In this document: positions 1-64,000 of the stretch, in pieces
Numbering within the stretch: the stretch's first letter is position 1
How the letters are laid out: every line of letters starts with the position of its first letter
NCBI GenBank assembly: GCA_025602905.1
Contig: JAHLKI010000003.1
Location: forward strand, 186,001 to 250,000
Origin: Phlyctochytrium arcticum
Taxonomy: Eukaryota; Chytridiomycota; Chytridiomycetes; Chytridiales; Chytridiaceae
Length of the DNA: 64,000 nucleotides
Direction: 5' to 3'
Program-made: the position numbers and the translations under genes
Notes under the pieces: model-generated
The model's database searches: none
Told to the model about the DNA's origin: nothing
Seen by the model: the letters and a program-made list of their open reading frames with translations, nothing else

Positions 1-2077
1 CATCAGCGCACGATTGCGCAAATGATCATTCGCCAAAAGAGAGGTATTCACGAAATGGACGGACTCTTCAACTAGGAAACCAGTTTCTTGCGCAACCTAA
101 ACAACCCAGCCAAAATGAGTAATCGAGTGTATGGGATCTTACGGAAATGCTTACCTTGAAAAGGATAAATGCCCCTCCACTAAAGGAGGAAAGCAGAGTT
201 GCACCAACAATCATGGCAGAGAGAAGCCCGTTCATGTTGCGCTTGAACCACCGGAGTAGCTTGCGAGCACAATAGTCCAGGGAATACTGTGCCCCTCGAT
301 GAAGAGCTCGGAAAAGACAATTCATCCGATTGATGGCAGTGGTTGAGCTAGACACTTTCCCATGCCGCCTGGCAGCCTTGGTTGCCTCCTGACCTTCGCG
401 CTTTTTACGTAGAATCCGACCAATCAAATGTTCAAAAACATGTATTCCAATCCCCGCAGCTAGGCCCAGGCCACATTGGGTAAGCCACCATATTGTTGCT
501 TCTCTTTCCTCACAAGCTTTACGTATAATTACAAAGCGCATGACCCAGACCATCAGGACCTGAAGATACTGAGGCCCACGAGAAATGGTAGACGAGTTGT
601 CCATTCGCTGGAATCGAGGGCTAACGCCAAGTGCTACCGGGAGTGTTTGGGAAAAAGAACGCTTTCGAAGATATGAAAGGTCACGACCAGGAAAGCGACG
701 TGAGGCGGGTACTCGGGAAGCGGGATGGAATCGTGATTTGAGGGAGCGGGGAGTAGTACGGGGAGGATGCATAGATGGGACACCATGAGTGGTCGAGGAA
801 CGGTTCGAAAGGACGCTGCGTGGGATGTCGCTTTCCGTCGTTTGGGTAGAGATTGATAGAGAGGGTGAGTCAGAACTTCTTGATGGACAGAAGGGTTCAT
901 CGATGCTGGCAAACTTTCCAGTGCGATTCGACCGGTTGCCCGTGTTGAAATCTGATTCGGTATGAGTAACCTTCTCGACCCCTTCCTCTGCCCAGCCATC
1001 TTCCTCATTTTCTGAGCCAAGAAGCATCATACTAGAGAACTCTCGTGAAAGTCTAGCAAATGGCTCCAATATAGGCGTATCGTCGCCTGCCGAGTGAATG
1101 GAGGAGGATGATGAGGCGAGGGAGGACACGGATGCTGATGATAGTGATGTGATGGATGAGCGCGTCGAGGTAGGGAGTTTGGATGGGGTTGGTGTGGCTT
1201 GTGGATCGGCGGCTGGTGGCGAGGGACTGTCGAGCACCTGTGCGGGAGATTGAGTGCGCCGGCGGCGTCGCCGACGCATGGCAGATTTGCTCGGTGTCTC
1301 AATCGCAAGCTTGGGAAGAGCTGACCGATCCACACTCTTTAAAGGCGAAGGCGTACGTGCTTCCTGTATGGGAATGTCGCGTCCCCCTTTTGCAGGACTG
1401 GCAGCAGCAGGAGAACTGGAAGGTAGCGAGCTTATTAGAGTGATTGGAACAGGCTTCGCCTTTGGCGGTAGCTCTTTTGTGACTTGTAGGGGGCTTGGTT
1501 GAAGTTTTACTCGAGCACTAAAGATTTGCCGAATTAAACGGGTATAGACCAAGAAAGTAGCAACTAAAATATGCCAAATAGGTCCCAGTAATGTCTAAAT
1601 TTTTGACTGTCAATACGGAGGAGATTTGAAAATGTGATCTTACTCACCTTTATTGGTGTCACTGCAATGAACCAAGCAAGCCGGCGCCAGCGAATAGCGG
1701 GCCGATTCAGACCTCCTCGAGCCCATCGAATGTCATCATCAGGATCTGGAAGGTCATTTCGAAGCCCGGCCGCGAGTGTTAGCTTTGAGTCATGAAGTGG
1801 GACAGAGAGAAGAGCGGCGTAAAGCAGGGGATTAAAGTATGGTCGGATAAGTACTAAGAAGAACCATTAGCCCAGTGTATGCATCCGTATGCATCAATTG
1901 TTCACACGTACCATAATTTAGGTATATTAGACCGAGCGTGCCGATTCCTAGGCACCACACTGTAAAAGTCACGACCGCTTCTCGAGTTTGAGACGTCCTA
2001 TGAGCCTTGTTGGTGACAGCCTGCGCTGCCGAAGTTGCCGTTCCACCAGTTGGTCCCATCATAGATGAATGTAGCAT
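1..2077 (-). CDS. TMEM245-like multi-pass membrane protein (3' end beyond window)
   Basis: Spliced minus-strand gene with at least four exons. It starts at ATG 2077. Donors near 1910, 1648 and 154 join reading frames cleanly, and the last visible exon (96-1) reads VAQETGFLVEESVHF and runs off the window. A short N-terminal part precedes a membrane segment (TVWCLGIGTLGLIYL), then a second hydrophobic stretch with PYFNPLLYAALLSVPLH, a long Ser/Pro-rich low-complexity loop, and further membrane segments near 430-500 and 180-230. The pattern (paired early membrane helices, a 'PLLYAALLSVPLH' turn, a loop, then an amphipathic helix) resembles the TMEM245 family, related to AI-2E-type transporters. 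Function in fungi is not established. The fold assignment is inference from pattern; membrane topology is directly visible. Confidence 0.55.
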
Positions 2078-2801
2078 GGACCGCTAATCACATAGGTAAA
2101 CACCGATTCGGGTCAGGATTCGCGTTGAGTTGGTGCCAAATTCGCAGCTGGTGTCAAGTAGGAAAGCCGTGGCTGTTTTCTGGTGAAGGTTACGATCGCA
2201 TTCTCCGAATGGGGATATTGTTCCTTATGCTCATTTCACGCCCCAAACACCCACAATTCCAGTGATTGTAAACACAATTTCGCCGCCAAAAACACTCCTG
2301 CGGAAGATGCTTGTGACGTGAGGGCCTTTGCCACCGCTTGCCACCGCGTTCTCACGTGCAGCTGATTATGTAATGTTCGGAGTTCAAAAAATGTGGCCAA
2401 AAATAGGATGTTCTAAACCTCCTTGCCGCACTCCACTGGTGCGGCCAACAGAAGTACCCAGTCACAGTCACTGCTTATTGAATTTCCTTTCCTCCGCAAA
2501 CAAGGTTCTGAGTGGAAGCTTAAATCCTCGCTCCGGAAGGAACACCTCAAGGACATTCTATACTGTTCGGAAAACGCCAACGACAACTGTTTCGCAATCC
2601 ACTGAACCGACTTGTATCGTCCCAACAAAGTGCTATACTCTCTGAGATCAGAGAGTACCATACAAAATTCTTTCCTTGCTGAACACCCCATTTGGACAAC
2701 GGATCCATTCTCCACCAAAATTTGAATCGTATCGAACACTCACTCAGGGGGCCATCTCGAGTCCTCTGGCTCCACTGCTTTCCACCATTCCCGTTACTAA
2801 A
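2078..2801. promoter_or_regulatory. Divergent intergenic region
   Basis: This stretch separates two divergently transcribed genes, the TMEM245-like gene (minus) and the carboxypeptidase gene (plus), so it should hold both promoters. A CACGTG E-box-type palindrome is present near 2353. I see no convincing coding exon or RNA gene here. Confidence 0.4.
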
Positions 2802-5800
2802 ATGTCGGCCACGGGCAGTGGCAGTGGCAAGGCCAAGAAATCGGTCAAAACGACCAGAAAGAAGAAACTTGCTAGGAAAGCTGTTTCAATGCCGGATCTA
2901 GGTCCGGATCGTCCTGATCGACCGGATCGGAAAGTCGGGCTACCCAAGATGTAAGTCCACGCGGGGAACAGTTGCCGATAACTCCACGATCTGATTCCAG
3001 CGTTAGATCAACAAGGATACGGGAAAGTCAACCCATGATTCTCACATCCCCGACTTGTTTGGCCATTCTCGAGCAACTCCACGAACTTGTCAGTGGTCCA
3101 TGGTCAAGCTCTGCATTCCTTCCACTTTCTCCATCGGTCTCAGGAGCATCATCAACGGCCTCTCCCCCACATCCCACCCGAGTTGCAGCATCCTCGACCC
3201 CGCCTCTCACACGAGCACGTTCCGTTAGCTCGGCCTCTTCTACGTCGTCATCATCCTCATCCCCCCGGTCGTCATCCTCCTCGTCTTCTTCATCCCGCCG
3301 AGATGCTTCCCTCACGAAAAGGCAAAGTAGCGAATGTAGTTTGCCAGATCTCGAGATGCGCGCCGGTGATGTCAAAATAGGCACTTCTTTGCTGTCCGGC
3401 TCTCCTATTTCTGCATCAGCCCCATCCTTGTTACAACCAACCAAAGATGTGTTGAAGGATGGAACGCGGGCGTCATCTGGAGACTCCTATCACTTTCAAG
3501 TTAGCACTATTACAAACGCTGCGCCTTCCATATTTGCGCAAACAACAGGAAAACCTCCACCAGCCGCACCAGTGTCAGCATCGTTTTCGACCTCTGCTAC
3601 ACATCCAGTAACGCTAGACGTAAGGAGGAAAATAGGCAAGTATATACTGGCCCTGAAACGCGTATTGGACAAAGATGGAAGCAGCGTCGGTATGTTTAGA
3701 CTCGCATCGTGCCCGCCAAGACTCCAATTCACTGTTGTAAAACAGACTCTCAAGCACAGAAGATTCTCTTCTCCAAGTCTACACCAAACATTGCGGTTCT
3801 GATCAAATGCCTGAGGGTAAGGAGGTTCCGGCTGTCAAAATGAACGTGCTCCTCATCGCGATTTACCAGATTCCCGACCCGGATATCCCTGCGCTGGCTA
3901 CTCATCTCCTCACCCGCTTCAGTACAACCTCTGAGTCCAACGCGTCCAACCTGGCCATAATGGCACGCAAGGGTCTCAGTGCTGCATGTGTGAAATGTCT
4001 GCAAAACTTGGTGGAAATGAAGATGGAGCGCGATGAAATGTTTGTGGGCGTTCTAGGGCTGGTAGGAAAAGTAGCGAAGTACGGTAGGTGCAAGACCTAT
4101 CGCTTCGTTGTTGAAATTATGAGCCTCATATTGTGGTCGGAACCTCTTTGTAGATCCAAAGTTACCACTGCTGGCACGGTATGTGACCAGTTATAACTTT
4201 GTTTGCTGTGGGAAAATCTCATGCTTTCCATCAAAAGCCTACATGACTCAGTTCCACCAACCTTGCACCTTCTGCGGAGATGGCATGAGCAAAAACAATA
4301 CAGCTACCTCACTGTCGGACTTCAAGCATTGCGCGTGTTTAGCAAAAATGGTACGAATTTTTTTATAACCTGCTTACATTGATTTACCGACATGACTGTC
4401 TCTAGAAAATAATATGGGCACAATGCTCAAGCTAGAAGTCGTACAGTTCCTAACCGTCTTGCTAAAAGTTCACCCAAAGGTAGAGGTGGTGGAACTGCTT
4501 GGGATTTTGGTTAAAACCAGTAAGTTGGGGATTGATGGGTATTTTAGTATTTGGTTGACGAATGTTCCGCAGACTCAGCCACGCACTGCTCCATTCCAGT
4601 CACGTACTTGCTCGCTCTTCTCTCAAGCGGACCAGACCCGGTGCAGCGCGCTGTTTGCAAAGTACTGAAGGTTTTGCTTGAAACTGACGAAGGCCGACAA
4701 AAGTTTGTGGATGCGGGTGGGGTCAAAACGGTGATGGAGACCCTGGACTCACTTTCCGCAGCTGGAAACAATGGAGGGGGTAAAGTTTTTCTCAATTTCG
4801 CAGAAGTAGCAAAAGAAATAACACGTTTGCGTGCAGCATCCGAAATGACCGCGAGTGTGCCCCCGTCAACAGGACCGAATACGTTGTTCAATTTCCTTCT
4901 CACGCTTCTTCGCAGCGCAATCTCTCGCACTGATCTCCCATTCATCTCCCAGTACACCACTCTCAAATTTCCTCTCCCATCTCCCGTTGCTTCCTTCTCA
5001 ACCTTGGATCTTATTCCACCTTCTCCATTGACAGCACCTTCATCCACCACCCGCGCCGCACTGGGATCGCCGGACGATGTGACCCATCTCTTTCCCGAAA
5101 ACGATCTGCTGTCAGGGTTACCGACTCCAACCCAGGCTCTTCCAGCCACTATCCAAGTGCGACATGTCCAACCGATCGTGCGTCATTTCGGGCTCGCAAA
5201 TCGGTGGAGTGAGGCGCCGGAACCCCTCGGAAAGAAAGTGGGGCCACGTAAAGTGGTTGTTGTGGATGAACTCAAGAAGGTAGGAGAGGCTGGCGAAGTC
5301 GTTTACGAAGTTGGACGTGGACCATGCGGCTCTGATCGGTGAGTTTAGCCGCTATGAGCGTGTTCAAACTCATTAGTTCTAACTGATATCTATTAGAACT
5401 GCGCTGATTTTTGACTCTCGATTCGAAAGTGGAAACTTGCAAATGGCTATCAAGATTGGCGACTTTGAGTATGACCTCGTCCTTCAAAGCGACATCAACA
5501 GTCCGGCTGGTAAACACAATCAGGTTAGCCTTGTATCTCACTGTGGCTCACGGCAATCTTCTAAGAAGGGGCATAGTGGTTCTATTTTTCGGTTCAAAAC
5601 ATGATCTCGGGTCAGCCGTATACGTTCAACATTGTCAACATGAGCAAACCCAACAGCCAGTTTAATCAGGGTATGCAGCCAGTCATGTTTTCCATGGCTG
5701 AGGGACTATGGCGGCGAGTTGGACGCGATGTTTGCTACTACAAGTGAGATACTGACTGACAGAGAGACTTTCATGGTACATTAGCTAACCATCTCAACAG

Positions 5801-7517
5801 AAATCACTATCGCAAACCAACCACGGATTCTGCCACGAATGCGCCGGGCGGGTCGTCAACCCCAGCATCGAAGGAGAAAGATGGTGGCTCTGCGGCGCAG
5901 AATTATGCAACTTTGACGGTCAACTATACGTTTCCAGCTGAGGATGACACGTGCTTGATCGCGTACCACTACCCATATACATACTCTGATTTACAGGTAA
6001 GCAGCATGACATTATTCGAAAGCTTGCAGTCATCCTAATCCAGACCGTAGCGAATGCTATTTCAACACCAGCTGGATAAATCGTTTGGAGAGCGATGCCG
6101 CCGGCAGACTTTGTGCAAGACGCTCGGTGGCAACGAAGTTGCTCTGCTGACTATCACGGATTTCACACCAGGTAACGTGCGTTGCGGCGATGCAGTTCCA
6201 CCGTAGATTTTGCCGCTAAAGCCGCTCGAGTAGCTTCTACGTCCGTATGCCCCGTCCGCGATCGGATGTATGTTTTCCTTAGCGCTCGGGTGAGTCTTAA
6301 GCATTCGCGCACTAGTCTAATAAGCCGATCAAGTTCTGACCTGTTCTTTCAATAAGGTACATCCTGGCGAATCCAACTCTTCCCATATCATGCATGGGCT
6401 GCTTTCGTACCTCCTTTCCTCCACCTCTGATACAGCCGTCTTCCTTCGTCAACACTGCATTTTTAAGATTGTGCCTATGCTCAATCCTGACGGTGTTGTC
6501 AATGGTAGTCATCGATGTTCATTAGCTGGGGTGGACCTCAATCGCCAATGGCGCACCCCGGATAAAGTTCTATGCCCAGAAATATGGTGGACGAAACGAA
6601 TCTGGAAAGCTGTGTGCGAAACACCCTGGACAGATGTTTCAAGTATCTTGGAATCTATGGCACTACCACCTCCGGCTCCTCCATCAACTCCTACTGGCAG
6701 TCGCCGTGTAGCCATGAACGGATCTTGTGACAAGGGCGTTGCACCGCAAGCGATGCCTTCAAGGGCTTCCACACCCCCTCAATCGTCGGGACGAAAGGTC
6801 CTCCTTGCCTGCGATTTCCATGGTCATTCCCGCAAAAAGTCCACCTTTCTGTTCACTTGTTTGGGTATGCCCTCTGCAAACGCTTCCAATGACCTGCAGT
6901 CTGCGCAGCAAGCAAATCAGCAGCAACCGCAGCAATCACAAAGTCTGGGCATTAACATGACCAGCGGCTCGCAGACGTCCTGGTTTTCCCCCAACCCGTC
7001 CCTTACAACCACTAATGCCTCCTTCAGTTCTGCTTCTGGCTCATCACAAAGTGTCTCGTCCTCACCACTCAGTTCCGCTCCTCATCCCAACCTCTTTCCC
7101 AGCCTTCTAGCGAGCTTCTCCCCCATTTTCGACCCGTCCCAGACCACGCATACCATCACCCCAGCGAAAGAGTCAACTGCGCGCGCAGTCCTTCACCGTG
7201 AACTCGGAATCTACCATGCTTACACGTTTGAGTCAAGTTACTGTGGCTCGGACGTAGGAGCATATCCCTCCCATTCAAATGGAGAAAGCCTCGGGCGCGA
7301 TAACGTTGCGGGAAAAGGTTTTCAATTCCGAGGGAAGGAGTTGCGCGAAGCTGGCGTTGATTTCGTGCGCAGCTTAAAAGTTTTGGCAGAGGGTGAAGTG
7401 GCTGCTGCTGGATTGGCATCAGGTGCCCAGACAGCAACGAGTTCTGCTGGAATCGGAGCTTGCGGCAACAGCTCCATAGCAAATTCAACTGTAGGTGGAT
7501 TGGCCAGTAGAGCATGA
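2802..7517 (+). CDS. Cytosolic carboxypeptidase, M14D family (tubulin deglutamylase type)
   Basis: Multi-exon gene; ATG 2802 opens a basic N-terminus ([13 protein letters not shown]). The first part is Ser-rich, followed by armadillo/HEAT-like helices spread over exons at about 3730-4800, as in the CCP1/Nna1 (AGTPBP1) group. Next comes the conserved N-domain of the family ([14 protein letters not shown], then WFYFSVQNM). The M14 zinc site is intact: HPGE at about 6360-6371 directly after an intron, [20 protein letters not shown] near 6485, DFHGHS near 6820, and the catalytic glutamate in YTFESSYCG near 7230. A long Gln/Ser-rich insertion separates the last two blocks. These enzymes remove glutamates from tubulin tails and other proteins in the cytosol and axoneme. 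With ARMC3 and a Pierce1-like gene nearby, a flagellar role fits. Exon ends in the middle are approximate. Confidence 0.88.
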
Positions 7518-7758
7518 TATAGATTCGTCCACCCATTACAGAGTGTAGATACAATAGTTACGTACTGATACAATAGTGAGATTCTGTCACGTTCCGCAGC
7601 AGGCGGACCAATAGTTTCTTTGATAACAAACCAGAATACAGATTTTGGCAATAATTACAGAAAAGGTAAAAGTTAGTAAGATAGTACGTATATGCACAAT
7701 GTCCTCAAAAAAGTTAGGAACAGTCAATATCCAGAATTGGTTGAACATTTGGCTTTTT

Positions 7759-9113
7759 TTACGCCGTGATGGTATTTTCAGGTGAATTACTTGGTCGGTT
7801 TCCAACCGCCACAACCCCCTTTCTTACAGACTCGCGCATCTCCCACACTTGTCGACGGTCGTCTTCGCTTAGTCCTTCGCGGGCAGTGGGTGATGTCAGC
7901 AAAAGGTCAAGATAGGAGACGGTGGATGCATCTGGGGCAGTGAGAATGTAGGAAGGGGGCCGAGGAGGAGAAGCCATGCCGGAACTGGAAGAATTGCGGG
8001 ATAGTGTCGGGAGAGTGTCTGTTTGTGGGGGCGGATGGGGTGGTACATTGATATCTGTAGGGAACGTCTTTGGAATTCATACTCCAACAGTACAACGACC
8101 ACGTTTAATTTACCTCTTCGCCGTGCATACCGGAAATGGTACTCCTCATGTTTTAATTCGGGGTTTTCCTCGAGTTCGGATATTCTCGATGGGCTGGTCG
8201 ACTCAGGAAGAGGCGAGTCGGCAGATGGAGAGCAATAGGAATTGCGAAGGGGCGCGGTGGTTTCAAAGCGGACCTGTTTGATCGTGCCGCTTGCATTTCT
8301 CCTCAGGGCTCCGATCGGAGGGTCCGAAATGGGAGATCGACTGGGAATCACCAGCACAGGCTCTGTGACTGCGCGCTGAAGCAGGATGGAGCGAGGGGCG
8401 GCTATTGTAGAGGGTCGAAATGTCGGGGAGGGAGCCGGTATTTCTGGTTCAGAGGATGACTTAGAAGGATTTGGGATATCGAGCGATGTTTCTAGATTTG
8501 AATGTTGTGCCGGCTGTGCTGGCACTGCTTCGGCAATGGTAGGCAAACATCTTCCGCTGAAGCTAGATGTATCCGAGCAACTGTCACCATACTCCGGTGT
8601 TGGGGGCCTCAGGTTTTGAGGCAAAAGTTGAGAATTCTGCGGTATAGATTCTTCTCCAATTGTTTCATACACAACAGGCGGGGCATGTGGTTTGCTGTCG
8701 AGTCCATTGCTTCTCAATTCAGAGTGCTCCCCGCCATTATCGGAATCCGGCACATCCAAAGTTTCCCAACTTTTCCATAAGGATGTAGCTGAGCCAAGTG
8801 GTGGAGGAATCTTAGGAGGGGTCCCACGATCATCACAGTCGATTTGGATGTTAGTGAGTGAGTTGTGAGTTGGATGTGTCGGGGATTTTGATGAAGACGT
8901 GTGAGTCCAGCGATCTACTGTACAAGGTGATGTTGGCCCATATGAGGGTTTGCGGCGGCCTTCTCCCAGATGTATGACATGATGTTTGACCTCAAAACTG
9001 TCTTCTGTTTCCAGACTTGGATCTGTGTGGAAGGATGCACATGGCTCTAGTCCATTCCTACTCTTGTACTTGCCGCACCAGGGAAAACGAAAGAGCAGAC
9101 ACGAGGCAAACAT
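7759..9113 (-). CDS. Uncharacterised Ser/Pro-rich protein
   Basis: Starts at ATG 9113 (MFASCLLFRFPWCGKYKSR) and stops at 7759. One intron near 8050-8115 is supported by a GTAAAT donor and a CCTACAG acceptor that restores frame into INVPPHPPPQTDTLP. The protein is about 420 residues, mostly disordered, rich in Ser, Pro and Thr, with a short hydrophobic Cys-containing N-terminus that might act as a signal or anchor. The C-terminus has a predicted helix (EGLSEDDRRQVWEMRESVRKG). I do not recognise a family. It lies tail-to-tail with the carboxypeptidase gene, with about 240 bp between them. Confidence 0.6.
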
Positions 9114-9758
9114 AGTCGTGAAGGGTTTCGGCAAAGGATATGCTCTCTATAATACGAAGTCTTGAGGGATTGGTTTGCTTTTATGAGGTTGTTGATTAAT
9201 ATCTATGTTCACGCCATTGAACTCGTTGTGGCCGACTGATCTAGGAGCTTTGTGAGCCAGATACGATCTCCAAAGGGTTTCTTGTCTCTGCTTACCGGTT
9301 CTCTCTTTCTAAGACGCAATTCGGTTCTGACTGCAAGAGGACGACATGTCAGTAATTGGCAATCCCGACTTTTGGTCCTGGGACAGCTCCGCGCGATCCG
9401 CGACTTTTAGCCTTTTAGCGACGACCCATGATACGAAAATTCAAGCACCAAATTTACGGAGAACACTGTGCTGGAGATGAAGACTTTATTGAGATTGCTG
9501 GACGATACTCAAAACCCAATTAGTAGTGGTATCAAGGGTAGGTCTAAACAATGCTATAGCTATGCTGGATGGGATAGGGTGATCGTCCCGCGGTGGATGA
9601 CTTTGTTTCTTTCGTGGAGACAACGCTCAGTGATTGAAACAAAAAGTAAGTTTCGAACCATAACAGAACGTCCGTAAGGGAGGGAGGAAGAAATTGAAAT
9701 TGAGGTGCTGAAGGTATGTCGCTTGCTTGGTCTGCAGTGCAATGATGAATTTGAAAGA
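9114..9758. other. Intergenic region, nothing recognised
   Basis: Lies between the start of the Ser/Pro-rich gene and the stop of the SFT2 gene, both on the minus strand. Presumably holds the promoter of the former and the 3' region of the latter. Short open frames here have no recognisable motif and cross poorly ordered sequence; I call none of them. Confidence 0.4.
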
Positions 9759-10530
9759 TCATTTGCCGACGAGTCCGCTGCAAAATCGTTTTGCAAGATC
9801 GCGTGCGAATGGGACATAACTGAACGTGGGTCTCAGCAACACGAAATTTGAAATTTGAGAGTATGTAGAATGCGTACCTGAGAGAATACCACATAAGGGC
9901 CAAAAATTGTACCAAACAGCAGATCAAAACTAGTGGTATACTGCGAATCTAGATAGTGGATAAAATTTAGCTTTCAAAAAGGTAAATGAAGCATCGAGAC
10001 AGGCTTACGGTGAAGGCAACTACAAGCGTCAAAATCATCGCAGCAAGGAATACAATAGATGCGGTTAACCGAGTTGCGTCAAACATTTTCTACATCATAG
10101 TAGTTCATTAATCATAGATTCGCTGTTCAAATTTTCGCCATATCTTACCTTCAATTGTGACTTGAACCCAATGAGGAATCCAGTTGCCGCTAGCGAAACC
10201 AAATTACCCGCGGTGTAAAGGACGGCAAATCCAGCAACGGCACCCAGGGCAAGAAGAATGGTAGACTGTCCGAGGTTGTCAAGCTCTTGAACCAATAGGA
10301 TGGGTGCCCGTAAAGACTTACAAGGAGAGAAATGGCAAATCCGAGCACAAAACATATTCCAAAACCGTAGAAACGTTGTGTTCGGGTCAATTCAAAACCT
10401 CCACACATCTGTTCCAGAAGCACATCATTTCATTTTAGAATTCATTCAAAGTGGGGAAAAGTGCATAACCTACAGGATCCATACCCGACCCTTGCTGGGC
10501 CGTTTGCGACAAATAATCCGTAATGGCCAT
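9759..10530 (-). CDS. SFT2-domain vesicle transport protein
   Basis: Six-exon minus-strand gene. ATG 10530 starts MAITDYLSQTAQQGSG; the last exon reads SYVPFARDLAKRFCSGLV and stops at 9759-9761. Joined exons give four membrane helices in the SFT2 order: RFYGFGICFVLGFAISLL, LGAVAGFAVLYTAGNLVSL, TASIVFLAAMILTLVVAF and LVLICCLVQFLALMWYSL. The family signature is clear in FAVLYTAGN, FLIGFKSQLK, MFDATR and MWYSLSYVPFAR. SFT2 proteins are small Golgi membrane proteins implicated in fusion of endosome-derived vesicles with the late Golgi. All introns use GT...AG. Length is typical for the family. Confidence 0.9.
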
Positions 10531-10927
10531 GATGTTATGAAAATAATGGGTATTTGTTGTAGTTTCAGTGTTCGTAAGGGTAGAATCTTCTACTAGCTAG
10601 TCAACTCCGTTATTCCGATCGCCTGCTCTGAGTCGTGATTGCCGGTGATTGTCGGCCGAAATTGCTTTGAGCGAGACGGCCGCCCAGGCCGCCAGTCACT
10701 CTATTGTGGCTTGCATGTGCTGACCAAACAAGCTCCGAATCTTCCAGCGGAAACTCATGTGCTTCCAGCTCGACTGTGAGATGTATCAATACAACAGGGA
10801 GATCTCTGGGGCCAGCATCAAGCCTCCAACCTACTGAAGTCTAGATCTACTGCACTGTATTATGGGCCTGGATGCTAAATTTGCGCGATGCCATTGGGGT
10901 ATCTACCTACAGGTCCTCAAAGACACG
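10531..10927. other. Intergenic region, nothing recognised
   Basis: Separates the SFT2 start from the end of the downstream-oriented kinase gene; both are on the minus strand. It should contain the SFT2 promoter. GC-rich short repeats (GGCCGCC...GGCCGCC-like) near 10678-10692 are the only visible structure. No gene called. Confidence 0.35.
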
Positions 10928-11924
10928 TTACAGGTGTTCGGCAATAATGTCATCTAGATACGTAACCAGATTTGTGAGTCCTAGAACAGCTCCCTCGTCC
11001 GGGCCATCCTCAATATGGGAATGGGCAAAATCAATCAGCTTCGCGTGCACTTCGTACTTTTCTGCGGCCGTCTGCGCGTAGATGATGAGCACAGATGCAG
11101 CGTAAAGACGCACTGGCGACCTTTTCAGAGTATCCCGAATGAGAATCAACTTCTCGCGTAGTGATTCAAGCGCTGGAAGTGGAAGGATCTTGCCATCCGG
11201 TGATCCCGGAACAGTCAAGAACAGCTTCAAGCCCATCCCGACTTGATCATTCTTTAATTCTCGTCCGTAAGTCCGATCCTTTACCATATAGGTGCCTTGA
11301 GCAGAGTCCCACACTTTCATACCGCAAATGCGTAAGCCTGTGGCCCCACTTGTGGTGATGCGCGCTTGCTCCATCATCCGCTCTTGTTTCCCTACATCAG
11401 CCTCTGTACCGTACAAACGAGTACCAATTTTTATGTCGGCGATGGAAGGATTCGGGAGGGAGTCGGGAAGGAGATTCTCGATATCAATGGTGGCCGTCTT
11501 GTCCTATTGCCAATTAGTTTGTTTATTTGTCGTCTCTGGGGCGAAGGTCCAGTTGCCAACTTACATCTTGTGGCGAACCACCAAAAAACTTGGGAATGAT
11601 CCGTTTGAAGTCATCCAATTCTGGTCGCTCGCTGTTGGATACACTTTGATAAAATTCGAGCTCCTTCTTGGGACACACTTTGCGAAGTTTGCCTTCGGGA
11701 AGAGGTGTGATCAAACCAGCATGACCTGCGATTTGGTGACTATAGGCCGTAGAAGAAGGATCTCCTGGAGACACCTTCTCTGCGGGGTTAAGTGCAGAAA
11801 CCGCTGCTGTCATGTCTGTCGGGGTCTTGTCTTCGTGGATGGGGTTTGGGAAAGTTGATAGCCAAGATCGGTCAGGGATCGGGTCGCGAATGCAAGTCAG
11901 CGGCCGCTTGCGGTCATGAATCAT
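10928..11924 (-). CDS. Inositol polyphosphate multikinase family kinase
   Basis: Two exons joined across an intron at 11504-11564. ATG 11924, stop TAA at 10928-10930, about 311 residues, normal for the IPMK/Arg82 group. The signature PxxxDxKxG is present as PSIADIKIGTRLYG, and the second active-site motif as LIDFAHS followed by DGPDEGAVLGLTNL near the C-terminus. The N-terminal QIAGHAGLITPLPEGKLRK and EFYQSV blocks also match the family (the H-x-G region and the E-x-x-F-Y segment). These enzymes phosphorylate inositol phosphates (IP3 to IP4/IP5) in the cytosol and nucleus, and in fungi also affect transcription of arginine and phosphate genes. No key residue looks missing. Confidence 0.9.
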
Positions 11925-12167
11925 GATTTACGCCCAGCCAACACAAACCCGTCAGCACCTGGGGGCCCATACCATCATCTGCCAATTTCTACCACATACA
12001 ATTTGAGCGCCCCGGACATCGTGTTCGTCGTTCGATTCATGATCTACGATGCTAACGCGTGACAATACGTAAAATGCATATGCTCCAAGCCATACGCAGA
12101 TGAAGTGAAGGAATGTCTCTAATGATAATGTCCGTGCATACAGGAGTTCGAGGTCTATACATTCGGC

Positions 12168-13264
12168 CTAAAGATCCGTCTTGGGCCGTTTCCGAACAGT
12201 TGGGGGGGATGAGTCCGTAGGCTTGTGGAAAAAAGAATTACAAAGACATTGATAGATTTCGACATCTACGGGAAGGAAGACGCAAAACACGATGCGATCC
12301 ATATATTTCGCGTTATCCGATTCCAGAAGCCAGGACTGGACTGTACTGAGTGCTACGCGTGCAGCCGGTTCGTTGGGATACCTATGAACAAGGTTGATGA
12401 GCAAGTACGCAATAACGTACCGAAAACAAAGATCTGAACGACACATACCCATATATCCCCGTCGATATACATGGAAAAGCAATACTTCTGGCGCCGATGT
12501 CCTTCGCAATTTTCAAGCTGGATCGATAGCAACTGGCGAGAAGCAAAGACTTTTCCCCAACTGGGCCGACGGTGTGAATGATATGCTTGGCAGGTAAGTT
12601 ATGGCCCGCTGTAAGTTTTGCCTGACCCGTTGAGCAGCCCTTCAGTCCCCGGCACTCACGTAGAAGTGACGGCCCCGCAGCAGCATGGATGGCACCATCC
12701 ACTGGGATAAACAAACATGTCCAAAGTAAGTTACCACGAAACGTTGAGGCTCCGTCAAGGAGCACTTACCTCCTCCTCCACCTAGAAGGGACTTGTTGGC
12801 CGCATTTACGATAGCATCAACTTGAAGCTTTGTGATATCGCCCTTCCTAAAATGAGACAGCATAAACAAAGAGTAAACGTATTCAAAACGATTGGATATA
12901 CCTCCTACCATATCGATATCTTGCTGGGGAGGTCAATAACAGGCTCCTGATCAGTCGCTACCGGTGACAAAGGGGATGTTTTGGGTTGGTCTTTCACTGT
13001 CGGAGAGTTGCCATCTTGGCCGAGAGAATCGGAATCGTCGCTTTGAACCTCTTCCTCACAAGACGAGGATCTTTTGGCACCCAATGCTCCTGGCACCGTC
13101 GACGGAACAGGTTTTATTGCGCTTAATGGTGGAATATCCTCCAACGTTGTGACCGTCTTTGCTGTTGACGACATTGTTCTTCGGATAGGTTTGGGATTCC
13201 AAAACGCGTGGCAAAGAAAATGGGATGGAGCAACTCGCCTTCCAGCATTCAAAACGGCGATCAT
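12168..13264 (-). CDS. Macro-domain ADP-ribosyl hydrolase (MACROD type)
   Basis: Minus-strand gene with several short introns. ATG 13264 gives an Arg-rich, acid-free leader ([18 protein letters not shown]) that looks like a mitochondrial presequence; an alternative start at 13174 ([10 protein letters not shown]) would remove it. After an acidic linker the macro domain begins: [35 protein letters not shown] (across an intron), [23 protein letters not shown] and [12 protein letters not shown]. These are the ADP-ribose-binding loops of the MACROD1/2 and YmdB class, which remove mono-ADP-ribose from proteins and hydrolyse O-acetyl-ADP-ribose. The C-terminal tail KRPKTDL is basic. The stop is TAG at 12168. 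Mitochondrial location is inference from the leader. Confidence 0.88.
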
Positions 13265-13799
13265 CGTGGGGTAGAGAGCGTTTGAGGAGTGACAGGACGA
13301 CAGCTTGTAGAGAACTGTCGAAAGAACTTTTATGCACCAAAACTACACCCGCTCAAAGCTTTGTTTACAAGTGGAACCTGTCAATTGCAAACGACCGGCC
13401 ACCAGTGCATCAGGCACGATCCGATAGAAGAAACCCAACGCAAGGACTGTATGCAAGGCCCCGCACTGTTATTCTGACACCCATCCTTTGTCGAAACGGG
13501 ATGTACATGAGCGTTACACGTTGAAGGGCAGTGACTCGGACGTCAAAGTTATGCCAAGTGTCCGAGATCTCCTCAGGGCCTGAGGACTCCGAGGGCTTCG
13601 TTAAAAAATGGCTTTCCTTAGAATTGCACTATGCCGCGGAGGCTTATGCAGAGAAAGCCTGACTTGGCGGATCATTGGGTGTGAAACTCTGCCGATCTAG
13701 CCGGCAGGCTTTTTCTTTCAAGCAACTTAATCGCAGACTTATTGTGATGTCTCCGGATTTCCCGGCACTCACGACGTGGTAAAGTTGCTGCAGATTGGG
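13265..13799. other. Intergenic region before transposon relic
   Basis: No supported gene. It should contain the macro-domain gene promoter. A small palindromic stretch (CCTCAGGGCCTGAGG) lies near 13571. The left end of the Merlin-like transposon must lie in or near this interval, but I could not find matching terminal repeats. Confidence 0.35.
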
Positions 13800-15444
13800 A
13801 GCGCCTGTGGCAGCAACAAAGCGGCTAAATCGGATGGGAAACGATGGCGTTGCAGTACACCTCGAACATGGAAGCGGCAGGAAGGCCAATGTCGTCGGTC
13901 ACTTTCTATCAGGGCTGGCACTTTTTTTGAAGGCGCCAAGCTCTCGTTGCAGCAAGCGTTGTCACTTATGTGGGGGTGGGCTAACGGAGAACCACAGGCA
14001 ATTGCAAGACAGAACGCTGGTGTCGTCAGTACCCATGGTGGGGTGAACTGGTACTATTACTGCCGCGAAATTTGTGTTGCAGCCCTTCAACATGATGCCG
14101 AAGTGTCGCAAACAGACGGGCATCGTAGAATCGGTGGTCCAGAGGCTCGCATGACCATGGCCGCGTATTTGGAAGCCTACCCCGCCATGATACACAACCG
14201 CTTGCAAGGAACCATCTGGCCGGAAATCTTGCGTACCGGACGGGGGCGCGTAAAGGTCGCCTTCGCCTACGAGTTCCAGACTCGTGTCCCCATCGCCGTG
14301 GCCAAGATCTTTGAGCTTGGATGGGCAGCTGCTTTGCCCGACGGCACCCGTCAGCCTCTCGGCTCACACTGCTACAAGGACAGTTCCAATGCCAAAGAGC
14401 CAGAAGAGCAATTCCTGGCAAACTTCGGTGATGCCTTTCGTGCCAAAGGAGTGACCCTTTTCTCCTGGTCCATCAACGATTGCGACAAGGTGTTCATGGA
14501 AAGGGCGTGTTCATCCCAACCAGGGCACTGGGAGTTCGTCAACCTGGTTCAACTAATTCGCCTTCTTTGCCGAGCAGGAGATCGAAGACCATCGCGGAGG
14601 TGACCGACGTGACGCGCCCTGCCTCCATCGCGTTCCCTCGCCGCTCGCCGTCGGATGTGGTTACGGGCATATGTGTTGCAGCCCTTCAAAATGATGCCGA
14701 AGTATCGCAAACGGACGGGCAACGTAGAATTGGTGGTCCGGGAACTATAGTTGGAATAGATGAATCGAAATTTGGAAAACGGAAATACAACAAAGGCCGC
14801 CGAGTCGAGGGCCAGTGGGTGTTTGGGGGAATTCAGAGGGTTAACCAACAAAACCATCTTTATGGTACCGTTCAGACGCAGAGACTCTCACTTATGTTAT
14901 TTGGAAGAAGTTCGCCCCTGGAACATTGATCTACAGCGACAAGTGGCGGGGATATGTGACTCCATGGCTAAACCAGCTTGGTTATGAACACCAAACCGTC
15001 AACCACGGTGAGAACTTCGTTGACCCAGACACCGGTGACCATACACAAAACATAGAGGCCAATTGGCGGGTTGGGAAGGGTGTTCTCCCAAGAAACGGCA
15101 CATCAAAGCCGATGTTCGAGAGTGGCCTTTATGAATTCATGTGGCGACGGAGATATTTGGAAACTGGTCGTACTTTGGGGGGGCCGGCTTTTGCCAAGCT
15201 TTCAGAGCACATCCGGCTCTTCCCCGGGCGCGAAACATTTGAAGTGCTGGGAGGGCGGCTAGCGGATCTGTCGGATACGCCGGTAGCACAACCCCACCAT
15301 CATGTGCGATATGTGCTTTCACTATATTGTGGGTTGAATATACTTGCTTTCTGGTTGTCGAAGTCGTCTGTAAACGTCTACCAGAACGTCTTCCTAATTA
15401 CCCGCACCCCTAATTACAGGTTGCTGCAGAAAGGGCGTAAATAG
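13800..15444 (+). mobile_element. Decayed Merlin/ISXO2-type DDE transposon
   Basis: Fragments of one transposase appear in shifting frames. N-terminal part: RAGTFFEGAKLSLQQALS and NWYYYCREICVAALQ at about 13900-14090. Catalytic domain: TIVGIDESKFGKRKY, GQWVFGGIQR, then LIYSDKWRGYVTPWL and TQNIEANWRVGKGVLPRN up to about 15100, then YEFMWRRRYL. This is the ISXO2-like fold (IS1595 family in bacteria, Merlin in eukaryotes). The first two catalytic Asp (IDES, YSDKW) are present; the third acidic site is QNIEANW where relatives have QNIESLW. At least two frameshifts lie around 14830-14900, and a 531-bp foreign segment is lodged between the helix-turn-helix part and the catalytic part. It cannot encode an active enzyme. 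No terminal repeats or target duplication were found. Confidence 0.85.
14073..14739. repeat. 68-bp direct repeats flanking a 531-bp segment inside the Merlin relic
   Basis: 14073-14140 and 14672-14739 are copies of the same 68-bp coding stretch of the transposase (AALQ.DAEVSQTDG) with 5 mismatches. The 531 bp between them is not transposase and stays open in one frame (TMAAYLEAYPAMIHNRLQG onwards) without matching a family I know. The repeats may result from an unequal recombination or a template-switch event, or from insertion of another copy carrying the segment. Confidence 0.8.
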
Positions 15445-15871
15445 AGGAGGTTGCTGCAGGGTGAGCGTGCCTGCGGCACCCTGCAGTGACCTTCCACATG
15501 GGAATATACATTGTAATCAAGAGTTGCATGGGTAGTATGGACGTATCGCTGGCTATGAGTATTCAGATCCTCGCCGCACCCTCAATACGGTCGTCATTCA
15601 CGACCTCTTGATGATACTTTCTGGCCTTACATGACTTTCCATCTTTGATGATCCCGTCCTTCCCTTCGCTCTCTTTGCCCCGGTTGATTCAGATGCTTTT
15701 GGTATGTGTATCTGTGTATACCTGCAGAGTTCGGCGCAAGATCTATTCTACCTACGCGTCGAGATGTTTACGTCAGCATCGGAATTTTCCCAAGATATTT
15801 CTTGGTCTTGATTCGATGATATGAACGACGTACTAAATCCTTCTGGCCACTAATCTTGCAACACATCTGCC
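15445..15871. other. Intergenic region with a strong hairpin
   Basis: The only clear structure is a perfect 10-bp stem, CTGCAGGGTG at 15454-15463 pairing with CACCCTGCAG at 15477-15486. It lies just after the transposase relic and may belong to its right end. The rest should hold the promoter of the ARMC3 gene. No other gene seen. Confidence 0.4.
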
Positions 15872-18800
15872 ATGGCGGAGCAAACACTGGTATGATTGTA
15901 GTGGGCAATTTCTGGTGGATTTCTATTTATCGCCAGTCTTAGTGTGACAATTCCCATTTTGGAGTGACGGATGTTCGAACTTTGGTGCTGCTTCTTCGGT
16001 CGCCAGAGCCGCTTATCTGCGCCGGAGCTTTGGATGCTTTGACAAAATATGCCGAAAGTGGTACATATGAAAATCGGTCCAACAATGACTATATCTAACT
16101 CGGATGGGTAGCGACGAAGCACCGACTACAAATCCTCTCCCTGGGAGTTATCGACCACCTGTTGCAATTGGCACTGTCCCCAGAACCAGTCATAAAGAAA
16201 GCGGCAGTTGCCTGTTTGGCGGCATCCACAGAACTCAGTACGTCCATACATTGCCTGTCGAGGTGCTGTTTGTAATGATTTCAGCACAGCAAACGAAACG
16301 CATCCGGAACTGAGACGAAGGGATGTCATCAAGCTGATCATATCACTACTCGGTTCTGAAGAGGCGCCGGAGGTCCAGGAGGAAGCTGCTTTCAGCCTCG
16401 CAAGCCTGGCAAAAGACTGTATGTACCTGCCCAAATGGTCTGCCATCGAATTCTTGGACTAAGTCAGCAACAGTTGCAAATAAGGCCGATATCCGACAAG
16501 AAGGCGGAATCAAGGCACTCGTAAATCTTCTTGTTTCTACCGACCCAGATGTGAAAAAGAACACCGGTTACGCGTTGTCGATCATGTTAGAGGACTGTAG
16601 GTTCTTCCACTCGGAATTCGTCGTGGAAAGCAACTGAGCGAAATTACTAGATGCAAGTCGCATGGAAGTACGCTATATGAATGGCCTTGCGCCTCTTCTT
16701 GAGCTTCTCGCCTCCGAATACCCAGAAGTGCAAGAAACGGCGTTGACGAGCCTCATTCGGTGCGCTGAAGACCGTGAGGTTACATTGCGTTCTGCATTTC
16801 GCGCAATGTTCTCACAGATATGCTTGCAGATGGAAACCGAATAGAAATACGCAAGTTGAATGGTATCCGGAGGCTCGTCGATTTTCTCAATCAAGATGTA
16901 CCCGAACTACATCATCTTACACTCTTGTGCCTGGCAAATTGCTTGGAAGACTGTAAGATGAATGTCAATGGAAAGGAATTTATCTGTGCCTAATGGTTCA
17001 ACAGCAGAAACAGCCAATATTTTTCATGAGCTGAATGGCATTACTACCTTGGTTCGGATGTGTTCGCTCGAAGATCCGCGATTGAAGAAAAACGCCGCGC
17101 TGGCACTCGCGCGCGCAGCAAGACAAGGTTTTACTTGACATATCAAGTTGCTCTCATGTTTGCTAATAATGACCCGTTACAGAGAAAAATCAAAATTACA
17201 TCCGCGAAGCTGGGGCATTACCCATCTTATTGACAAACTTGGGCGGTAGCGACGTGCTGGCCATCAGTCACGCAGCAATGGCGCTGGCATTTCTAGCTAA
17301 AAATGGTGGGAGGTGGTGACGTGCAAACAACGGGTACCAGAATTGAACAATGGATTAGAAATAAATCAGCTTGAACTTGCCAAGTTGGACGCCATTGAAA
17401 CTCTGGTCAAGTTGCTATCTCACGAGGATCTGGATGTCAATCGTCAAAGCGCAGCAGCCCTTTCAAGTTTGTGTTTGAACGGTAAGTAAGACCATTTAGT
17501 CTAACTTCCGACTAGCACCTGACCAATATCAAAGCAAAGCTCCGCGCAAAAGTCAAAAACTGTGATGGCCTGCCACATGTCGTAAAGCTTCTCACGTTGA
17601 GTGATAATCAATCCCTAGTCAATGCTTGCGAGTGTTTGGCCAATTTGGCTGAAGATTGTAAGTTTGCCCCTACTTCCCATGGCGAATTTCGAACGCTCAC
17701 TCTCCCGTAAAGCCAATTTGCGAGGAGAAATTGTCAAGACCCACAATGGAGTGCATGCGCTGGTCATGGTTTTGCAAAAAGATGACGCCGGGGTGCAGGC
17801 AACTGCATCATTAGCTCTTGCCCGATGCATGCAAGATGGTTTGTCCGATCATTGGCTTTTGTACTAGTGATGAATCATTGAACGGACTTTGGCAGCGGAG
17901 GGAAGAACGGCCTTGACAAAGGAAATGCCGGAACACGCCGTATCGAGATTGATAGAGCTGTTGGAATCAAAGGACATGACGGTTTGCCGAAATACCGCTT
18001 ATGCACTGTCCAATGCTGCTCAACTGGGTACGATAATGCGGCTTCCCCTATCTGACTACATTATCTGATTATATTTTTAGACAGCATAGCCATGTCGGCA
18101 TGCCGATCCGGGGCAATATCCGCCTTGATAAATCTTGTAAAAGACCCATCCCGACATTCCCCTCGGTTTGCATCAGATGCTCTGGAGAAGCTGCTAAATT
18201 ACAGTATGTTTTTGAGGATTGAATCAATATCGTGGCGTGCAGTACTGACTATAGCTGTTTCTGGTAGATCTATCAGCCAAATACTGGTTGCGAAACCATC
18301 TTACAGCAACTAACCAGGTTGTCGACAAATTTTATGACCTTGGGTCCGCTGGGTCCGACATTGAACTCTTACACAAATTTCCAACACTACAAGAGTTGCA
18401 ACAACAAAGTGTCGACAAACGACGCGAAATTCTGTTGATTGATCCGTCGCAAGACACGTATCTTATGGCTCTCACGCAAGTAGTTTCTGAAAATCTAGCC
18501 AGTCGCACACCCTTGCAGCAAATAAAGCAAATCGCATCCGTGGTATCCCAGGTCATGGGCGGTTCGGTTGAGCCCTCCCGATTACAAGATATACCATACA
18601 AGTTCAAGATAACCGAGCTCAAACTGAAATTCGATTCAAATGTCATACTTCTTGGACATGTCACCCAGGGGACCTTTTACCATAGAGCCCTTCTCTTCAA
18701 GTGGCTCTGCGATAAGTTGGGACTTTTGCCTTGCTCTCTTGTTCGCGGTGAATACCGTCGAGCATGGAACGTGGTGGACGTACATCGACAAAGCCTGACT

Positions 18801-19130
18801 CCAGTCAAACCTCCCACACCAGCCACTCCCGTTACGGCATCAGCCCCAACCAAGCCCGAGAAGCATACATCGGGACGCAGTCGGCAAACCGCTACAGCAA
18901 GCAAGGGCGAACGTGATAGCAGTGCCGCAGGAGGCCTGGCGGGCGCAAGTCTACCTGCTGCGCAACCTTTACCACAGGCGGAGACCATTGTGCCGATCAC
19001 AATCCCAGATCCCTGCGAGGATCCAAGCTCAATACCTGATGGAGAGGCCATTGTGGATTTGATCTTTGAGCCGGGGAGATTGCTTGAGCTTGGATCACCC
19101 GAAGCGGAGATGTACCAGCGTTTCCAATAA
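15872..19130 (+). CDS. ARMC3: Armadillo repeat-containing protein 3 (ciliary)
   Basis: Highly split gene, with about twelve exons, many carrying roughly one armadillo repeat each. ATG 15872 gives MAEQTL, then an intron. Successive repeats read GVIDHLLQLALSPEPVI, LIISLLGSEEAPEVQEEA, LVNLLVSTDPDVKKNTG, LVKLLSHEDLDVNRQSAA and LINLVKDPSRHSPR. The C-terminal exon (about 18276-19130) carries an EDR1-like domain: LASRTPLQQIKQIASVVS, then LLGHVTQGTFYHRALLFKWL and LPCSLVRGEYRRAWNVV. Armadillo repeats followed by an EDR1-like C-terminus is the ARMC3 architecture. ARMC3 is needed for sperm flagella in animals and is largely confined to flagellated lineages. A Pro/Thr/Ser-rich linker is inserted late in the domain. 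Exon borders in the repeat region are inferred from GT...AG and frame continuity. Confidence 0.85.
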
Positions 19131-19274
19131 TTGTTTTTGTATATGGATGTTTATAATTAAAGCACAACCCTTAAAGCGCAGCATGCGCAGTAGAACGGAG
19201 AATTTCCATTCCTTCTTCCAGTGTAAATTTTAAGCTCAAAGCTAGTGTGACGCCTGACTCAGGAATGAAATAAG

Positions 19275-20150
19275 ATGTCGGACACACCTCAGTCCGTCAT
19301 CGATCGCATCAACGATGAGATTCGTACTTTGTGCAGTCCCTGGGAACAGCCGTCTGTAGGTCCGAGACTCATCCCTCAAAGCAATTATGATTGGGACGAA
19401 CCATGGACGAATTTACGAAGAGTGGAATCCCACAAATTCCCTTTGGAGAATACTACTGTTGCCGAGGATTTTTTCCAACAGCTGCTGCAACTGATGTTAC
19501 ATGAAGGCCGCGATACTTCCACTTTCCAACGACATCATCGTTTCGACAATGATTATTCCATAGGTATCCAGCATCCCCCCCAGAGGGAAAGCAAAAAGTG
19601 TATTCAGTCGCCAGGACTTCAGAAATCCCAGCCAACGAAATCTTCACAAACTGCGGTCTTGGATCATAGGGAGAAGAAGCGCATTTCATTCGCACCAAGA
19701 TCTTCGACTCATGCAATGGCAACTTGCCATGGCACCGCTTCGGCGGCCACAGTGAAGCAAAACGGACCCAATTCGTCTTCGTACCACTTTCTAGCTAACT
19801 CCATACCAGCATCATCCATCTTACCAAGGTTGAGAAGAGTCCTTCATCAGTGACAAAGATACTAACCTGTTTCTAGGTATCATCGAATCATGCGATTACA
19901 CGGAACAAAGTCGCGATCAGAACCTATACATGCTACAAGCCCTTCGCAGCGTCCAGCTCAATCGGCGCATCAGGTGAAAGGTGGAGATCCCGCTGGGGTA
20001 AGATGTCTGATTCAGTGCCACAAACGCTGCCTGATTGACAGAAAAAATGTTTATAAGATCAATGCAATAATCAAGGAAGCCCTCGAGGAGGTTCTTCTCA
20101 AAGCAAAACCGCGCCGGGGGTGGGAGGCGAATGATGTTAGAAGTATTTAA
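19275..20150 (+). CDS. Uncharacterised protein downstream of ARMC3
   Basis: Two exons. ATG 19275 gives MSDTPQSVIDRINDEIRTLCSPWEQ; an intron from about 19828 to 19877 joins SSILPR to YHRIMRLHGTKSRSEP. The protein has about 275 residues. The N-terminal third has a predicted helix and aromatic motif (SNYDWDEPWTNLRR and AEDFFQQLLQLM); the middle is Ser/Lys-rich; the end has a helix (NAIIKEALEEVLLKAKPRRGW). I do not recognise it. It follows ARMC3 on the same strand by about 145 bp and converges on the PARP gene. A ciliary role is only a guess from position. Confidence 0.55.
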
Positions 20151-20211
20151 TTACAGCACCGGTCTATCCACTCTATGCCACTCTGTCCTAGACTAGTGTA
20201 TCTAGTCTTTC

Positions 20212-22621
20212 CTAGTTGAATCGCACCTTAAGTAGATATCTAGAGTACATTAGTTTTAGTTCATGAGTGTCTATTCAATGGAGGAAGTCAAGCAATCTCT
20301 ACCTGATTTTTACTTGTGCCACGTCATACACAATGAATTCATTGTATAGAAGAGCACAGTTTGGATCGGCTGATTTCGAAGCTTTTCCGCACGGGACCAA
20401 AAGATCGGGGTCGGCTGGGTGCTTGACGTGCTGACTCGGATCAGGTGCGGATCTACCTTTACCGTGAACTGAATGGCAGTTGGCTTTTTTACAGGAAACA
20501 GGACCATCATAATCCGCTTGATGGAGTTTCAAGGTGTGACCTAATGCAACTTCACAAAGCAGTAAAATCCCAACGCCACGATTCACTCGACAGTAGTTGG
20601 CCGATTTGGATGCCATATCAGCAAAGTAAATTCCCTTGCCGAACCTAGAAGAGAAGAATTTAGGCGAATAGTGGGAAACAAGACACTGTTCGCACGTACA
20701 TGTAACCGCTAACTGGGGCCTCTGGAGGGGCAATTCGAAGACCCTGACTGAGAATTCCTACAAAGTTTGTCAAAAGGCTACCATGCCAGAGCAATTGCCT
20801 ATTATGGATCTTTTTGAATCGGTCGGTTTCTTCAGATCGTTCGACCTAAACCATATAGATGAGTCGGGGGTTATATTCATTAATAGCATGTAACAGCAGA
20901 CGCAAACCTCGTATAGATCTTCCAAAGACAATGAAAATTGACCATGGGTCTCCGCATGTGTCGTCTGTAGGTATGTATTGACCAGTTGAAATTCAGCCGA
21001 CTTTGCATCAATGGGACTAATTGCGGCTTTCAAGGATTTATAATGAAGATCAACCGGATTCTGAGTGCATTGGGCTGCGGTAGTGGCTAGTAACTGTGAA
21101 GCGATTTCAATGTCACCCAAAGCCTGTAGCATTTCCAGCTTGTTCTTGAGTGCGTGGGGCGTATCTATGACTGGTGGCTTCCTTCGTCCAAAATCATGGG
21201 GGATAATGGTATAGAACTCAGAGCTCATGTCCATCAGAGTCAATGGGTTCGACTGGTCTATTTGCTGCGAAATTCTCGCAAGGACTTTGTAAGCCTTCTC
21301 AATGGTCGTTTTGCTAAGCTTTCCTAAGGGCATCTTCTTGGCATCAAAGCCAATTTCGACCATGGTGCGCGTCATCATGTCCATGTTGAAAATCAAATTC
21401 ATCAGGCTTTGCACTGACGGCGGCAGGGTCGAGTCTGGTACTTTGGCCATTTTTTCAGGTGCTGCAGCGACGGTTGATTCAGTTTCATCATCAGACTCGT
21501 CTCCGGTGTCTCTTTCCAGAAGAAAATATTTTCCAGGGATCTTTTCAAAGGAATCGCGATTTTCCCAACGATTTCTGGTCTTGTCAGTGAACTTCTTGCA
21601 AAATGATTTCACTGCATCATCCACTGATGAAAATGAATCAAGATTAGATTGCCCATCTGCCCCAACTCGGCCCCAGCTACAGGTTCAAGGCGTTAGTTTT
21701 TTGCCCATCGTGAGTGCATGAGAAACAGGACCGCACCGTGTCCAGACAAAATAGTTGTTGGAACTATTCAGCAGCTGTATGATGTAAAACTTGTTATTGT
21801 TGTTCCGAATATCGGTCTGGTTGAGAAGCGCGTCTGCAAATAGATCAGCATCATAAGAATTGCTCTCGTAATTCCGCATGTACCGTAAACGTCGTCCCCA
21901 TCAACGTAAACATTATACAGGCTGAAGTTGGCGAGTTTGCTATCGACCGGCTATATAGCTGTTAGATGAGGCTTGACACGAACACAGTAGCCAGAACGTA
22001 CCACCCGCTTTTGCTTGACCTTACGCGGCGCTTCCTTCTTCACTGGCGAAGCTTGCTTGACGGGTACATTTGTGCTGGTATCAAGGGATGCTGATGATGC
22101 CGATTTCGCTGTGTCATCGTCATCGTCGCTGTCCGTGGCTTTTTGTTGCGTTTTCTGCACCTTGTTGGGTGCGTCCGATCCAGACGGTGATGGAGATCTA
22201 TCTCGCTTCTTTGTGGCGTTTGATGGATCCCAAGCGTATGGGCGCAAGAGTTTCCCTTCTTTTATGCATTCTTGTACGAATTTACTTGGAACAATCTCCA
22301 CATCGTCTCGCTTCCGTGCATCTCTGATCATGGCTGATACTTTCGTGGCAGAGACATCATCACTGGTGGCAATAAGATGTGTAAGCTATTTATTCACTTA
22401 GTAAACCATGTTCGCGCGAGTAGAGTTCAGAGCAGAATTTGCAGTCTCACTTTTTTAGTTACTCGACTGACGAACTGACCGCCCTCGTCAAGTATGGATT
22501 GTCGAATTTCTGCATGATCGTCTGCCTTTGCAGCGGCACTGGTGAATGTGAAATAACAATCGGTAAACAACGGTTCTTGACTAGAAGAACCTGCCCCCGA
22601 GTCAGACTTGGCGCGAGTCAT
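20212..22621 (-). CDS. BRCT-WGR-PARP poly(ADP-ribose) polymerase
   Basis: Minus-strand, multi-exon. ATG 22621 starts [17 protein letters not shown], followed by a BRCT domain ([38 protein letters not shown]), a basic/acidic linker, a WGR domain ([21 protein letters not shown]), the PARP regulatory helical domain ([32 protein letters not shown]) and the catalytic domain ([44 protein letters not shown]). The H-Y-E triad is present (H in LWHGS, Y in GIYFAD, E in YNEF). The last exon is very short: a GTAGAG...CTCTAG intron joins KIR to YLLKVRFN and the stop at 20212, recovering the usual PARP C-terminus. BRCT plus WGR without zinc fingers is the fungal-type PARP. Role: DNA-damage ADP-ribosylation in the nucleus. 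Confidence 0.92.
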
Positions 22622-22773
22622 TTAGTCGTAGTGGAAGTATCCCAAGAAAGTTGCGAAGATCTGATCTAGATTGAAAGTTTTGCAATTGCGAAATGCTCCA
22701 CCTGTGGGAACGCGCCAACAAGCACTGCCGCCATCTTCACGATTCTTTAGTGACTCGCAGCAATCGGTAAAAT

Positions 22774-23727
22774 ATGTGTGTGATCTACTTCGTGACCAAT
22801 ACCCCGCAATACAAGCTGTAAGAGTACTTCCTCTTCGCACTCTGTCATTGACCTTTGTCTGACTTTTATGTCTGCAGCGTGGTTGCCGGTAACCGGGACG
22901 AGTTCTTGGCCCGCCCAACGGCCAGCGCTCACTTTTGGACTGAGATCGGTAGGGAAGATGTTCTGGCGGGTACAGATTTGAAGGTGAGCGCCGAGGAACA
23001 CGACCATCCACACGCTGGTCAGAAGATGTCTGGTCCAAACGGCACCTGGATGGGTTTGAACGTCGCTACCGGCAACTATGCGCTCTTGACCAACATTCGA
23101 GAGCCCCCTTCCAAAATACCTGACAAACTATCCAGAGGTTGTCTCGTGCGAGACTTTCTGCTGGAGAGCGTCTCAAGCGAAGAATATGCGAGAGACATCA
23201 CTCAAAAATCGGCGTCATTCGACGGATTCAACCTTTTTGTAGGGAATGTAAACTCTGATTGTTTATATTGCACGAACAAGACGTATCCGGAAACCTTACC
23301 CATCACTGTTACTCCCAGCGTTGTTCACGGAATCTCCAACGGTGTATACGTGGATGGTTCTTCTGATTGGCCGAAGGTAGAGCGGGGTAAAGGCCTCATG
23401 CAAGAAGCGATTAATGGAAGCAGTGACAAGGCCGCACTCATTGAATCACTCCTTCATGTTCTCAACGATAAAGATGTGCCTCATCCATCTCAGCTTCCAG
23501 CAAACGCACACGATCCCGAGTTGGAATACACGCTTTCCTCCATCTGCATTGACCGGGAGAGTGCAGGAAACGTTTACGGAACTCGTACGCACACCATTAT
23601 TCTTGTAGATCATCAGGGCAACGGCACTTTTGTTGAGGTAAATAGATACTCAGCTAGTGAAGGAGCTGTCCAAGAAGGACCGGCGAGATCGGAAATTCAA
23701 TTCACTATTCCACTTCGGTCTCAGTGA
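22774..23727 (+). CDS. TANGO2: TANGO2 family protein (NRDE superfamily)
   Basis: ATG 22774 gives MCVIYFVTNTPQYKL in a short first exon; an intron with donor at CT|GTAAG and acceptor TGCAG near 22879 joins to VVAGNRDEFLARPTASAHFW. The NRDE motif (Asn-Arg-Asp-Glu) that names the superfamily sits right at the start of exon 2. Further family blocks are GTWMGLNVATGNYALLTN, SRGCLVRDFL, GFNLFVGN, HGISNGVYV and YGTRTHTIILVD. Length is about 300 residues, normal. TANGO2 proteins act in Golgi/ER organisation and in lipid or haem handling; the exact reaction is unsettled. The gene is divergent from PARP with about 150 bp between starts, suggesting a shared promoter. Confidence 0.92.
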
Positions 23728-23901
23728 GCGACGAGTAGCATCTGAGAATGATCAACACTCTTGACTCCACGAAACGTCGGAAACAATTACAGTAGTGTTC
23801 TGGCTTGGCAATTCCACTGGATACAAATAAATTAAAAATCAAAAGTCTACTACGTGTAAACATGTAAATATGTACAATGGCAAAATCTTGCGCTATCCAA
23901 T

Positions 23902-26721
23902 TCATTCTGGTTCACTATCGTCATCCATATCAGGCAACACAAAGCGATCAAAAACAATCTCTCGATTGCCGTCTCCCTCAAGCTCATAGTCCTCGAAAGC
24001 AGCATCAACTTCGGTGTCGTTGAGCACCCCGTAATTACCGGCACCAGACTTTTCACCTGCTGTCCGGCGCCGGAAGAACCATACGCCGACTCCAGCAACT
24101 ACCAAAAGAACGGCAGCAACTGTGATGAGTGTAAACCGACTTCCTCCTTGACCAGAGATTATGGTGGGTATTGGCTTCAAAGTAGCCAGCCCGGCTGATG
24201 TTGTAGAGACAGGCGCGACACTGCTCCCGGTCACATGGGTGGGGACGCCTCCAGCTATGGTAGTTGAAGTGGATATGGTAGTTGGAGTGGTTATGGTAGA
24301 TGAAGTGGTGGATGGCGTGGTCGACGACGTTGACGCCCCTGCAGACGTTGCCGGCAATGTCCCTACGGTAGTCGGCGAGTTGAGCTTTTGTGAGTTATCT
24401 GATCCAAAAAGGTTGATCCACCAATAGGACATTTTGCCGCTTGTTTTGGGATTGCCAACGTCCGAAATTGTTAACGTCCAGGTGCCGATAGGATTTTCAT
24501 CCCTACATGGGAAAATAAGGTATATTAGTTTGTATCCTGTGTGGAATCCAAAGAATTCTTTACGAACCAGTGTTTGACCGTCATAAATGTCCAGTTTTGC
24601 ATACCACTTGCAGCACTATCGCCAGAACGCGGTGCCGCAATTTGCGAGCGGGTTCCCATGGGAGACGTAAGCCAAATATCAAGATCCGCCCGACGCTGAT
24701 GGGTCAAAGTGATTGTCACAGTAACATGCTCGAGGATAGCTAGCTTCTGGGCAGCAACGTCTTCGGCAGTCACGACAACAGAACTTTCGACTGTCCCGGG
24801 ATTGGGAATGTCTTGATCGACATGTTTCAGAGGGGACTGGTACTGGGTTTGTGGGGACACGGTTTTCCAGGTTTTGGCCGCTTCCACGTACGCCAACGCA
24901 TCCAGTTTGCCAAATCCAAATTTGTTACTATATAAATAGCCCGCCGGTGTTTTTTCCCAGTCAGGATCATCGAGACTGATTGGAACCGCGGTTCTAACAC
25001 TTAGATGTTGAATGTCTCTCCAGGTAAGGTCCGGCCTTGAAAAGTGTCTGTTAGCTGACCACCCCAAATCAAACAAAATTACGAGCATTATCTATACCGA
25101 ATCTGTATCGCCAGCGCATACACTCCAGAAGCGAGAGGTGCGGCAGCTGATGTGCCGCCATGAGACTCAGTACATTGTCCGGGCCAGTCCGATGTGTACT
25201 GCAATAAAGTGAGAATTCAAAAACGGGAAGGATTTCAGATTTGATACTTACAATTGCATCCGCAGACTGCCCGCTACTGCTGTACATTACGATCATGACC
25301 GCCGAGCAAGCTTCCGAGTACGTGGGGTGTTTATTGTGTCGGTCGATCGCTGCCACAGTGACAGTATAAATACTATTTGTATACCCGTCATAATTACTGA
25401 GTGCGAGGTTAGTACCTGGAGCGCCTTTTAGCGGTGTATCACACTCCTACCAATTGTCCCCATAGCTTCCCCCGTTCCCGCTAGCGAATACATATATAGA
25501 GCCTAGGCCATGTCGGCCATTTGTGATGCCATTTACAACGGCATCCTGAACTATTGCTGGAGGGGCCTCCATTGAGCGTCCATTGTCCGAAGGACCCCAA
25601 CTACAGGAATAAATATGGTTGTTTTGAAAGTCAAAATTTATCGATGCTGCCTCATCGACTTCCGTTAAGTCGCCAGACAATATTCGAACCCCTGCGACAT
25701 TGGCTTAGTTTCACTGTATGAACAAAACACCACTGAGGATCACAGTACCTGACACTTTAGCGTCGTAAGCAACCCCTACGCCGCAAACATCATTCCGCAC
25801 AGCGGCCACCTCGCCCGCACATCGCGTCCCATGGCGGTCCGCGGGATCTGTAGGTGTCGGATGCTGCCTTTGAGGGCGAGCGTTGAAGTCCCAAGACCCT
25901 TCTAAGTACTGCGTAAAAACGTCAGGCATCACGTGTGCGTGTAAACTCGGACAACTTACAAAATTATCTTTCAAATCCTCGTTCGTATAGTCTAAACCAT
26001 CGTCGACAAAGCATACTGTCACGTTTTTGCCCGTAATGCCTTGATAATACCAAGATATAAGCGGACAACGTCAAAGCAGGAAGAAGCTCTTATAGTTTAC
26101 CTTGGGTCCAAACGGGTGCGACATTGAGATCGTTTCCGATTACTTCTGAATTGACCTGACGATTGAAAATGGTCAGCGTGTGGTTCGGATGACACTGGGT
26201 AAATAACTTACAATATGCCACTGGCGGGAAAGACCAGGATCTGAAATGTTGAGCTGTTTTCGAAGCTCTTCCAAACGCACAGGGCCAGCCCTGGTGTCTG
26301 CGGGTATGGCAGAGCGACGGAACAAACGCTGCTCCGGCACTTGCAACTTGACCGACTCTACAATGTCCGTATGCTCAAAAAAGCGCCGAACAACATGATG
26401 ATTATCGGAATCCCGTTCCGACAAGACGCCTTTGGAAGAAGCAAAGAGGTAGTAATTGTTCAGCTCGCCCACTTGGCCCAATGCATGATATCCTAGTGTA
26501 TCTGCCAAACGCCTAACTTCCTTCCGAATAACATCTCCTCCCCCAGCAACAACTGTTGGTGTTATCTTGATGGCAAAGTAGTCAAAGTTTTCATGGTCGT
26601 TCCGACCTACTCCAATCGAATTCTGCTCGCTATTTGCGTGCTGTGACGACCCCAAAGCTGTTTCATGCAGAACAGCCAACAAGCAAAGAAGTCCCTGGCG
26701 CACGGGGTTTCGGAGACGCAT
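23902..26721 (-). CDS. Kexin-like proprotein convertase (S8B)
   Basis: Minus-strand, about ten exons. ATG 26721 opens a signal peptide (MRLRNPVRQGLLCLLAVL). The prodomain (YFAIKITPT ... LGYHALGQVGELNNYYLF) ends at a dibasic cleavage site near LFRRS. The catalytic domain keeps Asp in VCFVDDGLDYTNEDL, His in DRHGTRCAGEV, oxyanion Asn in FASGNGG and Ser in GGTSAAAPLASG. The P domain follows (LAILEHVTVTITLTHQRRAD, SDVGNPKTSGKMSYWWINLFG), then a Thr/Ser-rich stalk, one membrane helix (LITVAAVLLVVAGVGVWFF) and an acidic cytoplasmic tail ending DDDSEPE. This is the full Kex2/furin layout. It cleaves secretory precursors after dibasic sites in the late Golgi. All catalytic residues are intact. Confidence 0.93.
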
Positions 26722-27028
26722 CCTCACGCGAATCTTGAAGGAAGAAAGTGCCTTCTGGGCAGTAAGAGGCAAGATAGAAACTAATGGGAGAGGCTCATAT
26801 AAGTTATGCTAGTTCAAAATTGTAGGACAACGATGATGTCGTTGTCTTTCCAGGATTATGACAAAGAGCGGCGCGCCGTCGGCGCAGGCCCAAACCACAT
26901 TTCCAAATGCATTTCCCAGCCGAGCTGGCCTGACTCGAGTGCATTTGCCGCGAGGCGACCATAGCGGCGGCGATTCGCCCATCCGTCTCGAGTCCTCCCC
27001 TTTACCGTGTCATCTCAATCAGGACAAG
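26722..27028. promoter_or_regulatory. Divergent promoter region, kexin and RPS25
   Basis: About 300 bp between the divergent start codons of the kexin gene and the ribosomal protein gene; both promoters should be here. A GC-rich element (CGGCGCGCCGTCGGCGC) lies near 26871. Confidence 0.4.
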
Positions 27029-27762
27029 ATGGTATGTGATTGATGCCAATACGAAGCTTGGAGTTATGTGCGACGACCTTCCTGGAGGAACTGCTGTCTG
27101 GAATTTGACCTGCGATGGATGGAAACGAATGGATGGATGGTTGGATGGATGGGGAAATTTGGCAGAGTGCGGATTGCGAAATTCAGACAATGGACCTGAA
27201 CCGAATGTCGAGACATTCTTCGATCAGCAAGTGAAGGGGGACCATCTCGAGGAAGAAGGTTTATTCAACACAGCGTTCTGACAAGTGATCTTCCTACAGG
27301 CCAAGGCAGCTGCAGCCAAGCCCGCAAAGCCTACCTCCAGCGGTGGTGGTAAGAACAAGAAGAAGGTACTTGACAGCTGCTGTGGGCTTTAATACGTGAG
27401 CATGCGCTAAAGTCCCCGTGAGTAGAAGTGGTCCAAGGGAAAGGTTAAGGACAAGGCCAACAACGCCGTTGTCTTTGACAAGACTACCTACGACAAACTC
27501 TTCAAGGAAGTCCCTACCTACAAACTTGTTACCCCCTCTGTCCTTGTTGACCGTCTCCGAATCAACGGTTCCTTGGCACGCATCGCCATCCGTGAATTGG
27601 AGTCCAAGGGCCTGATCCGTCTTGTTGACCACCACAACTCTCAGCTCATCTACACACGGGCAACCAAGGTATGCAAATGGAGATGACATGTTTGGGAGCA
27701 AAGGCTAATTGATTTCTTAGGGTGAGGATGAGGAGAAGGCTGGAAAGAATGAGGAAGAGTAG
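27029..27762 (+). CDS. RPS25: Small ribosomal subunit protein eS25
   Basis: Four exons. The first coding exon is only the ATG (27029-27031), followed at once by GTATGT; the intron ends at 27299. Exon 2 (27300-27365) reads [20 protein letters not shown], exon 3 (27426-27668) holds the winged-helix core ([57 protein letters not shown]), exon 4 (27721-27762) ends GKNEEE. It is an eS25 protein of the 40S head, with a basic N-terminal tail and acidic end. About 113 residues, slightly longer than average. Divergent from kexin. Confidence 0.95.
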
Positions 27763-28257
27763 ACCTGTTCTTGTACATTTCAATACATTTTGAATCAACT
27801 CACGTTCGGATTGTGCTTTTGAGAAGTCGTTTCGCCCCTTGTCACATTCCATGCTGGCAATCCATTGCCAGAATGATTACGACACAGTGGGCTAGATATA
27901 CTCGCCGCGGATTCGCTGACACAGTATTTCTCAGTATATCTGTTTCTGATAGTAGACCGGGGCACATCTCTATATCTGAACTTTTGCAAGTTTTCGTTAC
28001 TGCTACAGTTCTCTGACCGATCTTCCATCGGAGACTTGTACCAGTGGCGGTAATCGACATCAGGACTCGACCGAAACGTCTGTATATCCAGTTGCATTCA
28101 ATGCATGAATGCAAGTAACAACGTTCGAGCGATTCTGTGAAGCACAAATGCGCAGTCGTTCATCATGTGGCTTGTGATGCGCCAAGTTGCGGCTGGCACT
28201 GGCAGATGTGACATGCAAGGTCGATCTTCGATCTTCCGGGGCAAGGACAATCTCGGC
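27763..28257. other. Intergenic region, nothing recognised
   Basis: Between RPS25 and the RCC1-repeat gene, both on the plus strand. It contains the RPS25 3' region and probably the promoter of the next gene. Antisense open frames are short and lack motifs. Confidence 0.4.
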
Positions 28258-29355
28258 ATGCCGGTATATGCGTTCGGGTCAAACTCTAATGGGCAACTGG
28301 GGACTGGGAACAAGGAGGATGCTCATAAACAAAGTCAAAGCATCGTGCCACAGTCTTTCCTGGATTCGACACCACGCGTCCTGACCGGGGGAGCCAATCA
28401 CTCGCTCGTTGTCTCTGCGGATGGGAGGATCTTTACCTGTGGCCGCAACGATAAAGGACAACTGGGCATTGAAGGTCCTGGTCGCGAGTCTTTCTGTGAA
28501 GTTGTGCTGGACTCGAGTGTTCTGATAGACATTTGCGAGGCAAGCTGTGGGTGGGATCATTCACTCATCCTGAGCAGCGACGGAGTTGTGTATGGCTTTG
28601 GATGCAACGAATTCGGGCAGTTGGGGCTAGGACAGATCAATTGTGTTAATCGCCCTTATACGGTGCCTGTCCCGGGCCCGGTCAGAAAGTGTGCTGCGGG
28701 TCTGCGACACTCTGTTTTGCTGTTGAGCGATGGATCTGTTTGGGGGATGGGATTGGAACGCTTTGGCCAGCTTGGGTTACTGCCGACTGGGCCAGCCGAT
28801 GGTGCGACATCCACATACAAACCGCTTCGCCTGCCTTTACCACCATGTCAAGATATTGCTGCCGGAGAGCATCATACGCTTGGCCTTACAAGATCGGGGA
28901 CTATTATTGGTATGGGACGCAACCGCCACGGACAGCTCCTTCCGACCACGCCCAGCAAGGAGATACGAGTACCCGTCGAGGTTCGCAGCGCTGACGAGCA
29001 GCAAGGTCCACTATGGCAGATAGCGTGCGGTTGGAGCTTCTCTGTCTGTATCAGCGTCAATGGCCAACTGGACATGTGGGGCCGGGACGACCACCATCAG
29101 ACGGCTGGCTCAAGTCTTTCAGAGGTGCAACAAGTCACTTGCGGCAGCGAGCACTCTCTTTGTCTGACAAGTGCTGGCGCTTGCCTGGCTTGGGGCTGGA
29201 ACGAGCACGGCAACTGTGGAGTAGGCCACTGCGACGATGTTACGAGTCCACAGACGATTGTGTCTTCCGGCGTTACAAAGATTGGTTGCGGATATGGACA
29301 TTCACTCTTGTACATTTCACCATCTCAAATAAAGACGGCAGGAATGCACAACTGA
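28258..29355 (+). CDS. RCC1-repeat protein, SERGEF/DelGEF-like
   Basis: A single open frame without introns. I start it at ATG 28258 (MPVYAFGSNSNGQLGTGN) because the first RCC1 blade begins there; an in-frame ATG at 28165 would add 31 residues without homology. Seven blades follow, each with a GxxHS/GWxHS-type turn: GANHSLVVSADGRIFTCGRN, GWDHSLILSSDG, GLRHSVLLLSDG, GEHHTLGLTRSG, GWSFSVCISVNG, GSEHSLCLTSAG and GYGHSLLYIS. This is the seven-bladed propeller of RCC1 proteins. The short length (about 365 residues), with nothing outside the propeller and WGWNEHGNCG near the end, fits the SERGEF subgroup linked to secretion. Its exact GTPase partner cannot be told. Confidence 0.8.
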   Translation: MPVYAFGSNSNGQLGTGNKEDAHKQSQSIVPQSFLDSTPRVLTGGANHSLVVSADGRIFTCGRNDKGQLGIEGPGRESFCEVVLDSSVLIDICEASCGWDHSLILSSDGVVYGFGCNEFGQLGLGQINCVNRPYTVPVPGPVRKCAAGLRHSVLLLSDGSVWGMGLERFGQLGLLPTGPADGATSTYKPLRLPLPPCQDIAAGEHHTLGLTRSGTIIGMGRNRHGQLLPTTPSKEIRVPVEVRSADEQQGPLWQIACGWSFSVCISVNGQLDMWGRDDHHQTAGSSLSEVQQVTCGSEHSLCLTSAGACLAWGWNEHGNCGVGHCDDVTSPQTIVSSGVTKIGCGYGHSLLYISPSQIKTAGMHN

Positions 29356-29819
29356 GCTTGCAAACGCTTCATGATTCTTCATAATGAGGAAAACAACATT
29401 TGGGAAATGTGTGATGGAAAATTGCCAAGTCATTTCACCGACCATCCAAAGGAGCGGGCCGACTCCAGCTTGGCACCCGTTTTCCAGCACTTGTTTGATT
29501 CTCCTTATCCCTGACGACACGCCTGCATCATGGCATGACTATCCTTTGCCGAAGCAAAAGTCACCTTGCGGACGGTGCTTTTTAAAGGGTAAGTTTTCCT
29601 ATAATAGACCAAGAGGGGATGCGGGACCAGTCTGCCTCATATACCACCCCTTTTTTTTACCTGTGGCTTACCCTGTGGCTAAGTCCAATCAGAGCAGAGC
29701 CTTGTGGGGCTTGTACTGGCCAAGCCCCATCGCGTAAGCAATCTGAGTTGAGACTCAGCTCATGGGAATTATATGGGAAACGGTATTCATCTGGCATACA
29801 TATACCTTCCCCCTCCATC
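29356..29819. other. Intergenic region, nothing recognised
   Basis: Between the RCC1-repeat gene and the Pierce1-like gene, both on the plus strand. An open frame runs upstream of ATG 29820 but without conserved residues, so I treat it as promoter and 5' leader. Confidence 0.35.
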
Positions 29820-30517
29820 ATGCGCACCAATGTTCTCCATATACAACAGATTACCAAAGAGATTACTTCGCTAGAAAAGTCACTCGCATTGGCAAAAGCA
29901 GCATGTGCCAAGGAGGAAGTCCGTCTGGCCGGCGCTCAACGGCAGGCCATTACCGAAATTGAGCGTACTGCACAAAATGAGGAAGGTGTCTTGGAAGGCG
30001 TTGAGCTGGAGCGGGGAGAAGAAGATCAGGGTCGATTGCTTCTGGGTGCAATGGACAGTTATCATCCTGGGGAGCACGCGGAGCCCATTGAACACATTCA
30101 CCAGGACCACACTCAACATGACACATCAGATCCTAGTGGGCCAGACACGCCACTGTGGAAGAAGAGAACATCTGAAGTATACCGTACAAAAGGACATTTG
30201 CCACAGCGATTTGACCGGCCAGGTATGCGGATCTGGCGTGACCTACTCAGGGCAATGTAGCCTGATGATCTTTTTGCTTCAAGCATTGTGGAGGTATGAA
30301 ATAAAGTCAAAACATCCTCTGTATGCCACTACCGCGAGTGATTACGGCAATATCCACCCCTCCGTTCACGAAATGCCGACCGCTTTTCACGGTCAATCAT
30401 CCAAGTTTTCCAAGGTGGGTGTCAACCGCAACATCTTGAGGTGGTTCATCTAACAGGTATCTACAGCATCTGAATCAAGCAGGGCCATATCGCAATTGCT
30501 CTTTGAACACAAAGTAG
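29820..30517 (+). CDS. Pierce1-like microtubule inner protein
   Basis: Three exons. ATG 29820 starts a charged coiled-coil (ITKEITSLEKSLALAKAACA). The conserved part begins at KKRTSEVYRTKGHLPQRFDR. Splicing GCCAG|GTATGC to CTTCAAG|CATTG gives RPALWRYEIKSKHPLYATT, then ASDYGNIHPSVHEMPTAFHG and SSKFSK; a last intron ends at 30466 and exon 3 reads HLNQAGPYRNCSLNTK, stop 30515-30517. The order (Y-R-x-x-x-x-LP-x-RF, YG...P-VHEMP, KFS, G-x-x-RN-x-x-LN) is that of Pierce1 (C9orf116). Animal Pierce proteins sit inside doublet microtubules and help dock outer dynein arms. The coiled N-terminus is longer than in animal proteins. Found only where motile cilia are present, so it indicates a zoospore stage. 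Confidence 0.82.
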
Positions 30518-30706
30518 ATCCTATAGTGGCTAGATGAATATCGCTGCGTGTATTCATATACGATAGACCAACGCGCCGAAACAATATAGAGAGATTGACT
30601 TTTGGATGACTTTTCCCGGACCGACTATAGCACATTTGATTTAGTCTAGCCATCCCCAAAATGTCCCTACTTCCCCAGACTAGTTGTTCAAAATTGCTAC
30701 ATAAGT

Positions 30707-32482
30707 CTAAAAAAACGAGGGAACAGTTTGTCCCGTCGCTCCATTCTGCGGGGCGCCAAAATTTGCAAATCCAGACTGCTGCTGCTGAGGAATACTGCCA
30801 GCCGGCGTAGCTCCCATTGGCCGTTGGTTTTGACCAAATTGCCCGAAATTGGCAGCGAGATTGGCTGAATTCAGTGAGTTCAGACTAGGTCCGCTGCTTT
30901 CCTCACGCCTGCCGATTCCAGAAAGTGAGTTGGGATCAAGCGAAACCAATTTGCTGAAAGGGTCGTTCGCTGACTGCTTCTGCTGGTTTGTCTTTGGACC
31001 AAATTAGGGAGTATACCGCGTGTGGCATAGGTACTAGATACTCACCGTATTTGGGGTTAATGGGTTAAAGTGACCCATGCTGTTAAAGCCCTGCATTGGG
31101 GCCGAGCTTGTAGTCGGCATTGAGAAATCTCCAAGTAGATTATTATTGTTTGAGGTTTGAGCCGGACGTTGTTGCGAATTTTGAGCAGGGAATGCGTTAA
31201 ACTGTGCAAACCCTTGCGAAGACTGGGACGGAGCTGTAGTGGATGTGGACTGAATAGGTGCAGGAAAAGAGGGGAATGCGGCAAAGCCGTTGCCGGTCGG
31301 AGGATTCGCCCTCATTGTTGTCGCTGGATTCGACATGGGTGTCGAAGCTGCAGGCGGCGCAGCTTGAAAGTCAGCAAAATCGTCTACAGCATTGTTGAAA
31401 GCCGGCTTGGGTGCTGCAGCGGCCGGCGTGCTGCTCGAGAAGTCACCCCAGTCACCTACATCCAACAGATCTGCAACGGGTGGGGCCGCCTTGGGGGCTG
31501 CAGCAGGTGCTGCAGACTTTGCGTAAGCAGTTTGGGCGGAGGAGGTGTCGCGTGCTGCTGGCCGAGCAGATCGTTCCTCGTCCTTGAACCCGCCTGCACC
31601 AGAGGACGAGTAATTTCCGCCGTTGTCATAAGACGATGAGGATGAAGATTCCGGTCCATAACCTCCGTACTGGCTGCTTCCGCCGTATTGGCTGCTCCCT
31701 CCATACGAACCACCTATCCCGGTAGAAGCGATTCCAGTGTACTTCTGTTTATTCTCTTTTGCCTTCTTCCTCTCCGCTCTGATTTTGTCATTGTTTTCCA
31801 GAAGCTCAGTGATTTCTTTAGCGCGGTTACGCACTACAATCGGATCTCTGTTCAGTGGTCCGCGGAACGAGGGTCGCAAACGCAAAACACATACCGTTGA
31901 TCCCCTGATCCTTGCCCTTGTCGTCCACGTAATGGAAGGACTTCAGCGCCCTCATCTCATAAGCTCTCTCACGGGCAGTATCGATAACTCGTTCGGACCC
32001 ATGCTTGATCAAGTACTCCAGTAATTGCAAGGACTGTAGCAGGTTGTTAATATCAAATTGCAACATGAGTATGCCAACATTCACCAGTACCTTGTAAATC
32101 TGTCGCCATTGCGCCCCTCCTTTTTCTTGAAACCGACTGTATATGGTATCCATGATTTCGGGAAAATGTGTGCTGTTAAAAATGGGTCAGCCTCTCCAAC
32201 AACTTTTGATGCCATTTGGTATGCCAAACTCACTAATGATGTGTTCCGGCAGCAATTTCTTGCATGAGGGTAGAGCTAGCACCCCCTATAAAAGTCATAT
32301 GTCAGGGGATACACATGATCTGAGTACTGCTGCTGCAACTCACAAGGCTCGTTGTTGGTCGCATCGCGGACTTTGATTTCGAATTCAGTGTAGTTGTAGA
32401 CCGCGTTCTTGACCTTGTTCACCATCGACGAGATTTTGTAAACATCGACATAGTCCTTCAGCTTCAGTTTGTCCAAATCCAT
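30707..32482 (-). CDS. Epsin-type ENTH-domain endocytic adaptor
   Basis: ATG 32482 starts MDLDKLKLKDYVDVYKISSM. Four or more exons build an ENTH domain: VKNAVYNYTEFEIKVRDATN, FPEIMDTIYSRF, QWRQIYKVLVNVGILMLQF, LQLLEYLIKHGSERVIDTA and ALKSFHYVDDKGKDQGINVR. The domain binds PtdIns(4,5)P2 at the plasma membrane. A disordered Gly/Ser/Gln-rich tail follows, with DPF-like and NPL elements (GHFNPLTPN, NDPFSKLVSLDP) that could bind clathrin adaptors; I see no clear ubiquitin-interacting motif. The final exon ends GQTVPSFF at 30707. It converges on the Pierce1-like gene with 189 bp between stops. Confidence 0.92.
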
Positions 32483-32675
32483 ATTTGCGGCTTTCCGTTG
32501 ACTTCTATATTGCCTCTAGCGGTGGTCGTCTTTGGCAGCGATTTGCGGGGGATTCTTCAGATGTGGGGCCTGTGATTGATGACACTTCTGAGGGTCCTCC
32601 ACGTGACACGAACGGCGCCTTGAGATTTGGGAAATTTGGAATCACAAAATCGCGTTTAGGACAACGAAGATCACA

Positions 32676-33224
32676 ATGGAGAAATCGTTAATAGAGGGCG
32701 CGAAAGAGGTTGAAGAGTCGCTGCACCGACTTCCCTGCAAGATTGTCTATGATGGGAAGGCCCCTGTCAATACATACTTTATTCCTACTACTATCGAAGG
32801 TATGAAGGCTATCGGTGGTTGTTATTGTATGCCTCCCACCAATAAAGAGCGTATAGGAACCCTCTCATCAACCTTCAGAGGTCGAGGACTCATTGGCCGT
32901 AAAGAGGCAGTACCCATGAAATACTCAGGTATAGCATAGCGCGCCAGGATGTGCTCCATTTCGGTCAGCTTTACTGAAACCACGCTTCCATGTCTGCAGG
33001 AAAGATTTTGGTTGATCGCGAGTCGCAGCTGGCCTGCAACTCCACCTTTGATCAGCTTACACTTTGGGAGCATGGTGAGGCACCAACGGTGGGATCTGAT
33101 TCAGCATTGAGGGTGATGTCGTGGCTGCAGGTTGCGGAGGATGTATGTTCATTTTGGATCTCTGCTCTGCTCTGACGCTCCTCTTATGCATATTTCGTAG
33201 CTTCATGCCCACATAGATATATGA
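32676..33224 (+). CDS. RNASEH2C: Ribonuclease H2 subunit C
   Basis: Plus-strand, probably four exons. ATG 32676 reads MEKSLIEGAKEVEESLHRLP; the family core follows: LPCKIVYDGKAPVNTYF, then FRGRGLIGRKEAVPMKYS after an intron near 32802-32850, then GKILVDRESQLACNSTFDQL. A last intron (donor after GCGGAGGAT, acceptor TTCGTAG) adds LHAHIDI and stop 33222-33224. RNASEH2C is a small beta-barrel subunit of the RNase H2 trimer, which removes ribonucleotides from DNA. The LPC...G.APV...YF and FRGR.L.G motifs are diagnostic. Divergent from epsin, 193 bp apart. Confidence 0.85.
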
Positions 33225-33554
33225 GAAGGCGCTGGCCGCTATATTATGTTTGCCATCTGCATCAGTCTTCGTGCATCGGGATGAAGCGCAATGTATCAGC
33301 TGTTGGATCCCACAGGAAGCTTTGCATCCACCTCGTACATTCATATTGCAAAGCCGCAAAAAGTCGCTTTCCGGATGATGGATGAGCTCTCCACTTGCTC
33401 CCGTCAACAGCAATCGGCGCACGCTTTCCTAAGGAGACGAATCACTACCACTTACAATCCGGCTCGGAGAGTTGAATGCTTCAAAACATATGTAGATAAA
33501 TAGAGACAGATAAATACTTCCTTTATAACCACTATGCATACGTGCTAGACTATT
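33225..33554. other. Intergenic region, nothing recognised
   Basis: Lies between the convergent ends of RNASEH2C and HGH1. No motif or RNA gene recognised; short open frames only. Confidence 0.4.
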
Positions 33555-35016
33555 CTATATAAGACTTCCCATGTTCACTTCTTCGTCTTCATCGCTGTCT
33601 GAATCGATTTCACCAATCGTGTAATCTTTCGATTTTGTAGTTCCTGCTGTCGAGGGAGCGCTCTCAATTTCTGCAAAGGTCGACTCTTCCCGACACAGTA
33701 ACTGCACCAGTTTCTCGATAGCTTCCTGGACGGCGTCATCCGGCTCATTCACGTGCAGTTTTTGCACAACCGGATAAACCTTCTTCTGGCGCAGAATGAT
33801 GCGGCCCTGCTTGGTGGTGGTGAACAACAGCAAGATCTCAATCAACTCCTTTCTCAGTTTTGCATCTGGTTCGCGCTTCTTGTCAGATTCCAAAAGCTGC
33901 AGCTCATCCGGCATGCCATCCATTTCCTGAAAAACACGTTCACTTAAATCAATCAACTGAGTAAACAGAGAACATACCCAGTTGGACCTACCTCGTCTGT
34001 ATAGTCGTCTGGACCCGAAAGAGGTAGAAGCAAGTACGGCAATAGGTTCAGCTCTTCATCCGTAAGCAGAAGGCTGTGACCGTTCGTGTCAAATGCAGTG
34101 TTCTTCACCGTGGCTATTGCCGCGGCCCTCCGTGCCCTGTTGGGGTGTTCTATAAAGGGAACCATCTTGCTCAATCTAAGCATGCCCTCGGGTGTTTCTC
34201 GACCCCGAAACCATGCTGCCCCCGCTGGTGTTTTGGCGACATTGACCAAGACCCCGCCCAAAAAGTTAAAGTCTGCATTTTTGTTGTACACCCGTCCCTC
34301 TCCTCGAACGTAAATGTCGAGTAGATTCGAAATGTACTGCGTCCTTATCAGGTTTTTGGACTCTGAAGATCCTTCCGTCTTCTTTCCACCTTCAGCCAAG
34401 TCCTCCACAAGTTTTCGTGCTACAACATTTGACTCGGACAGATTGCTCAACAACATGCAGCACAGATCAGCCACCACGTTTTTTGGAAGCTATCCGTCAA
34501 GGTGGCATTAGGTTGAATTAAGGCTTTCAGCAGTGTTGCCAGAACTCACCACAATCATCAAAATGAGATTAAACAGAAAGGCCTCGTCGCTCATAGGTGG
34601 CACGAAAGCGTTGTCGGTGGACAGATTGATCAAGGCACTGAGGGCATCGTGAGCGGCAAGCTGAGAAAGAACAGACGATGGGTTGTTAGCAGAACGTTCG
34701 ATGTCCGACTTTCTGCAGAAAAACATACTGGTTCACCACTGATCAATTGCGCTAGATCCTTGATGACTGCAAAGTTGTTCTCCTTGAAAAAGGGAAGAAA
34801 CTCTGGAGAGGTGGTCAATCCCGCAACGTTCTTTGCGGCCAGTTGTCGGACCTTGGGAACAAAACGTCAGCAACAGCATTGCAGGCAACATTAGTGCTCA
34901 CATACATCAGGCCGAGGGTCCTTGACGAAAGAGAAGAGCTACCAGAAGGGGAAAATTAGTATGGTTGTGAAGCGCTTGCGAAGTGCTGTTCATACTTCAC
35001 GAATCTGTTCTTGCAT
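33555..35016 (-). CDS. HGH1: HGH1 family protein (eEF2 folding chaperone)
   Basis: Minus-strand, at least five exons. The first exon is MQEQIRE (ATG 35016); splicing to CTCTTCTC gives LFSFVKDPRPD and then VRQLAAKNVAGLTTSPEF, the usual N-terminus. Armadillo-like helices follow: AHDALSALINLSTD, VVADLCCMLLSNLSESNVVA, FNFLGGVLVNVAKTPAGAAW and RARRAAAIATVKNTAFD, covering the DUF383 and DUF384 regions (LNLLPYLLLPLSGPDDYTDE, KLRKELIEILLLFTTTKQGR). The acidic tail ends EEVNMGSLI. HGH1 works with Hsp90/TRiC in folding eEF2. Length and motifs are normal. It shares a short divergent region with the PSME3IP1-like gene. Confidence 0.93.
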
Positions 35017-35193
35017 TATAACTTGCGTTCGGTGTTCAGTTCGTTTGCGAAAAGTTGCCAAAAGTTCAAGAGAGTATCACTCTGTGGCACAGTTCGAAGA
35101 CACTCCGCCGCGGAAATTCAACCGGCCTCCTCCTTCCTGAGCTCAGATCTTACCTGTAATCTCTTCACGTTTTTGGATATTGCTGCTTTGACA

Positions 35194-36132
35194 ATGGCCG
35201 ACGGAATCAAGAGCAAGTTCATCACGGAGGCAGAAGTTCTCGCTGAACAGAAGGCAAATGGCACCGAAGGCAAAGAAGGTAAATTCAGGGTTGCACGAGA
35301 AAAGCATCAATTATCTCACTGACCATATTTTAGATCCTATCCCGGAAGTGCATGATCCACGACCACTCTTTGAACGATTAGCAGGTGCGTCTGCAAACTA
35401 GTCAAATAGAAAGCTCGTCCCGATACTTATTTTATTATTTAGAGCGAAGGGCTATTGCCGAGGAAGGTAAACAAAAGATTCTAGATCCAGATTTTTTGCG
35501 CAATGAATACTTCCACTCAACCCACGTATCCAGAGTTTGCAGAGAAGATCAAATTTAGTAAGATATATTGGACTTTGAGGATGATATGGGGCTGGAACTA
35601 ACGCTACTATTGTCAGGCAACTTGGTTTACCGGATTGACGAGGGTATGCTGAGAGATGTCTGCAGACTCAACCTGCAATATTAACGATGTGTATAAAGAG
35701 GAATCTAGATTCTTGACGGCCCATGGGGAGGAAGACTACAAGCGTCGGAAGCAGATTGCCGCTCAGGAGCGTGAGCAACTGGAGGTGTTCCGAAAAGCGG
35801 TTGCCGAAAGTAATGTAATTACCCCGGAAAGTCCTGCCAAACTATTACCGGTGAGCAGCGAGAAGACAGAGGCCGCCCGAACCACAACCCCAAAGAAGCG
35901 ACGCTCAGGAACCTCCGCCTCAAATCTACTACAGGGGGTGGTCGTCAAACGACGGAAGGCACAGAAGGGAGATGCTCAAAGTGCACCTGCAACGAATTCA
36001 AGTACCGATGCCTCCGACAAAGGCATTGCAAAAGATTTGAGTACAGCCAACGTATCTACTGACAACGCCAGCACAAGTTCCGATCCCAAACTTAAATCAA
36101 GTACAAAAACATCAGACAAGCAACGATCATGA
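35194..36132 (+). CDS. PSME3IP1/FAM192A-like (NIP30 domain) protein
   Basis: ATG 35194 starts MADGIKSKFITEAEVLAEQK. Short exons then give DPIPEVHDPRPLFERLAERR, FSNLVYRIDEEESRFLTAHG and EEDYKRRKQIAAQEREQLEV, which is the NIP30 domain layout (FITE..., DPR.L.ERL, F.N....IDE.E..FL). A disordered Ser/Lys-rich tail contains two basic clusters (TPKKRRSG, VVKRRKAQKG) likely to be nuclear signals. Human PSME3IP1 binds the nuclear PA28-gamma proteasome activator; whether this fungus has that partner cannot be seen. Exons between 35280 and 35650 are inferred. Confidence 0.78.
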
Positions 36133-36150
36133 CGATCGAATATATTTATA

Positions 36151-37619
<1,469 letters not shown>

Positions 37620-37830
37620 CTTAATCAGCCTTCATGGTCAACGAAAGGGCAGCGAAAGGGAGGGAAAGTCCTTCCACAAGTTCTGACACACGACTTGAAT
37701 CAAGTTGCAAGCCACCCAAGCGCAATTTCCCCGACACACACATTTTGGCAATTGGATCTCCAGCATCTTTGTGAAGGACTGGTATACCTCCCCTACAACA
37801 ACAACAGACTCTCGACAAAACCCCTGCAAC

Positions 37831-39534
37831 CAATGGCCAAAGAGTCATTTTTACCGTACTACCAGCGGGTGACAAATGCCTTGGTATCGGAAAATGGGCG
37901 AGACTTGGCCGATCTCCTCTCCATACATGGCTCGCATATCAGCTCAATTAAAGGCGGACTGACTGCCAAGGTACCATTTTCCCAATGTTCATGCTCTTGG
38001 AATATGAATCTGTACTTATCTATGCTTTACTCAGAAAGCCGCCCAACGAGAATCGCAAGCTCAAAGAGCGCTCGGCAACAACTGGGCGGAGCTGGTCACT
38101 CTGCACCTTCGAGTACTGAGTATCCTCGAAACACCTTATCACACCCAAGAGACTTTGGTTCAAGCCGCCGAACAGCAAAACCTAGTCGCGCAGTGAGTGT
38201 GCAACATGGGCAAACTATCCAGAAGGGGGCAGAGTTTGATTGTTAGATGATTGTTCAGGTGCTTTCATCAGATCTTTGCCGGGCAAAGCCGTTGGTGCCT
38301 TCCAGTTCTATACACCATCAGCGATGACTTGTTGCAGCTGAGCAAGCAGGTAGCTTCGTCCATGTCTGTTACATGTCGTTTCATGATCTCAAGATTGTCT
38401 CAGGCCGATAAATTTTGTGAGCAACGGAATAGAGCAGTACACTTGGAGGCTGCTGCCCGAACTATGAATAAAGCATTCAGCTATTGTGTCACGGACAGGT
38501 AAGTTAGGCGCTTGAAAAAAAGAATCCAATCTTTTCCGTTCTAATAGAGTTTGGTGCCTGGCAGGTTTTCCACCCTCGATCGGTCAAGAAAATGGGGCAC
38601 ATATCGCATCGTCAACCTATTATTCAAGACCTACTTCAAGGTACGCCTGGCCTCATACATCTCTGTTTTTAGGCTTTTAATTGACTAAAGGAGAGCAATA
38701 GCTCACGCAAACAAACCTGTGCACGACAATTTTAAGATCACTGGGAGCCGGGGATCTACCTGACCTCGACAAGTTTCCCCTCGGAGACCAAGTCACCTTC
38801 CGCTACCATGTGGGTGTCTTGGCCTTCTACAATGAGCAGTATCGAAAGGTTGTTCTGTCTCTCTCTACCATCATTACGTGAGTTAACCAAACTTTAACAG
38901 GCTGAGGAAGAGCTGGCGTTCGCTCTCCTGCATACGCCAAAACACTCTGAAGTAAACCGGAGGTAAACCCCCTCCATCTCTCACGCCCCCACATCAAAAA
39001 CTCACAATTCACGTAGCTTAATCCTAAACTACTTAATCCCCACCCGCTTCATCACCGGCACACTCCCCAGCACCGCCCTTCTGGATCGCTACCCAGCCAT
39101 AAAATACCTCTACGGCTCCTTCGCGGAAGCCATTCGAAAGGGGGATTTGCAGAGTTTTGATGAAAACTTGTCCAGGCTTCAACGGGATTTGGTCGATCGG
39201 GGGACGTATTTGACGGTTGAGCGCGCACGGGGGTTGACGTCTCGGATGCTTTATAAAAAAATGTGGGTTTTGAAAAATGTTGGTTTGTGGTTCCTAATTT
39301 CTCACACAACTGAACAGATGGATTGTAAATGATCGAACCACCCGGATCCCCATCTCCCAATTCCTAACTGCGATGCGGCTAGCCGGCGTCCAAGTCTCTA
39401 CTGAAGCCGTCACTTGTATCATCGCCAACATGATCGATAAGGGGTATTTAAAGGGATATATCTCTTATGAACGGCAAACGCTGGTCATGGCAAAAGATAA
39501 TCCATTCCCGCCTGTCAAGACAATCACTGTATAA
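37831..39534 (+). CDS. PCID2/Thp1-type PCI-domain protein (TREX-2)
   Basis: ATG 37831 starts MAKESFLPYYQRVTNALVSE. Several exons follow, with PCI-type helical repeats: FSTLDRSRKWGTYRIVNLLF, TTILRSLGAGDLPDLDKFPL, QVTFRYHVGVLAFYNEQYRK, AEEELAFALLHTPKHSEVNR, LNYLIPTRFITGTLPSTALL and the winged helix IPISQFLTAMRLAGVQVST, CIIANMIDKGYLKGYISYER. The end is VMAKDNPFPPVKTITV, matching the QNPFPP signature of PCID2, and stops at 39532-39534. PCID2/Thp1 binds Sac3/GANP and mRNA at the nuclear pore for export. Divergent from CSN5, 211 bp between starts. Middle exon borders are approximate. Confidence 0.87.
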
Positions 39535-39991
39535 TATAAATGTTTTAGTGTGTCCCCTGAATCCTTTCGAGTTATACTTTGGTAAACCTTTGCTTTGGAC
39601 GGCTTTCTATCACTCTCTCATGCATATGATAATATGCAACTTTCTTGGCTCATGGAAAAATGCTGCATCATGTGAGTTCGGAAATCTGAGAACCAGCCAG
39701 TGCCGATTTTCCCACGTTGTCGTAACCATGTCAGTACACGACTACAATCATGCCCAAAAAAAATTCGTCCCATACTCGCATTACTCGGCAAATAACATCA
39801 AACAATCATATAGAGAGGAAACAAAAATATGATTAAATGATTAAGAAAGGAATGTTTTTCTAAACTGAAAAGTTTGGCTCGATTTATTGTTTTATGCAAT
39901 ACAAGCTGGCAAACCCGAGCTTTGCTCGGGATACAAACTCTGCCGGATACACTATCCTACGTCAATATAAAACTATATACAAAAGACATCA
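39535..39991. other. Intergenic region with hairpin downstream of the Fanzor fragment
   Basis: AT-rich sequence between PCID2 and the Fanzor fragment. A perfect 7-bp stem with a 3-nt loop (CCCGAGC 39914-39920, GCTCGGG 39924-39930) lies about 60 bp beyond the fragment's stop codon, on its 3' side. In TnpB/Fanzor systems the guide RNA overlaps this region, so the hairpin could be a remnant; it could also be a transcription or element end. Nothing else is recognised. Confidence 0.4.
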
Positions 39992-40567
39992 CTAACCACG
40001 GGCAAAGGGCGCTGGCCGGCCGTTCCCGGCTAACATGGACCGGACGATGAATGCCATGTTTGCGGTACTGAGCTTGTCTCGGTTGTGATATCTTGTCGGA
40101 ACTCCCAGGGTCGCGTCGTTCGTCCAGAGGGCTTGTGTGCATTGGAGGTTGGTACAACCTAGCAAGCCATGAACGTTTTCGTCGTGTCCTTGGGCCCGTC
40201 GCCAGGGCCGTGAGCTTGGCCGAGACTTGAAGTCCTTGTCGACTGGGTGGTGGCAGAGGGAGCAGCGGCTGGACGTCCGGAACTCGTCCAGAAGAAAGCA
40301 CCTGATGCCATGCCGCTTGAATGTGTTCCTCCACCCCGACGTCTTGGTGGACTCTTGGAATCGCATGGTCCATCCAGCGTCGTTCCAGTCGCCCATCACA
40401 ACCACCAAGTCATGTCCGTATCTTGCCCGCATACGGTTGATGAACTGGGATTCCGACCGTTGCCTCAATGTAAACGCTCGGAATCGTGACCGCCGATGGA
40501 ATCGCAAATGGTAGAATGCTTTCAATTCCGTACGGTGGGCACCCTTGTAGGCAAGGTATTCGGCACT
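39992..40567 (-). pseudogene. C-terminal fragment of a Fanzor/TnpB-like nuclease
   Basis: About 190 residues of the C-terminal nuclease part on the minus strand, stop TAG at 39992. In order: RSRFRAFTLRQRSESQF, then LVVVMGDW (RuvC-II region), FKRHGIRCFLLDEFRTSSRC with the first zinc pair C-x2-C (CSLC), VHGLLGCTNLQC with the second pair C-x4-C, and YHNRDKLSTANMAFIVRSML with the RuvC-III aspartate in NRD, ending GNGRPAPFARG. This order (GDW, DEFRTS, four-Cys zinc ribbon inside RuvC, NRD...N) is that of TnpB and its eukaryotic relatives the Fanzors, RNA-guided DNA nucleases carried by transposons. The N-terminal two thirds, with the guide-binding part and RuvC-I, are missing: at about 40567 the sequence changes to antisense MULE sequence. 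It cannot be functional alone. Assignment as Fanzor rather than TnpB rests on the eukaryotic setting. Confidence 0.75.
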
Positions 40568-41639
40568 GATGAATGCTTTAGCTGCACAAATTCCCTCTGC
40601 AAAAGTTCTCCTGTGCCGATGGCACATTTGGAAGAATTTGGGAGCAAATTTGAAGTGCGTGGTCAGGGGTGAAGATCGTTGGGACGAGTTGGAGAGGGGA
40701 TTCCGAAAGGTTATGACAGCAATAACCCCGGATGCTTTTGAAGCCGAATGGGCTCAATTTACCTCTACCTGGCAGGGAGAATGCCCACGCGTTGTTCAGT
40801 ATATCCAGGACGAGTGGATAGGCCCCTATAAAGAAATGTTCGTTGCAGCGTGGACCGACGAGTTCAAGCACTTGGGCCCGGTACAAACGTCCCGGGTCGA
40901 AGGGGCGCACCACATGCTAAAGACGTACATCCTGTCGTCCACGAAGAACTTGTTGGAAGTCGTTCGAGACATCAAGCGGTGCCTCGTAAACCGAGACGAC
41001 GAACTCGGTCTTTGTATGGAAAGAAACAGCCACCTCAAATACCCTGTGGCTGCCCATGCGATCTTCAGTACAGTTGCCAAGAAGATTTCCGAACACGCAC
41101 TTGAGATCGCTGCAGACCAATTGGCCGATTTAATGATGCCGGCAAGAGAGAATCCTGATGACCCTTGCACCGATAGGCTGACAGTGGCATTCGGGATCCC
41201 GTGTCGGCATCGTATTCGCGAAATCTGGGACAAGGGCGAGACCGTATTACCGACCGACTTCTACGAACAATGGAGGCTAGATGGCAAGCCAATTTTTTTG
41301 GAAGGTACAGGCGAAACGGAACCGAGCCGCTTAGAAGCCAGACTAGCCGCCTTTGCCAATCTTCCTGAAGCCCGGCAGGCAGAGCTTCTTGCGTTAGCGG
41401 AGCGTGCACCTCTCGACCCCCAGCCTCAACGCACAAAAGGCCGGCCGCCTGGCGCGAAGAACAAGCACAACAAGGATGCCACTAGCACCCGTCGGGACCC
41501 TTCCTTCTTCGAGCACGTTGCAAAGCGTGCCAGTACCTGCAGTGCGTGCAAGGAAGCAGGATTGCCGGCTCTAGGACATCGAACGAACAGCGCAGGTTGT
41601 CCTCGCCGTGCGGGGCCCAGTAATGGAGACGGCCAGTAG
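40567..41639 (+). pseudogene. C-terminal half of a MULE transposase
   Basis: An open frame of about 356 codons begins abruptly at MNALAAQIPSAKVLLCRWHI, which in complete Mutator-like transposases lies just after the second catalytic Asp (TDxExALxNAL). After that come the catalytic Glu region (VQTSRVEGAHHMLKTYI), a SWIM-like finger (DPCTDRLTVAFGIPCRHRI), a GRPPGAKNKH basic linker and a zinc-knuckle-like tail (CSACKEAG...GH...CPRR). The first catalytic Asp and the N-terminus are gone, replaced on the left by the inverted Fanzor fragment. It differs in sequence from the complete MULE next door, so it is a separate family. Confidence 0.82.
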
Positions 41640-41691
41640 GAGTTCTGCTGTAGTGTAGAATTTCCATAGCCTTAGGGTTTCCATGGCCTTT

Positions 41692-41780
41692 GGGAGCGCC
41701 TCGAATGCACGGTGCCGATCGCTAAAATGCGGGGTTCTCCCACTGGGGGACGCGCTATATCCTTTTTAGGACAACTTTTT
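41692..41780 (+). repeat. Left terminal inverted repeat of MULE
   Basis: 89 bp starting GGGAGCGCCTCGAATG; reverse complement of 44929-45017 with one mismatch at the second base. Preceded by the target duplication TGGCCTTT (41684-41691). Confidence 0.93.
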
Positions 41781-42315
41781 CGTTGGTGTTCGCATTGCGA
41801 CCTTTTGTGCTCCCACGTGCGGATGAACCACGGCTTCGGCACTGTCCTTGGCCATCGCAACTTTTTCGTTTAACAACTTTTGTTTATACTCCATTAGCAA
41901 TCGCTCTCAAATGTGTGCTATGCATCCGGATCACACTTTCCCATATAAACCACATGTGAACAGAGTACTGACTGAACCAAATGTGAACACTCGCATTGTA
42001 AAACGAAAAGAAATCATTGTAGTAACTGAATTGCAGTGTATTGAAAAAAGGCGAACTAGATAGTGACGCAAAACCGTTGAAATGTAAACAAAGAACTAGC
42101 CTAGTGGTACATGTCGACGCTTGCTGTTCTGAAAATGAAAGGTTAATAGTAAAGGCATCTGCCAAATCATACCACTTCCGAATCCTTGTCCGAGATGTGG
42201 CTCAGCGCTGTTTGGCAACCAAAACTCCGCTCCGGCCGTCCGATTGCCACTCAGGTTCGCCCCATTCTTCTGAATCGAAGAACCTGTCCAACACCAACAC
42301 AACACAACACCCGAA

Positions 42316-44627
42316 ATGGAAGCCGCCAATTCTGCAGACACAGCTATCGCACGCCCCAGCGCAAGACGGCCAACAGAGGTTGCCACTGTGGTCGGGTTGA
42401 CCCCCGAACAGGCAATCGTTCTTCCCAGTAGCCTGGCCGCCCCTCAAGCTGCTTTGGCAAATGCTATCATCGCGCAAGCCGCATCCCGCCACGCTCCATG
42501 GTTTCCTCAAGCTGCGCCGGATGTTGAATTTGCCACGATGGAAAAGGGGATTGACGGTGTTCATCAGTACGCGCTTTCCGAGGGATTTGCTGTTTCTGAG
42601 AAGAAAAAGGAACACTGGGGCAATCCGAAAATTGTTCGTATGGTGATCTTTCATTGTTGTCAGGGTGGGTCGCCTCCAGCAAACATTCCAAACTCGAAGA
42701 GAAAGCGGGAGAGTAAGAAGGTCGGTTGCACCTACAGAGTCCGTTTAAGCTTGGTTGGAGAAGTTTGGAGGATTGTGAAATTTGGCGACGGGCACGACCA
42801 GCACATCAACCATCCAAAGAGGAACACCGCAGAGCTTGCCAGTCTGCCTGCAGCAAGAAGGGCCACCCAAAAACTTGCAGATGGTGTCATTCTCGCCAAG
42901 ATTATTGATATGTACGCTGATGCCCGTAGTCCCGGTGAAATAGTTCAGTCGCTTGCTGATGACAATCCGGACAGACCGATCCTGATCGTTGCTCGGGATG
43001 TCTCCAACATTGTCGCCCGAATGCAGAGAAAAGAGCTTGGAACTATGACGATGATGGAGGCGCTGTTGACGAGAATGAAACAAAATCATTTGGTGGCGGA
43101 CTTCACACTGAACGCCGACCGTACCGTACGTCGTTTGTTTTGGTCAGCCGATGGTAATCCAAACGTTAGGAAGTACGCGGATGTGGTAATTATTGATGCC
43201 ACTTACCAAACCAACAAGTACAAGATGCCAATGATGCATGCTGTTGGATTCACGGCTACCAACAACACATTCTCCATTGCATTTGGAATTGTTGAGCAGG
43301 AAGAATGCGGCGACTATGTTTGGTTCCTACAGTTGTTGACGCAAGTTTTGGGCAGGGCACCTGACATTGTAGTAACCGACCACGAAAAAGCGTTGATAGG
43401 AGCCTTGAAAGGAGTTTGGCCCCAGACGAAGAGACTCCTTTGCCGGTGGCATATCCTTCTCAACATCAAATCCAACTGCCACAAATACTTTGTGACAGCG
43501 TCTGATGATAACTTGGAAGCATATACATGGGCCAAATTCGAAAAGGACTGGAAGTATATGTTGGAGCAGCCGACAGAAGCCCTCTTCAAACAAGCCTGGA
43601 GCGAGATTGCGAAACTTGTTAGCCCAGAAACATTAACTACATCACATCCAACAAGTTACCTTTCAAGGAACATTTCGCCGGCTTCTCTACCAACCAACTC
43701 AAACACTGCAGACATACGGAGACATCCATTGTCGAGAGCCAACATCGGCGGATCAAACAAAACCTGAAGTCTTCCGTCGGAACTCTTGCCCACACGTACA
43801 AGAAGATATCCTTGACGGTAGCAAGCATGCAGAAGAAATCCGAGATTCGGTACAATAACGAGATCAACGGCATTGTCACCACCTTCAACGTCATGTTCTT
43901 GCCGCTTCAGCAAATTGTTTCCAGATTTGCGATCAACCTGACATCGAAATCTTGGAAGAGCGTGACGGCAGCAATCGACGATGGTGATGTGGAGTGCCGG
44001 TGCACAATTCGCAAAGTTTATGGTGTGCCGTGCGGCCATGAAGTCATGAGTATCCTCGAGAAGAAGGAGCAGCTCAGCTACCGGCAGTTTGACGCGCGAT
44101 GGTACTTAGTCGATGAACCCCAAGACAACACAATTGCTCCAGACATTGCCGGCGCTAGAGAACCGCAGCAAAAGCAAGGCATTGGAAGACCACGAAACCA
44201 GTGGCAAGAACCCCGCATTCACAGTAGTGGCGAGGATCTTGGTCTTGCTGGAGATGCTGAAGATGGCGAAGACGACCTGAGCGCGCCAGGAGACCAGCCA
44301 ATTCCGGAGTCCGACCCCGAAGACAAGGACGAGATGATTGACTTGAGTGGGGAGGACGATCTCATGGCTGATTTGCGTGCACTGTGCGCCAGTGTTGAGA
44401 ATATGGAGATGGGGGCGGGTGAGGACGCGTCTAGTCTTGGTTTGGACTTGACAAAGCCTCCCACGAAGCGTCGGTGCACAGGGTGCGGATCAACCGAGCA
44501 CCAGTACGACCATGTTCTGAAGCAGTGTGGGAAGGTTCGGAAGGCAGCTCCCAAGCCCAAGACTACTGGACGAGGTCGAGGAGGACGCAGAGGACGAGGT
44601 CGCGATGGTGGTTCTACGCGTGCGTGA
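42316..44627 (+). pseudogene. MULE transposase with one frameshift
   Basis: ATG 42316 opens a frame to 43767; the rest continues in another frame to 44627. The two join at about 43632, where loss of one base after PETL breaks the frame; the shifted frame continues as NYITSNKLPFKEHF. Domains in order: FAR1-like DNA-binding region (VFHCC... CTYRVRLSL), MULE DDE domain with first Asp in VIIDATYQTN (about residue 294), second Asp in VVTDHEKAL (about 355), LLCRWHILLN, Glu in SIVESQHRRIK, then a SWIM finger (CRCTIRKVYGVPCGHEV), an acidic linker, a zinc knuckle (CTGCGSTEHQYD) and a GRGRGGRRGRG tail. Only one lesion, so the element was probably active recently or is mobilised in trans. Confidence 0.9.
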
Positions 44628-44928
44628 AGTGTTGACGTCCGTAATAAACATTCGTTGCTATGGCAATCTGTCTTTTTTTGTTGCTGTCTTGTTTCTCTTT
44701 GACCACCTGTTCTATTTATTGTCATAATTTTTCATTCTCAATGTTATCATAATCGTTGTTGGGTGTGTCTGGCAAAAATCTGTCGAATTGTGGACATTGT
44801 GAAAAGTGTATGAACATAAACAAACATTGTTACGGGGAAAAGTTGTTAAACGTACGACGCCCAGATGAAGAACTAGGTCCGAAACCGTGGTTTAGAGGCT
44901 CTGGGAGCACATCTGGCAGCACAAAGAC

Positions 44929-45017
44929 AAAAAGTTGTCCTAAAAAGGATATAGCGCGTCCCCCAGTGGGAGAACCCCGCATTTTAGCGATCGGCACCGT
45001 GCATTCGAGGCGCTCTC
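44929..45017 (-). repeat. Right terminal inverted repeat of MULE
   Basis: 89 bp, reverse complement of 41692-41780, ending ATTCGAGGCGCTCTC, and followed by TGGCCTTT at 45018-45025. Confidence 0.93.
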
Positions 45018-45643
45018 TGGCCTTTTTCTTGTTCAAAGTTTCCCTAAAATATGATTTCTCGAAACGTTTCGATGACCTGGTCGATGACCATGACAAGGGC
45101 CACAGGTGGCTGTGTCTCGGCAATTTTTGTTATTTTAGGGCAAATTTCATCAATTTTTAATGGGGGCGTCGTTTTAAGGGTAGTCACCGATTACTAGTTA
45201 AAAACACGCTTTTTTTCTGACGGAGCTCACTAGTAACTCAGGTTACACACAAATTTCGGATGGACCGGAGTTTCAATTTGTACCAGTTGTACCCCGGCTT
45301 GGAGGGCTATTTGGAATAAATAGGGCCACGAGGGACGCGTCGCAGGCGCCCGAGTGCAGCAACCCTAATCGCCCGAGACCGCAGGTCGAGGGCTATTACG
45401 CTGCACGAGTGCGACTGCAGCGGCCCGAGTGGCCCTATTTATTCCAAATAGCCCGACCAAAGCAAGGGTGTATAACTGATTAATACCACTGGAGGTACTT
45501 TTCGAGTGGGTACGACTACAGAAACTATGATATTTGACAAACGTCTACAGATACTTCCTAACAAATATAAATCTATCTCTGCTGAATGTTAAAAGTTACG
45601 TTGTTGAAGCTACCACTGAAGGTGAACGTAGGGACCGGTGCAG
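45018..45643. other. Intergenic region between MULE and tyrosine recombinase
   Basis: No gene seen. It contains the 151-bp inverted-repeat structure described separately (45304-45454); the remainder is AT-rich with no motif I recognise. Confidence 0.4.
45304..45454. repeat. Inverted repeat with 25-bp arms around a GC-rich core
   Basis: Arms 45304-45328 and 45430-45454 are perfect reverse complements (GGGCTATTTGGAATAAATAG...). The 101-bp core is GC-rich and has weaker inner symmetry (CCCGAGTGCAG versus CTGCACGAGTG). The same GGGCTATTT start recurs in the palindrome at 47205-47235, on the other side of the recombinase gene. Confidence 0.85.
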
Positions 45644-47071
45644 TCATCGTGTCTCTAACGACCAGGCTCTGATGCTCCTCTCCGACAGCATCCTTTCTGA
45701 CAATACTACGGTGTTCTTCACTGATGGAGCTTGATATCGCAATCTGTGACTCGCTACTCCCGGCGACGACGGCAACTGGGTCGCTACTCCCGGCGACGGC
45801 AGCAACGCGACTGTATTACTACACATCGCTGTCATTACTGCAATGCGCTTCTCGTCGGTCATCTTATTGTAATGCGAGAGTCCTTCCACACTGCGGTGAC
45901 CACTGAGCTTCATAGCTGTATCCTGATGGACACCTGCCTCCAAGATGGCTGTGGTCGCCGTGCTCCGAAACGAATGCGGCACCAACTTACGACCTCTTGG
46001 GTCAATCTTTGCACTTTCACATGCAGATTTTACCCAGGTTGCCATCGTGTTTTTGCCAACTGCACCATTTTTGTACCAATTACCGCTACCGTCAGGTCGA
46101 GCTCCTTGATAATTAGGGGAAAGAAAGAATTTCTGATGATCGCAGTTTAAACGTTTGAGAAGGTACTTGTCAACATCTGCCGCGGCAGGTCCAGGTGGAA
46201 TAACGTTGATTCTAGGTTCACGGCCAACTGCTTTCTTTCCTCCTTGGTTGTTTTTGTCAACGTGCTTCGTTCGTCGGAAATAGCAACGCCCATTTTCATC
46301 AATCTTTCTCTCCAGGTCTTTTAACAACAAGGTCCAGGGGCTCCCACCTCTCTCGACCAGATATAATGCCACATGGATGTACACGCGATGCAACAAGCCG
46401 GCGGGGGTAGACGGATTGCAAAACTGTGAATCCAGTAGGCGTTCCAATTCCTCCTTCGTGAAGTTGTCGGCGGACTTCGTGCCGGTGTGACCTTCCTGTT
46501 GCAGTCGCTTCAGCCGCGCATTGAGAACTTTCTGGGCACCGCTAAACTCCACATCACTATGAATATTAAAAGATTCGCCGTCAAGCTCTCTGAGCTCTTT
46601 GAAATAGCGACCCATAGCACCGTAGCATATGTTTAGACTCGAATCTTTGAGTTCTTGCTGATTTTGCTGACGAACTTGGCCAATAAACTGCTCCATATGA
46701 TGATTAAGTTCTTTTTTAGATACCGTTGCATCGTCGAAATTTTCAGGCAGGCAGCTCTTGTACACCTCCCATTTCCTGACCCATGTATTGGTGCTCGCTT
46801 GCGTATTCCCGTTTCGGTTCGTTTCCTTCATCGCCGAAATTTCTTCCTGAGGGACTTGTCGGTACGGTCTGTCGCTGTTCTCCGAGACTTCTACCGCTGA
46901 GATAGGGCGTTTAAGAGGTACAGTGGTTCGCTGGGCTGCAGGTCCAGGTACTAGAGGGATCTCATCTTCTTCCGAATCCGATTTTTCACGCGTCTGATTG
47001 GCAGGTTGCGCGCTCTTCGTTAAAATGGGCCCTGCGGGTCGGGCAGGAAGACGAAGCGTGAGTCTGGGCAT
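45644..47071 (-). CDS. Crypton-type tyrosine recombinase
   Basis: Single exon, 475 residues, ATG 47071. A basic/acidic disordered N-terminus precedes a helical SAM-like DNA-binding region (CYGAMGRYFKELRELDGESF, ALNARLKRLQQEG-type helices). The catalytic domain starts at NFTKEELERLLDSQF, with Arg in LVERGGSPW, the Lys-bearing strand YFRRTKHVDK, H366-x-x-R369 in VPHSFRSTATT, His392 in LSGHRS and the nucleophile Tyr401 in SHYNKM. All residues of the R-K-HxxR-H-Y set are present, so the enzyme could be active. The relation is to the DUF3504/Crypton group, transposons that move as circles through site-specific recombination without terminal inverted repeats. The last 50 residues contain a repeated PSPGVA motif from a short tandem repeat at about 45747-45810. 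Confidence 0.85.
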   Translation of the reverse strand: MPRLTLRLPARPAGPILTKSAQPANQTREKSDSEEDEIPLVPGPAAQRTTVPLKRPISAVEVSENSDRPYRQVPQEEISAMKETNRNGNTQASTNTWVRKWEVYKSCLPENFDDATVSKKELNHHMEQFIGQVRQQNQQELKDSSLNICYGAMGRYFKELRELDGESFNIHSDVEFSGAQKVLNARLKRLQQEGHTGTKSADNFTKEELERLLDSQFCNPSTPAGLLHRVYIHVALYLVERGGSPWTLLLKDLERKIDENGRCYFRRTKHVDKNNQGGKKAVGREPRINVIPPGPAAADVDKYLLKRLNCDHQKFFLSPNYQGARPDGSGNWYKNGAVGKNTMATWVKSACESAKIDPRGRKLVPHSFRSTATTAILEAGVHQDTAMKLSGHRSVEGLSHYNKMTDEKRIAVMTAMCSNTVALLPSPGVATQLPSSPGVASHRLRYQAPSVKNTVVLSERMLSERSIRAWSLETR

Positions 47072-47731
47072 AGGTTATGGTGGTAATAGGATGGGTTTGG
47101 GAGAAGAGATTGAGATGATCTAGATCGCGGAGATGTGGGGCTATTTTGTCGCTTTTCTTTGCAACGGAATTACATGACTTTGCCGCCACTTAGCGTGACT
47201 TTGCCACAGGGCTATTTCAGTGAAATAGCCCTGTGCTGGGACATGGCTGTGCCCAGATCCGCCTGACTGTGCCAATGTGCGCGTCTCTTTTCTTGACTGT
47301 GCCCCCAGGTTTATTTGAGTTTGAAAAGCCCTCGAGAAATAGTAGCACCTGTGGTATTATGAAAAAAGTGTTTTGACGTGGCAGCCATTTCTGCTTGAAG
47401 CTCACCACCAAATCAAAATCTGACAACGGATTCGGATTCCTGGCGTCAATGTTAGTTTTTCAACATATCCGTGCCTCTCTAGCGGTCTTTTTCACCAAGA
47501 CAATTGCTGGACCATTTCGCAAGCAATGGAATAGGTTTCGGCTTCTGACTATGTAGTATTACGATTGAAAATAAGTTATAAAAGGAAGGAACAAGGATAA
47601 AATATAAAGATAGTGAATAAACTGGTAGGATATGTAAAACATTAGTAGGTGACTATTGGATAGAGCTATGCCCTTCAGTGGAAAGCCTTAGTCAGTATGT
47701 GAACCAGATTTGATTTGCAATAAGCCGGTGC
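47072..47731. other. Upstream region of the recombinase gene
   Basis: Contains the iteron-like repeats and palindrome listed separately, then AT-rich sequence with no recognised gene up to the helicase gene stop at 47732. Confidence 0.45.
47175..47303. repeat. Five iteron-like decamers and a palindrome upstream of the recombinase
   Basis: Five near-identical decamers of form TGACTKTGCC at 47175, 47196, 47244 (TGGCTGTGCC), 47264 and 47294, all in the same orientation. Between the second and third is a palindrome with 15-bp arms around one base (47205-47219 / 47221-47235). The set lies 100-230 bp upstream of the recombinase start codon on the gene's 5' side and may be binding sites for it. Confidence 0.75.
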
Positions 47732-50700
47732 TCACCTCTTTCGTTTTGATTTTTGTTTGGGCCGGATCATTTTTGAAATTTTAGAGTAGTCCGTGGCTGA
47801 TCCAGGCCGTATGTTGACCATGAGTTGCCCATTCGCGAATGTCACATCCTCCGCAATGACCCCGACCCAAGCCATCTTTTTCAACAGCAAATCAGTGGCG
47901 CTCTGAGTGAGATGAGATGGGTGAAGCGCTTGAAGCAATGATTGTAGTTCTTCAGGGTTCATTCCGAGCTTTTGCATTGACTTGGCCCTGGTGTATATGT
48001 CTCTTACCACCGCTGGCGTAACATCGAGGGAAAATGGTGATTCTGAAAGATACTTGACTATGTGTAAGATGTCCTCAATCGCATCCCCAACGTGCACCTC
48101 CTCAAGTTGTTCTAGCGCTTCCCCATCTTGACATATTCTACATGGAATAGCGTTCGGATACTGGCGTTGGAAAGTTGGTGATAGACAACGTCGTGGGTGG
48201 AGTGCCTCTCTCTGCTCCGGGTTGAAAAAGAAATGGTGGTAGGATCTATGACATGTGATCTGGTCTTCGAAGTACACTTGTACTTCCTTCACCGCTCTCT
48301 GTCGGAGGCGCAAATCCTGCTGCTCCTCTATAGTGAGAAACTCGCTGGGGGTATCAAAGAGAGCAGAAGAGACGATAGCATCTGCCTTTTTCTTCTGCCT
48401 GGCTACTGAAAGAATCACCAGGCTTCGGCAAAACTGCCCATCTCTGCCGGCTCCAGGCCGGCTCGACCGGATTCCTGTAGAAAGGTACCCATTGACGTTG
48501 GCATCTTTGTGTGGATTACAAATCTGACGTTGGAGCAATTGATGCCAAGTGCGAAGGCACTTGTTGCAACCATTATCAGGGCTTCACCTGTTTCCCACGC
48601 GAGCTGGTTGGCGTCGCGGTCAGCTAGAGGCATATCGGCGTGGTATTTTGTCACTTTGTACTTGTACTTTTTGCTACCAGCCTCTACTTCCACTTGCATC
48701 TTGCCCAAGATTTCCGCGATCGCATCTGTCTCGGATCTTGTAGAGCAATAAACTATTCCGAGCTGATCTGTCCAATTCCAGAGTGAGATGTGAGTATCGA
48801 TGGCCTGCGGATAACTGGATTTTCCTTTGCTGGTCATCTTGTACTCGATATTAGGTCTTTCCAAATTTTGACTCATGAGCGTGACAGTATCCTTGAGTCC
48901 GAACAGTTGAGATAACTCCAAAGCGTTGCGCTGGGTAAGGGTGGCGCTCAGAAACAGCGTTGGAATCATGAACTCTTTCTTAATTTCGTAAACGCCCGGA
49001 AAGTTTCGAAAAGACTTCCACTCCAAAGCAACATGTGCCTCTACCAGACGGATCTGTTTGTAGTTGCTTCTTAGAACATGCTGCATCATTTTGCTGAAGC
49101 TGGGCCGTGCTAGTTGCTCGGGGGTTGTGAGGATGCACCTCAGGATTCGATTGCCGATATCAGCGTGTATTGATGCTTTCTGATCAAATGTCGTATTGCC
49201 ATTCAAGACCGCGCATGGTATATGAGCCTTGGAGAGTTCCCTCATCTGATTGTCTATGAGTGAGAGCAGTGGGTAAACGACAACTGTGAAAACATAGACA
49301 CCCGTGGGAAAAGACAGGGCGGCTGGCAAAGCGTGTACCAGGGTTTTCCCTTCTGATGTTCGCATAATCGCAATGACATCTTGATTATTTCGTACCGTAT
49401 GGAGTACTTGTTCCTGGATGTCGCGGAAGTTATCGTGTTTAAAAACAGTTTGTAGAGTTTGGCGTAATAGTGCTGCTGCTTGATCCTCAGCCAATAGCTC
49501 AACTGACTGGCCAATTTTGCGTCGGATTGTCTCCACAGTCTGCAGATGTCTGGCCCCGATCATGCTACGGTCGTCAATGCGATCCAGTACTACAGCCAGA
49601 TAGCATAAGGAACAAAGGCCGCACATTTCCAGATCCTCTTGGGGGGGCATCAGATTGCATCCAGTGCAGAGGCTCTCGCTAGTAAAGTTGGGAATATGCG
49701 AGGCCCAGGAAGGGATGTACAAGTCCTGCGTAGTGGCTGGTGAGCTCGCGCCGTACGACACAAAGTTGGAGGTTCCCATCATGTCAAACGACCGGCTGTC
49801 TGCTTTTCGCTTGGCATACAGCGCGGCCCGGGTCTCATTGCGGTCCTCGATGGCATTCTGATTGGTAGTCACGCGCTTGCTGTGCTGTTCGGTGGACTTT
49901 TTGATCAAGACCAGATCAGACGGAGAAAAGCAGGGTAGATCATAGGCAGATCGACTAAGTACCAAAGTCTTCTCCATTCCTTCATTTTGCTCATGTGCAG
50001 ATAAACAGTACCGTGTCTCGTAAACCGCAGGGGTGTCAATCTCCTTTGACGATCTTTTCGTCACCTTGTTGTGAAAGGCTTCATTCATACTGGTACGGTC
50101 TTGTGTAATAAGACATTGCCCCTTCAAGGTCTTAAAAAGATCGGTGATCATAAGAGTAAACTTTTCAACTATAGCTGTCGGTTTGTTGACAAGATTGGGC
50201 AATGACACATCTATCTCGGTGTTGGTTTGGGCTGCCCAGCAAAGTTCATCCATGCATGACGTGTGATCATCTATAAGAGAAACATCAAAGGATGATCAGT
50301 TTTGGATTTCCAGCTCATCACTGCCGAAGTGTACCTCACCTTGTAGATGCCGTATGAAGACAGGGACCAGTTGCTCACGCGCAATAGCTTCCCAGTCCTT
50401 AGCAGCAGGAGCCTCTCCTTCAAGGCCTTGTCTTTTCAATTCTAAAAGATCTTCCGCCTCCTTGCGCCGCAGCTCACCAAGAACATAAACGACGTTGCGT
50501 GGATGAGAGCAGATTTTTTCCTCCCAACTGGGCCCCCAAATTGAAGAGTATTTCTTCTCCCAGTTTTTCCTCACATTTTTGTTCCAATGGGGGAGATCCG
50601 CATAGTGTTTCTCAACAAGTGGTTCTCGCGCGAGGAGTTGATTCGCTTGTAAATCCCCATCTATTGTGAGATGCAGCTTCATCCCTGCGTCAGTAAATGG

Positions 50701-52176
50701 CTGGTGAAGGTTGAACAGAGCAACAGTGAGATTTTGGTGCTCCATGTGCTTCGACGACTCTTCAAAGTTGCCTTCACGTACGCTTCTTACAGTTCCGTCA
50801 GCTAAGGTTCTGCTGCGCGGATTGAGTGTTGTGCTGAATGCTATAATTGGTGCACAATCATATCTGGGTGCAAGTGATTAGACTGAGAGCCGCACCTATT
50901 AGCATAGCTCAAATACTCACATGTCCGAAGGGTAAGATTCATCTCCAGCCATAATCTCCAGATGCTGCTCGCCAGCATTCCTTCCATGACTCCAACCACC
51001 ATCTGCAGTTGCACAGACAAAGGCAAGCAATAGGATGGTTTGACAATAAAATAGAACCCTTTGAGCTGCATTTGCCACAGATACTTCGCAAGCTTTCTTG
51101 ATTATTGAAAGCGCGGTTTTGGTGCCTTGAATCTTGAAATAAGTTGACTCCGAAGGGTGTTGGGTAATGCCGATCATGTTAAAGAGGGATATTAACTGAT
51201 AGCGATTGGCGCCCGCGTTAAGCGCTCCCACAATAACAGATGTAGTCAAGTTGGCTCTTTCATTCCCCGCCTTAGCTTCTGAACGCTTGAAATTTCTGCG
51301 GCAGATTCTAGCTGCGCATTTTCCGCAGGAAACATGAAATTTCACCCCATATCCAGTCTTCTCAACTTTGATGGTCTCAGGACGCCCAACGAAGTTGCAT
51401 TTCTCACATGGAATGTGTAAAATAAGACCAAGAAACACTTCCGTCTCGCATAGTATTGTGGATCCGACCATCGCAGTTGTTTCGCCAGTACCACCGAGAG
51501 AAATGAAGTCGGCTATCGCAGCATCAATTCCCACATCGTCGTCGCTGTTGCTGGTGTCCTCCTTACGACGTAGATTTTGATGGTACTTTGCCCTGGCTTC
51601 CGCCGTCCGCTTGGCCTTCCCTTCCTCAGATAGCCTTTGCGTCATGGACGCCAACTTGGCTTCGTATTCGGCACGCATGCCCGCTATCCCGCTCGAGACC
51701 CTGCTATCGATTGTTGCCTTCCCAATCTGCACAGCCTCCGCCAGCTTTGCTTGATATTTCTCCCCCAAGTTACTCTTCAAGGACGCTTTCTCTTGCTGCG
51801 CTGCTGTAAACTGCTCTGCGATCTTGCCTTGAAGAGCTGCTATGGTCTTGTCCTTGCTTTGCAACAAAACTTCTGTTGAAATGGAAAGTTCTCGCCTCTG
51901 TTGATCCAGTATGGCTTTGTCTCGGATTACTTGTGCCTGCAAAGTCCGTAGTTGCTTTTGGCATTCCTGCAATTTGAGCTCTCGTTGTAACAGTTCGACT
52001 TGTAGGGAATCAATCTCGGCTTTTTGTAAAGAGAATAAATCCTCTTCTTGTTCTTGCTGCTCAAAATCCTGCAACTGCTCTGGCGCCTCGTCAATGGTGG
52101 GTAAATGGCTGCGCACATTGTTGAAATTGAAGCGTTCCCTTGGGCTGTATCCAAAACGATCGGCAAATCTCTGCAA
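47732..52176 (-). CDS. Mutator-like DDE transposase fused to RecQ helicase
   Basis: Read 5' to 3' on the minus strand: a long coiled coil (about 52060-51600), a four-Cys zinc module (CEKCNF ... CGKCAARIC), then the Mutator-like transposase core: ANLTTSVIVGALNAGANRYQ, STYFKIQG, first Asp in ATADGGWSHGRNA, SSKHMEHQNL, second Asp in LTIDGDLQAN, HWNKNVRKNW. An intron (about 50326-50240) joins HLQ to DDHTSCMDELCW, and the likely Glu region is TSMNEAFHNKVTKRSSKE. The frame then runs into a RecQ helicase: zinc motif CTGCN...CGLCSLC, Walker A TSEGKT, LFLSATLTQ, FALGINCSNVRFVIHT, QESGRAG, and a RecQ-C zinc region ending KQKSKRKR. The motif II box reads VEAH, not DEAH, and an 11-bp duplication at 48446-48464 shifts the frame after QESGRAG. 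The 5' exon is not resolved: the first frame opens after an acceptor-like TTGCAG near 52172. Fusion is inferred from clean splicing. Confidence 0.7.
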
Positions 52177-52225
52177 GGTTTGGAAGTAATATAGCCGTGC
52201 GAATTAGAGATTGAAAGAGCATAGT

Positions 52226-52283
52226 GTCATAGTGCATAACAAATCCCATAGTATATACTATGGGATTTGTTATGCACTATGAC
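52226..52283. repeat. Perfect 58-bp palindrome
   Basis: Two 29-bp arms meet at the centre without spacer (…CATAGTAT|ATACTATG…). It lies at the 5' end of the transposase-RecQ gene and at the transition to the AT-rich island. Could be an element terminus, a hairpin formed by fused terminal repeats, or a bidirectional regulatory site. Confidence 0.9.
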
Positions 52284-52295
52284 AGTGGCTATATA

Positions 52296-52360
52296 CCAGC
52301 TATGTGCCAGCTATGTGCCAGCTATGCGACCCAGCTATTTGCCAGCTATGTGCCAGCTAT
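52296..52360. repeat. 11-bp tandem repeat (CCAGCTATGTG)n
   Basis: About six units of CCAGCTATGTG with minor variants (CGAC, TTTG) directly after the palindrome. Between 52361 and 52551 the sequence is low in complexity (ACTAAGTACTAA-like runs near 52525-52560) with no gene recognised. Confidence 0.85.
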
Positions 52361-52551
52361 AATACTCAGGTCGCTCCATCGAACATCGAGAGTCATCTTA
52401 CAAATTATGAGTCATCCCTCTCCATTACTCATCGAGTTGTTCCGCACTCCCTACGGGACTTACGTCATTGAAAAACATCGAATTTAAAAGCCATCCAGCT
52501 CATCAAAAACAGCAAATACAAATACTAAGTACTAAATACTAAGTACTGATA

Positions 52552-52938
52552 CTAAACACTAATCCTACGTCTTTTTGCGTCCCTCTCTACATCCACCTCT
52601 ACATCTTTCCCTATATTGTCCACTACAACAACAATCGGCACTTTCTTCTTCACTTGTATATTCTTCCACCATACTTCGCTCTCCTTCAGATACATTTCTC
52701 GAATGTCCATCGGCAGTGCTGTCAAATCCACTCGCATGCAACTCCTTATTATAAACGATAGAGTCTTCGTTTCGTCTCCATCCTCCGCACTTAGCTCCCT
52801 CAACTCCAATCGCTTGAATTCACGCTTGATGTATTCGAGAGCCGACGCATGCTTCTTCACTATACGGTCGGCTTTCTTGAACTCCTCTGATTCGTTCAAA
52901 TTGATAAACTCCAATACTCGTTCTTCCAATCGCTCCAT
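52552..52938 (-). CDS. Small charged helical protein, function unknown
   Basis: 128 codons from ATG 52938 (MERLEERVLEFINLNESEEF) to 52552, no introns. Strongly helical and charged, with SALEYIKREFKRLELRELSA, a short beta-like stretch VPIVVVVDNIG and a basic end (DAKRRRISV) that may be a nuclear signal. No family recognised. It is the first open frame inside the AT-rich island, and its intron-free form matches the viral-type genes to the right more than the host genes to the left; it could also belong to the mobile DNA on its left. Confidence 0.5.
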   Translation of the reverse strand: MERLEERVLEFINLNESEEFKKADRIVKKHASALEYIKREFKRLELRELSAEDGDETKTLSFIIRSCMRVDLTALPMDIREMYLKESEVWWKNIQVKKKVPIVVVVDNIGKDVEVDVERDAKRRRISV

Positions 52939-53952
52939 TTCTAACCCGGGTTAGACTTTTGAGGGTATTGGATCCGGCCTTCCTACGGGACTTCCAATCC
53001 TTTTATAAAACATTTTCTATTATCGATAAAATTCAATTCTGTTTTATCGATAAGACAACACTTTCGCAATTCCCCATTCTGCAAAAACGTGACACTTTTC
53101 GTGACACTTTTTTTTACTCCACGTCTCGAGTCAGATACACCTTCTATTATCTATTTCCCTACACTTTACATGGAGGTGACAGTTGTGACAGTTTTTTTGA
53201 GGTAAAGTCCCTGGGGATATACGTTTTTCACTACTGAGAAGTAGTTCACCGTCTGCACTACTTTTCGCTCAAATAAAAATTTTATAAGAATCATAAACAT
53301 ACAAAAAAACTGTCACAACTGTCACGAATTTTTTTCCTTCATAGAAACACACCACAACTTTATTAATAAATTTTTATTTTACTACATGTATCGAGTGTGT
53401 CAGGCAAAGAAAAAAACTGTCACAAAAACTGTCACGGCAAAAACGTGACACTTTTTGTGACACTTTTTTTTACTCCACGTCTCGAGTCAGAGACACCTTT
53501 TATTATCTATTTCCCTACACTTTACATGGAGGTGACAGTTGTGACAGTTTTTTTGAGGTAAAGTCCCTGGGGATATACGTTTTTCACTACTGAGAAGTAG
53601 TTCACCGTCTGAACTACTTTTCACTCAAATAAAATTTTTATAAGAATCATAAACATACAAAAAAACTGTCACAACTGTCACGAATTTTTTCCCTTCATAG
53701 AAACACACCACAACTTTATTAATAAATTTTTATTTTTCTACATGTATCGAGTGTGTCAGGCAAAGAAAAAAACTGTCACAAAAACTGTCACCTTTTCAGA
53801 AAAACTGTCACCCCTCTTCATCAAACCCACTATCAATCACTTCTTCAATTCTACACCTACAAAGTATTGAGCGCCCCGAATCTTCTTTTCGGGAACTATC
53901 GGACATTGCGTCTCAGAATATAAAAGTTATTTGTTCTCAACTCAAGTAAACA
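52939..53952. other. Non-coding control-like region of the island
   Basis: No gene. Holds two palindromes TTATCGATAA (53020-53029, 53044-53053), then the 356-bp tandem duplication with GTGACA/TGTCAC hexamers, then two more TGTCAC copies near 53784-53810 and the leader of the Cys-rich gene. The density of repeated motifs suggests an origin or regulatory region. Confidence 0.5.
53081..53791. repeat. 356-bp tandem duplication with inverted hexamer clusters
   Basis: Copy A 53081-53436 and copy B 53437-53791, nearly identical (a handful of substitutions and small indels). Each copy has about eight GTGACA/TGTCAC hexamers. GTGACAGTTGTGACAG at 53176 (53532 in copy B) pairs with CTGTCACAACTGTCAC ending at 53325 (53681); with the adjoining run of T or A the arms are 24 bp and perfectly complementary, about 100 bp apart. 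Confidence 0.93.
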
Positions 53953-54285
53953 ATGAGTTATTATGTCATTTGTTCTGGTTGCTGTAACATTGAGCCTGAA
54001 TTTGGTGATATGGAATACTGCCGTTCATGCGAACGAGATTACTGCAAAAAATGTTCAGTTGTTTATCAACCTAATGATGAGGCAAATGTTTATTTTCCAA
54101 ACGGTGGTACGAACCCAAAAAGGCTACGAGAACTATTAGAATCGGAGACTCCTCCTGGATGTAAAGCTTGTCGCAAGGGACTACCGTGTTTTGATATTGA
54201 AAATAAATACTATGACAAGAAAGAATACCCGTTCCACAATAATTGGAAAGAGAAGGTTAAGAAATGGAAAGAGGATCTCCAATAG
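53953..54285 (+). CDS. Small Cys-rich zinc-binding-type protein
   Basis: 110 codons, ATG 53953, no intron. Cysteine pairs are spaced as in a treble-clef/RING-like finger: CSGCC, YCRSC, YCKKC, then after a linker CKAC and LPC. The C-terminus is charged (WKEKVKKWKEDLQ). Twelve cysteines in 110 residues suggest two zinc sites. I cannot assign a family. Intronless, with short spacing to the receiver-domain gene downstream on the same strand. An early regulatory or ubiquitin-related role would be speculation. Confidence 0.6.
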   Translation: MSYYVICSGCCNIEPEFGDMEYCRSCERDYCKKCSVVYQPNDEANVYFPNGGTNPKRLRELLESETPPGCKACRKGLPCFDIENKYYDKKEYPFHNNWKEKVKKWKEDLQ

Positions 54286-54450
54286 AAATTTCGTCAGTTG
54301 CTACCATTTCTAGTCTCTCCATTATAGAATGTTGCCAACATCTGGCAGGGAGGAGGTCAACGCTGCTCTTTTATAGACCAGAATGCGGTCAAGTCACTAG
54401 AATGTCAAAATTGTCACCTACCTTTTTGAATTTTGTGATATATATGATAA

Positions 54451-54873
54451 ATGATAATACTCATAGTAGATGATAATCCGATAGGACTGAGAATTTTAAA
54501 GAAAATGATCCGCAAATTGTTCCCTAATTTAACAACTATATTGTTCAAAAATGTGTCGAGTGCAATGGAATTCATATCAACTAATTATGAAGAAATATCA
54601 GTAGTATTTTGTGATATGTTTTTTCCTGATGAAAAAGGAAGACCAATCTTGGTAACAGATGGAGTAAATCTCATTAAAATCATAAGAGGAGTGGAGAAAG
54701 ACAAGATGTATGAAACAAAAATACAAATAATAGGTTTTTCTTCGAGTCCATTTTATGAAAAAGAAGCACATTCTGCAGGAGCCGATATGTTCTTTCATAA
54801 ACCAATTACACTAGATAATGTGAAAAGTGCTCTTCAGTTTTTAGAAAAAGAGGAACTCTTTAATTTCCTTTAA
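54451..54873 (+). CDS. Stand-alone response-regulator receiver domain protein
   Basis: 140 codons, ATG 54451 (MIILIVDDNPIGLRIL). It matches a complete CheY-like REC domain and nothing else. The acidic pair is D7-D8, the phosphoacceptor is D55 in VVFCDMFFPD, the switch Ser lies in IIGFSSS (97-98), and the Lys is K117 in FFHKPI with F115 before it. All signature positions are kept. In REC proteins a histidine kinase transfers phosphate to the central Asp. The insert after D55 (DEKGRPILVTDGVNLIK) resembles hybrid-kinase receivers. AT-rich, intronless, and among viral-type genes, so it looks like a captured signalling module; it could act on the host's phosphorelay. That role is inference. Confidence 0.85.
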   Translation: MIILIVDDNPIGLRILKKMIRKLFPNLTTILFKNVSSAMEFISTNYEEISVVFCDMFFPDEKGRPILVTDGVNLIKIIRGVEKDKMYETKIQIIGFSSSPFYEKEAHSAGADMFFHKPITLDNVKSALQFLEKEELFNFL

Positions 54874-54921
54874 ATGCGTGCGAACTTTTAAAAAAATATT
54901 AGCATTTAATAATAAAACAAA

Positions 54922-55107
54922 ATGGAAGTCGAAAAATTACTACTAAAATTAGACAAAATGTCAACAGAGCAACAAATGAAATTTTTGGAAGAAATAGAAC
55001 GTACAAAATTAGGTGACGACATTGTCAAAAGCATGAACGATTATGTTCAGCCTCCGAAAAAGCGACAACCTCGAAAACAAAAAGTTGGGGAAAAGAGTGG
55101 AAACTGA
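54922..55107 (+). CDS. Small charged protein, unknown
   Basis: 61 codons, ATG 54922. An amphipathic helix (KLLLKLDKMSTEQQMKFLEE) is followed by a basic tail (PPKKRQPRKQKVG) that looks nucleic-acid-binding or nuclear-targeting. It lies 48 bp after the receiver gene on the same strand. Too short for certainty, but its spacing and A-rich leader match the neighbours. Confidence 0.45.
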   Translation: MEVEKLLLKLDKMSTEQQMKFLEEIERTKLGDDIVKSMNDYVQPPKKRQPRKQKVGEKSGN

Positions 55108-55170
55108 TGAGTAGTGGGTGAAACGCATTGTGAAGAAAAGTCTTTATTCTTGACAATACAGTAAAAAAAG

Positions 55171-55434
55171 ATGGTACTATTTGATAATGAATCCACGACG
55201 GATGAGGATGAAATTCGTGACAAAGTCGTTGCGATTTATGAAAAAATTACTTCCCTTGATAAGAAAAGAGAATATATCGATGATTTAAGAAAAATCATCC
55301 CGGCTGTTCGAGAGGGGAATGTTCAATTCTTGGATTTATGTCTTAGAATCGCTGAAATAGAATTGCGATACAAAAATCAATTCAAAAAAAAAGCACAAAG
55401 ATATAAACGGGTTCCTGTGGACGAAGAAGACTAA
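55171..55434 (+). CDS. Small acidic/basic helical protein, unknown
   Basis: 87 codons, ATG 55171 (MVLFDNESTTDEDEIRDKVV). Largely helical, with an acidic N-terminus, a Lys/Arg-rich helix (NQFKKKAQRYKRVPV) and an acidic end. It follows the previous small gene by 63 bp on the same strand, with an A-rich leader. No family recognised. Confidence 0.5.
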   Translation: MVLFDNESTTDEDEIRDKVVAIYEKITSLDKKREYIDDLRKIIPAVREGNVQFLDLCLRIAEIELRYKNQFKKKAQRYKRVPVDEED

Positions 55435-55490
55435 AAAACACGATTCAAAAACAGCAATTTTTCATATTGTTCTTTTTGATTGAAATACTT

Positions 55491-55560
55491 GCGCAAAGAC
55501 GGAATCGAACCGCCATTTTGAGTTTGGAGGACTCAATTTCTACCATTGAAATATTTGCGC
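55491..55560 (-). tRNA. tRNA-Gly (anticodon UCC)
   Basis: A complete cloverleaf on the minus strand: 7-bp acceptor GCGCAAA/TTTGCGC, D arm TTTC-AATGGTA-GAAA, anticodon arm TGAGT-CCTCCAA-ACTCA with TCC at positions 34-36, variable loop AAAT, T arm GGCGG-TTCGATT-CCGTC (one G-T pair) and discriminator A. The B box is a perfect GGTTCGATTCC; the A box is weaker. No intron. It reads GGA codons, which suit an AT-rich genome. It lies in the viral-type island between protein genes. Confidence 0.93.
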
Positions 55561-55712
55561 TATTTAGCCTATTACATTATTACTCGGAAGAAGGCCGTTT
55601 CCGGATTTGGTGAGTTTACTCTCTATTAGAACTAAATCTCATATAAATGGGTCCAGGTGGGTTAAAAACAGTTTTAAGTCAATGTTTAGGACAATATTAT
55701 ATATAGAAAAAA

Positions 55713-56057
55713 ATGTTTCCGGCGAAACACATTCAGAAAAGAATCGAAAATATGTCTATTCTGAACATCACAAAATCTTGTAACACATGGAGTGTGCTTA
55801 CTAAAATATGTCGAGATATGCAGTTGAATGGAAAGGAATCAATCGTATTATATGTCAAGATAAACGATAACAACAGACATATGTTTAGACAAATCGCATC
55901 CATTTGTTCAAATCTTCAATTACCAAAATTCCGAAGTAATTTTAGAGATTTTTTATACGGGGGGAGTGGTTACGTAGGCATTTGTAAAGATTACTTGATT
56001 CTACGAACTGATTATAATCATCGGTTGGAAATATTGGAAATTTCAGTTATCGAGTAG
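55713..56057 (+). CDS. Small protein, unknown
   Basis: 114 codons, ATG 55713 (MFPAKHIQKRIENMSILNIT), no intron. A TATATATAG-like box lies just upstream (about 55695). The protein has mixed alpha/beta character (SIVLYVKINDNNRHMF, YVGICKDYLILRTDYNH) and a Gly-rich turn (YGGSGYVG). Not recognised. Its stop TAG (55055-base spacing aside) ends two bases before the end of the opposing fibre gene, showing tight packing. Confidence 0.5.
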   Translation: MFPAKHIQKRIENMSILNITKSCNTWSVLTKICRDMQLNGKESIVLYVKINDNNRHMFRQIASICSNLQLPKFRSNFRDFLYGGSGYVGICKDYLILRTDYNHRLEILEISVIE

Positions 56058-56058
56058 T

Positions 56059-59000
56059 CTAATATTCAAGCATTTGCATATCAATTCGACAATTAGCGTC
56101 AAACAAAAGATTAGAGCCCACCCAAGATAAAGTAAAATTATGCAACCCGAGTGCGAGTCCTGATGTAATAAACGATAAAGGGAAACGTACAATTTGCCCA
56201 GCATATCTCCAAAAAAGATAAAATGTTTTAACAACATTTCCATCAACTCGGATCGAAATATCAGTACCAAAATTGTCAGAACTGGAATATAATGCGATAC
56301 TGCCATTGAACATTTGAACTGAACGGGTTGTATTGAAAGCTTTTATGAAACCGCTAGGAATGGATGTATCACCCGGCCCTGCATTGTTCCAGATAGATAT
56401 AGCAACTGGTCGAGTAATTTCACCCCCTTTAGGGCCATCTAAGTACACACCTGAATCTGCTTTTATATACATCATGTTTTGATATGGTGGAGCGGTTGAA
56501 GTATTACCAATGCCTATGTATCCTGAGACAGTTGCATTGTCATTCTCGAATTGAATCGTGGAAAACCCATTTGCTGTTCTATTTTTTATTTTAAGAACAT
56601 TTCCTACAAAATTCGCTTGTATTACATGCGTGCTAATACTACTAATCCCAAAATCGATAGGACCGTCCGTCTTTATAGTGGAAGCACCACCGATACCACC
56701 TAATTTTAAGATTAAGGAAGAATTGTACCAACTGAGAATGCTATTGTTTGCGATAGTATCGAAAAAATGTAAATCGCCGTTGGTATGACTCGGTGTGCAT
56801 CTAAGATACATATTTCCCAAGTTGATTTGTGCATAGCCTGTAGATGGCATATTGAGGAATGTACCATTTATTGTTAAATCTCCAGTTGTAGAAAGACTCG
56901 GTAAGGTGGGTGTGGAACTCGACAAACTTGTAAGGTTGGCATGTAGAGGTTGTTTTCCAGTGAAAGATGAGAGAACCGAATTACCTGCCACAAATACATC
57001 CGTCCCTACATACAGTTTTTTAGCAACACTTGCTCCTCCAGATACTCTAAGTGCACCGGTATCTACTGCACTTGCATCTGTCGTTGGAAGGACAAAAACC
57101 GTCGTAGCATCTATCGTAAAAGCATTAATGTTGCCAATCGATGGAGCGGAACTGCCTCCAACCGTATTACTTGTATTTATGTAGAAATCAAGGGCATTAG
57201 TGAATAATTGACTTCCATGGTGGCGACTTCGAATAAAATGCTTATAGCCGCCTGTTCGATATTCAAAAATTATTCCTCCTAAATTTAACAAACCTTCTGC
57301 ATCAGCCCCTCCACCCATCGTAATCCATTTAGAAACAGCCATGCCTCCACGAACTTGAAGAGCGCCCGTGGAAACAGATGATGTGTCGGTTGTCGTTGAT
57401 ATGACTACAGAACCGTCTCCTTTTAGTTGAAGCATATGACTAGATAAACTGAAGTTGTAAAATCCGAGACTTCCGTTTCCAAGTCCACCGGTACCATTTA
57501 AACCGGCGTGGTATAACCCCCATTGCGTACTAGACGAGGTGTCGTTCATGGAAAGTATAGCATTTCCTGAAGTTGCGGAACTCGGAGCATTGATGGTAAT
57601 ACCGAGAGGTTGATTTCCCATCCCAAGATTCAATGTTAATAATTTAGAAGTCATACTCGTATCGTAACCAGTCAATTTAGTTTCGATCGGTGTTATGCGA
57701 GTATTGTAGTCACTCGTCAAAACATAGCCTGGGACACTTTCAAGTCGAGAAAAACTCAGCGAACCAACAGTGTCAGATGAAGACAAGTCGACGGTATTTT
57801 TTAAAGATAGTGAACCAAATGCAGGTTTATTTAAAACATTTACGTACTCAATAGCACCGCTCGATGCAGATAAAGACAAACCTAATGTTGTTTTAATTGC
57901 AGCGGCGTTTGAGGAATCAATTAAAGGTTGAAGTGTCGAAACGTTTACTTTACTGATGGGTAAAGTACCCACAACATAACTTGTAGACAAATCAATTATG
58001 TCTAGGTTTGATAATGCCTTCAACTGGCTTTGTCTAGTTTCAATAGGAGTGAATCTATTGTCTATAACAGTTTGTCGAGCATTATATGTAGAGAGCAATG
58101 TGTAGTTACTTAATGGAATTGCAGCAATTTGAGTATTGACATATTCTTGACTAGCAACTAACTTTGTTGTCTCGATGTATACACCGCTTGAAGAGATTCT
58201 CATAACTTCAGATAAAGTTCCACTCGACCCAGTTGAAGAAGAGAATATCATGGACGAGCCATGGTTATTATCATCTTGAATGCTAATTTGCGAAGAGAGT
58301 TTATTTGCGAATGGTGCGAATTTCAGCACTTGTGTCGAATTGGAATCCTTTGTGAGAAGGATATTGTCCACATATTTGTTGTTACTGAATCCACCAGAAA
58401 TGCCCTTGAACAATAGTACACTGGATACAGTTCCCGTTGTAGGAGAACTTTGATGACTTGTGATTAATGTTCCATTGACATAAACTGATAAAGTGTCATA
58501 AACCAATTTTATAACAACATTTGTCCAAGTGACTCGAGGTAATGAGAGCGGGGGGATAACTGACTGGTTTGTTCCTTCCGGACTTGTGATTAATGAAAAA
58601 TTCGACCAACTTGAAAAATAAACCCACCAACCCCCGCAAGAAATCTGAATCCCATCATTGTTTTGAGTTCCATAGTATAAACTTGAATTAAGAGTCCAAT
58701 AACGCCCTAGATTAGGTATCGTATAAGTCAGGGTACCTGATGAACTTGTCTGTCCAAATGCTTGTAACTGAACCCATTTGTTGGTCGAGTCGTATAAAGC
58801 GTTTCCAGTTAGTACACCACTTGGTGATCCGGAATTGAAATTTTCATTCAATAATGTTGTCGAAGTTGTGTCAACTCCTGAAAGCGAAACTGAATTAGCA
58901 ATGGTGTTTTGTTTGCTCGGTAATGCCGTGTCAATTACGAGCTGTCGAGCATCGTAAACACTTTGTGCAACAAAAGATGGCACATTTGATAACAAACTGA

Positions 59001-61652
59001 AATCCAATTTAGAGGAAGTTGTAATCAATGGATGTTTAAGAGCCATTCCCGTAGCAAAAGCTGTGTTATTCACATATCCAAGTAATGTTGATGATAAAGA
59101 CGTATGAGAAACATAAGTAGCAGGTAAATTTGCTGTAACTGCATATCCACTCAAATTGGGCGTATCCGAGATTAAACTATATGAAAGTTTGTTAGAACTT
59201 GTGAGTTATGGCTGAAAATTGTTATTGAGATTTGACTCGAGGTCATATACCAGAGCGGTAGTTAGGTCAATTGATTCTAGCAAAGGCTCAAGCAATTCAG
59301 ATGTTGTTTCAACTATTTTCGGAATGATAATTTCGGTATCATATTCGCGTAATATTTGAAGATTGACCGCTTGGTGACCGTATTCATTTTGCAATCCTAA
59401 CCATGAACACGGAGGAGGCTTATCGAATAATAGCCGCGTTGTATCACACCCAAGAGCATCTGGTAATGTTGCAATAACGACATTACTTCCTTCTTCGAGA
59501 GAAGCGGTACCATCTTCGTTATACAAACCGTTATCATCCTCATCTATTTCTTGTTTCCGCTCATGCCCCCAAATTCCAATGAATCCACCTACAAGACTCC
59601 CTCCTGTGAGAGCACCGGACAACCCACCTACGGCTCCTATAGCAGAACTTGCGATTCCTGAGATGCCAGCGCCACCGCCGAAAATGGATATTACTCCACC
59701 AAGTCCTCCTAACGCTCCAGCCAGTCCGCCACTCGATGCTATCGTAGAGCCACTGCCAGATTTGAACGTCTCTTCTGGAGTGTCGGCGTTTTTTTGCTCT
59801 GGTGGATCTTCAGCCGTCTTCTCTTGTGTAAATGTGTCAATTGTTGAGATAGTGTACCCAAGTCCCGGACTGCCGACCAAAATCACCCCTGTTCCGGCAG
59901 TCAAGGTCATTGTGTTTGATATTGTCCTGCCGACAACTGTGATCCCCGTTCCCCCTACAAGTGGTTCCTCGATTTCGGGTTCGTCCGGTTGATAAGTACA
60001 CGAAATGGTTGCCCCGGTGATGCTAATATTGGTACCAGCCACATAGGCTCCGCGAATATCATTTCCAACACGTGTGACTCCATTAGATGCTGTGAGATTT
60101 TCTGCTATGTTTGTTTTTGTCAAATTCATGGAGAGAGCACCTTCTACAGTTAAATCCAAAGTAACTTCGTGGCTGCTATTCTCGTGCAAGCCGTTTCCGA
60201 ATGTTCGAGTATCTGTCAATATTTCATCATCGAATTCGAGATTTCCTTGTGTATGAAGATCCAGGAATACCTCATTTCCATTTCTAAGTCCAAGACTGTT
60301 AATACTTTGAAAGATTAAACCAGAGGTAAGTTTACCTTCGCTATTGACTCGAATAGTTTGATTATTTACAAATGCTGAAGGATTCACACCAATATTATTG
60401 TTGAGATCCACGACAAGTGTTGCGTCGGTTCATAGAGATATTTCTCGTCGACCATTCAAAACTCCGCTGATATCTATCGCAGAACCGCTTTGGTATAATT
60501 GTTGAACATATGAACTTGTCACTGCTTCATCACTATCTGGTGAGAAATTCTGCGATAGAATTATATGCGGAACTTCTAATCGTTGAAATGTTTCATTATA
60601 AACAAATGCATCGCTCCGTCTTAATGAAGATACCCCTGAATCATATGGGACCTCTCCAATAGCGGTGGATCTAAATGACAACTTGTTCCCAGTTCGTTGA
60701 AAATTTTCATGGTCTACATCAAGTTTTACTATCGCTCCCTCGAGACTTTCAAGAGGGTCGCGATAGACACTAATCGCTCCAGCTCCTTTTAAAAGTTTTG
60801 TCGCATCTTGTGCTTTCGCAAAAAGTTTATCATCTTTGACTTCAAGCGTGTCTTCATCAATGTTCAGTTTTAGCGCACCTTCTTCATTTGTAGTGAAAGG
60901 TGGTATTGCATTTGGACAAATTCCTTGCTCGGAGATGTATAGCGGTGTTTTTAAAGTAATACCTACCGTATCGTCATCTCGATACATTGGGAACTCAAAA
61001 AGTTTTTCCTTAACTTTCAATTGTCCCCCATCAATCTCTAAAGTATCACTGTCGTATTTGATGGACAATCTATGTGAGTTAAAACTGTTGAACTCGAATG
61101 GTGGTGCAATTTTTAACTCGAGACCCTTTTCGAAAAGAGTACCGTCTTCGAATCCTCCCTCGTTGTCTTGAAAATGACTCGAGTAGCAAAGTGAACTTCG
61201 CCATCGTCATTTATGAAAAGGGGACTATCAACTTTTGGTGTTTTTTCAATTATTGATAATTTTTCTTCTTCGTTTATATATAAACATGTATCGTCATAAT
61301 TCAAAAAGACCAAGTGTTGTTCAGTCGAATATTGGAGTGGAGAATCCACATTTAAATCAACCGCTGTCAAATTCCCTTCCGGAGAAACCTGAAGACGAGT
61401 CTCATCTATCGATAATGAAAGAATTGCTTCACCGTTTTCGAGATTGGTGGATAAGGGTGCGATTGAGCTTACTTTGTTAACTTCTAATTCCCCATTTTCG
61501 TTACTAATTTTGTCTATTTCAGCCGATTTGAAGCCTGTTATTTTGTTATTACCCGAAAACCCGGTAATGTTACCCGTAATATAAGGATTTTCCAAATTGG
61601 TATCTGATAATAAGCGTAATCCTGTTGAGTTTCGTGAATTGATACCACTCAT
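56059..61652 (-). pseudogene. Giant fibre-like structural gene, broken
   Basis: One reading unit of about 1,864 codons from ATG 61652 (MSGINSRNSTGLRLLSD) to TAG 56059, interrupted by a one-base loss near 61168, an in-frame TGA at 60432-60430 and an in-frame TAA at 59208-59206. On both sides of each stop the frame and the repeat style continue. The first third has triple-beta-spiral-like repeats (LKLNIDEDTLEVKDDKLFAK; LSLSIDETRLQVSPEGNL), as in adenovirus-type fibre shafts. A Gly-rich hydrophobic stretch (GGLGGVISIFGGGAGISGIA) follows. The last 1,030 codons have repeats of DARQ.VID, DTSSVSTGALQVRGGMAVSK and VDTGALRVSGGASVAKKLYV, common in large-DNA-virus and phage tail-fibre-like proteins, plus a lectin-like domain near 58350-58800. 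The likely role is host attachment. The lesions make this copy non-functional unless stops are read through. Confidence 0.8.
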
Positions 61653-61715
61653 ATTTGTTAAAATAATGACTTTAACATATGCGAGCAAATTCTTTTCCAA
61701 TAATCCGGGCGTGAT

Positions 61716-63275
61716 TTAACGGAGACGTGCCTTTTTTTTGGGACGAGTAGCAACTGGTTCATCCACTGCTCTCCGTCGTTCTCGAATTGAAACGGTTGGT
61801 TCATTACTTTCAAAAACTAATGGAACGGAGCGTGGGGCTGTATAATCAGCAGTCTTTTTTCCTCGTAATGCCGCAAGTGGACGGAGTTGAGGTCCTCTGG
61901 GGGTGAAATCTGTTCCGTTTTCATCACCTTCTATATATGGAAGCGAGGTAGCAACGGGTGGGTCATAATTTACTCTCCGCGTCTGTCGTTGTTCTCTCCG
62001 TTGACGAATATCTCTCTCGACAATTTCGAGTGTTTGACCATTAGGAGAAAGATATTGAATGCCTTCATCAATTCTAGGTCTTTTTAAAGGTTATGTGGCA
62101 TCACCTTCATCATTTCTTTGTCGCCGTCGATTCACAGGAGGCGGGAGTTGCGGAGGAATTTCAACCTTGGGACGTTGCTTAACCACCGGTTTAAACCCTT
62201 CATATGGTTGAAATCTATTTGAATTCGATGAAGCGTTTCGGATAACACCAGGTTCACTTGGATAAAATTGTGGATTTGTTGGGACTACTTCACTACGAAG
62301 TTGATTTTCTAATACAACCTGTTTATTTTTTGGAGTTCTAGTAGGTTTCTCGATAATAGATGTTCTTCGGATACCTCTATCTCTTTGGCGTCTGATAGGT
62401 GTTTTGGCAGGAATAGAAATAAATCTATCATTGATTATATTGTCTTCAAGAATTTGTTGAAGGTCATTATTATTTCTTTCCGAACGATTATTTGCTACAA
62501 CCTCTGGAACATACTGTGTTTCATTATATTTTATATCAGGTGGTGGAGATAACGGAAAGGGACTATCATTTGGTAGCGATGGGAACGACGAAGGGAACAT
62601 ACCAGGCATTGGGAGGTCTGCTTTTGTATGGATCACATTTTCAAGTGGCGTTGTATTTCCAGTAGAGCCATACATTCTAGCCAAGCCCGAAAGCGGGTCA
62701 ACACGAATTTCTGTTTCTTTTGTTGCAATAATCGGATTACCTGATTTAGAGTTTATATTAGATGGTAACTCGACTCCTTCCGTTCCACCAGGGGGAGCCT
62801 GAAAACGAAGACCAGTCATTGCAGTAGTTTCAGCTGAATAATGATAAACGTTTCCATTATCATCAGGTATGGGCATTCTGGTTGTTGAATTGTTGGTCCC
62901 AATTGAAACATTAATTCTTCGTCGTGATGGTGTAATGCTGTCTAGGTATTTTTCCTTTTGTCTATAATCCTCTTCGGCTTTTATGTAGTCCATACCATCG
63001 CGATATGCTTTTGTCATATACTTTGAAGCAGATATACGCAATGATTCGGCGCTTGATATTGGCTTTTCATATACAGGGTCTACATAATTCTTTTTTGTAC
63101 TAAGGTCTTGATTATGTATGTTCCTGTTCCAAGAAAAAACGACTTTTGGTCTTCCAGTTTCGTCTAGTCGGTCATAGTCAAAGGCAAAACCTCATTGCCT
63201 TATTTGCAAATTTGGAATAGGTCTTTGTGCCTGATTGATTCCAGTAAATTTAAGTTTATTTGCACGATACTCCAT
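61716..63275 (-). pseudogene. Proline- and arginine-rich virion-type protein, two in-frame stops
   Basis: About 520 codons from ATG 63275 (MEYRANKLKFTGINQAQRPI) to TAA 61716, with TGA at codon 28 (63194-63192) and TAA at codon 395 (62093-62091). After each stop the same frame carries on with matching composition (GFAFDYDRLDETGRPKVVFS; LKRPRIDEGIQYLSPNGQ). The middle is disordered and rich in Pro, Asn and Arg (PMPGMFPSSFPSLPND); the C-terminus is strongly basic (RPKKKARLR), suggesting DNA binding or nuclear import. A conserved-looking motif IPDDNGNVYHYSAETT lies near 62850. No family recognised; a virion core or minor capsid role is a guess from position between fibre and packaging genes. Confidence 0.65.
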
Positions 63276-63320
63276 TTATATTATCATGTAAAAAAATAAT
63301 ATAGGTTCTTATTAAACAAT

Positions 63321-63632
63321 ATGGCTAATAAATTTGGTAATTTTTTTAATAAAGCAAAAGGTCATGCGAGAACGATTTGGAACAATGCCCCGTCCTATAT
63401 TCAAAAAGGAAGAAATTTTGCAAATTCGGCTATACTCGGTGTTCGGAAAGTCAATAATGCGATAGAAGGAGTTAATAGAGCCGTTCAAGATTCTCCTAAA
63501 CTATTTAATGAGAAGGCTAGAGGACATGCTTCGAGCTTTGTAGAAAGGACGGGGTCGGCAGTCAAACGGCTTGAAGATTTACATAAAGAGGGTGACGATT
63601 TTATTCATAAAGTTGGTCGAAATATGACCTAA
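63321..63632 (+). CDS. Small basic amphipathic virion-type protein
   Basis: 103 codons, ATG 63321 (MANKFGNFFNKAKGHARTIW), no intron. Continuous helix prediction with basic and amphipathic faces (SAILGVRKVNNAIEGVNRAV, SAVKRLEDLHKEGDDF) and a Gly/Phe-rich N-terminus. Its size and profile recall the small membrane-active or core-associated proteins of adenovirus- and polinton-type virions, but I cannot show homology. The 45-bp AT-rich gap to the divergent gene at 63275 must hold two promoters, and its stop overlaps the stop of the ATPase gene. Confidence 0.6.
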   Translation: MANKFGNFFNKAKGHARTIWNNAPSYIQKGRNFANSAILGVRKVNNAIEGVNRAVQDSPKLFNEKARGHASSFVERTGSAVKRLEDLHKEGDDFIHKVGRNMT

Positions 63633-64000
63633 AATACATAATCATGAAACCCCTTTGAATCACAATATTTATAAATCTCGTTGGCGCTTGCCCCCATTAA
63701 ATTCACATAACAAAATGAGTATTTTTCTTTTGTGCATTCTGTTAAAAATTTAAGAACTTGCTTTTCTTCCGCAAATGCGGTGGTGAGCACTTTGGCCAAT
63801 ATTCTCAAGTCTTCAGCATTGTTTTTAAAAACAATCCATTCCGTTGAACAATTTTTCTGTTTCGAAGACAATTGGGAACGAATGGCTTGACAACATACAA
63901 TGATAGAAATGTTGAAATGTCTTCCCTTTGTAAACAATTTATCCAGTTCCGTTGACAATTCTTTACTCCGAGCTCCATCAGCGGCATCGTCTATAAACAA
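63629..64000 (-). CDS. FtsK/HerA-type genome packaging ATPase (A32-like), partial
   Basis: C-terminal 123 codons; the gene enters from beyond the right edge. The first visible residues, LFIDDAADG, are a Walker B strand with two acidic residues. Next is FTKGRHFNISIIVCCQAI, the sensor-like block 'GRHxNIS' that marks A32-type viral packaging ATPases, then STEWIVFKN (arginine/sensor region position). Walker A lies outside the window. These ATPases pump DNA into capsids in large DNA viruses, virophages and polinton-like viruses. It is uninterrupted in the visible part. Stop TAG at 63629-63631 overlaps the stop of the plus-strand neighbour. Confidence 0.8.
   Translation of the reverse strand: MFIDDAADGARSKELSTELDKLFTKGRHFNISIIVCCQAIRSQLSSKQKNCSTEWIVFKNNAEDLRILAKVLTTAFAEEKQVLKFLTECTKEKYSFCYVNLMGASANEIYKYCDSKGFHDYVF

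Follow-up and report, generated by a model that had tools for sequence, protein, structure and literature searches.

A decayed Polinton-like virus in a chytrid genome is bounded by terminal palindromes that may fold to hairpin telomeres

The DNA analysed in this study is a stretch of 64,000 nucleotides (C3:186001-250000, referred to as the window) from a genome of the chytrid Phlyctochytrium arcticum, which has 31.48 Mb in 91 contigs. Its GC content falls from 0.488 at window positions 1-52200 to 0.383 at positions 52225-64000, and in the latter part closely spaced ORFs occupy both strands, in agreement with the AT-rich island next to host DNA that had been recognised in a preliminary description of the sequence. 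The border of the island is located at position 52225 and not at about 52400. A perfect 60-bp palindrome begins at this position (52225-52284), an identical copy of which is present at C3:277424-277483, and the island comprises the leftmost 11.8 kb of a 39.26-kb element integrated in the genome (C3:238225-277483), which continues beyond the window end. When the segment 52226-52285 was folded as single-stranded DNA, a z value of -13.8 was obtained. The left palindrome opens a terminal inverted repeat of 1.65 kb (52225-53872), which is 96% identical to the inverted sequence of C3:275805-277483 and contains a 356-bp unit in 2.0 direct copies (53081-53791). The pentanucleotide CATAG is duplicated at the borders of the element, with the left copy at 52220-52224 and the right copy immediately beyond C3:277483. 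Moreover, an empty paralogous site carrying a single CATAG was found at C3:738274-738550, where a 277-base query consisting of both host flanks joined via one CATAG aligned over 277/277 bases with 97% identity. The inverted repeats, the CATAG duplication and the empty site together identify the 39.26-kb unit as inserted DNA. It entered the host genome as a single linear unit, with the 60-bp palindrome outermost at each end and with a 5-bp target duplication.

The target duplication and the empty paralogous site also rule out, as far as sequence allows, a misassembly of the studied element. An assembly fault could account for the interval C6:103482-127750, where 681 bp outside the left palindrome recurs inverted and with 100% identity outside the right palindrome, so that no target duplication is shown at this locus. 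However, exact duplications were observed at 12 further palindrome pairs, and it is hardly conceivable that the structure described here results from misassembly or from the fusion of host sequence with the contig of a free virus.

Within the window, an ORF of 128 aa (52552-52938, minus strand) lies inside the inverted repeat, and related ORFs occur in other elements. It is followed by a Cys-rich ORF of 110 aa (53953-54285, plus strand), which has 94% identical copies in C6 and C15 and a weak zinc-ribbon match below the cut-off, and by a gene for a stand-alone response-regulator receiver domain of 140 aa (54451-54873, plus strand; PF00072, E 3.4e-11), for which 33 matches were detected across the genome. 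Further to the right there are a conserved ORF of 87 aa (55171-55434, plus strand), a tRNA-Gly (TCC) gene (55490-55560, minus strand) without a counterpart in the 24 other loci examined, and an ORF of 114 aa (55713-56057, plus strand) with a relative at 49% in the C4 element. The long fibre-like gene, the Pro/Arg-rich protein and the small basic protein noticed earlier are all present. The first is an uninterrupted ORF of 995 aa (56059-59046, minus strand), whose Laminin_G_3 match is weak and below the cut-off; the second is a basic protein of 308 aa (62091-63017, minus strand) with relatives in the C4 element; the third is amphipathic and 103 aa long (63321-63632, plus strand), and the C4, C6 and neighbouring elements encode relatives of it (33-67%). 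Relatives of each of these three ORFs thus exist elsewhere in the genome, in other elements. The region 59206-61652 (minus strand) contains an adhesin gene broken into three ORFs (59206-60129, 60430-60987 and 61113-61652). We rejected the possibility that these are separate fibre genes, as the neighbouring element has a single ORF of 615 aa that corresponds to both upstream adhesin ORFs and to the first 99 residues of the third.

The last ORF of the window (63629-64000, minus strand) encodes the C-terminal part of an A32-like packaging ATPase, and the N-terminal part is encoded at C3:250001-250357. The best Pfam match of the window fragment is PF04665, Pox_A32 (E 3.7e-5; 23.8 bits, cut-off 22.8), which bears out the partial A32-like ATPase of the preliminary description. 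PF04665 was the best Pfam match in 3/3 full-length relatives as well (E 3.3e-9, 1.8e-10 and 3.7e-7), and FtsK appeared as a weak second match in one of them (E 0.011); on these Pfam matches, a cellular FtsK origin of the ATPase was rejected.

As had been stated before, neither a capsid gene nor a polymerase gene is found in the window. The search to the right of position 64000 that had been recommended yielded a capsid gene, an integrase and a D5-like primase-helicase, but no match to the one PolB query within the element. Next to the ATPase, an ORF at C3:250375-251094 is a candidate for the penton (minor capsid) protein, a name guessed from gene order; it is conserved in C4, C6 and C15 and has no family match. 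The capsid gene lies 10 kb right of the window and contains two in-frame TGA codons, and the candidate recombinase gene contains one TAA. The integrated virus is decayed. The integrase (450 aa) has no stop and combines PF00665 (E 4.5e-11) with a chromodomain (PF00385, E 6.6e-16). The D5-like primase-helicase (846 aa) is likewise free of stops, and its best solved relative is the primase C962R (E 3.1e-4), which we take to be a protein of African swine fever virus, a virus whose genome has hairpin ends. Two Helitron-like genes (C3:252429-258017 and C3:267029-269932) have a host-like GC content of 0.50 and relatives elsewhere within the C4 element, suggesting that they were inserted later; this agrees with the size of 24-25 kb of three related elements (C4:875379, C4:900741 and C6:103482). 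Directly to the right lies a second element with PolB (C3:280309-283938), another integrase and an uninterrupted capsid ORF. The adhesin DNA of the two neighbours is 74% identical over 1.1 kb, whereas their capsid proteins share 33% and their ATPases 23-29% identity, which is a sign of module exchange.

The intact sister capsid protein encoded at C4:1124610-1125857 is 70% identical to the longer capsid piece of the studied element. Its model is a double jelly roll (pLDDT 80) with the PBCV-1 capsid as the best Foldseek match (E 3.2e-16), so that the double-jelly-roll capsid characteristic of Polinton-like viruses (PLVs) is predicted through the sister protein. Two further features by which PLVs are recognised were observed directly: the A32-like packaging ATPase (PF04665) and terminal inverted repeats, here of 1.65 kb, in an element of 39.26 kb including insertions, within the range of 14-40 kb. 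The studied element is therefore an integrated PLV of a chytrid, a kind of virus that is already known and of which this genome contains many, and the earlier view of an integrated DNA virus with a capsid, a packaging ATPase and fibres in fungal DNA was correct. The accompanying statement that it matches no virus group was wrong: the sister capsid protein is 67% identical to a protein of Spizellomyces punctatus, and over 99% of its length it shares 63% identity with the protein named 'hexon' in Powellomyces chytrid fungus MELD virus 5. Its 23 database relatives include 6 from P. arcticum, 11 under other chytrid names and the one from this MELD virus. A PLV group of S. punctatus, integrated in its chytrid host, has been published (PMC7805220), and the S. 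punctatus PLVs and MELD virus 5 thus resemble the studied group in capsid, host and integration.

With the Polintons (Mavericks) the elements have in common the double-jelly-roll capsid, the A32-like ATPase, the rve integrase and inverted repeats. They differ in that the palindrome-bounded copies have no PolB match and encode a D5-like primase-helicase instead, and in that the duplication is 5 bp long, here and at 12 other pairs, and not 6 bp. To the Polinton-like gene set is added the terminal palindrome that marks hairpin-telomere replicons. The absence of PolB was evaluated in 15 palindrome-bounded intervals, the studied element included, for which the stronger 54 of 104 integrase matches were used. 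None of the 20 matches to protein-primed PolB (11 merged loci) was located inside these intervals, although distant polymerases could escape the single query employed, and at least one D5 match was present in 9 of the 15, some of the matches being fragments (those of C42 and some of C4:1108570). When the ORFs of the 24.3-kb C6 interval were read piecewise, none of polymerase size was seen besides those for D5, fibre and adhesin. Many viral loci have none of the listed palindromes close by: one occurs within 25 kb of only 26/40 D5 loci and 18/49 capsid loci, and also of 5/11 PolB loci, which lie outside the palindrome-bounded intervals; these counts weigh against the hairpin explanation given below. 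The PolB results bear on the idea that the elements are ordinary Polintons which use protein-primed PolB and whose palindromes are incidental. The PolB-bearing element directly to the right and the adhesin genes common to both kinds speak for it; the PolB-free intervals, together with a duplication of 5 bp, one base shorter than the 6 bp stated for the rve integrase in PMC12220804 (which also allows 5-6 bp for PLVs), speak against it, and we regard this explanation, already disfavoured, as very improbable.

In two pattern scans of the genome, palindromes of this design were detected 51 and 49 times, 100 in all, and the reversed controls gave 0. Of these, 99 were listed and analysed. They comprise 46 distinct sequences; 91/99 are symmetric up to at most six central bases and 71/99 up to one base, and the arms of 8/99 are broken. 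Among 64 same-length pairs of distinct palindromes there are 374 differing arm positions, 329 of which have changed on both sides with pairing kept; the outer 8 bases, the only ones whose symmetry the scans require, were excluded from this count. Exact 5-bp duplications flank 13 of 18 palindrome pairs, including the studied element, whereas mismatched pairings agreed in 1/306 cases. The five pairs without an exact duplication are C4:900741, which is off by one base, and C5, C44, C8 and C6:103482, which have none; C28 was excluded from the pair count because both its palindromes are left ends. Of the insertions with exact duplications, the shortest measures 1.7 kb (C25) and the longest 50.5 kb (C4). 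Two insertions, C2 and C42, carry unlike palindromes at their ends, each symmetric in itself, with one common duplication outside, which implies that symmetry is held within an end and not only via exchange between ends. The outer 12 bases are TGTSAYAGTGCA in the majority of the palindromes read, and they are similar across families and in both arms. The symmetry of such a palindrome could also be maintained by a selected cruciform or dimer binding site.

The centres of the palindromes were compared among related ends with like inner flanks. In four families both orientations of an off-centre middle are represented: CTT in C11, C28 and C54 and AAG in C49; A in C84, C27, C29 and C45 and T in C86; T in C10 and A in C20; and A in C58 and T in C30. 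In this comparison C45 and C84 are not independent, having common host flanks, and C7, C23, C40 and C79, which have both flanks in common, were left out. CTT/AAG is the only multi-base inversion, and the single-base differences could be plain substitutions; in C34 and C8 the centres differ otherwise than by simple inversion. Between the two ends of one element the centre has the same orientation in 6/6 off-centre pairs (C7, C58, C10, C25, C6:775917 with one extra base, and C8 without a target duplication), whereas independent flipping predicts opposite orientations in half of them. Random flipping of each end, at least in its simplest form, is therefore not supported.

One explanation of these data is that the palindrome is a double binding site for the integrase or a replication protein, or a cruciform, with its symmetry maintained by selection in a linear genome with open ends. 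The similarity of the outer 12 bases across families and in both arms, the retroviral-type integrase encoded by the element and the agreement of centre orientation between the ends are consistent with this. However, the arm middles vary widely between families and are nevertheless complementary, and related ends include centres that are reverse complements of each other; binding alone requires neither the covariation of the arms nor the inverted centres, and both count against this explanation, which we consider unlikely but worth keeping in view. On balance, we think it somewhat more likely than not that the element is a decayed chytrid PLV which used its palindromes, folded to hairpin telomeres, instead of protein priming. 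The palindromic structure of the ends is strongly supported as sequence and less so as a mechanism. In the replicating virus each palindrome would fold back to a hairpin and one arm would be copied from the other, which would allow a genome lacking a protein-primed polymerase to keep its ends. For replication the virus would combine its own D5-like primase-helicase with a polymerase supplied by the host or by a different virus; a D5-like primase without an own polymerase, combined with palindromic ends, is the pattern that fold-back ends would be expected to leave. Before integration the hairpin would have to open into a full-length duplex end, which could happen if the integrase or the candidate recombinase nicked the palindrome at its inner edge and copying set in from there; the retroviral-type integrase would then join the outer TG...CA edges of the palindrome to host DNA.

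The candidate recombinase gene could also have a more direct role, namely as a virus-encoded telomere resolvase of the tyrosine recombinase type which cuts the centre of the palindrome, as TelN of phage N15 does. The gene adjoins the integrase (at most 2 kb from an integrase match in 10/13 loci), and its open frames are mostly 340-355 aa long. Its C-terminus has a pattern, read by eye, of R / HHS...Y, presumably the motif of this enzyme family, and one fragment matches PF00589 at E 0.0067, below the cut-off. Moreover, PMC13236599 reports an N15-like resolvase and a telRL-like site for Ectocarpus giant viruses. On the other side, PF00589 was not found in five other copies, whole or partial, and searches of the candidate revealed no PHROG or NCBIfam integrase match and no PDB relative; its structure model is unusable (pLDDT 38), and its 6 database relatives are all from P. 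arcticum. We therefore judge the resolvase explanation to be quite improbable. In the Ectocarpus viruses, as in phage N15, a long inverted repeat is likewise the proposed end-forming site (PMC13236599). In the Ectocarpus case, however, this site lies inside the integrated virus and an N15-like enzyme is involved, whereas the palindromes of the chytrid elements form the outer ends and their enzyme is only a candidate.

The ends of parvoviruses and poxviruses are fold-back palindromes with two loop orientations. These viruses differ from the chytrid elements in having unrelated capsids or much larger genomes, and no integrase-made duplications. Another parallel is offered by the cryptophyte PLVs, for which PMC12220804 likewise describes mass expansion in one host, an rve integrase or a tyrosine recombinase, inverted repeats and duplications of 4-6 bp. 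Unlike in the chytrid elements, palindromes or hairpins are not mentioned in the main text of PMC12220804, nor in those of PMC10120064 (a survey that left out fungi), PMC4642659 and PMC7805220, the last dealing with the S. punctatus PLVs; palindromes are not mentioned in PMC11071308 and PMC11071296 either. Searches of the open-licence PMC literature listed, to judge by the titles, no paper on palindromic, hairpin or covalently closed ends of PLVs, which does not prove their absence. Free relatives were not found in IMG/VR by capsid scans or by a palindrome scan, which covered ends starting TGTGATAGTGCA, an edge type different from that of the studied element. Palindromic ends look new for PLVs.

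A broader proposal is that a chytrid PLV lineage dropped protein-primed replication and keeps a linear genome by means of hairpin telomeres, which its own integrase or recombinase opens before the genome integrates in the manner of a retrovirus; a single set of enzymes would then both resolve the ends and insert the DNA. We put this forward tentatively, as a possibility somewhat short of probable. The approximately 100 natural ends in one genome, with their covariation, clean insertions and short derivatives, make it testable how PLVs without a protein-primed polymerase copy their ends. If the proposal is true, hairpin telomeres would enter the small double-jelly-roll viruses of eukaryotes, and a retrovirus-like integration of hairpin-type ends would be demonstrated.

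The studied Polinton-like virus is adjoined on its right by a further Polinton-type element at C3:279-295 kb (stretches L012, L015 and L016), which carries the protein-primed polymerase gene PolB. In this neighbour a 435-aa capsid ORF runs without interruption, and PolB is split over two ORFs. The palindrome-bounded relative on contig C6 (C6:103482-127750) has two flanks that are identical, inverted copies of each other (L024:1-694 and L026:6938-7700). Each copy contains a 200-aa ORF that to us looks like a primase; family searches with it gave nothing above the cut-off.

Three short derivatives, of 1.7 kb (C25:139557-141303), 4.6 kb (C7:648173-652802) and 8.6 kb (C32:295777-304336), were each bounded by two palindromes and an exact target-site duplication, and were perhaps moved in trans. 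The inverted repeats of the insertion at C10:1765-24523 (L081, L082) are 99.4% identical and extend over 4.7 kb or more, with a match to the primase-helicase D5 in both arms. The capsid matches in contig C40 are mirrored in a similar arrangement. Genome-wide, each of seven long capsid matches (27-28% identity) contained one in-frame TAG and one in-frame TAA, a pattern that might reflect amplification of a single copy that was already defective.

Within the studied element, a tRNA-Gly(TCC) gene occupies window positions 55490-55560; it was not found in the 24 other loci fetched. A stand-alone response-regulator receiver domain is encoded at window positions 54451-54873, and 33 matches to it were detected genome-wide. 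Two-thirds of these (22/33) were located no more than 25 kb from a capsid, D5, PolB or integrase match, where the integrase set comprised the 54 strongest matches. The receiver-domain protein is a virus gene product that may target host two-component signalling.
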